From a virus, in the IMG/VR virus record IMGVR_UViG_3300035661_000247, positions 1 through 30,458 of that record: DNA of 30,458 nt; one strand, given 5' to 3'. Position numbers and translations under genes: made by a program. Below the pieces are notes generated by a model. That model was not told where the DNA came from, did no database searches, and saw only the letters and a program-made list of their open reading frames with translations. The stretch's first letter is position 1, and every line of letters starts with the position of its first letter. Positions 1 to 30,458 of this stretch are shown here, in pieces.

Positions 1-493
1 CGTACTGCTCGTACTCGGACGGGGTGCCTTCGTTCTGAACCAACACCAGACCTTGGCCCACCTTGGGCTCTTCGTCCTGGGTGCGCTCCGCTATCTGTAT
101 GGCACGCTGTCCTTCCAGTTGCACTTCCAGCAGATGACCCGCCCACTTCGGGCCGCGTGCTAGGTAGCGTTCTATCTTGTCTTGAGCGTTGCTGCGACGG
201 TCAAACCAGTCAGCCGTGCTGAAGAGGCTCACGCTCACCCTAGGGTCGTCAGGCATCCGACTCACGATGGTATGCGCCCCGTAGTAGCTGTCCGTGTTGC
301 TAGTCAGTACGGCAGCAAACGCCTTGCGCATGGCGATACGGCCATACGTGCGGTCAAGTTCCGACACATCGGGGAACAGGTTGTTCGACTGCCCATCAAC
401 AACTTCGATGCCGGTCATGGCTCCACCACCGTCGCTGGTGTCGAGCAGTACCTGGGGCTTCAGGAGCTTGATGTCTCCGCTTAGAATGGTCAC
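1..493 (-). CDS. Phage tail or baseplate-region protein, cut by the left window edge
   Basis: This reading frame starts at a GTG at 493 and stays open to base 1, so the 3' end lies outside the window; about 164 residues are visible. The GTG overlaps the stop codon of the preceding gene (GTGA), and a GAGGTG ribosome binding site sits just upstream, which supports translational coupling. The N-terminal part contains GGGAMTGIEVVDG and then NNLFPDVSELDRTYGR, a pattern I associate with a conserved uncharacterised structural protein of long-tailed phages encoded after the tape measure gene. No catalytic motif is visible. Its place downstream of the tape measure and the next small tail gene suggests a tail-tip or baseplate role, but that is inferred from position only. 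Confidence 0.75.
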   Translation of the reverse strand, partial: MTILSGDIKLLKPQVLLDTSDGGGAMTGIEVVDGQSNNLFPDVSELDRTYGRIAMRKAFAAVLTSNTDSYYGAHTIVSRMPDDPRVSVSLFSTADWFDRRSNAQDKIERYLARGPKWAGHLLEVQLEGQRAIQIAERTQDEEPKVGQGLVLVQNEGTPSEYEQY

Positions 494-903
494 GGTTGCA
501 CCTCTACGAACTTGAGTTTGACTTGGAACCACGCATCAGGCGTGTGCTCCGGGAATCCCTTCACCGGGTGAGCTTCTATCGGATCGGTGTCAGGGGCAAA
601 GACCACCAGAAACTCCCGCGAATCAGTGGGGTATTCTAGCATCAACTTGAACTTACGGGCAGGTAGCGCAGCGGCCTCCTTCAGTGCATCAACCGTTTCC
701 CGAGAGACCCAGGCCATTTCAGGCTCTGGGGGCTCCAAGGAAATCGGCCTTCCGGCCAGCTTCACCCCTTGCTCGATGATGAGTGACCCCGCCAGGGAGT
801 ACGAGCCCGTAGAAGACACAGGCGTCCACTTGAACTCGTCCACCCACAGCAGGTCGTTCGGCAGGTCTATTTCTGCCTGCGATGTTTGATCTATCAACCT
901 CAT
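490..903 (-). CDS. Conserved tail-region protein, 137 residues
   Basis: The ATG at 903 overlaps the tape measure stop codon (ATGA), and the gene's own stop overlaps the next GTG start. The product is soluble, with no signal peptide or membrane segment. The segment LPNDLLWVDEFKWTPV followed by a small strand-rich domain resembles uncharacterised proteins found immediately after the tape measure gene in other long-tailed phages. Gene order (tape measure, this gene, then the edge gene) is typical of tail-tip or distal tail components. I do not recognise a named family and assign only a probable structural role. Confidence 0.75.
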   Translation of the reverse strand: MRLIDQTSQAEIDLPNDLLWVDEFKWTPVSSTGSYSLAGSLIIEQGVKLAGRPISLEPPEPEMAWVSRETVDALKEAAALPARKFKLMLEYPTDSREFLVVFAPDTDPIEAHPVKGFPEHTPDAWFQVKLKFVEVQP

Positions 904-3900
904 GCTACACCTCTTGCACGTTGGAGCAGATCAAGCAACTGGGCCTCATCACCAGCCGCCACCTGCACCGGAACACTAGAACTACCGAGGGTGAAGTTTA
1001 CCGTCACCGTCTTGCTGGAGCCACCCGACATCGGACATTCGTTTGCAATTGATTGCACGGAACTCGTGCTGTTGGCAACTGCCCTCGGCACCTGACTCGC
1101 AACCGTGAGTGCATTCACCCTGGAGGCAGTATCTTCAGTGGCGGCAGCCTTTTTGTCTTCAGCAGACTTACGGGCATCCTCTGCTGCACGAGCCTTTGCT
1201 TCCTCCGCCGCCTTCTTCTCCTCCTCGCGCTTCTTGCTGATGGATTCGAGATCGAGACGCTCCAGTTCCTTCAGGTCGCTTTGAGCTTGCTGGTATGCGG
1301 AGGAAGCATCCGCCAAAGACTTCTCCAAGTCTCCAGTGTTCACCCCTGCTGCCTTAGCCGTCACAATGGCCGCACGAATCTTTACCTGAAGCATCTGGTA
1401 CTCAAGGGCCAACTCCTTCTGACGCTGCGAGTAGCGTAACTTGGTGGCCTCATCTTCCCTACCCTGTGCGTTCAGAAGTTCTTCCCGGATGCTCAGTGCA
1501 GAGTTGACGAAGGAGCGGGCGGCGTCATTGGCGGCGGTAGCGGCATCACGGGCATCCTTGCGAATGCGACGGTAGGCTTCCGACACGGCATCAGCACCGG
1601 CACCCCATCCGACCATCTGGTTGGTGGCATCCTCTGCCCCGCTGGCGATGTCCTCGGCTTGAGCCTTCACCTTTCGGTAGTTCTCTTCCACAGACTTGGC
1701 AGCTTCAGCTTGAGCCTCCAGTTCCTTCTTGGTATCCTGAATGGCCTTCATGATGGCGTAGTAATGGTTCACCCCGGCCTTACCGAAGGCCACTACCGCG
1801 TTCATTCCCCCCATCAGGTCATAGGCCCGTTTAGACGCCTCCTCAAGTGACAATCCGATCTGCCGGAACTGCTGCACCACACTGTCGGAGGTGAAGGTGG
1901 CGATCTGCTCCGAGGAATCTACTACCCAACCCTTAATACCATTACCAGCCTCAGCGGCCTTTTTGGTGTTGTCCGCAGCGTCACGCATGTTGTCGGCCAA
2001 CACACGAGCTTGCTCCGCCGCAGCTTGGGTGACTATCACGTTTTGCTGTTGGGACTCGACATCTTGCTTCGTGTGCTCCAACACCAGTTGCTTCGACTCC
2101 AACTCCTTCCTCGCAGCATCAACCTTAGCGGCAATAGTAGCATTACCTATGTTGAGTTCTTTCTCCTTCTCAGCGTTCAGGAGTTGCTGCTTGGCGATCA
2201 GCACATCCATCGCAGCGGACTCTTGCTGCCTCTGAAGTTGGGCGAGCTGCTCCCTCTGCTCGGCCAGTTGTACGTTAAGTCGTGCGGCTTCGAGTTCCTG
2301 CTGGGCAAGCTCAGTGCCGTCCTGACGGAAGCGAATCTCGGCCTGGATCAGGGCGTTCATGGCACGCTGTACTTCTATGTTAGCTTGGGTGGCTGCGAGG
2401 TCAGCTTTAGCCAGACGGGTCGAAGCCTCCGCCAATGCGGTCTGCTGCTGAGCAAGGCGCTGAATCTCTTCACGGGCTCCAGATGCCTTCTCCTGAATCT
2501 TCTCCAAGGCGCTGGATACCTGCTGACCGGAGATGGCCCCGGAATCGCCCAGCGCCTTAACCTGGTCTTCCAACTGCTTGAAGTCTTCCTTGGTGTGGGC
2601 AGCCTTCAGTTGCTTGTCCAGAAGTTCGTCGAACTTGGCCCCTACCAATTGCACGGCAGAGCCGTACTCTTCTGCACTGATCTTGCCATCCTTGAAGGCC
2701 TGATCCAGCGCCTGACGGAACTGCGTGAGCCCCGCTATGGAAGTCTCCATGTTCAGCGCCTTGTCGAAGGCACGGTACAGTTCCTCCGAGGTCAGCTTAC
2801 CGGATTGGGCCAACTGGTTGAACGCCTCCACTGCCCTGGTGCCAGCAGCAGAGGTCTGTTTGCCGAAATCCGAGGCGGTAGTGCCCAGCGTCTTGAAGGC
2901 TTCAGCAGTCTTGTCCGACTTGTCCAGAGAGCCCTGCAACTTGTTGTTCAGTTGCTCGACTTCCTTCTGAGTGAAATCGAACTCCTTCGCCATCGTAGCG
3001 ATCTCAGCAGTCACATTCTTGAACTCAGTGGCAGCCGCCTCACCAGACAACTTGCCATCATTCACAGCCCGCGTGTATTTACGAACCAACTCTTCAGCTT
3101 GATTGAAGGCCTCCTTCTTCACGTCAGCGGACTTCTTAGCTGCTTCGGCGTCAGCTTCGTGGGCCGCAGGCAGTTCCTTGAGCTTGTCGGCGTACTTCTG
3201 GACGTAAGTTTCTCCAGTGGAGAAACTCTCGAAGGTCTTACGAGCAGCCTCAGCCGACTTCATTCCCATCTCAATGGCGGTATCACCAACCTGCTTGAAT
3301 GCTTGACCAAGGTCTTTGCTCACTAGGCCCACCACATCCCCTATCACATTGGCGATGGCTCCAAATCCTACAGTCAGGCCAGCGAACATGACCTCGGCCA
3401 CCGCCTTGACGGCATTCAAGCCGTCAGCAAAGCCAGCAACCAGAAGCCCCAGGGACTGTAGGAGGGTGGACAGGAGGTCTCCTGCGGCGTTGGCATCCCC
3501 CATTCCCTCACCAAAGCTGAAGATTTCCTTCACGGCGTCCATGATGGCAGAGCCAACCATACCGAAGGCGTCAACCAGCAGGCGGATGCTTGGGGCGGCA
3601 TCACCGATGGCGTTCACCACCGCAGTGCCGAAGTCAACGGCGTAGCCTAGTATCGTCTTGAATCCTTCGGTGATGCCGCCAAGGTCGATGTCCTTGAACG
3701 CCTCCTGGAGCTTGCTGAACGCGGACTCAAGTGCTGGTGCAATTGATTGCAAAGCACCCACCAAGGCAGAGGTGATTTCACCCGCGAAGTCCAACACGCC
3801 CCTCATGATGTCTTTGAGGACTTGTGCTACCTTACCACTCTCAGCTATACCCGAGGCTATCTCCTGCACCTTCTTCAGGAAAGCCGTGGCTGCATCCACC

Positions 3901-4787
3901 AATACGGTGTAGGCCGGGAGCAGGGTGTTACCAATGGCCGACGCTGCCTCTTCCTGATACCGTTTCATGGAAGAGAGCTTCTTTCCCACGGTGTCCAGGG
4001 AAGCCTCGTAGGCCCCCTGCAAGCCCCTCGCCTTCTCCATTGCAGCATTGAGCAGGGCTTGCTGCTTCTCTGTGCTAGTGAGGGCTCCAGCGGTCTTGCC
4101 TAACTTCTCCGCATACTTGGCTGTCGCGTCTTCCAGGTTGACGACAATGCCCATGAAGCGTAGACCTACTACATCCAACTGCTGGATGTTCGTGATCATC
4201 CGGCGCAGCGTGGCCGAGGAGTTCTCACCTGTCACCACCGCCAAGTCTTGGGCAGCGCGAGCCATGAGTGCGATCTGAGATGCACCACCAGCAGCTACAG
4301 GGCCAATTTGCAGCCCTGCCTGAATCATCTGGATAAGCGAGTCCCGGGCGGCGCTGGTAGTGATTCCCAGCCCCTTCACCTCGGTCTCATACTTGACAAG
4401 CTCCTCCGTGGTGTACCCGGCGTTCTTGCCGACGATACCGAGAGTCACGCCCAGCGTCTCATTGCGAGCCGATATATCTGCCGCGTCCTTCATCGAGGCG
4501 ACGGCGACGAAGCCAGCGAAGGCCACCGCAGCCCCTTTTACTACCTCGATCAAGGAGTTGAAAGAGGCTGCCGCCTGCTGTCCTTGGGCCACGAATTGAG
4601 CTAGTTGACCCCCAGCGTTGGCCGCACCTTGCCCTGCGGCGGTGAAGCCCTGAGCCGCCCCGCCTGCTGACTGACCAGCCTGTTGCGCGTCCACCCCGAC
4701 CTGGGCCATCTGCTTACCAAGTTGCTGGAGTTGGTCGAGACCCTGGACAAAGGCTTGAACCAGGATTTGCAGGTTAGACGATGCCAT
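900..4787 (-). CDS. Tail tape measure protein, 1295 residues
   Basis: This is the longest gene in the window. Tape measure proteins fix tail length and are threaded through the tail tube; the usual signs are great length, mostly helical alanine-, lysine- and glutamate-rich sequence, short hydrophobic stretches, and a position just after the tail-assembly chaperones. All are seen here. Residues about 75-105 and 325-480 are hydrophobic and Ala/Gly-rich, and residues about 600-1250 are predicted to be long coiled-coil segments with many Gln, Glu and Lys. The start ATG at 4787 overlaps the chaperone stop (TAATG), with GAGAGG six bases upstream. Two copies of the 14-bp dispersed element lie inside the gene, encoding VQSIA near the C-terminus and LQSIA around residue 348. 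Confidence 0.95.
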   Translation of the reverse strand: MASSNLQILVQAFVQGLDQLQQLGKQMAQVGVDAQQAGQSAGGAAQGFTAAGQGAANAGGQLAQFVAQGQQAAASFNSLIEVVKGAAVAFAGFVAVASMKDAADISARNETLGVTLGIVGKNAGYTTEELVKYETEVKGLGITTSAARDSLIQMIQAGLQIGPVAAGGASQIALMARAAQDLAVVTGENSSATLRRMITNIQQLDVVGLRFMGIVVNLEDATAKYAEKLGKTAGALTSTEKQQALLNAAMEKARGLQGAYEASLDTVGKKLSSMKRYQEEAASAIGNTLLPAYTVLVDAATAFLKKVQEIASGIAESGKVAQVLKDIMRGVLDFAGEITSALVGALQSIAPALESAFSKLQEAFKDIDLGGITEGFKTILGYAVDFGTAVVNAIGDAAPSIRLLVDAFGMVGSAIMDAVKEIFSFGEGMGDANAAGDLLSTLLQSLGLLVAGFADGLNAVKAVAEVMFAGLTVGFGAIANVIGDVVGLVSKDLGQAFKQVGDTAIEMGMKSAEAARKTFESFSTGETYVQKYADKLKELPAAHEADAEAAKKSADVKKEAFNQAEELVRKYTRAVNDGKLSGEAAATEFKNVTAEIATMAKEFDFTQKEVEQLNNKLQGSLDKSDKTAEAFKTLGTTASDFGKQTSAAGTRAVEAFNQLAQSGKLTSEELYRAFDKALNMETSIAGLTQFRQALDQAFKDGKISAEEYGSAVQLVGAKFDELLDKQLKAAHTKEDFKQLEDQVKALGDSGAISGQQVSSALEKIQEKASGAREEIQRLAQQQTALAEASTRLAKADLAATQANIEVQRAMNALIQAEIRFRQDGTELAQQELEAARLNVQLAEQREQLAQLQRQQESAAMDVLIAKQQLLNAEKEKELNIGNATIAAKVDAARKELESKQLVLEHTKQDVESQQQNVIVTQAAAEQARVLADNMRDAADNTKKAAEAGNGIKGWVVDSSEQIATFTSDSVVQQFRQIGLSLEEASKRAYDLMGGMNAVVAFGKAGVNHYYAIMKAIQDTKKELEAQAEAAKSVEENYRKVKAQAEDIASGAEDATNQMVGWGAGADAVSEAYRRIRKDARDAATAANDAARSFVNSALSIREELLNAQGREDEATKLRYSQRQKELALEYQMLQVKIRAAIVTAKAAGVNTGDLEKSLADASSAYQQAQSDLKELERLDLESISKKREEEKKAAEEAKARAAEDARKSAEDKKAAATEDTASRVNALTVASQVPRAVANSTSSVQSIANECPMSGGSSKTVTVNFTLGSSSVPVQVAAGDEAQLLDLLQRARGVA
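1044..1057. repeat. 14-bp dispersed element, copy 1
   Basis: Exact TGCAATTGATTGCA on the plus strand. It is near the 3' end of the tape measure gene and is translated as part of VQSIAN. Confidence 0.95.
3738..3751. repeat. 14-bp dispersed element, copy 2
   Basis: Exact TGCAATTGATTGCA on the plus strand, inside the tape measure gene, translated as part of LQSIAP. Confidence 0.95.
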
Positions 4788-5394
4788 TACTTACCTCTCG
4801 TGTACACGTTGAAGAGGCGATCAATGGCTTTCTTGTCGCCCCTTTGTGCCGTCAATAGTAGCGAAAAATGCTCCACTGAGCGACTGTCCCGTTCCGCTGC
4901 TGCGGCCTTTGAGAACGCCAGCAGTTGCGGCCATGTGTATTCCAAGATGTCGTTGTACCGATGGCCGCTGCTTATCAAGTGCTGGAAGATGCCTGCCCAC
5001 TGATCTGAGTCTTGCTGGACAAGCCGCCTCCGAGCCGAACCATCGCCTCGGACAACAGGGGTAGCACTTTTCGGATAAAAAAATCGAGGTTGACCTCCAC
5101 AACCTTGGTGAAGACCTCGATCATCTCGTCCAACTCCAGGTTCTCGACCCACTCCTTGTCTTCACCGGTCAACTGGTGAACCAATTCCACCACGTTGGGC
5201 GTGTGGTCGATCAGCAGGGTGGGTATGTCAAGCGACTGCACACCGTCCTTGAAAACGCCTGCGAAGGGCTGTACGGCCTTGAGGACGGCGGGTAACTGCT
5301 TCACCTTCATGGTGCGGGGGGTGATCGTCTTGCCGCCAATGACCATCGGTTCGTCGGAGGGGATGATCTTGTTCAGGTCGGTCGATTCGCTCAT
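4787..5394 (-). CDS. Tail-assembly chaperone, long -1 frameshift product (gpGT-like)
   Basis: Long-tailed phages usually make a short chaperone and, by -1 ribosomal slippage, a longer fusion that helps polymerise tail tube around the tape measure. Here the second reading frame (4787-5152) lies in the -1 frame of the first and has no convincing start of its own. Slipping at the T-run at 5083-5077 joins about 106 residues of the first frame to about 96 residues of the second, giving roughly 202 residues. The second-frame part contains QWAGIFQHLISSGHRYNDIL and ends RLFNVYTRGK, with its stop overlapping the tape measure ATG. Efficiency and actual use of the slip are inferred. Confidence 0.75.
4975..5394 (-). 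CDS. Tail-assembly chaperone, short form (gpG-like), 139 residues
   Basis: A small acidic protein directly upstream of the tape measure gene, as expected for the tail-assembly chaperone. I place the start at the ATG at 5394 (MSESTDLNKI) because GGAG at 5404-5401 lies six bases upstream; the ATG 12 bases earlier contains that Shine-Dalgarno itself. The sequence VNLDFFIRKVLP covers the slippery run, and normal decoding continues to a Ser/Thr-rich C-terminus ending at 4975. A rho-independent terminator precedes the gene at 5446-5416, so expression may depend partly on the weak promoter-like sequence at 5449-5478 or on readthrough. Confidence 0.85.
   Translation of the reverse strand: MSESTDLNKIIPSDEPMVIGGKTITPRTMKVKQLPAVLKAVQPFAGVFKDGVQSLDIPTLLIDHTPNVVELVHQLTGEDKEWVENLELDEMIEVFTKVVEVNLDFFIRKVLPLLSEAMVRLGGGLSSKTQISGQASSST
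5077..5083 (-). promoter_or_regulatory. Programmed -1 frameshift slippery site T TTT TTT
   Basis: On the coding strand the zero-frame codons GAT TTT TTT ATC create a seven-T run, an ideal X XXY YYZ heptamer. Slipping by -1 enters the frame open to 4787. About 25 bases downstream is a short inverted repeat CCGAG/CTCGG, further away than the usual stimulatory structure, so its role is doubtful. The location near the end of the first tail chaperone matches lambda G/GT-type arrangements. Confidence 0.75.
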
Positions 5395-5415
5395 GATTGA
5401 CTCCATTCAGGGTAC

Positions 5416-5446
5416 AAAGAAAAAGGGAGGGCATCTCTGCCCTCCC
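5416..5446 (-). terminator. Rho-independent terminator after the tail tube gene
   Basis: A perfect 9-bp stem (GGGAGGGCA with TGCCCTCCC) with a four-base loop at 5446-5425 is followed on the minus strand by TTTTTCTTT. It lies between the tail tube gene and the tail chaperone gene. Confidence 0.85.
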
Positions 5447-5448
5447 AC

Positions 5449-5478
5449 ATTATGCCAGCCTTGCAATTGATTGCACAA
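5449..5478 (-). promoter_or_regulatory. Weak promoter-like sequence overlapping a 14-bp element
   Basis: TTGTGC (5478-5473), 18 bases, CATAAT (5454-5449). The 14-bp element at 5462-5475 covers the end of the -35 box and much of the spacer. The predicted start would run into the terminator hairpin, which argues against strong activity. Confidence 0.3.
5462..5475. repeat. 14-bp dispersed element, copy 3
   Basis: Exact TGCAATTGATTGCA on the plus strand. It is intergenic, between the tail tube stop codon and the terminator hairpin, and overlaps a weak promoter-like sequence. Confidence 0.95.
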
Positions 5479-5489
5479 CTGGCACTCTA

Positions 5490-5984
5490 TCAGTTCAGCT
5501 TCGTTACCTTAAAGTATTTGCTGCCTACGCTGCGGGAGCCGTCAGCCAGCACGGAGCCTTCCAGCACGAACGACTGCACCGTGTCACCGATAAGCGCCAG
5601 TTCTTTGAACGGGTCGGTACTGAACTTGAACACTTCTACCACTACCGGGTCATTGCCTTCAGCGGTGTTCAGGCCCTCGAAGCGCATGTACAGTTCCTTA
5701 GCGCCCTGGGTCAGGGCATCTACCACAAGCTGGTCAGCGAACTGGTAGTCCACCGTCAGCGCGTCGCCATCGGCCACACCAATAATCGTGTCCGCGAACT
5801 TGATCGACCCCGCGTCAGCGTTCACGAAGTAGTCTGTGCCAGCCACCAGGGTAGTATTTCCGTGCTTCACAACCACGTTACTGACCTTGATGTGCGCCAG
5901 CGACACTACCTTGCCGAGGGACGCATTGATGGCCTCTCCCGTGATGGTAGCGGCAGCTACCTTGGTTGCCGCACCACGCGCCAC
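5490..5984 (-). CDS. Tail tube protein, C-terminal part (frameshifted relative to the N-terminal part)
   Basis: This open frame carries the bulk of a major tail tube protein: KVVSLAHIKVSNVVV, then LVAGTDYFVNADAGSI, and a strand-rich C-terminus ending SKYFKVTKLN. Its only early start is a GTG at 5984 with no Shine-Dalgarno. The N-terminal part of the same protein is in another frame upstream, ending with LEHKESHTGQR near 5990. The two parts are related by a +1 shift, and from my memory of the family about 25-30 residues (a segment that usually follows SGQR) seem absent at the joint. This looks like a small deletion or an assembly error in one gene rather than two genes; a tail module that is otherwise complete should need a working tube protein. 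Confidence 0.7.
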   Translation of the reverse strand: MARGAATKVAAATITGEAINASLGKVVSLAHIKVSNVVVKHGNTTLVAGTDYFVNADAGSIKFADTIIGVADGDALTVDYQFADQLVVDALTQGAKELYMRFEGLNTAEGNDPVVVEVFKFSTDPFKELALIGDTVQSFVLEGSVLADGSRSVGSKYFKVTKLN

Positions 5985-6159
5985 GCTGGCCGGTGTGCGA
6001 CTCCTTGTGCTCCAGCACCGAGGTGCTGACAGTGATCTTCAGATCGGACACGTTGCCGACAGGAACAAAGCCGGTGGGCTTGCCCTGCGCATCGCGTTCG
6101 GCCAGCAGCACCACGCCCTGACCGGAGTAGTAGTGATCCACCGCGTCCCAAGTTGCCAT
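5878..6159 (-). CDS. Tail tube protein, N-terminal part (frame broken near 5985)
   Basis: The start ATG at 6159 has a good AGGAG about eight bases upstream (CTAGGAGATTAAAAA). The first 58 or so residues read as a tail tube N-terminus: GVVLLAERDAQGKPTGFVPV, GNVSDLKITVSTSVLEHKES and then HTGQR. After that the frame becomes an atypical Gly/His/Arg-rich sequence (to 5878), while the family-like sequence resumes in the frame of 5490-5984. I therefore treat the last 35 codons of this frame as out of frame. Together the two parts would make about 222 residues. Confidence 0.65.
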   Translation of the reverse strand: MATWDAVDHYYSGQGVVLLAERDAQGKPTGFVPVGNVSDLKITVSTSVLEHKESHTGQRGAWCGNQGSCRYHHGRGHQCVPRQGSVAGAHQGQ

Positions 6160-6229
6160 TTTTTAATCTCCTAGAAAGAGGGTGCTTCCACCCAGATTTA
6201 CACTCAGCGGATTGTAATCCCACCAAGAC

Positions 6230-6688
6230 CTACCGAACAACCGGCATCAGTTGGACGGGTGTACTCCAGCGTTGAATCCAGATGACCACACCGTTCTTCT
6301 CGGAAGCCGAAGCCTCCACAACGAAGCGCCATTGGTGCCCCGATGGCGCCTTGGTGCCCATGATCTGCCCCCGAATATCATCCAGCAATTCTACAGCAGG
6401 CTTTTTCGTGTCTGCTGGGCTGATCGTGTCAGGACGCTGAATCACCATGACCGACGCCACCAATTCACCAGAGAAGCCTACCTTGTAGGTGTCCTTCTGG
6501 TTCTCGCTCACCGCCCGGATGCCCTCGTACACCACCCCCACAGCCGGGAAGGTGATGCCCTTGGTCTTGTCCATCAGGTGATCTTCGTTGTACACCCAGA
6601 ACGCCTTGCCCTTCAACTTCGCCAGGGACTCTAGTTTCGTCTTCAGGTCATCAACACACCTGAATGCAACATCTGTAATTTGAGTCAT
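6230..6688 (-). CDS. Probable tail terminator/completion protein, 152 residues
   Basis: The start overlaps the upstream stop (ATGA) and has AGGAGG seven bases upstream. The product is a compact alpha/beta protein with the segment TKGITFPAVGVVYEGIRAV and a long amphipathic middle strand. Its position between the Mu gpG-like joining protein and the tail tube gene is where tail terminator proteins are normally encoded. The family is assigned mainly from position and size; no diagnostic motif was seen. Confidence 0.7.
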   Translation of the reverse strand: MTQITDVAFRCVDDLKTKLESLAKLKGKAFWVYNEDHLMDKTKGITFPAVGVVYEGIRAVSENQKDTYKVGFSGELVASVMVIQRPDTISPADTKKPAVELLDDIRGQIMGTKAPSGHQWRFVVEASASEKNGVVIWIQRWSTPVQLMPVVR

Positions 6689-7101
6689 TCCAGTGCCTCC
6701 TGCACGCGCTTGATGATAAGCCCCTCTACTATCGTGGCGTCCTCGTCACTGAAGCCAAGAAACTGTCGCCGTGGTAGAGTACGAGTTCCGAACTGGTGAA
6801 AGGGTGCGTAGGGTACGTTTGTACCGATGGCCCGAGATTCCTCGTCTACCGAAAACAACTGGATGCTGTGGAACAGCCTCCCTGTGTCGAACAAAGTACC
6901 ACCACCAGCACGTAGACGGGAGGCCCTACTAGGAATCCACGCAACCCCATCGGGGTCAGTCTCATCCAAGAACCGCTGACGAATGCGCCCCAGCAGTACC
7001 GCAGAGGCCTCGTCCAGAATGTCACGAACAACCAGGGCCTTGCTGAGGTCGTTCAGTGTACGCTCAAGCCCCGCCTGGCCCTGGACAGTGATCCTCAGCA
7101 T
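6685..7101 (-). CDS. Virion morphogenesis protein, Mu gpG-like tail completion, 138 residues
   Basis: The segment GTLFDTGRLFHSIQ, followed by IGTNVPYAPFHQFGTR and LPRRQFLGFS, is the hallmark of the phage virion morphogenesis family (Mu gpG-like, HK97 gp10-like), which joins the tail to the head. The length is normal. The gene starts four bases after the upstream stop and its stop overlaps the next start, so it is part of the same head-tail joining operon. Confidence 0.85.
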   Translation of the reverse strand: MLRITVQGQAGLERTLNDLSKALVVRDILDEASAVLLGRIRQRFLDETDPDGVAWIPSRASRLRAGGGTLFDTGRLFHSIQLFSVDEESRAIGTNVPYAPFHQFGTRTLPRRQFLGFSDEDATIVEGLIIKRVQEALE

Positions 7102-7104
7102 GGC

Positions 7105-7713
7105 TTACAGCGGTCTCAGCATGAACCCGGTGTTTCGGCGATACCGAGACATGACGGCCAGAGCGTGGTCTCCCGACGCCCTGTAGCCCTTCTCTGCCTC
7201 ATCATTGCGGTTCGTGGTCTGCCCGAAGTTGAACACGACTGGCGTGTACCCCAGGATAGCCTCGGCTAACCAATCAGGCACCTGTGATGCGGACTCGAAC
7301 CCGGAGGTGTACTCCACCATCACGTACTTGTCCTGCAAGGCATCCGCATCCACTTTCAGGATGCCGCGCAGCAGGTCTATCTCGTACAAGGAGGGGTCAA
7401 CCACATCACTACACAGGTTCCACTTGTCACCGCTCTTCACAACCAACGGGTGGGTCGGGTCAACGAATACGAAAGCATTGCGGAGCAGCAGACGGAACAC
7501 CCCCCCAGGCTGGAGACCACTGAAGCTCTCAGCGTCCATATAGAAGGTGTCTGCATTGTCCAGGCGATCCAATTTGCTGTCGTATTCGGACTCTATACGG
7601 AGTTGGGCAGCACGAATAGCGGACTCCACCGCATCATCTACACCTTCAAGCTCAGGGTTGATAGCCATCCGCTGCTTGACGGCATCTACATTGATGAAGA
7701 GTTTGTTACTCAT
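7105..7713 (-). CDS. Head completion / head-tail connector protein, 202 residues
   Basis: The N-terminus is helical (VDDAVESAIRAAQLRIESEY), as in gp6-like head-tail adaptors, followed by a strand-rich middle and VEYTSGFESASQVPDWLAEA near the C-terminus, a common feature of phage adaptor proteins (a helix after a hydrated YTSG turn). The start at 7713 has AGGGGTGG upstream. It lies between the capsid gene region and the tail-joining genes, which fits a neck component. Confidence 0.75.
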   Translation of the reverse strand: MSNKLFINVDAVKQRMAINPELEGVDDAVESAIRAAQLRIESEYDSKLDRLDNADTFYMDAESFSGLQPGGVFRLLLRNAFVFVDPTHPLVVKSGDKWNLCSDVVDPSLYEIDLLRGILKVDADALQDKYVMVEYTSGFESASQVPDWLAEAILGYTPVVFNFGQTTNRNDEAEKGYRASGDHALAVMSRYRRNTGFMLRPL

Positions 7714-7726
7714 GCTGCCACCCCTT

Positions 7727-8164
7727 TTAGACGGTCACAACCGGGCCGCTTTCGCCACCGTCATCGCCCTTACCATCGCCAGGCAGGCCGAGTTCCTTCA
7801 GTTCGTCTTCAGTGCCCACCTCCAGGCGTCCGTTGACGACTTCCACCGGATTCAGCACCGGCAGTTCACGTTCGGTCTGGATGATTACCTCGGGCTCCTT
7901 CGAGGCGGCGCTATCTTCCACCTTGGGCGCACGGTACTTGCGCCAGATCGGACGGCCCTCGTCTTCTTCAGCCAGCAGGGTCTCGGCCTGCTCGGCTGTA
8001 AAGCCGTACACCTTACCAGCTTCGTACAAGATGCCACCACGCGAATAGCGTTGGTAGATCGCCAACGTCAGCTTGGTGATCTCGATGGGTGCACCAGCAG
8101 CCGTGGCAGCGTCGGTTGCAGTGGCCTCGGTGTCCGCCTTGTTGGTCGATATTGTGATTGCCAT
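7727..8164 (-). CDS. Hypothetical head-region protein, 145 residues
   Basis: The start at 8164 is preceded by CTGGAGTGAAAC, a good Shine-Dalgarno of the type repeated in this phage. The middle contains YSRGGILYEAGKVYGFTAEQ followed by a short helix (AETLLAEEDE), a short domain often seen in small phage head proteins. The N-terminus is Thr/Ala-rich and the C-terminus is acidic and Gly-rich. It is the first gene after the capsid terminator and probably begins a transcript from the promoter at 8195-8224. Function is not known. Confidence 0.75.
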   Translation of the reverse strand: MAITISTNKADTEATATDAATAAGAPIEITKLTLAIYQRYSRGGILYEAGKVYGFTAEQAETLLAEEDEGRPIWRKYRAPKVEDSAASKEPEVIIQTERELPVLNPVEVVNGRLEVGTEDELKELGLPGDGKGDDGGESGPVVTV

Positions 8165-8194
8165 GTTTCACTCCAGTTGAGTATTGGGGACTTC

Positions 8195-8224
8195 ATTGTA
8201 CAGAGCATTTGCAATTGATTGCAA
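8195..8224 (-). promoter_or_regulatory. Promoter for the head-tail joining genes, overlapped by a 14-bp element
   Basis: TTGCAA (8224-8219), 18 bases, TACAAT (8200-8195), 31 bases upstream of the ATG at 8164. The -10 context TCTGTACAATG also occurs upstream of the portal gene. The 14-bp element at 8210-8223 covers the -35 box and half of the spacer. Confidence 0.55.
8210..8223. repeat. 14-bp dispersed element, copy 4
   Basis: Exact TGCAATTGATTGCA on the plus strand. It is intergenic, between the capsid terminator and the next start codon, and overlaps the -35 region of a likely promoter. Confidence 0.95.
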
Positions 8225-8237
8225 GCAATCCGTACCC

Positions 8238-8271
8238 ACAAAGAACAAAGGCAGACCGAAGCCTGCCTTTG
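8238..8271 (-). terminator. Terminator after the major capsid gene
   Basis: On the minus strand a 10-11-bp stem (CAAAGGCAGGC with GUCUGCCUUUG, one G-U pair) closes a UUCG tetraloop at 8271-8246 and is followed by a T-rich TTCTTTG. The tail of T residues is imperfect, but the stem is very stable. It lies 40 bases after the capsid stop codon. Confidence 0.75.
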
Positions 8272-8313
8272 CATTGTACTCCGATAGAGCCAGGTTGCCC
8301 CAGCCCCTGGCGG

Positions 8314-9249
8314 TTAGCCGGTGATGCCGGTGTACTTGGTCAGCGCGTTGACCTCTTCCAACTCGAAGCCGACGCGGGCCGTCAGCACGATGATAAAGAC
8401 GCGGGATCGAATGTCCTTATCATACTCGATCTGGATATTGCGCTGGATGGCGAAGATCAAGTTCAGCGGGTCAGTGAACAGACCACTATCTGAAGGCATC
8501 ATGGGTACGCCCTTCACCTGGGAACCGAACACGTACAGTGGCAGGTTGCCCTGGATGTTGGCATCGCCCATCACGGTCTCGCGGGTAGCGTACTGATCAC
8601 GCATCTCGGTTTCGTTGTCCACCGAAACGAAGTGAGTCATGGATGTACGGTTGCGCAGGTACTTGTCCGGGGTGGCCTTGACAGCCGCCTTGATAGCTTC
8701 CTTAGTGAAGGTGCCACCCACGTTGACCACGTTCGCAGAAGCCTTCTTCAGCCAGCCATCGGCCAGACTCAGGTAGGCGTCGGCGCTGGCCGTGTCACCA
8801 CGGATGCCGAGTTCTTCCAAGTCGAGAGCCGCACGCTCGCCGATCATGTCCACGATGGTCTGGTGGATACCTCCGGCACCTTGTTCGGCACCCGCCGTAA
8901 TATTGCCGCGCTCAATGTTGTCCTCGATCACGTCATACGGGAGGTGAACTTCAGCGATCACTTCCTTGGTGGTGATCAGCACCTGGCCCAGGTCGGGCTT
9001 CACGCGGTCAGTAGCAGCCAAGGCAGTGCTAGACACAGCGGGGCGCAGGATGCGCGAACCGAAGCCGATCTTGTTGATCTTCTGCTCCGGGCCGTTCATG
9101 GCGACAGTGCGGCACGACTGGATCAACGTGGGCTGATCCATGACGGTACGGACGAATTGATCGGTCTGCTCCGGGCTCAGACGGCCAGCGATGGCTAGGT
9201 CAGACAGCGCCATGTCGGCCTTTTTGATGATTTCCTGATTGGTAGGCAT
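8314..9249 (-). CDS. Major capsid protein, 311 residues
   Basis: I choose the ATG at 9249 (MPTNQEIIKKADMALSDL) because AGAGGAATTAAA precedes it; the longer frame adds 36 low-complexity residues. The protein has an N-terminal helix, a long extended region (KPDLGQVLITTKEVIAEVHL) and a domain with ERAALDLEELGIRGD, followed by the C-terminal GVPMMPSDSG. These are typical of HK97-fold capsid proteins of this phage type. Flanking genes agree: scaffold-like protein and protease upstream, then a strong terminator and neck genes. Confidence 0.9.
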   Translation of the reverse strand: MPTNQEIIKKADMALSDLAIAGRLSPEQTDQFVRTVMDQPTLIQSCRTVAMNGPEQKINKIGFGSRILRPAVSSTALAATDRVKPDLGQVLITTKEVIAEVHLPYDVIEDNIERGNITAGAEQGAGGIHQTIVDMIGERAALDLEELGIRGDTASADAYLSLADGWLKKASANVVNVGGTFTKEAIKAAVKATPDKYLRNRTSMTHFVSVDNETEMRDQYATRETVMGDANIQGNLPLYVFGSQVKGVPMMPSDSGLFTDPLNLIFAIQRNIQIEYDKDIRSRVFIIVLTARVGFELEEVNALTKYTGITG

Positions 9250-9301
9250 TTTAATTCCTCTTTCCTTCAGTTGGGGGGTAACAACTATTATGTGACAGGT
9301 T

Positions 9302-10477
9302 TCAGCGGCGGCGCATGAAGCCGGTGTCGAAGCAGCCGGTGCGGGGGTCGGAGTCACCCGACTTCTTCACCTGCTGCGACTGTGCCGGTTCATCACCAGC
9401 GACTGCACCCGCAACCACCGTGGACTTGACTACTTGGGTCGCAGTTTCAGCCTTCCGAGCGATTTCGTCAACACGCCCAGAAAGATCATTCTGCGACTTG
9501 GCAACCTTTGCCACCTCACCCGACACACCCTTGACGGCTTCAGACAGTGTGGAGAGTTGTTCCATCACAGCTTTCAGCGCAGCGCCAGATTCATCGGTCT
9601 TTTCAGACCCGGCAGCGCCCTCGCCTTCGGCGTTCGCATCCGAAACAGAACCTTCACCAGCCGTAACACCTTCTTCAGCTCCTTGACCATCTTCCTTCTT
9701 GGCCTTGGGCTTGTCCTTGCACGCCTTCTTCTCAGCGTCGGACATCTCGGCCCACTTCTTGGGATCGACACCTTCGGGGCAGGCCATGCCGTTGCTCTTG
9801 TTCTTCGTCTTGTCTTTGGCGGACTTGACTACTTCAGCCACCGCTACTTCGGCCTTAAAGGCTGAGGTCGGTAGGCCCTTGGTCAGGGTAGTCACGTAGG
9901 TGCTGAACTTCGACAGCACATCCCCCACCTTAGAGGAAGCATCGACACCGCTATCAGCGTTGTACAGGATGTTCGAGATGGTGGACACAACAGCATCGCA
10001 GGCGGTGCGGATGCCCTGGTAGTAGCCCTGGGCCGCCATCACTTCGTTGAAGTCCGTGCTGTTGGACAACTCCTCACTATAGGGGGAGAAGTCTTTCATC
10101 ACTACCGCCATGTCTTCTGACAGGCGGACGATGTGGGCGTCTGCGGGCAGATCACCAGAAGACAGCACAACAGTACCATCTTCGTTCTTGGTGGCCTTGT
10201 CAAAGGGCAGGCCGTTATCAGCCAGTGCTTTTTTAACACCCTCCAGCGTGTCCTCACCGTGATCCATGACCACGACAGCCACGACTTCGGGAGCTTGGGA
10301 CTTCGGGGTGACTTTTTCACCCTTCAGCACCCTCTTGATGTTGCCGAGGTCAATCATTCCACTCTCCTTGTCGGATTTAATGATACGAAACGGGATGCGG
10401 TTCGCTCCACGAGTCACAAGCGAAATAAAGCGCACATCAGCGTTCTTCATTTCTTTAAGTGTCGTCTTGATTCTCAT
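9302..10477 (-). CDS. Scaffold-like protein with XkdF-type N-terminus, 391 residues
   Basis: The first 35 residues contain DVRFISLVTRGANRIPFRI, a signature of the N-terminal region of PBSX XkdF-like proteins. The rest has a small alpha/beta part (residues about 60-110), a helical part, then a very charged, low-complexity Lys/Glu/Ala/Gly region and a long predicted coiled coil (about 295-350), as in capsid scaffolds. It lies between the prohead protease and the capsid gene. The annotated ATG at 10477 has a weak ribosome binding site. A second possible start at 10357 (MIDLGNIKRV) has a strong AGGAG six bases upstream, so a shorter nested product is possible. Confidence 0.75.
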   Translation of the reverse strand: MRIKTTLKEMKNADVRFISLVTRGANRIPFRIIKSDKESGMIDLGNIKRVLKGEKVTPKSQAPEVVAVVVMDHGEDTLEGVKKALADNGLPFDKATKNEDGTVVLSSGDLPADAHIVRLSEDMAVVMKDFSPYSEELSNSTDFNEVMAAQGYYQGIRTACDAVVSTISNILYNADSGVDASSKVGDVLSKFSTYVTTLTKGLPTSAFKAEVAVAEVVKSAKDKTKNKSNGMACPEGVDPKKWAEMSDAEKKACKDKPKAKKEDGQGAEEGVTAGEGSVSDANAEGEGAAGSEKTDESGAALKAVMEQLSTLSEAVKGVSGEVAKVAKSQNDLSGRVDEIARKAETATQVVKSTVVAGAVAGDEPAQSQQVKKSGDSDPRTGCFDTGFMRRR

Positions 10478-10533
10478 GTCACGTTCTCACACTGTAGCCG
10501 GAAGTGTACTACTCCCGAATCCCACCTAACAAC

Positions 10534-11124
10534 TCAGCCGACTATCTCTATGTTGTCAACGGCTGAAAACGAATGCCGATGCCCGTTCACCTCTTCAGTG
10601 ATCGTACCGGTTAAGATGGGGTGCTTGTGGCCGTCCACCTCATCAGTCGTACCTCCCAGGAATTTCCCATCCCCGTTGTAGGTCACGTAGAACTTGTGGA
10701 CGTGATTTTCGTTCTTGCTGGTCAACCCCGAGACCACTGGAGGTATTTCAAGCTCCACCTCCTGGTACTCGCGCACAACCATCGCTTCCATGCTGAAGCC
10801 ATTGATCTCGCCACTCTTCACCTTTTCCCAGGTGTCGTCGTCTGGGATATGCACACCCACCACCCAGGCACCTTCGATGAAGTCGGGATCGTCCTTACGA
10901 GCGATGAAGGACTCCACCACGGTCACACCTGGAATGGCTTCGTTGTCGTGCTGCTGATCCACCCGATCTACGCGCTGCTTCCGCACGAACTCGTGGGCCA
11001 TCTTCATAATCTGCTCGGCAGTCATGTATTCACCATCGGCGTCCGGTCGGTTCGGCGCATACACCTCACCATATACGAGGTGCAACTCCTGACCTTCCTC
11101 GTCTTTTTTGACCACGCATTTCAT
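10534..11124 (-). CDS. XkdF-like prohead protease, 196 residues
   Basis: The pattern YAPNRPDADGEYMTAEQI, DQQHDNE, TVVESFIARKDDPDF, and GAWVVGVHIPDD followed by GEINGFSMEA is the XkdF family, considered phage prohead proteases. The C-terminal third has three His-x-His motifs (NHVH, GHKH, GHRH), probably a metal-binding or structural tail. The ATG at 11124 has AGGTG upstream; the longer frame to 11184 runs through the promoter and 14-bp element and is unlikely. The gene has its own likely promoter at 11155-11184. Confidence 0.85.
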   Translation of the reverse strand: MKCVVKKDEEGQELHLVYGEVYAPNRPDADGEYMTAEQIMKMAHEFVRKQRVDRVDQQHDNEAIPGVTVVESFIARKDDPDFIEGAWVVGVHIPDDDTWEKVKSGEINGFSMEAMVVREYQEVELEIPPVVSGLTSKNENHVHKFYVTYNGDGKFLGGTTDEVDGHKHPILTGTITEEVNGHRHSFSAVDNIEIVG

Positions 11125-11136
11125 GAGTGCACCTTT

Positions 11137-11150
11137 TGCAATTGATTGCA
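11137..11150. repeat. 14-bp dispersed element, copy 5
   Basis: Exact TGCAATTGATTGCA on the plus strand. It lies five bases (11151-11154 plus edge) downstream of the -10 box of a likely promoter, covering the expected transcription start, and ends 12 bases before the protease ATG: an operator-like position. Confidence 0.95.
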
Positions 11151-11154
11151 GCCG

Positions 11155-11184
11155 ATCATACCACCTACTTGGGGTTCCACTCAA
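11155..11184 (-). promoter_or_regulatory. Promoter for the prohead protease gene
   Basis: TTGAGT (11184-11179), 18 bases, TATGAT (11160-11155). The -35 box overlaps the stop codon of the 46-residue gene. The 14-bp element follows at once. Confidence 0.55.
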
Positions 11185-11321
11185 GCAAAGGCTTCGGAGA
11201 CCCTAGACTCCGTATACCCCAACGTGTTGATGAGGAACTGCTTAACCAATTCCTCGTCCGTCTTCGGAACCATTTCGGCATACACCGCGTCATTGTCCTC
11301 GGACTTCAGGGTCTCTCTCAT
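11181..11321 (-). CDS. Small protein, 46 residues, between head morphogenesis and protease genes
   Basis: The ATG at 11321 overlaps the stop of the head morphogenesis gene (ATGA), with GGAGGTG six bases upstream. The product starts MRETLKSEDNDAVYAEM, is acidic and ends LINTLGYTESRVSEAFA, with a predicted C-terminal helix. Coding overlap and a strong Shine-Dalgarno support a real gene. I do not recognise the family; the position suggests a small head-assembly factor. Confidence 0.7.
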   Translation of the reverse strand: MRETLKSEDNDAVYAEMVPKTDEELVKQFLINTLGYTESRVSEAFA

Positions 11322-12931
11322 CCCAGCACCTCCACGAACTTGGACACCTTCTCGGTATCCGTCAGGTCAAGCATGGCGTTGAACTTTACACCCTTGAACA
11401 AGACTTCGCCAATGTCCTTGCCCCCCACCTTGAACGGTAAGTTGGCGATCATCTGCATGGCATTCTCGTTCTTCGACCCCAGCAAGTCCATTAGTATGTT
11501 CATCTGCCCGGGTGACAGAGCCAGCGCCACCTCCGGCAGCTTCCCATCATCCAGGTTCTGGATGATCGACTCCTTGATGTCGAACCAGTCCCCTGGGGCA
11601 GGCAGCAACCCCATCTTCGAGTAGGTGTAGGCACCGAGGTCTCCATCCGCCACCAGGGACAGCGTGGATGCCCCAATGGTCTCGGCCACCTCCGCAGAGT
11701 TCTTCATAAGCCGCTTCAAGAACGCGGCAGCTTCTTTAGGCTCCGCCTTTTTGAACTCCGCATAATTCATGTGCATCGTCCCGGTGAAGGGGTCATATAC
11801 CATCTGTGCATCCAGCTTACCTTCACCAATCGGCATCTTGGTATGGAACTTGATGTCTCCGTCTTCCCCGATAGTAATCGTTCGGTACAGCTTCCCTAGC
11901 ACTCCATCCAAAATCTCTTTCGGCGTGAAGCCAGTGAGCTTTGCCAGGATAACGATGGGCGACACGCCAACGAAGTCGTTCCAGTGCTTAAGAGCCGAAT
12001 CCGTCACCTTCAGGCCAAGTTCCTCGAAGGTTTCCTTCGTGGACACCACCTTGGGCAGCTTTTCCCGTTCTTTGGGTACACTCGGCTTCTCAGTGCGTGG
12101 AGCTTTACCTACCCTCACAAGCATCGTCCGGCATCCTGGATGGAACGGGGGGATATGGAGACCTGCTGCCGTCAACTCTTGCGGCGTCATCTCGTCGTAC
12201 CTCTCAATGCTGGCCTTGTCCTGCTTCGGCCAGGGTTGCAATTCCTTCACATCATCCGGGTTCTGCACTGACAGAATTTCGTTGATCGACTTACGGGCGT
12301 CGTCCACCTTGAACACCTTGCCGTTGATGGATCGGCAGAAGGCGGAAGTGCGCCCGTCCAGCACCGCAGACAGCTTGTAGATGGTCAGCCCCAGAAAGTC
12401 TGCCTCCGCTGCAAAGCCCCATACTGCTAGACGTGAGGTGTGCAAGGACGAGATCAACTGCATGATCTTGTCCCCCTCAACAGTGAAATCCACGAACTCC
12501 TGGACGTAACGAGGCTTATCGGCCTTCTCAGCCGTCTTGAGTTCCTCTTGCGCCTTTGCAATTGATTGCACGACCGCCTTGTACACCTGCACCGTGGCAT
12601 TCAGTTCAAGGGACTTACAGAAGTTCTCGGCCACCGCATCCATCAGCTTGTCGTAGTTCCCACCTGAAACAAACGTGGTCTTCGAGTCCGTAGCCATGCG
12701 AGCACCGAAGTTAGCACAGGCCAGCATCAGGTACTTGATGTACTGCTTGTTCTTCTCCCCTACAGGGGACAGGTCGATGTCTTTAGCCAAGGAATACGCT
12801 TTGGCGAAGTCTCCCTGGTCGATGGCGTCCACCACCCCCGCCTGGAGCTTGGCAGCGATTGGCCCCCAAGTCTTGTGCAGCCTCTTGTGAAGCTGCACCT
12901 CTAATTCTAGGTAGGTTCTGATGTCAACCAT
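11318..12931 (-). CDS. Head morphogenesis protein, Mu gpF-like, 537 residues
   Basis: The central part has LDGRTSAFCRSINGKVF and, later, LHIPPFHPGCRTMLV; the paired Arg-Thr-x-x-Cys and Pro-x-His-Pro-x-Cys-Arg are the hallmark of the Mu gpF/SPP1 gp7 head morphogenesis family. The C-terminal 230 residues have no recognisable domain. Minor capsid proteins of this type are made next to the portal and assist head assembly. The start (12931) overlaps the portal stop by eight bases. One copy of the 14-bp element is inside (VQSIAKAQ). Confidence 0.9.
   Translation of the reverse strand: MVDIRTYLELEVQLHKRLHKTWGPIAAKLQAGVVDAIDQGDFAKAYSLAKDIDLSPVGEKNKQYIKYLMLACANFGARMATDSKTTFVSGGNYDKLMDAVAENFCKSLELNATVQVYKAVVQSIAKAQEELKTAEKADKPRYVQEFVDFTVEGDKIMQLISSLHTSRLAVWGFAAEADFLGLTIYKLSAVLDGRTSAFCRSINGKVFKVDDARKSINEILSVQNPDDVKELQPWPKQDKASIERYDEMTPQELTAAGLHIPPFHPGCRTMLVRVGKAPRTEKPSVPKEREKLPKVVSTKETFEELGLKVTDSALKHWNDFVGVSPIVILAKLTGFTPKEILDGVLGKLYRTITIGEDGDIKFHTKMPIGEGKLDAQMVYDPFTGTMHMNYAEFKKAEPKEAAAFLKRLMKNSAEVAETIGASTLSLVADGDLGAYTYSKMGLLPAPGDWFDIKESIIQNLDDGKLPEVALALSPGQMNILMDLLGSKNENAMQMIANLPFKVGGKDIGEVLFKGVKFNAMLDLTDTEKVSKFVEVLG
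12557..12570. repeat. 14-bp dispersed element, copy 6
   Basis: Exact TGCAATTGATTGCA on the plus strand, inside the head morphogenesis gene, where it is translated as part of VQSIAK. Confidence 0.95.
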
Positions 12932-14702
12932 GAACGTGGCAGCAATCTGCGGTAAGGGTCACTAGGTCTTTACTGATTCCGCCCAGAGTGTAGGCGGACA
13001 CCAGTTCGTTAAAGGTAGCGAGGTCAGCGCCACTCAGGGACTCAACCGTCTTGAGGACTTCCAGCTTTTCGGCTTCCGTCAGTTCGTACTTGGAAACCAA
13101 CAGTCCCTTTATCACCCCGTACTCGTGCGCCACATTGACAAGGTTTAGAGACTTTTTGGGCTCTTGATCGGTCTTCGCTTGGATAATGGGTGGCGTGGAG
13201 TCCAATCCGGGGGTTGTTGGCATCCCTGGAAGGGGGTCTCCCCCAGCCCCGGTCTGTCCTCCCGGGGTCGGTTCAGGGGCGGGCCCAGATTCATTGAACT
13301 TCAGGTCGGTTCCAGCAATCGAGTTGACTTCCTTCACTAGGTCTCTGCCATCTACCTTATCTGCAATCAATTGCAGGGCCTTCATCTTGTCCTCGACGGT
13401 CTTCAGTGTTATCGGCTTGCTACGCAACTCCCATGTCCTGATGCCAAGGGCCTTCAGGATAGTCTTGTTGATGCGTTCATCAAACTCTACCCGCTCCGGC
13501 TTGAACACCTGTTCTTCGGCCACCATGTAGCTGACCACAGCCGTGGCAAAGTTGTAGTCCTGGGCACGCCCTAGGAACATCGGGGGCAAACGAAAACCAA
13601 TACGAATATGCTCCTCAGCCGTCTGGTCGTAGTTGGCATACATCGCATCATTCGCACGTTCGGCACCGAAGCGTTCTACACGCACCTGCACGTTGCCTGC
13701 GGACTCCAGAGAGCCAGACGAAGACTGAGCCTCCACGACCACAGCACGGTTGCGGTTCTTGTTCTTGCCAGACAGGTAGGCGCGAAGCTGGTCAGAGGCG
13801 TCCTTTGCCAGAGTTCCACCCTGTACGAAGATGATAGCCGGGGGCATGCCCCCCGCATCGAAGAACTCTAGGTTCTGCTCTTCAGCTTTGCGGGAGCCAA
13901 CCACGGACGGCAACTGGTTGATCCAGCGGGGCACGCTATAAGGCCCACGGGTGTCTGGGTTCACGTCGAAGTAGATCAACTCGGTGGCTCGGCGCTCAGG
14001 GGGAATCACATTCGAGGCGGTCTCCCACTCACCGGTGAACTTATCCAGTTGGCGCGTGGTGCCGAACTCACGGTAGTACAGGTTAGTGTTACCCACCCTC
14101 TGCATGAAGCGGCGCTCACGTTCGTACATCTGTAACTCCACCTCCTTGCCCCCTCGCATGATCGTCTTCGTGACCAACACTGGATCATCCAGCTTTACAA
14201 AGCGCATGGAGTAACTCTCCAAGTTGCGGATACCCACCAGATCACCAGCGAGGTTGCGCAGAGCCTCCAAGAAGCCATACCCAGTGCTCTCCATGTCACG
14301 GCGCAGCTTGCGTCTAATCTGTATGAATCCCTTTCCAGGGTATGGTTCATCGAAGAAGGCTTCGAGGGCTTCCTTCTCTGCCATGTCCCCTTCCTTGCCC
14401 TCCTCTACCGAAATGAACTCGTAGCCGGTGCCGTCGATGTTCACCTCCATCGTCTCGATACACTGTGCCAACACGTTGTTATGTGCCACCAGATGGGTCA
14501 ACATCTTCGGCTCGTATGGGGGCTGGAGCACGACGTTTGACACACTCGACGTGGTGAAGTACAAGTTCGTAAACTCGTCTTCCAACTGCAAAGCCGAGTC
14601 AGCCATCACCAGATACGTGTCGGAACCTATCACTTTCTGGACAAAAGTGATCTTCGGCTCTTCAGCCTTGGCCTCTTTCTTGGTCTTCATAATGATTGAC
14701 AT
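12924..14702 (-). CDS. Portal protein, PBSX-type family, 592 residues
   Basis: The sequence RGPYSVPRWINQLPSVVGS followed by AEEQNLEFFDAGGMPPAIIF and a helical C-terminal part matches phage portal proteins (PBSX-type), which form the dodecameric DNA channel of the head. The N-terminal part has YEPKMLTHLVAHNNVLAQCI. I start at the ATG at 14702 (MSIIMKTKKE) because GAGG lies five bases upstream; ATG 14690 is possible. The C-terminal 100 residues are Pro/Gly-rich and then helical. A 14-bp element is within the gene (LQLIADK). A promoter is likely at 14739-14768. Confidence 0.9.
   Translation of the reverse strand: MSIIMKTKKEAKAEEPKITFVQKVIGSDTYLVMADSALQLEDEFTNLYFTTSSVSNVVLQPPYEPKMLTHLVAHNNVLAQCIETMEVNIDGTGYEFISVEEGKEGDMAEKEALEAFFDEPYPGKGFIQIRRKLRRDMESTGYGFLEALRNLAGDLVGIRNLESYSMRFVKLDDPVLVTKTIMRGGKEVELQMYERERRFMQRVGNTNLYYREFGTTRQLDKFTGEWETASNVIPPERRATELIYFDVNPDTRGPYSVPRWINQLPSVVGSRKAEEQNLEFFDAGGMPPAIIFVQGGTLAKDASDQLRAYLSGKNKNRNRAVVVEAQSSSGSLESAGNVQVRVERFGAERANDAMYANYDQTAEEHIRIGFRLPPMFLGRAQDYNFATAVVSYMVAEEQVFKPERVEFDERINKTILKALGIRTWELRSKPITLKTVEDKMKALQLIADKVDGRDLVKEVNSIAGTDLKFNESGPAPEPTPGGQTGAGGDPLPGMPTTPGLDSTPPIIQAKTDQEPKKSLNLVNVAHEYGVIKGLLVSKYELTEAEKLEVLKTVESLSGADLATFNELVSAYTLGGISKDLVTLTADCCHVHG
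13362..13375. repeat. 14-bp dispersed element, copy 7
   Basis: Exact copy, reading TGCAATCAATTGCA on the plus strand (opposite centre). It is inside the portal gene, translated as part of LQLIAD. Confidence 0.95.
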
Positions 14703-14738
14703 ACCTGCCTCGTTGGGGGAGATTGATGAACTGGCTCC

Positions 14739-14768
14739 ATTGTACAGACCAAAGCGCCTACCAGACAA
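14739..14768 (-). promoter_or_regulatory. Promoter upstream of the portal gene
   Basis: TTGTCT (14768-14763), 18 bases, TACAAT (14744-14739), in the context TCTGTACAATG shared with the promoter at 8195-8224. It lies after the terminator at 14777-14800 and 36 bases before the portal ATG, so it probably begins the virion transcript. Confidence 0.55.
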
Positions 14769-14776
14769 CACGCATT

Positions 14777-14800
14777 AAAAGGGAGCCACTTGGGCTCCCT
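14777..14800 (-). terminator. Terminator after the DNA polymerase gene
   Basis: An 8-bp stem AGGGAGCC/GGCTCCCT with a five-base loop at 14800-14780. On the minus strand it ends in TTTT; on the plus strand it is followed by CGTTTT, so it may work in both directions. Confidence 0.75.
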
Positions 14801-14805
14801 CGTTT

Positions 14806-14819
14806 TGCAATCAATTGCA
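14806..14819. repeat. 14-bp dispersed element, copy 8
   Basis: Exact copy, reading TGCAATCAATTGCA on the plus strand. It is intergenic, a few bases before the terminator hairpin in the 247-bp gap between DNA polymerase and portal. Confidence 0.95.
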
Positions 14820-14949
14820 AGAGCAGTCAAAGGCCAGATGCCACAGGTAGTACCACATCGCCACCTGCCCCGCCGTCCCCTTCAAATCTTGTTGAACACC
14901 TTGGCGTAGCAGCTATCCCAAGGTGATCACCGGGATGAATCAGGGCATC
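14820..14949. other. Non-coding gap with a large inverted repeat
   Basis: This part of the 247-bp gap after the DNA polymerase gene holds no convincing gene; the only start with a ribosome binding site gives a 15-residue peptide. It contains the inverted repeat CACCTTGG (14897-14904) with CCAAGGTG (14918-14925); between the arms TAGC and GCTA extend the symmetry around a single central base. No T-run follows, so a simple terminator is unlikely. Confidence 0.6.
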
Positions 14950-17322
14950 TCATTTCCGGTCGAACTCCCTCAACTCTGCCATGTTGCGCCCGATCTTGGC
15001 ATCAGCCACGAACTTCAGTTGAGGCTTCCAACCAACTTTTTCAAACGGAAGCGACTCCATCAACTCCAGTTCGCGCTTCACGTAGAACTCGTAGTTGTCC
15101 TCTGGTATGTAGACGTACTTGGCGTCATGGATGGCCCCGAAGCAGGGAGCTTCCTTAAACCAGCCCTGCTGATGGGAGATCGCAATAGCCCAGATCATCA
15201 TGTCAGACAGGCAGCTCTGCACCGGACTGTTGATGGCCTGGCGTTCAGCACCCGCCTGCACTTCGCGCTTCACGCTATTGATCAGCGGGAGATGGCGCAC
15301 CCGGCCCAGGGGGGAGGTGACGTACCCATGCTTCCGTGCGAAGGCTTTGTAGGTCTTGTGGTACTCCGGCAGACGGTAATACGTCTCGAAGAATCCCGAG
15401 CGGAACTTGTCCGCCTCCTCGAAGGAGAGCTTAACGCCGTAGTTCAGTTCCGCGTAGCTCTGGAACCCTTCTGTTCCCATGCCATAGATCAGCCCGAAAT
15501 TACCCGCTTTGCCAAGCTGCCGTATGCGGTCGAACATCTCCTTATTCGTCTTTTTCAGGGCCAGCATTTCCTCGTAACTGTAGCCAGCGAACCGACCAGA
15601 GGTTATGACGTGCAAGTCCATGCCCCGGGCATACGCCTCTATCATGGTCTCATCGTTGGCTATACAGGCGATCACCCGCAGTTCACCTTGAGAGTAGTCG
15701 TTCTCCAGCACAAGCATTCCTGGCGGGGCTGGGAAACACTTACGTAGCTTCTTCGCCCATTTAGTATGCTTTGGTATGGTCTGGAACGCAGGGTCTCTAC
15801 ACGACAACCTCCCAGTATTGGTTCCCCCTTCACCTTCATCCTTGTTACCCGCAAAGAAGTAATATGAGGGGTGGAATCTTCCATCACTACGAATGTGCTT
15901 TTGGAACCCATACACGTAGGTGGCAAGCGTCTTCGTGGCCGAAGAGAAGTCCTTCAGCAGTGCGACGAACTCCGTGGCTTCGGGTACTTCCTTGAACATC
16001 ATCAGGTGATCCAAAGAGGTGCTCGGGGCTCCGGTCTTCTCCGTGGTCATCTTAGGCTTCAAGTTCAGGCCCATCGGGGAGAACATAAAATCCACCAACA
16101 GACTGGCCTTGGTCAGGTTCAAGCCACCCCTCTTGTCTGGGTCATGGTGTTTGGCTACCAATCGCCCCCCCATGATACTCTTAGCCTTGGTGGTCAGCGT
16201 GTCGAGTTCACCTAGAAGGTCTGTCTCCAATTCCTTGTAGGCGTCCATGTCCACCAGCACGCCACCGCGCTCCACCATCTCGAAGGCTCGGGCCGCAGGG
16301 TGGAGGATGTTCACGTAAAAGCCTGCCAGTGCCGGTGTCTTCAGCAAGTCCTGCTTCATCACTTTGCGGACACGCAGACAGCCATCCGTATCACCCCCAG
16401 CGTAGGGCAGCAGGGTCTCTGGTGGAACCAAGTCCATCCGACTCTTGTCAATCTGCCGATCAAACTCGTCCGAGTAACCCCCCAACTCAGGAGCATAGAT
16501 TTTCACATGGACATCCAGTCCGTTCGAGCGGTTCTCATCAAGCAAAGAGCCTACGAGGGTGGTGTCGAACTTGAAGTTCGTGCATTCCAGGCGGGCCCTC
16601 ACAGCGACCCAGTGAAGATCGAATTTCAGGTTCGCACCACCAAGGCTCACCTTGGGGGTATTCAGGAACCAGCCCAACTGCTCCAAGAACTCCATATCCG
16701 ACAGCCCCGCTTCCTCCGCCTTCCGGCTATCGAAGCGTTTCACGTAGGACTTGCCTGGTTCAACCGATACTTGCACCGTGACAATGTATGCGCCTGGGTG
16801 ATCATCTTTTGGGAGCAGATAGGGGTCTAGTCCCACTGTCTCCAAGTCCAGTGTGGATTCGACTGGCTTTCCAGTCTCAGCGAACAGGGCGTCAACCCTA
16901 GCGTTCACCTCCTTAAAGTCGTCCACGTATTTGTACTCCCCCAACACAGGGCTCTTGGAACCAGTCTTGGCGAAGCGGCAGGCAGTGCCAACATCGGTCA
17001 ACAGATCGACGTACTTGCCGTAGTCCATGTCCACAATCCCGGGGGCGTAGCTGAACATGATCGGGCAACCAAAGGTCTCGTGCCCGAAGTAGCTGCCTCG
17101 AAGACTTGTGGTGGTTCGCCCCTTGGGCACCACCTTCATAGTCTCCATCAACAGCTTGGGGTCGTTCCCCAACGCCAAAATGACCACAGCCCCCTGCACT
17201 TTGGGGGTAGTAGTCAGGTCATTCACAATCTGGATGTCCAGGCCATTGAACCCGGACAGAACCGGGGACAGGGCCGTGAGCACCTTAGCTTGCGAGTCTT
17301 TGCACCAAATTACCAGAGACAT
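14950..17322 (-). CDS. Family A DNA polymerase with 3'-5' exonuclease, 790 residues
   Basis: Replicative polymerase. The exonuclease domain has Exo I (DLE, Asp159 and Glu161), Exo II (NLKFD, Asp235) and Exo III (YAGGD, Tyr307 and Asp311). The polymerase domain has motif A DYSQGELR (Asp542), motif B RQLGKAGNFGLIYG (Arg601, Lys605, Phe609, Tyr613) and motif C IHDA (His732, Asp733). Two departures from the usual pattern are Gly for Ile in DYSQIELR and Ala for Glu in HDE. Phe609 is at the position of E. coli Phe762. The N-terminal 130 residues are not a recognised domain. The gene overlaps the upstream gene by 38 bases, with a weak Shine-Dalgarno, so translation is probably coupled. It is the last gene of the replication transcript, before a terminator. 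Confidence 0.95.
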   Translation of the reverse strand: MSLVIWCKDSQAKVLTALSPVLSGFNGLDIQIVNDLTTTPKVQGAVVILALGNDPKLLMETMKVVPKGRTTTSLRGSYFGHETFGCPIMFSYAPGIVDMDYGKYVDLLTDVGTACRFAKTGSKSPVLGEYKYVDDFKEVNARVDALFAETGKPVESTLDLETVGLDPYLLPKDDHPGAYIVTVQVSVEPGKSYVKRFDSRKAEEAGLSDMEFLEQLGWFLNTPKVSLGGANLKFDLHWVAVRARLECTNFKFDTTLVGSLLDENRSNGLDVHVKIYAPELGGYSDEFDRQIDKSRMDLVPPETLLPYAGGDTDGCLRVRKVMKQDLLKTPALAGFYVNILHPAARAFEMVERGGVLVDMDAYKELETDLLGELDTLTTKAKSIMGGRLVAKHHDPDKRGGLNLTKASLLVDFMFSPMGLNLKPKMTTEKTGAPSTSLDHLMMFKEVPEATEFVALLKDFSSATKTLATYVYGFQKHIRSDGRFHPSYYFFAGNKDEGEGGTNTGRLSCRDPAFQTIPKHTKWAKKLRKCFPAPPGMLVLENDYSQGELRVIACIANDETMIEAYARGMDLHVITSGRFAGYSYEEMLALKKTNKEMFDRIRQLGKAGNFGLIYGMGTEGFQSYAELNYGVKLSFEEADKFRSGFFETYYRLPEYHKTYKAFARKHGYVTSPLGRVRHLPLINSVKREVQAGAERQAINSPVQSCLSDMMIWAIAISHQQGWFKEAPCFGAIHDAKYVYIPEDNYEFYVKRELELMESLPFEKVGWKPQLKFVADAKIGRNMAELREFDRK

Positions 17323-17719
17323 CGAAGTCTATCCATTTTTCGTCTTTGAACTCAAACCCTGCCACTACCGCAGCGAGGGGCATACTCCCAAGGGTCTTCT
17401 CCATCTTTCCGGTGCAGAAGGTATCAACATCCTTGGACTTCAGGCCAGCACGATCACCGTCGAACATCACGCAGCGAAGACGCTGGCCTTGCTGGTCACA
17501 TATTAAGTACACCCATAGGGACTTTCGGATGCGGACAACCAGGGTAGCACGAGTGGCCCCTAGTTCATCAGTCCGCCCAACCGATTCGCTCTTCAGTGTC
17601 CAGGGGCCGATCTTGAAAAACTGCTCTTTGTGCGCCCGGAACTTGCCCTCCAAAAGATACAGGGGCATCTGCACAGCGTCCGCGAGAGGAAACAACAGAG
17701 CTTCGTTAAATTTGAGCAT
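17285..17719 (-). CDS. Hypothetical protein, 144 residues, upstream of DNA polymerase
   Basis: The ATG at 17719 overlaps the upstream stop (TGATG) and is preceded by GGAGGTG. The protein begins MLKFNEALLFPLADAVQMPL and appears as a soluble mixed alpha/beta protein; no motif is recognised. Its last 38 bases overlap the start of the polymerase gene in another frame. A partner of the polymerase is possible from the overlap, but this is only positional. Confidence 0.75.
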   Translation of the reverse strand: MLKFNEALLFPLADAVQMPLYLLEGKFRAHKEQFFKIGPWTLKSESVGRTDELGATRATLVVRIRKSLWVYLICDQQGQRLRCVMFDGDRAGLKSKDVDTFCTGKMEKTLGSMPLAAVVAGFEFKDEKWIDFDVSGNLVQRLAS

Positions 17720-17958
17720 CACAGCACCTCCAGAATCAGTTCATCGCCCTTAATTTCGGCCTTTGCTGACCCGATCTCCACGCCATACCAGAACAGGCGG
17801 AACTCCCACTCCTTGCCGGGTTTGCGGGACACCAGAAACGCCTGGGTCATGGTATTCGACAGCGCCGGCAGAGGAGAAGGGAACACACAGGACTGACCTA
17901 CTTTGACCTCCTTGAAGCGTTCTAGCAGGCCCTTTCCTTGGGGGGAAGTTATCTTCAT
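17719..17958 (-). CDS. Hypothetical protein, 79 residues
   Basis: Starts at ATG 17958, overlapping the upstream stop (ATGA), and ends overlapping the next start. The product has a strand-rich middle (TQAFLVSRKPGKEWEFRLFW) and no membrane segment. It belongs to the same transcript as the DNA polymerase. Family not recognised. Confidence 0.7.
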   Translation of the reverse strand: MKITSPQGKGLLERFKEVKVGQSCVFPSPLPALSNTMTQAFLVSRKPGKEWEFRLFWYGVEIGSAKAEIKGDELILEVL

Positions 17959-18749
17959 GCGTCCACCTTTATCTGATTGGCACTGGTGACTTGGCGCTGG
18001 AAGTCAATCTCCAGACCCATGACGAAAGCCCCGATGATGCGGGATACAGGTACATTCGATTGATCGAAGTGAATCGACCAGTGCTCCGCCCCTGCCTTGG
18101 ACATACCACAGGCTTTCAAGCGCTGTGCCTCATAGTCACTGGGCAGGCCCTCCGCCCGGATGCTTACCTTGCCATACCCTGTCACCCGGGCAGCCAGCTT
18201 GACGCGGGGCGAGATCGCCACCGTGTAGTAGATACTGCCACTAGATGAACCGTGCACCGGCTGACCGAGTGCCTTGGCCTCCAGCAGGCGGATAGGCGTC
18301 GATGTGGGCTTGGGTTCGTCATCCACAGGGGTAGAGGGTGCTGCCTTGGTTTCGGGGACTTTGTGGCTCGTGTTATCCTCGTTGCCAACCACCTTCGGGG
18401 GGTTTGGTTCAGCAGGTTGAGGATTGACCGGCTCCGTGGGTACTACCACGGACACCCAATTCAACGCCCCCACCACCTCCTTCAGCAATGCAATCAATTG
18501 CACGGCAGATGCCTCGAACGCCACCGGGTCAGTCGATCCCTTCATGAGGCTCGTCGTGCTGGCGGGCAGCGTCACCGACTTGTTCGGGATACCAAACTTC
18601 GACATGTTGGCAGTCACCGAATAAAACGCCAGCGTGAACTCCACGCCAGCGGCACGCGCCGCCTTGTACATCTCCACCCCACCGGGGGGCAACTTCAGAA
18701 ACAGTTGATCGTTTCCACTCGGGTTCTTCATCTTAATCTCCACAGGCAT
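17955..18749 (-). CDS. Hypothetical protein with Pro-rich linker, 264 residues
   Basis: The ATG at 18749 has the standard AATGGAGTGATAAA ribosome binding site and the promoter at 18784-18812 just upstream. Residues 1-105 form one folded part (LFLKLPPGGVEMYKAARAAG), residues about 105-150 are a Pro/Thr/Glu-rich linker, and residues 155-264 form a second strand-rich part. I recognise no family. A copy of the 14-bp element falls in the first part (VQLIALLKE). It opens the transcript that leads to DNA polymerase. Confidence 0.75.
   Translation of the reverse strand: MPVEIKMKNPSGNDQLFLKLPPGGVEMYKAARAAGVEFTLAFYSVTANMSKFGIPNKSVTLPASTTSLMKGSTDPVAFEASAVQLIALLKEVVGALNWVSVVVPTEPVNPQPAEPNPPKVVGNEDNTSHKVPETKAAPSTPVDDEPKPTSTPIRLLEAKALGQPVHGSSSGSIYYTVAISPRVKLAARVTGYGKVSIRAEGLPSDYEAQRLKACGMSKAGAEHWSIHFDQSNVPVSRIIGAFVMGLEIDFQRQVTSANQIKVDA
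18489..18502. repeat. 14-bp dispersed element, copy 9
   Basis: Exact copy, reading TGCAATCAATTGCA on the plus strand, inside the 264-residue hypothetical gene, translated as VQLIAL. Confidence 0.95.
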
Positions 18750-18783
18750 TTTATCACTCCATTGAAAAGCCGATGTACTTTCT

Positions 18784-18812
18784 ATCGTAGTACAATTTTA
18801 CAAGTTTGTCAA
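18784..18812 (-). promoter_or_regulatory. Promoter of the polymerase transcript
   Basis: TTGACA (18812-18807), 17 bases, TACGAT (18789-18784). The -35 box overlaps the TGA stop codon of the preceding phosphatase gene. The same TTGACAAAC start is found at five other promoters in the window. Confidence 0.8.
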
Positions 18813-19585
18813 ACGGTGGCCCAAATATTTCGAGCTGATTCCACCGGATGAATCTGCTTGGCTGCCGATGACAACGGGGCCGGTGTTTTCTTCGACAGGG
18901 ATGACCCCGACGAACCCAGTGAGCCCTTGCTCTTGGGCACCTGCCGCGCACTCTGGGTGTTGGCTGTGAGTGCCGAGGACTTGCCCCAACTGGATGAATG
19001 CTTGTGCTCCCCGTAGTATTCTCCCCCGTGGTAATCACCTCCGTACAGGTGCGCCTTCGAGCCCCCTATCTTCTTGATGCCGTAGTGCTCGTGCAGGAAG
19101 TTCACCTGCTCAGCGCTCTCCACAGCTCGGTGACAGTAATTCTCACGCACGTAGGTGATGGCGTCCTCCGTGCCAATCATGTACCTGACCAGGGCGGCTA
19201 GGAAAGTGCCGGTGCGCCCATGCCCACCAATGCAACCTGCATGCAACTTCTTCCCCGCCCTGATCTGCTCCGCCGCCCATACCACCATCTTCTTAAACTC
19301 CGTGACGTTGCGAGGTGCCGCACCATCTGCAACGTAGAACAGCACCTCTATCTTGCCCCCGGGGTTCCAGGGGAAACTGTCCGGAGTCAAACGCATACCG
19401 CTATCAAAGCCTATGTAGATGTCCGCATCCGGAACCGAAGGGGTGATGCAGCTTCCTCCGTACACCTTCAGATCGCCACCTAGGTCGAGGGCAGGGTGGG
19501 TCTCATAACACCGCTTGGGGGCACCTCCCTTATGGCGGTAGTGATTGAGTTCATCGCTGAACGAGTCAAATGATTTCTTGCTCAT
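18809..19585 (-). CDS. CX5R cysteine phosphatase (dual-specificity type), 258 residues
   Basis: The motif HAGCIGGHGRTGTFLAAL carries the cysteine-phosphatase P-loop (Cys118, Arg124) found in protein tyrosine/dual-specificity phosphatases and related RNA 5'-phosphatases. The loop VADGAAPRNV with Asp88 could supply the general acid. Following residues TYVRENYCHRAVESAEQ resemble the second phosphatase at 20689-21216. Residues 170-258 are a Gly/His/Tyr then Ser/Lys-rich low-complexity tail. The ATG at 19585 has CAATGGAGTGG upstream; the GTG nine bases earlier lies in that site. Substrate is unknown: phosphoproteins, phospholipid or 5'-phosphate RNA are all possible. Confidence 0.85.
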   Translation of the reverse strand: MSKKSFDSFSDELNHYRHKGGAPKRCYETHPALDLGGDLKVYGGSCITPSVPDADIYIGFDSGMRLTPDSFPWNPGGKIEVLFYVADGAAPRNVTEFKKMVVWAAEQIRAGKKLHAGCIGGHGRTGTFLAALVRYMIGTEDAITYVRENYCHRAVESAEQVNFLHEHYGIKKIGGSKAHLYGGDYHGGEYYGEHKHSSSWGKSSALTANTQSARQVPKSKGSLGSSGSSLSKKTPAPLSSAAKQIHPVESARNIWATV

Positions 19586-19603
19586 AGTTTCCACTCCATT
19601 GGA

Positions 19604-20656
19604 TTATGCATGTGCAAGGCTCTTGGCCTCACGGGTATAAACCGGCACTTTTTGGCCGGGAAACGCTTCCCACTCTCCAACAACCATGAACTTCCCGTCC
19701 TTGGTCTTGGTGGGCTCGACGGGCTTAGGTGGCACCATCACGTCTTGGTCTTTCTTCTCTTTCGGGTACGTGTGCAGTGCGCCGAGGCTTTCTACCTTGT
19801 ACCAGTCAACGTAGTCTCCTATCTCATTCGGTAACTGCTGCTTCACCGTCCGGCAAAGCGACTGCACCCCAGGGTCAATGAAACTTACAGGCAGGTGCTT
19901 GGTTCCTGCGATCACCAGTTCTGGCACCTGACCACTGCGCTGAACATCCAACACCTTGTAGATGTCACTCGTGTACATGTGATACATCATTCCCTTGTTA
20001 AACATCGGGCCGTTGTTGTGGGCCAACGTGTACGCCGTGTCCACCATCATCTCCAGGCTGGTCTTGCCGTTCACAAAAGCGGCGATGGTGGCTGCGATAT
20101 TAGCCCAGGCCTTGCCCCCGTAGCCACCACTGAACGACCCCTTGGTGAAGATGTAGACAAGACTATCAAGGTACGGGCCAAGCGGCATCACCGGTGGGTT
20201 CGACAGGAATTTGCTGACCGCACCGTCCGAAGAACCACCCTTGATCGACAGATTGAAACCATAGGCCACCTCCCCGAACTTGGGCACGAACTTCTCCTGC
20301 CACGTTGCTGTGGTGGAGTTCTTGATATGGCGGGACTCTCTGGTCACGATCAGCAGCATGTAGAAAAACATTCGCTGACCCTGAGAAACTATGCACTTGA
20401 GGTATGCATCCATCACCTGCGCCGCCCATTCAGGCAGCTTCTCATGAGGCGTGAAGTTCTTGCGAACAATCGCCGCTAGGTGGTTCAGAGCGTAGAACTC
20501 AAGGGCATCCATGTCAGGTATCTTGTAGCCACAGCTACTCTTGAACTGCTTGCAATTGATTGCAACCGATGGCGTATGCACATGAGCATGACTCACCACC
20601 TTCAACTGGGGGACAGACTCGTAATAAGTCCGAGTCCCTGGGACTTCGTATTTCAT
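19604..20656 (-). CDS. Uncharacterised protein between two phosphatase genes, 350 residues
   Basis: The ATG at 20656 has CAATGGAGTGAGCC upstream and its own promoter at 20690-20718. The protein is soluble and mainly helical, with recognisable stretches FSGGYGGKAWANIAATIAAF and AYTLAHNNGPMFNKGMMYHM, rich in His, Asn and Gly and possibly an active or binding site. I do not recognise a family. It sits between two related phosphatases, with only 18 bases to the next gene, so it is probably co-expressed with the second one. The 14-bp element is in the coding region (VAINCK). Confidence 0.75.
   Translation of the reverse strand: MKYEVPGTRTYYESVPQLKVVSHAHVHTPSVAINCKQFKSSCGYKIPDMDALEFYALNHLAAIVRKNFTPHEKLPEWAAQVMDAYLKCIVSQGQRMFFYMLLIVTRESRHIKNSTTATWQEKFVPKFGEVAYGFNLSIKGGSSDGAVSKFLSNPPVMPLGPYLDSLVYIFTKGSFSGGYGGKAWANIAATIAAFVNGKTSLEMMVDTAYTLAHNNGPMFNKGMMYHMYTSDIYKVLDVQRSGQVPELVIAGTKHLPVSFIDPGVQSLCRTVKQQLPNEIGDYVDWYKVESLGALHTYPKEKKDQDVMVPPKPVEPTKTKDGKFMVVGEWEAFPGQKVPVYTREAKSLAHA
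20551..20564. repeat. 14-bp dispersed element, copy 10
   Basis: Exact TGCAATTGATTGCA on the plus strand, inside the 350-residue gene, in a reading frame (AINC) different from most coding copies. Confidence 0.95.
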
Positions 20657-20688
20657 GGCTCACTCCATTGATGCCGTTGTACGTGGTG

Positions 20689-21216
20689 TTATTCTGCCAG
20701 AATTTCGAGGTTTGTCAAATCAGTGAGGCAATTTTTCCAGCGAAAAAACGACATAAAACGTGCCCACTTCAGTTCTTTCACCACCTCAGCAGGGACTTCG
20801 TAGTCCATCACGAAGTGGTACTGGGCGCTGGTCTCCACAGCATGGCTGTAGTAGTGCTCACGGACGAACTCCACTGGATTCTCTACCCCAAACGCCTTGG
20901 CGAGGATTGCTAGAAAAAGCCCGGTACGGCCACGGCCAGCCATGCAGCCCACGTACAGCACCTTGCCTCTCGTGATCGCCTTCACCGCCTCCAGCAGTCC
21001 ACGATCCAACACGATCTTGGGTGGCACCTGGAAGTCAGGCGTAGGGATGTCGATCTCACAGGGGCGACGAATCTCCGCTGCCATCTTTACACCGATGAAC
21101 TTCTTGCTCCTGGGCTTCTTGGTGTACGGGCCACCAAAAACGAGATAGTGCTTCTTCTTGCGCAAACTCAAGGCCAAATGGCCGTTACCGACGCCTAACT
21201 TTGGTTGTTTTTGCAT
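20689..21216 (-). CDS. Second CX5R cysteine phosphatase, 175 residues
   Basis: The motif YVGCMAGRGRTGLFLAIL has the P-loop Cys91 and Arg97, and EFVREHYYSHAVETSAQYHF aligns with the same region of the phosphatase at 18809-19585, so the two are paralogues. DIPTPDFQVP (Asp61) may hold the acid loop. It lacks the low-complexity tail. The ATG at 21216 has AAAGGAGTGTAACAA upstream; it lies within the end of the preceding gene by 32 bases. Its last codons overlap the promoter of the next gene. Substrate unknown. Confidence 0.85.
   Translation of the reverse strand: MQKQPKLGVGNGHLALSLRKKKHYLVFGGPYTKKPRSKKFIGVKMAAEIRRPCEIDIPTPDFQVPPKIVLDRGLLEAVKAITRGKVLYVGCMAGRGRTGLFLAILAKAFGVENPVEFVREHYYSHAVETSAQYHFVMDYEVPAEVVKELKWARFMSFFRWKNCLTDLTNLEILAE
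20690..20718 (-). promoter_or_regulatory. Promoter of the 350-residue gene
   Basis: TTGACA (20718-20713), 17 bases, AGAATA (20695-20690), inside the 3' end of the second phosphatase gene. It is one of the TTGACAAAC family. Confidence 0.65.
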
Positions 21217-21535
21217 TTGTTACACTCCTTTGTCGTTGACGATACAGGACACGAACTTGTCCAACGTAGTCGCAGTGGTCACATCCACTGCCTTCACAGT
21301 GTTCGCACTCTTCGTGCACCACCATATCCATCGACCCATAACGGGTCACTTCCTTGATCCAGTGATTCATCCTGGTGACGTGTGCTCCCTTGACCTCGAA
21401 CAACCACTGATGGAACCTACAATTGCCGAGTCCGTGGGTAACGATGGCCGCACTCTTCACCATCTGCTGAAATTCATCCCAGCCGATGCCTTCGTCGGTC
21501 AGGACTTCTTGCACTTCAGGACTTGCGGTGATCAT
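21185..21535 (-). CDS. Hypothetical protein with C-terminal CxxC metal site, 116 residues
   Basis: I use the ATG at 21535 (MITASPEVQEVL) because GGAGG lies five bases upstream. Residues about 78-92 contain CEHCEGSGCDHC, two CxxC pairs in a DnaJ-like zinc-knuckle arrangement, followed by a basic C-terminus. The N-terminal part is helical. It overlaps both neighbours, so all are probably translated together. A small metal-binding, perhaps nucleic-acid-binding, protein; no family is recognised. Confidence 0.75.
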   Translation of the reverse strand: MITASPEVQEVLTDEGIGWDEFQQMVKSAAIVTHGLGNCRFHQWLFEVKGAHVTRMNHWIKEVTRYGSMDMVVHEECEHCEGSGCDHCDYVGQVRVLYRQRQRSVTNAKTTKVRRR

Positions 21536-21800
21536 TCTGGCCTCCAAGTCTCCTAATCTTCACTTCTTTCGGCGCTTCGATTGCGATGCGGGATGAAGCA
21601 CCAAAGTATTTCTCCTCCGATACCCCACAACTGAGGAATACATTAGGCAGGACTTCCGTGCGCTCTCGATCCGTGATCAGGAACTTCTGCTTTCCGATCA
21701 GCACCTGAACGTGGGTTCCATTCGAGACATCGACCACTTCGAGGATCGAGTCACCCACCTGAACCTTGCTTCCTTTGCTTACACCAATACTAAGGGCCAT
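21516..21800 (-). CDS. CsrA-like small protein, 94 residues
   Basis: The start is the ATG at 21800 (MALSIGVSKGSKVQVGDSIL), with CAATGGAGTGAATAAA upstream; the open frame continues further upstream but is in the wrong frame of the preceding gene. The first part (SKGSKVQVGDSILEVVDV) and the last part (SRIAIEAPKEVKIRR) resemble the two halves of the CsrA/RsmA RNA-binding fold, in which IGDxI and RIGIxAPKEVxVxR are typical. About 38 residues (VLPNVFLSCGV in the middle) are inserted between them. CsrA proteins bind GGA in mRNA leaders and control translation. The resemblance is by eye and needs a structural check. Confidence 0.7.
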   Translation of the reverse strand: MALSIGVSKGSKVQVGDSILEVVDVSNGTHVQVLIGKQKFLITDRERTEVLPNVFLSCGVSEEKYFGASSRIAIEAPKEVKIRRLGGQNDHRKS

Positions 21801-21832
21801 TTTATTCACTCCATTGATTGCATGAGTTAATT

Positions 21833-22291
21833 CTAATCTAGTCCGAGCAAGTACGAAGCCTTGCTCGTCAAAGTCCACGTCGAGCCACCCACCATCCCAC
21901 GCCTGGAAGTCACGGAGGTGACAAGTCCCCTCGCCCGAAGGATGGTTAGGTAGCTGGACACGTCCGAGGTCGTGTAATCCTTTCCCATCTCCTGCAACCG
22001 TTCGGTTACTTCTCCAGAACTGGCCTCGTCTTCCACCGTGAGTATCATCAACGTCTCCCACAGCTTCGTGCCCTTGCGAGGCAGCTTCACATCGTCCCCA
22101 GAGTCGTTGTGCTCTATCTCGATGCTTTGAAGCGTAGTGGCTACTACTTTCAGGTAGCCGCACATGCAACGATGAATGAGGTCGCAGTTGGTCTTCTCGA
22201 ACCATGAGGACATCGAACCACACTTCGGGCACTCTAGTTTCATGCTGGGTACTCTCTTCGGGTATTCCGGCATTGTAGAGCATCTTCTCAT
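21833..22291 (-). CDS. Zinc-ribbon plus winged-helix protein, 152 residues
   Basis: Starts at ATG 22291, overlapping the upstream stop (ATGA); the ATG at 22243 (MKLECPKCGS) is an alternative and perhaps better start, as it places the zinc ribbon at the N-terminus. CPKCGS with the later C and CMC form a four-cysteine zinc ribbon. Residues 70-152 (KLWETLMILTVEDEASSGEV, TSDVSSYLTILRARGLV, TWTLT) look like a winged helix-turn-helix. This points to a DNA-binding regulator, and it is the only clear such protein in the window, so it is a candidate for recognising the 14-bp element. Confidence 0.75.
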   Translation of the reverse strand: MRRCSTMPEYPKRVPSMKLECPKCGSMSSWFEKTNCDLIHRCMCGYLKVVATTLQSIEIEHNDSGDDVKLPRKGTKLWETLMILTVEDEASSGEVTERLQEMGKDYTTSDVSSYLTILRARGLVTSVTSRRGMVGGSTWTLTSKASYLLGLD

Positions 22292-24306
22292 CTCAGCAAA
22301 CAGGCAAGTACCTGAGCCTCTGACACGTAACTCGTGGAGCTGTGGTTTTCCTTGCCAATCGTACTGAACTTGACACCTTCCGCCTTTTTCCAGCCTATAA
22401 CCTTGTCAACCGCTGGCGTCGGCTGTCCTACCCAGATCAACTCCTCATCAGCTAGGATCAGGTCTTCCAACCCCGAAGCCACCGACAACTTCTGGAGGGT
22501 AGTCTCCTTGATCAGGTTTCCAGCCAGCAGCTTGATCTTCTCACAACCTTCAACCTCTTCTAGGGCCTTGACCAACCGGCACTTGAGGGCCGCCTCCGGG
22601 CCTGCTGACGTGTCTAACATCGAGAAGTCTGGTATGTGCTCGTAGAACATGCTGTAGTACGCAGTTTCTTGCTCCGTTGGGGCCGTGAGGTCAACTATCA
22701 GCGTTTCCACGTTGGGAAGCGTTTGTCGAACCAGCGTGACGGCTTCCTCCAAGGGCATCGTCAGCTTGTCGTCCATGCGCAGCATCTTGGTGCCACCAGT
22801 GGGATTCTCCGTGATCTCCACCGACTGACCTTTATTGAAGACCTTCCAGCATAGTTCTTTGAAGGCAATCACGTCCTTGTTGCTGCTGCCGTCAATCACA
22901 GGCACCTTACCGAGCCAGACCCGTCCAGTGGCCCCATCGAAGCTGAGGACTGTCGGGCCATGCACGAAGCTGGTTATGTCCTTGCCAAGGCCCACCACAC
23001 AGGGCTTGTTCATACCCCGTGCAACCACCGCTGCGTGGCTAGTAGCACCTCCCGTCATGGTCAACACGCCCACCGCTGCGTTCATACCTGCTATGTCATC
23101 TGGCGTGGTCTCCTGGGTTACGAGGATGCAGGGCTCTTTGCAATTGATTGCATCGGCGGCGGACAGTACAGCTATCCCAGTCACCACACCCGAACAGGCT
23201 GGTATGCCTGTTGCGAATGGTTCGTCCTTGAACTTCGGGTCGAGAATCGACTGCTGAGCGAGATCGAGTTCCTTGAGAGTCACCCGCTTCACGGCCTCCG
23301 CAGGGGTCAACAGACCCTCCGTCACCATGTCCACGGCGATCTTGACTGCTGCCCGTGCACTTCTCTTTGCATTGCGGGTCTGGAGGATGAACAGCTTGCC
23401 GTCCTGAACCGTAAACTCGATGTCCTGCACATCCTTCCTGGCGCTCTCCAACTTCAGTGACACGTCGAGGATTTCCTGCGCCACCGTGTCGTTCCAGTTC
23501 GACATCTCGGACAAGTCCTGGGGCGTGCGGATGCCCGCCACCACGTCTTCCCCCTGGGCGTTGACCAGATACTCCCCCACCACCTTACCGTCACCGTTGT
23601 CCGGGTTCCTAGTGAACAACACCCCGGTGCAACTGTTGTCGTTCAGGTTTCCGAAGACCATCGCCTGTACAACCACCGCCGTGCCCCACTCTTCCGGGAT
23701 GTTGTTCATCTTCCGGTAGAACCTGGCCCGGTCATTGTTCCAGGACTTGAAGACTGCCTCTATGGCCCCTATCACCTGCGCCTTTGCGGTTGGGAAGGGG
23801 TGGCCCGTCTCCTTCTGGAACACGTCCAAGGCAGACAGTACATCATCCTTTTCGAGCAGATGCCGATTGATACCATACACCACGTTACCGTACATGGTGA
23901 TAAGACGGTGCAAGCTGTCGGTGTATGCTTCATCACCCAGCTTCTTTCGCCACAGGGCTTCCGTGGTCTGGTCTAGTCCCACGTTCAAGATCGTGTCCAT
24001 CATCCCCGGCATCGACACGCGAGCACCCGAGCGAACGGACAGAAGGGGCATGAAGCCGAACTGCCCCTTGAAGAACTTCTCGATATTGGCATACTGACTG
24101 GCGATCTTCTTCATCGTGCCCTTGGGGGCCTTCATGTAGGCAGTGCACATCGTCGTGGGTATGATCAGTGCCGGGGGCACGTTCACCCCCTGCTGCTGCA
24201 TCCACCAGAGACCGTACCCCTTGCCCCCTAAGAACTTGGCATCCAACTCCTGACCCTCGTACTCTGGCAGGGCAGGAACTTCCTTGTCAAAAACTGAAAT
24301 AAGCAT
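22288..24306 (-). CDS. Pyruvate phosphate dikinase-like protein without PEP barrel, 672 residues
   Basis: PPDK and PEP synthase use ATP to phosphorylate a swivelling histidine, then pass the phosphate to pyruvate. The ATP-grasp half is clear: GGKGYGLWWM (27-36), SVRSGARVSMPGMMDTILN (90-108, Arg92), NSCTGVLFTRNPDNGDG (224-240), and IEF...LQTR (Glu297, Gln309, Arg311). The phosphohistidine domain has TMTGGATSHAAVVARG with His424. The usual C-terminal TIM barrel (about 350 residues, GLxRTEHMF and a catalytic Cys) is not seen; about 200 unmatched residues follow instead. The phosphate acceptor is therefore unknown. It starts at 24306 with CAATGGAGTGAACT and has its own promoter. Confidence 0.9.
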   Translation of the reverse strand: MLISVFDKEVPALPEYEGQELDAKFLGGKGYGLWWMQQQGVNVPPALIIPTTMCTAYMKAPKGTMKKIASQYANIEKFFKGQFGFMPLLSVRSGARVSMPGMMDTILNVGLDQTTEALWRKKLGDEAYTDSLHRLITMYGNVVYGINRHLLEKDDVLSALDVFQKETGHPFPTAKAQVIGAIEAVFKSWNNDRARFYRKMNNIPEEWGTAVVVQAMVFGNLNDNSCTGVLFTRNPDNGDGKVVGEYLVNAQGEDVVAGIRTPQDLSEMSNWNDTVAQEILDVSLKLESARKDVQDIEFTVQDGKLFILQTRNAKRSARAAVKIAVDMVTEGLLTPAEAVKRVTLKELDLAQQSILDPKFKDEPFATGIPACSGVVTGIAVLSAADAINCKEPCILVTQETTPDDIAGMNAAVGVLTMTGGATSHAAVVARGMNKPCVVGLGKDITSFVHGPTVLSFDGATGRVWLGKVPVIDGSSNKDVIAFKELCWKVFNKGQSVEITENPTGGTKMLRMDDKLTMPLEEAVTLVRQTLPNVETLIVDLTAPTEQETAYYSMFYEHIPDFSMLDTSAGPEAALKCRLVKALEEVEGCEKIKLLAGNLIKETTLQKLSVASGLEDLILADEELIWVGQPTPAVDKVIGWKKAEGVKFSTIGKENHSSTSYVSEAQVLACLLR
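23139..23152. repeat. 14-bp dispersed element, copy 11
   Basis: Exact TGCAATTGATTGCA on the plus strand, inside the PPDK-like gene, encoding DAINCK at the edge of the phosphohistidine domain. Confidence 0.95.
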
Positions 24307-24334
24307 AGTTCACTCCATTGAAATGCGAACTCGT

Positions 24335-24362
24335 ATCGTAGCGCATGATCCGAGTATGTCAA
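24335..24362 (-). promoter_or_regulatory. Promoter of the PPDK-like gene
   Basis: TTGACA (24362-24357), 16 bases, TACGAT (24340-24335). Again the -35 box overlaps the TGA stop of the preceding gene. The leader is short (about 25 bases) and ends in CAATGGAGTG. Confidence 0.75.
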
Positions 24363-24694
24363 ACAGATTGTGCACGATACTGCACCGAGGATTGAGACGC
24401 CACTTCGAGCAATTGCTTCCAGTAGGAGCGCACCCGCTTGCGGGCCACTTCCAACTGACGGGGGGTGAGAGTCCCACGACTCTTCACCTGCACAGCGAAG
24501 CTGGAGAGTATTTCAGCGTCAAACGCCGAGAACCCTCTCCCATTGTGCTCTCTGGTGGATTCGGTGGCTTGCTCTGCTTCTGTCTGCCGTGAATACAGAA
24601 CCAGTAGGGCTCGCATGACTGCCCTATCATTGGTGTCTATCAGGGCCTGGATGGAGTCTTTGCTCCACCCGTTCGAGGTCGTCTTCTTACTCAT
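24359..24694 (-). CDS. Hypothetical protein, 111 residues
   Basis: The ATG at 24694 (MSKKTTSNGWSKDSIQAL) has CAATGGAGTGCAAGTC upstream, with a GTG inside that site rejected as start. The C-terminal half, GFSAFDAEILSSFAVQV and LTPRQLEVARKRVRSYWKQL, is a short helical segment I have seen in phage replication- or recombination-associated proteins, but I cannot name it. It is the only gene between two promoters, so it may be expressed alone. Confidence 0.7.
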   Translation of the reverse strand: MSKKTTSNGWSKDSIQALIDTNDRAVMRALLVLYSRQTEAEQATESTREHNGRGFSAFDAEILSSFAVQVKSRGTLTPRQLEVARKRVRSYWKQLLEVASQSSVQYRAQSV

Positions 24695-24727
24695 GACTTG
24701 CACTCCATTGCTGTTGTCGATGTTGAT

Positions 24728-24755
24728 ACGATAGCTAGTTTACCGAGTTTGTCAA
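24728..24755 (-). promoter_or_regulatory. Promoter of the 111-residue gene
   Basis: TTGACA (24755-24750), 16 bases, TATCGT (24733-24728). A 14-bp element lies 18 bases upstream of the -35 box. Confidence 0.7.
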
Positions 24756-24773
24756 TAGTCCACCCACAAAAAA

Positions 24774-24787
24774 TGCAATTGATTGCA
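24774..24787. repeat. 14-bp dispersed element, copy 12
   Basis: Exact TGCAATTGATTGCA on the plus strand. It is intergenic, three bases after the DNA ligase stop codon; on the minus strand it is followed by TTTTTTG. Confidence 0.95.
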
Positions 24788-24790
24788 GAG

Positions 24791-25690
24791 TTACATATCA
24801 TCAGAATGCCTTATGCCCTCATAAATGGGGAACCGGGGCTTGCCCCCAACTATCACGGAAGGCTTGAATTTGTACTTCACTATGGCGTTCAGGTACTTAG
24901 CCTTGTCGGCCCACATCTCCTTCTGTAGCTTGTCAGTCGGAACAGGCATATTGAACTCGATTCCCGTCACTAGATCACGCACTCGCACAGAACCCGCCTG
25001 GCCTGATCCAACCATGTTCTCTTTGTGACTGGACTTCTTCAGGTATCCAAGCTCGTTGCGCACGGACTCGTTCTGGTTCACCTGCCCTTCTACGATGCTC
25101 AGAATGGTCGCCTCCGAGCGGAACCAGGGGCAAAAGCGCATGAAGCCCCCCTCCCCTTGAGTGCTACGCCCATTCTTGTACTTCGCCATTGGGTCTCGCA
25201 GCACCAGTCCTTCGTAGCCCTGGGTCAAAGCCCAATCGGCGTATGCTTGAAGCTCTGCGTCCGAGTTCATCACCTTGCTCTCCACAGCCGCGATGCGCTC
25301 TATGCTGGAATCCTTCACCATGTCGTACAGGTCTTCCAGTCGGCGATAGAACGGAAGCGTTGGATGGAACATGTCGAACAGGTGCCACACCACATCAGGG
25401 GTGCCGTCCTTCGACATGACCCCAGAGGTCGAGATCGAGAACACCTCTTCGTGTGCGAAGTCACCTACCACCAGTTCCCCCTCGAAGTTGGTCAACTCCT
25501 GGATCGAGAACAGCTTGCGGGTGTACAAGTTCGGGATCGGCTTCTTGCTACGGGACAGGAGGAGGCCTTTCTGGTTGCAGCCTCGCACCCCGTTCAGCTT
25601 GGGCAGGGCGATCTTCGGGTACTTGATCTTCCCGAGTTCGCCTTCAGCGGCCAGCATCGGGTTCCAGAGTTCATCAGGGTTCAGGTTCAT
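24791..25690 (-). CDS. ATP-dependent DNA ligase, 299 residues
   Basis: Seals nicks during phage replication. The nucleotidyltransferase motif KLNGVR carries the AMP-accepting Lys31. FEGELVV (Glu72) and VWHLFDM (motif IIIa, 101-107), QGYEGLVLRDP (motif IV, 157-167) and FMRFCPWFRSEATI (motif V region, 183-196) follow in order. The C-terminal OB-like part ends in VKYKFKP and PRFPIYEGIRHSDDM, as in small T7-type phage ligases. The ATG at 25690 overlaps the stop of the micro-gene upstream (TGATG), and GAGGTG precedes it. The gene ends just before a 14-bp element. Confidence 0.9.
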   Translation of the reverse strand: MNLNPDELWNPMLAAEGELGKIKYPKIALPKLNGVRGCNQKGLLLSRSKKPIPNLYTRKLFSIQELTNFEGELVVGDFAHEEVFSISTSGVMSKDGTPDVVWHLFDMFHPTLPFYRRLEDLYDMVKDSSIERIAAVESKVMNSDAELQAYADWALTQGYEGLVLRDPMAKYKNGRSTQGEGGFMRFCPWFRSEATILSIVEGQVNQNESVRNELGYLKKSSHKENMVGSGQAGSVRVRDLVTGIEFNMPVPTDKLQKEMWADKAKYLNAIVKYKFKPSVIVGGKPRFPIYEGIRHSDDM

Positions 25691-25785
25691 CAGTTCACCT
25701 CATAGTCATTGGGATGTAATCGTTTTAATACTCTCCTGCCCTGGGGCGGGAGCGTTCCTGGTCTGTCATGGGAAAACGGTGTCAT
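25690..25785 (-). CDS. Micro-gene of 31 residues upstream of DNA ligase
   Basis: The ATG at 25785 overlaps the upstream stop (ATGA) and is preceded by GGAGGA seven bases away; its own stop overlaps the ligase ATG (TGATG). The peptide begins MTPFSHDRPGTLPPQGR and is basic. The tight fit at both ends supports translation, though it may serve mainly to couple translation to the ligase gene. A near-palindrome inside it (about 25733-25752) has no T-run and is not a terminator. Confidence 0.55.
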   Translation of the reverse strand: MTPFSHDRPGTLPPQGRRVLKRLHPNDYEVN

Positions 25786-26234
25786 TTGGCGATTCCTCCT
25801 TCAAGATAGGCAACCACTTCCTCACGGCTCATGTGAAGGAGATACAGGTTGCTAAAGATGCCGTAGTGCCCTACCCGCAAGACAAATTCTGCTGCGAACT
25901 TACGGGTGAACTTGACCCCGAAGTAATCGGTGCCGTTTGCCCATGTTGGGTCAACGACTTGGCCGTCAGACTCATCTACCACCCAGGCATGCTCCATTGG
26001 GAACAGTCCTAATGCGACGGCATAGCCCTCACAGTACGAATATTGGGTATTCATCATTGAGACGGCGTTCCTGAAGCAGAATCCAAGCTCCTTTGCTCCG
26101 GTCATGCTGGTGCGCTTCGTGGTCATCGGCTTGCCGTGGCGGGACAGAATCTCGTACTGGATAGGCAGGGAGTCGGGAGCTACCGAAAACATCTTCTCCA
26201 GGGTCAGAATGTGCTGCTGCGATGCGTTCATCAT
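25782..26234 (-). CDS. Transglutaminase-like / cysteine-protease-like protein, 150 residues
   Basis: I use the ATG at 26234, overlapping the upstream stop (ATGA) with GGAGG five bases before it. In the middle, YCEGYAVALGLFPMEHAWVV followed by GQVVDPTW gives Cys68, His82 and Asp95, in the order and spacing of the transglutaminase/papain-like triad; a second candidate nucleophile is Cys53 in GFCFRNA. It could cleave or cross-link proteins. The match is by motif only, and the domain is shorter than full transglutaminases. Confidence 0.7.
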   Translation of the reverse strand: MMNASQQHILTLEKMFSVAPDSLPIQYEILSRHGKPMTTKRTSMTGAKELGFCFRNAVSMMNTQYSYCEGYAVALGLFPMEHAWVVDESDGQVVDPTWANGTDYFGVKFTRKFAAEFVLRVGHYGIFSNLYLLHMSREEVVAYLEGGIAK

Positions 26235-26506
26235 CCACACCTCCGAGCAGCCTCAACCACGTCATCACCGTTCAACACCGTCACCAAGTTCGGCTTGTGC
26301 GTGGTGGAGCCTTCCGTAACCACCAGTGGAAGGTAGTATCGGACTGAACTGTTGGACTCATTGGTGTCCTTTGTGGGCCTTTCCAGTGGTGTTCGTTGTG
26401 CCGAGGTTATGACTAACACGGGCACCGATGCCCACCTATCCACTATGTTGTTCCGGCTTACCTGCAACTCTCGTTGCTTGGCGTTCAGCTTATTGGGGTT
26501 CTTCAT
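26231..26506 (-). CDS. Hypothetical protein, 91 residues
   Basis: The ATG at 26506 (MKNPNKLNAKQRELQV) has CCAATGGAGTGGC upstream; the longer frame to 26569 would cross this site. The product is basic at the N-terminus and strand-rich in the C-terminal half (SSVRYYLPLVVTEGS). Family not recognised. It overlaps the next gene by four bases. Confidence 0.7.
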   Translation of the reverse strand: MKNPNKLNAKQRELQVSRNNIVDRWASVPVLVITSAQRTPLERPTKDTNESNSSVRYYLPLVVTEGSTTHKPNLVTVLNGDDVVEAARRCG

Positions 26507-26564
26507 TGCCACTCCATTGGCGAAAAAAATCATGTGACATATCAGACGCAAAAAACGTCCTCGG

Positions 26565-26578
26565 TGCAATTGATTGCA
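26565..26578. repeat. 14-bp dispersed element, copy 13
   Basis: Exact TGCAATTGATTGCA on the plus strand. It is intergenic, six bases after the stop of the 54-residue gene and upstream of the 91-residue gene. A poor -35-like TTGCAC overlaps its edge, but no good -10 box follows. Confidence 0.95.
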
Positions 26579-26584
26579 TGACCC

Positions 26585-26749
26585 TCAGCAGTGTCTTTCC
26601 CAGAGGTCAATGATTCGATCTTGCTCGTCCTGATCAAGCTCGTATTCACCGACTAACACAGCCTTATCATACGTCTTGCGAGCCCAGACCAAGGTATCAC
26701 CCTTGAGTGCAAGACTCTCCAGCAGTTCTTTCAGCATGCGCGTGTACAT
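26585..26749 (-). CDS. Small protein, 54 residues
   Basis: The ATG at 26749 has AGGAG eight bases upstream. The product begins MYTRMLKELLESLALKGDTL and ends RIIDLWERHC; it is charged and helical. It overlaps the 3' end of the upstream gene by 53 bases in another frame, an unusually long overlap for this phage. Family not recognised; coding potential rests on the ribosome binding site, length and lack of competing genes below 26697. Confidence 0.65.
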   Translation of the reverse strand: MYTRMLKELLESLALKGDTLVWARKTYDKAVLVGEYELDQDEQDRIIDLWERHC

Positions 26750-27083
26750 GTCGGACTCTCCTCATCAGTTCAGTGTTTATGTGGTAAACCGGGCCGCGCT
26801 TCTGGCACGGCACCCACACTATTTTCGCCCACCAGTTCAAAACTCCTAAGCCACAGAGCATCATCTGCTCCTCAGCTATCACAACTTCCTCCGGTAGGTC
26901 GTACTCGTCCTTTACCATGATCTTGCGCTCCCGGTAGAGTCCGGTGCCTACAAGCTGCCTAGGGTACTGCTCAACTATCCCACCATCAATACCAAGCATC
27001 AGGCAGATTGCAGACTTGAGTCTCAGCGAGTCGCTGGGGCAGGTGTCCAAGATCAGGTGTTCTTCTTTAGTGAGCCAGCGCAT
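26697..27083 (-). CDS. Hypothetical protein, 128 residues
   Basis: The ATG at 27083 overlaps the upstream stop (TAATG), with GGAGG seven bases before it. Residues 1-100 appear folded (LRLKSAICLMLGIDGG, EEVVIAEEQMMLCGLGVLNW); the last 25 residues are His/Arg-rich and share their DNA with the 54-residue gene. No motif recognised. It is probably co-transcribed from the promoter at 27335-27363. Confidence 0.7.
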   Translation of the reverse strand: MRWLTKEEHLILDTCPSDSLRLKSAICLMLGIDGGIVEQYPRQLVGTGLYRERKIMVKDEYDLPEEVVIAEEQMMLCGLGVLNWWAKIVWVPCQKRGPVYHINTELMRRVRHVHAHAERTAGESCTQG

Positions 27084-27298
27084 TACTCATCCTCCCCATA
27101 GATATAGGTGCCAACCACCGTCAGGCCAAGGCTGCGAGCGGTGTCATGCAGGGTGTCTGCCGTCATCTCCCAGCCCTTCTTCTTCATCTTGCTGACAATC
27201 ATCTGATTACGCTGACTGGTGCTAACCGGGAGGGGCATGTCATCAATCTCACGGATGGCTTCCACCATGTCTTCCAAGGCTTTCTCTTTCGCTTTCAT
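27083..27298 (-). CDS. Hypothetical protein, 71 residues
   Basis: The ATG at 27298 (MKAKEKALEDMVEAIREIDD) has CAATGGAGTGAACCGA upstream; a GTG nine bases earlier is part of that context. The product is helical at the N-terminus, with KMKKKGWEMTADTLHDTARS in the middle, reminiscent of a small helix-turn-helix, followed by a short strand. It heads the transcript from the promoter at 27335-27363. Function unknown. Confidence 0.7.
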   Translation of the reverse strand: MKAKEKALEDMVEAIREIDDMPLPVSTSQRNQMIVSKMKKKGWEMTADTLHDTARSLGLTVVGTYIYGEDE

Positions 27299-27334
27299 TC
27301 GGTTCACTCCATTGATTTCCGATTCGATATACGT

Positions 27335-27363
27335 ACTATCGTACAGTTATCACAGTTTGTCAA
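27335..27363 (-). promoter_or_regulatory. Promoter of the small-gene cluster
   Basis: TTGACA (27363-27358), 17 bases, GATAGT (27340-27335). The 14-bp element at 27374-27387 lies 10 bases upstream of the -35 box. Confidence 0.65.
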
Positions 27364-27373
27364 TAGGGGTAGC

Positions 27374-27387
27374 TGCAATTGATTGCA
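27374..27387. repeat. 14-bp dispersed element, copy 14
   Basis: Exact TGCAATTGATTGCA on the plus strand. It lies between the T-run of a terminator and the next promoter. Confidence 0.95.
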
Positions 27388-27422
27388 AAAAGCCACATGA
27401 CCAGCATCGCCAATCATGTGGC
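27387..27422 (-). terminator. Terminator after the 213-residue gene
   Basis: A perfect 9-bp stem GCCACATGA/TCATGTGGC with a 13-base loop (27422-27392), followed on the minus strand by TTTTT that runs directly into the 14-bp element. Confidence 0.75.
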
Positions 27423-27441
27423 CCACTCAGGAACCTACACC

Positions 27442-28083
27442 TCAGTCATCATCCCCCCAGTGAGGAAGGCAAATACGAACACGAAGACCCTCCCCCATGT
27501 CCGTTATCGGTTCTGCTACCTCGGTGTAGCCCTTGATCTCGGGGAGTTCTTGGACACTGGGCGTCAGTTCCTGCACTTCCTTCATGGTGTCCTTGACCCG
27601 CTGACGCTCGTTCTTCTCCTCCTTCTCCGTGGTGGATACGAATCTGATGCGAAAGCCGAGACTCCACATGTCCGTGCCCTCCGAGTGTCCAGCCCAGATG
27701 CGGATGCCAGCAGTCACCTTGCCCTTTACCAGCAACGGTATGAACACGTTGCCAGTGGATGGGTTCTTGGTGCGTTTTCCTCTCATCTTCGGCTTGTTGC
27801 CCGTCAGACTAAGGTAAATCAAGTAGTACGTTAGCTTCCAGAAGTCCTCCTGGGGCATCAACCACTCTACCTCACCCAGTGGTAAGGATTTCACCGTATA
27901 ACTCAGCAGCTTGTGGAAATTGGCCCTCTCCAGCACCCGCATCACCACACTAACCGGGGCCTTCTCTAAGAAGGCTCTCGCCTTCGCGTCGATCATATAC
28001 TCCATAGCAACCGAGCGGTGGATGGGGCTACGTCCAGTCCACGCTACCCCTGGGAACAGGGAATCTATAAGTTCTCCACTCAT
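27442..28083 (-). CDS. Uncharacterised protein coupled to the AAA+ ATPase, 213 residues
   Basis: The ATG at 28083 overlaps the ATPase stop (ATGA). The sequence has a helical first part (MEYMIDAKARAFLEKAPVSV, FWKLTYYLIYLSL), a basic patch (KPKMRGKRTKN), a strand-rich part and an acidic C-terminus ending HWGDDD. I recognise no family. Tight coupling to the ATPase suggests a partner or substrate, but nothing in the sequence proves it. A terminator follows. Confidence 0.75.
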   Translation of the reverse strand: MSGELIDSLFPGVAWTGRSPIHRSVAMEYMIDAKARAFLEKAPVSVVMRVLERANFHKLLSYTVKSLPLGEVEWLMPQEDFWKLTYYLIYLSLTGNKPKMRGKRTKNPSTGNVFIPLLVKGKVTAGIRIWAGHSEGTDMWSLGFRIRFVSTTEKEEKNERQRVKDTMKEVQELTPSVQELPEIKGYTEVAEPITDMGEGLRVRICLPHWGDDD

Positions 28084-29306
28084 TTCTTGATCTCCTTACG
28101 TGCGGCGATCATACTCTTGACCGCCTCGTTGACGATTTCAGTGACCTTCACCTGGGGCACCGACTGCCCATCCGCGAAGGCAACTTCTAGCTTCTTGTTC
28201 ACCACGTTGCGAACCTCATCGGACTCCGGGGTCTTGAACTTCCCAATGTCCTTCTGAAGGTGCGACAACACCTGTAACGCAAACTCTTGGGCCTGGGTGA
28301 GGTTCTCCAATCCCTTGAACACCATCGTGGCGTTCACCCGGCCTTCACGGTACAACTCCGGCGGAATTGCCTTGGCATTGTTCGTGGTCATCACCGAGAA
28401 CACCTTCGACTTGTGCTCCTGCAACCACCAAAGTATCGTGGACAGGAGACTGGAGGTCACACCAGAATCACTGCTGCCCAACGAACTGAAAATCTTCTCT
28501 ACTTCATCGAAAATCACCACACATGGTGCAGCTTGGTCGATCTGGGTCAGCGCAGCGTTCAGATTCCCTTCACTGTCGCCCACGTACTTGCCCTTCATGG
28601 CCCCGATGTCCAGTCGGTAGAGCGGAACTCCGAGGGACTGAGCGATGTACTTGCCACCCATCGTCTTGCCGGTTCCAGGTGGGCCGTCGAACAGGACTCC
28701 ACGCGGAGTCAGGCTTTCGTGGATCGGGGTGCGGAAGAAGTCAAGATTCGTGTCACACCACTTCTGAAGGTACGAGGGCACTTGGTAGAAGCTGTAATCA
28801 CTGTCCACCTGGGCGATGCCCTTGAGCTTGGCTACGTAAGACTGGCGCACCTTGTTCACACCCTTGGAAGTCAGCTTGCCTTCACGCTCCAGCACCAGCC
28901 GCACGACCTCGTAGGTGTCCTTGAGGGTCATTCCCCCGAAGGCGGGTAGGATTTCGTTGGCCGTCTTCTCGTCGCAGTGCTTGCGCAGTTCCTCGAAGAT
29001 CATCTCCTTGGGGGGCAGCATCGTGCCTCCCTGAAAGTGCAGCACCGAGGTTTTTGTGTTCACGTACACCAGTGTCTTGCCTTCTGCCTTCAGTCGCAGG
29101 TACAGCTTCTGTGGGAAAGCATCCATACTGGTGAAGTACACATCTGCGTCCGAGAACTCAACCTTGGAGGGGTCTTCGGTCTGTGGGAAGGCGGTCACAG
29201 TCTCACCTGCGATGAAGCTCAACACCTGCGGGATGTACAAGATGTCGTCGGTCTTGACGTGGATAAAGGGTAGATGGGCCTTCAAGGCCAATTTTAGCAT
29301 GTCCAT
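28080..29306 (-). CDS. AAA+ ATPase, 408 residues
   Basis: I use the ATG at 29306 (MDMLKLALKAHLPFIHV) because CAACGGAGTGAAC precedes it. The C-terminal half is a single AAA+ module: Walker A DGPPGTGKT (207-215), MKGKYVGDSEGN (237-248), Walker B VVIFDEVEKI (263-272), sensor 1 VMTTNN (305-310) and a likely arginine finger in YREGRVN (319-325). The N-terminal 180 residues are a separate domain, which overall resembles the Ycf46/FtsH-like AAA proteins. Such ATPases remodel or unfold protein complexes; the substrate is unknown. The gene is first in a two-gene operon with its own promoter. Confidence 0.9.
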   Translation of the reverse strand: MDMLKLALKAHLPFIHVKTDDILYIPQVLSFIAGETVTAFPQTEDPSKVEFSDADVYFTSMDAFPQKLYLRLKAEGKTLVYVNTKTSVLHFQGGTMLPPKEMIFEELRKHCDEKTANEILPAFGGMTLKDTYEVVRLVLEREGKLTSKGVNKVRQSYVAKLKGIAQVDSDYSFYQVPSYLQKWCDTNLDFFRTPIHESLTPRGVLFDGPPGTGKTMGGKYIAQSLGVPLYRLDIGAMKGKYVGDSEGNLNAALTQIDQAAPCVVIFDEVEKIFSSLGSSDSGVTSSLLSTILWWLQEHKSKVFSVMTTNNAKAIPPELYREGRVNATMVFKGLENLTQAQEFALQVLSHLQKDIGKFKTPESDEVRNVVNKKLEVAFADGQSVPQVKVTEIVNEAVKSMIAARKEIKK

Positions 29307-29344
29307 GTTCACTCCGTTGAAAGGACTAAGGGTTCGGAACTCGT

Positions 29345-29372
29345 ACTCTACCAAGATTTCCGAGTTTGTCAA
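29345..29372 (-). promoter_or_regulatory. Promoter of the AAA+ ATPase operon
   Basis: TTGACA (29372-29367), 16 bases, TAGAGT (29350-29345), with the family start TTGACAAACTCGG. The 14-bp element is five bases upstream of the -35 box. Confidence 0.75.
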
Positions 29373-29377
29373 ATCTG

Positions 29378-29391
29378 TGCAATCAATTGCA
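29378..29391. repeat. 14-bp dispersed element, copy 15
   Basis: Exact copy, reading TGCAATCAATTGCA on the plus strand. It begins directly after the stop codon of the 60-residue gene and ends five bases before the -35 box of the ATPase promoter. Confidence 0.95.
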
Positions 29392-29574
29392 TCAAGTTTT
29401 TATCGGCGGCTCACCACATCGGTTCTTCACCTCACGGCCAGTTCGTGTATCCCTGAAAGCGTCCGAGTAGCTTAACACCACTCCTTGGCTAGATGAACGA
29501 CCTGGCGAGAGTTCGAGCACTACCCTCCCGTCTGGGAGCTTAACCTTCAATTTGAACACCTTCTCGTACACCAT
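29392..29574 (-). CDS. Small protein, 60 residues
   Basis: The ATG at 29574 overlaps the thyX stop (TGATG). The product begins MVYEKVFKLKVKLPDGRVVL, a strand-rich start with a LPDG turn, and has a basic C-terminus. The longer open frame upstream lies within thyX in another frame and is rejected. Family not recognised; it is probably translated with thyX. Confidence 0.65.
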   Translation of the reverse strand: MVYEKVFKLKVKLPDGRVVLELSPGRSSSQGVVLSYSDAFRDTRTGREVKNRCGEPPIKT

Positions 29575-30458
29575 CAGGTCAACGCTCTCTTCAGTTGAAG
29601 GATGGATAGTTCCAGCGCCTTCAAGGCGTAAAGGGATGCGCCCCCAAGATCGCACAGGGTCTCGAAGTCGATGTAACACTGGCGGGCCTTGCTGTGCGGC
29701 TCCTTCTCTATCAGCAGCCGAAATCGTCCCGGGTTTGAGATGTAGCTGACCGGCGTGGTCTCATAGGTGGCTATCTCGTCGCGGATGTACCAGAGGGCCT
29801 TGTCAAGGTTTTTAGCGATGCTCTCCTGGAGGGTGAGGCCATACTCCGGCTTCTCGTCACGACGAAACACATACTTGAAGGCGTTGCCAACGTTGAAGTT
29901 CATGCACCGGCATAACTCAATGGCTTCGACACCACTCGGGTGGTTGTTGTAGTGCGCGGCCACTTGAACACCATTCAAGTCAATAATCTTACCAGTGGTG
30001 CCCACCAACTCACGATCAACCGCTTCCGGGGCCGGGGGTGTTTCAAGTTCCGCCAGGGCTGCGTGGGTTACATCCCCACTCATTGGGAGTTCTACTTGGT
30101 TTTCGAGGAAGTCTCGGTACTGACGCCAGCCACGGAAGTTGTGGCAAAAGTTTCCAGTCTCCATCGGGGTTGCTGGGTGCTCAGCGGGGGAGGCGTGCAG
30201 CGGCTCGGCCCCCACCAGCTTATCGTGCAGCTTAACGTCTTCGGTCAGCTTGGAGGGCTTGCCATCGAACGTCAGATACGAGGTGCGGGCGTTGCGTGCC
30301 GTGGACACCTTTACCAGGATGCTGTTGCCGTGCTTGGAGGTTTCCTCCTCCGTGATGTAGGGCAGATGCCACTCACCCTCCTTGAGGAACTTCGGCTTGC
30401 TCCCTCTCATGGCATCACGGATGGCTTTGGCTAGTTCCTGAATCTCCGGCTGGGCATC
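29574..30458 (-). CDS. thyX: Thymidylate synthase ThyX C-terminal part fused to DUF3310, cut by the right edge
   Basis: The frame is open to base 30458, so the start is outside; ATG 30410 is internal. The visible part begins DAQPEIQELAKAIRDAM, then GEWHLPYI, VSTARNARTSYLTFDGKP, HASPAEHPATP and NFRGWRQYRDFLEN, which are the C-terminal half of phage ThyX (FAD-dependent dTMP synthesis); the RHRxxS motif would lie just outside. About 60 Ala/Glu/Pro-rich residues then join it to HYNNHPSGVEAIELCRCMNF and FKYVFRRDEK...LDKALWYIRDE, the phage DUF3310 domain of unknown function. The fusion of the two is unusual to my knowledge. Confidence 0.85.
   Translation of the reverse strand, partial: DAQPEIQELAKAIRDAMRGSKPKFLKEGEWHLPYITEEETSKHGNSILVKVSTARNARTSYLTFDGKPSKLTEDVKLHDKLVGAEPLHASPAEHPATPMETGNFCHNFRGWRQYRDFLENQVELPMSGDVTHAALAELETPPAPEAVDRELVGTTGKIIDLNGVQVAAHYNNHPSGVEAIELCRCMNFNVGNAFKYVFRRDEKPEYGLTLQESIAKNLDKALWYIRDEIATYETTPVSYISNPGRFRLLIEKEPHSKARQCYIDFETLCDLGGASLYALKALELSILQLKRALT

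What the first reader, a model, noticed from the sequence alone, without database searches (positions are those of the whole stretch)
22288..24306. Phage PPDK-like enzyme lacks the pyruvate/PEP domain
ATP-grasp and phosphohistidine domains are complete, with Arg92, Glu297, Gln309, Arg311 and His424 in place, so ATP-dependent autophosphorylation is likely. The C-terminal barrel that accepts or donates phosphate in PPDK is replaced by about 200 unfamiliar residues. Rifampin phosphotransferase shows that this chemistry can be redirected to other acceptors. The phage enzyme might phosphorylate a nucleotide, a host metabolite, a drug-like molecule or a protein.
Basis: partly seen in the sequence, partly recalled or inferred. 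Interest (0 to 1): 0.65.

Follow-up and report, generated by a model that had tools for sequence, protein, structure and literature searches.

The report
Phage kinase with phosphatase partners
A phage gene that databases call a sugar-metabolism enzyme has kept the half that loads phosphate from ATP but lost the chemistry of the pyruvate half, and it is always found beside one or two phosphatases and an unknown helical protein, so it is probably the kinase of an undescribed phage phosphorylation system.

Summary
R92, E297, Q309 and R311 are kept in 85 of 85 phage homologues and H424 in 84 of 85. The C-terminal ~209 residues are not a new domain. They model confidently (pLDDT 89) as a shrunken TIM barrel; the best fold matches are PEP-binding barrels, only marginally ahead of unrelated TIM barrels. 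Sequence has decayed (median identity 15%, against 48-54% for the rest), the catalytic motifs are gone, and no PEP-barrel protein is encoded elsewhere in seven complete relatives. So it is very unlikely to be a PPDK, contrary to published phage annotations.

The larger finding is its company. Kinase, one or two DSP-type phosphatases and a conserved 350-aa helical protein without a PDB match form a locked cassette beside DNA polymerase, seen from three independent anchors. Most likely it autophosphorylates on His424 and feeds a phosphorylation cycle reversed by the phosphatases; the acceptor is unknown. A barrel-less PPDK-derived histidine kinase, VadK, is known, but the phage proteins form a separate clade. 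Two carrier phages have restriction-resistant DNA, an untested lead. New variant of a known kind.

The parts
22288..24306 (-). K: PPDK-derived kinase, 672 aa, whole gene
23272..24249 (-). K residues 20-345, ATP-grasp nucleotide-binding domain (R92, E297, Q309, R311)
   Evidence: 70 of 325 columns at least 95% conserved
22918..23223 (-). K residues 362-463, phosphohistidine swivelling domain; H424 codon at 23035-23037
   Evidence: (H in 84/85)
22291..22917 (-). K residues 464-672, shrunken TIM barrel without PEP/pyruvate catalytic motifs
20689..21216 (-). P1: DSP/PTP-type phosphatase, CX5R motif GCMAGRGRTG, 175 aa
   Evidence: PHROG name 'thymidylate synthase' is a misannotation
19604..20656 (-). 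D: 350-aa mostly helical protein, phrog_20946, 18 invariant residues including R106, E107, R109, H213, N214, K221, D237, Q239
   Evidence: no PDB match
18809..19594 (-). P2: second DSP/PTP-type phosphatase, GCIGGHGRTG, with low-complexity C-terminal tail, 261 aa
21516..21800 (-). small CsrA-like ORF between K and P1 (homologue in 70/75 loci); start at MALSIGV inferred
   Evidence: CsrA Pfam 1.9e-6 in the Vibrio homologue, weak in the window copy
21185..21547 (-). small ORF between the CsrA-like ORF and P1 (59/75 loci)
14950..17322 (-). family A DNA polymerase, conserved flank of the cassette

Best explanation
K descends from a pyruvate phosphate dikinase captured once by an ancestor of this phage lineage. 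It still takes phosphate from ATP and parks it on His424 (inferred from complete active-site conservation and from the VadK precedent; not shown for the phage protein). It no longer makes or uses PEP: the C-terminal barrel has shrunk to about 210 residues, lost its catalytic motifs and probably serves only as a scaffold or dimer piece (fold predicted, scaffold role inferred). The phosphate goes to an acceptor defined by the cassette rather than by the barrel, most plausibly one bound by or acted on by the helical protein D, and the DSP phosphatases P1 and P2 remove it again. The unit K + D + one or two DSPs is thus a phage-encoded phosphorylation/dephosphorylation cycle, placed in one operon-like run beside the replication polymerase (co-directional, closely packed genes: shown; cycle and acceptor: inferred).
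For: Active-site residues kept in 84-85 of 85 homologues. Barrel: fold by AlphaFold2 and VIA-align; GTNDL and IRxxD motifs 0/85, present in 5/5 and 4/5 bacterial PPDKs; 0 of 183 C-terminal columns at least 95% conserved against 70/325 and 20/100 in the ATP and His domains; a group of members has only about 133-171 C-terminal residues. TIGR01828 PPDK score 469 against cut-off 843; bacterial control 1362. No PF02896 elsewhere. Locked cassette: of 75 non-redundant K loci, DSP in 74 and D in 72; 80 D-anchored viral and 7 bacterial-contig loci have K and DSP except where a contig end or broken frame intervenes; 42 of 42 polymerase-anchored loci with over 9 kb upstream have K and D. Both DSPs keep the invariant Asp, CX5R and Gln. 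Phage K is one clade, 100/100, apart from bacterial PPDK and actinobacterial short forms. Four of six bacterial assemblies holding the cassette also hold a full-length PPDK, so K is not supplying a missing enzyme there. VadK autophosphorylates its catalytic His without any barrel (PMC13400623).
Against: No biochemistry exists for any phage K. Co-conservation is within one broad phage lineage, so part of the linkage is shared ancestry; DNA polymerase and portal are also conserved there. That D or the DSPs share a substrate with K is inferred from linkage alone. The SIO-2-like Vibrio clade lacks P2 and one phage lacks P1, so the exact phosphatase set is not fixed. The barrel assignment rests on fold only: profile comparison with PPDK barrels was negative and unrelated TIM barrels score within about one Z unit.
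Confidence: 0.62

Rival explanations
1. It is a functional PPDK, an auxiliary metabolic gene that boosts host carbon and energy metabolism, as several phage papers state.
For: Annotated so in many phages; PMC12038007 reports an AlphaFold/DALI match to PPDK 1GGO and PEP docking for the Vibrio phage J26 protein.
Against: Barrel catalytic motifs absent in the 85 homologues tested; far below the PPDK equivalog cut-off; no separate PEP barrel gene; C-terminal half diverged to 15% identity. In PMC12038007 complete overlap with 1GGO is reported only for residues 1-527, the ATP and His domains. A carbon-metabolism accessory gene would not be expected in 42/42 polymerase-bearing loci infecting unrelated hosts.
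Confidence: 0.05
2. The cassette makes or edits a hypermodified base or sugar on phage DNA: K phosphorylates a nucleotide, base or DNA-bound sugar, D processes it, P1/P2 trim phosphates.
For: Both carrier phages with reported digests have refractory DNA: DLP5 cut by only 4 of 36 endonucleases (PMC5834331) and DLP3 resistant to 15 of 15 (PMC7326821). The cassette lies beside DNA polymerase in a replication/packaging stretch.
Against: Those phages also encode a sugar-nucleotide and glycosyltransferase cluster that could explain the resistance. That glycosyltransferase is detectable in only 10 of 30 carriers, thymidylate synthase in 1/30 and ThyX in 11/31 (10 over cut-off), so none is an obligate partner. 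No digest of a carrier without the glycosyltransferase was found.
Confidence: 0.2
3. K is a protein histidine kinase or phosphodonor of VadK type that switches host metabolic enzymes, with P1/P2 acting on unrelated host phosphoproteins.
For: VadK precedent: autophosphorylates His422 and pulls down methylcitrate-cycle enzymes (PMC13400623).
Against: Does not explain the obligate link to D. VadK-like short forms group with bacterial PPDKs, not with phage K. A host-specific target is hard to square with conservation across hosts.
Confidence: 0.12

Closest known systems
Pyruvate phosphate dikinase (TIGR01828; C. symbiosum 1KBL/1DIK)
   Same: ATP-grasp and swivelling phosphohistidine domains in the same order, all ATP-site residues and the catalytic His present; about 38-46% identical to bacterial PPDKs over this stretch.
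   Different: C-terminal domain about 210 instead of about 350 residues, catalytic motifs lost; 469 bits against cut-off 843.
VadK / Rv1127c and other short PPDK-like proteins of actinobacteria (NF004531/PRK05878)
   Same: PPDK-derived kinase without a working PEP barrel; VadK autophosphorylates its catalytic His (PMC13400623).
   Different: VadK ends after the His domain; phage K keeps a degenerate folded barrel, forms its own clade and sits in a cassette with DSP phosphatases and D.
Rifampin phosphotransferase Rph (NF041857)
   Same: ATP-grasp plus phosphohistidine domain redirected to a non-pyruvate acceptor.
   Different: Different domain order, own acceptor domain; 43 bits against cut-off 999.
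Plant starch cycle: glucan, water dikinase (GWD) with DSP phosphatases SEX4/LSF2
   Same: A phosphohistidine dikinase paired with dual-specificity phosphatases that reverse its product (analogy, from general knowledge).
   Different: No carbohydrate-binding domain seen in the Pfam scans; homology is limited to the shared dikinase and DSP folds; substrate unknown.
Phage 'PPDK' AMGs of Vibrio, Stenotrophomonas, Rhizobium and Rhodobacter phages
   Same: Same protein family.
   Different: Previously treated as carbon-metabolism genes; in the papers read, the degenerate barrel and the four-gene cassette are not described.

Membership tests
Pyruvate phosphate dikinase | ATP-grasp domain with the ATP/Pi-site residues R92, E323, Q335, R337 | tested here: met
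   Aligned; conserved 85/85 each.
Pyruvate phosphate dikinase | Phosphohistidine swivelling domain with catalytic His (H455) | tested here: met
   H424 in 84/85; Pfam PF00391 8e-24.
Pyruvate phosphate dikinase | C-terminal PEP/pyruvate barrel with catalytic motifs (CRTEH, IRxxD, GTNDL, CGE) | tested here: not met
   IRxxD and GTNDL 0/85, RTE-like 2/85, CGE-like 7/85; PPDK controls keep GTNDL, RTE and CGE 5/5. No PF02896 match in the window or seven relatives.
Pyruvate phosphate dikinase | Score above the curated equivalog cut-off | tested here: not met
   469-570 bits in four phage members against 843.45; control 1361.7.
Pyruvate phosphate dikinase | Interconversion of pyruvate and PEP | not testable with these tools
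   Needs an enzyme assay.
PEP-binding TIM barrel (C-terminal domain of PPDK, PEP synthase, Enzyme I) | TIM-barrel fold related to the PEP-binding barrels | tested here: inconclusive
   Best matches are PEP synthase barrels (Z 10.1, 9.2), but a glycerophosphodiesterase barrel reaches 9.0; profile-profile comparison negative.
VadK-type short PPDK kinase (NF004531) | Score above the family cut-off | tested here: inconclusive
   P0001 455.5 against 456; DLP3 460.5; Vibrio 382.5; RcZahn 414.6.
VadK-type short PPDK kinase (NF004531) | Chain ends soon after the His domain | tested here: not met
   About 209 further residues form a confident domain.
VadK-type short PPDK kinase (NF004531) | Common ancestry with actinobacterial short forms to the exclusion of full PPDKs | tested here: not met
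   Phage K one clade 100/100; short forms L199 and L200 group with Rubrobacter PPDK on the bacterial side (L199 and L200 are long branches).
Rifampin phosphotransferase | Score above the Rph cut-off | tested here: not met
   43 bits against 999; only ATP-grasp and His stretches match.
DSP/PTP phosphatase (P1, P2) | CX5R(T) loop plus general-acid Asp | tested here: met
   Invariant D61, C91, R97, T98, Q132 in 26 aligned P1/P2 proteins; Tc-R-P in 26/26 and PTP-SAK in 25/26 at E up to 0.01.
GWD/SEX4-type glucan phosphorylation cycle | Glucan substrate or carbohydrate-binding module | not tested
   No such domain appeared in the Pfam scans of K, P1, P2 or D; substrate not assayable here.

The most novel reading that the evidence does not exclude
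K, D and the DSPs form a new phosphohistidine-driven modification pathway, probably of phage DNA or a nucleotide, in which a former metabolic enzyme became the phosphate donor and D is a new enzyme fold; it would be a previously unknown route of phage DNA protection or control of replication.
Probability: 0.2. Interest if true: 0.85.

Novelty: new variant of a known kind. Interest (0 to 1): 0.6.

Why it matters
Several published phage genome papers list this gene as a PPDK that helps host carbon metabolism; the evidence here says that is very unlikely to be its role. It is instead a second, phage-borne case of a metabolic dikinase turned into a kinase of another kind, next to VadK. It comes as a fixed unit with one or two phosphatases and a protein family (D) with strongly conserved charged residues and no known relative in PDB, so the unit is directly testable: four proteins, a defined catalytic His and a defined catalytic Cys. 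Two carriers have heavily restriction-resistant DNA of unknown chemistry, which gives a concrete readout.

Tried and rejected
Missing barrel encoded as a separate subunit: PF02896 gave nothing in the window or seven complete phage genomes. Chance or pseudogene: rejected by 85 homologues and by purifying selection in both halves. Sequence-level homology of the C-terminus to PPDK barrels: hhalign probability under 3%, so the barrel claim rests on fold and position alone. D: no significant Pfam, NCBIfam or PADLOC match, PDB Foldseek best E 0.63 and VIA-align best Z 4.4, BFVD only a few unnamed viral proteins; I noticed a faint HD-like pattern (H110, H213-N214, D237) but could not test it. Fixed partnership with thymidylate synthase, ThyX, ParB or the DLP3 glycosyltransferase: tested and not universal (1/30, 11/31, 19/31, 10/30). 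Anti-defence or defence system: no PADLOC match. Papers on carrier Vibrio phages held no restriction-digest data that could test the DNA-modification idea; the VHS1 and SIO-2 papers are not in the library. One tree row (L200) was labelled 'full' by ORF length because the stop-to-stop ORF is long; its annotated protein is 549 aa, a short form. One plasmid homologue (L203) gave no usable ORF and was left out of the tree.

Full report
WHAT IS THERE. The ORF at 22288-24306 lies on the minus strand and encodes 672 aa. Pfam recognises PPDK_N and the PEP-utilizers mobile (His) domain and nothing after residue 461. phmmer against PDB gives C. symbiosum PPDK at 2.5e-102 over residues 18-474, and the printed alignment places R92, E297, Q309, R311 and H424 on the PPDK catalytic positions. 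In 85 distinct phage homologues these are conserved 85, 85, 85, 85 and 84 times.

THE C-TERMINUS. Residues 464-672 are the only fast part: median pairwise identity 15% against 48% (ATP-grasp) and 54% (His domain), and 0 of 183 columns are at least 95% conserved against 70 of 325 and 20 of 100. dN/dS between close pairs is higher than in the front half but mostly below 0.5, so the domain is kept, with relaxed constraint. With 65 homologues AlphaFold2 gives pLDDT 89.1 and pTM 0.84 and an alternating strand-helix pattern. VIA-align puts PEP synthase barrels first (9dae Z 10.1, rmsd 5.6, 187 residues aligned; 2ols Z 9.2), with Enzyme I 8.6 and PPDK 5jvn 8.4, but other TIM barrels reach 9.0, and Foldseek alone has no E below 0.001. 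Taken with its position straight after the His domain, I read it as the decayed PPDK barrel. The catalytic motifs are gone: IRxxD and GTNDL 0/85, RTE 2/85, CGE-like 7/85, against 4/5, 5/5, 5/5 and 5/5 in bacterial PPDK controls. A group of members has only about 133-171 residues there. PF02896 is found nowhere else in the window or in seven complete relatives, while the same search rings in 14 of 14 control genomes.

NOT A PPDK. The NCBIfam PPDK equivalog scores 469 bits against a cut-off of 843; a bacterial control scores 1362. The short-PPDK model NF004531 scores 455.5 against 456. That model led to VadK (Rv1127c), described in 2026 as a PPDK-derived kinase lacking the pyruvate domain that autophosphorylates His422 (PMC13400623). 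So loss of the barrel with retention of autophosphorylation is known. In a maximum-likelihood tree of the ATP and His domains the phage proteins are one group (100/100), and actinobacterial short forms fall among bacterial PPDKs, so the phage case looks independent (the actinobacterial rows are long branches). Published phage papers, including one with PEP docking on Vibrio phage J26 (PMC12038007), treat the gene as a working PPDK; there, complete overlap with 1GGO is stated only for residues 1-527.

THE CASSETTE. Annotated relatives (Stenotrophomonas DLP3 and DLP5, Rhizobium TM16 and Y1_11, Rhodobacter RcZahn, many Vibrio siphophages) show the kinase followed by a tyrosine-phosphatase-like gene, an unknown gene of about 340 aa, often a second phosphatase-like gene, then DNA polymerase and portal. 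Tested systematically: in 75 non-redundant kinase loci the phosphatase family is found in 74, D in 72, DNA polymerase in 66, most shortfalls being short or truncated contigs; the order is K-(CsrA-like)-(small ORF)-P1-D-P2-pol. The SIO-2-like Vibrio clade lacks P2. Anchoring on D instead, 80 viral and 7 bacterial-contig loci again carry K and phosphatases unless a contig end or broken frame intervenes. Anchoring on the polymerase, 42 of 42 loci with more than 9 kb upstream have K and D. This is one broad phage lineage, so linkage alone does not prove joint function, but K-D-DSP is clearly core, not an optional metabolic gene. Four of six bacterial assemblies that contain the cassette also contain a full PPDK above cut-off.

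THE PARTNERS. P1 and P2 are DSP/PTP-fold phosphatases with invariant Asp, CX5R and Gln; 'thymidylate synthase' in PHROGs and in some phage records is a misannotation. D (phrog_20946) has 18 invariant residues in 58 sequences, many charged or polar, an AlphaFold model at pLDDT 93, no PDB relative (best VIA-align Z 4.4) and only a few unnamed viral matches.

MECHANISM. Shown: conservation of the loading half, loss of barrel motifs, the obligate cassette. Inferred: His424 autophosphorylation (probability about 0.85), no PEP chemistry (about 0.95), acceptor defined by D and reset by the DSPs (about 0.6). The plant starch cycle, a phosphohistidine dikinase opposed by DSP phosphatases, is a useful analogy for how it could work, not a family claim. 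The DNA-modification rival is kept at 0.2 because DLP5 and DLP3 DNA resist most enzymes (PMC5834331; PMC7326821), yet the sugar cluster of these phages is an alternative cause and its glycosyltransferase is detected in only 10 of 30 carriers.

VERDICT. Observation right in substance; interpretation right that the chemistry is redirected, wrong that a new acceptor domain replaced the barrel. New variant of a known kind (PPDK-derived non-PPDK kinase), with an undescribed partner cassette.

Noticed in passing
window 20689-21216 and 18809-19594: PHROG phrog_17568 and several phage records call these DSP phosphatases 'thymidylate synthase'; they carry CX5R phosphatase loops.
   Followed up: yes
L007:5707-6804 (Bacillus phage G gp139): A 365-aa mini PPDK-like protein with shortened ATP-grasp and His domain and no C-terminal domain at all, in an unrelated jumbo phage; none of its annotated neighbours resembles the cassette.
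   Followed up: partly
window 21516-21800: CsrA-like ORF between kinase and phosphatase, homologous in 70/75 loci; convincing CsrA Pfam match in the Vibrio homologue only, so a phage RNA-binding regulator is likely but unproven.
   Followed up: partly
window 29574-30410: Protein matching a PHROG named thymidylate synthase (phrog_85) in its first part and DUF3310 in its second; DLP3 has a ThyX-like gene and a DUF3310 gene side by side.
   Followed up: no
L204 (IMGVR_UViG_3300035180_000306): Contig whose DNA polymerase is 100% identical to the window's, so a near-identical phage exists in another contig; it is cut just before the cassette.
   Followed up: no
L098:34671-41227 and L099:44393-49184: PIG-L deacetylase, epimerase, aminotransferase, methyltransferase and glycosyltransferase run just before ParB/terminase in DLP3 and RcZahn; a plausible DNA-sugar pathway for phages with refractory DNA.
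   Followed up: partly
L016, L184, L185, L186: Records labelled 'Listeria phage', 'Enterococcus phage' or 'Bacteriophage sp.' hold full-length bacterial-type PPDK, probably host DNA in phage preparations.
   Followed up: no
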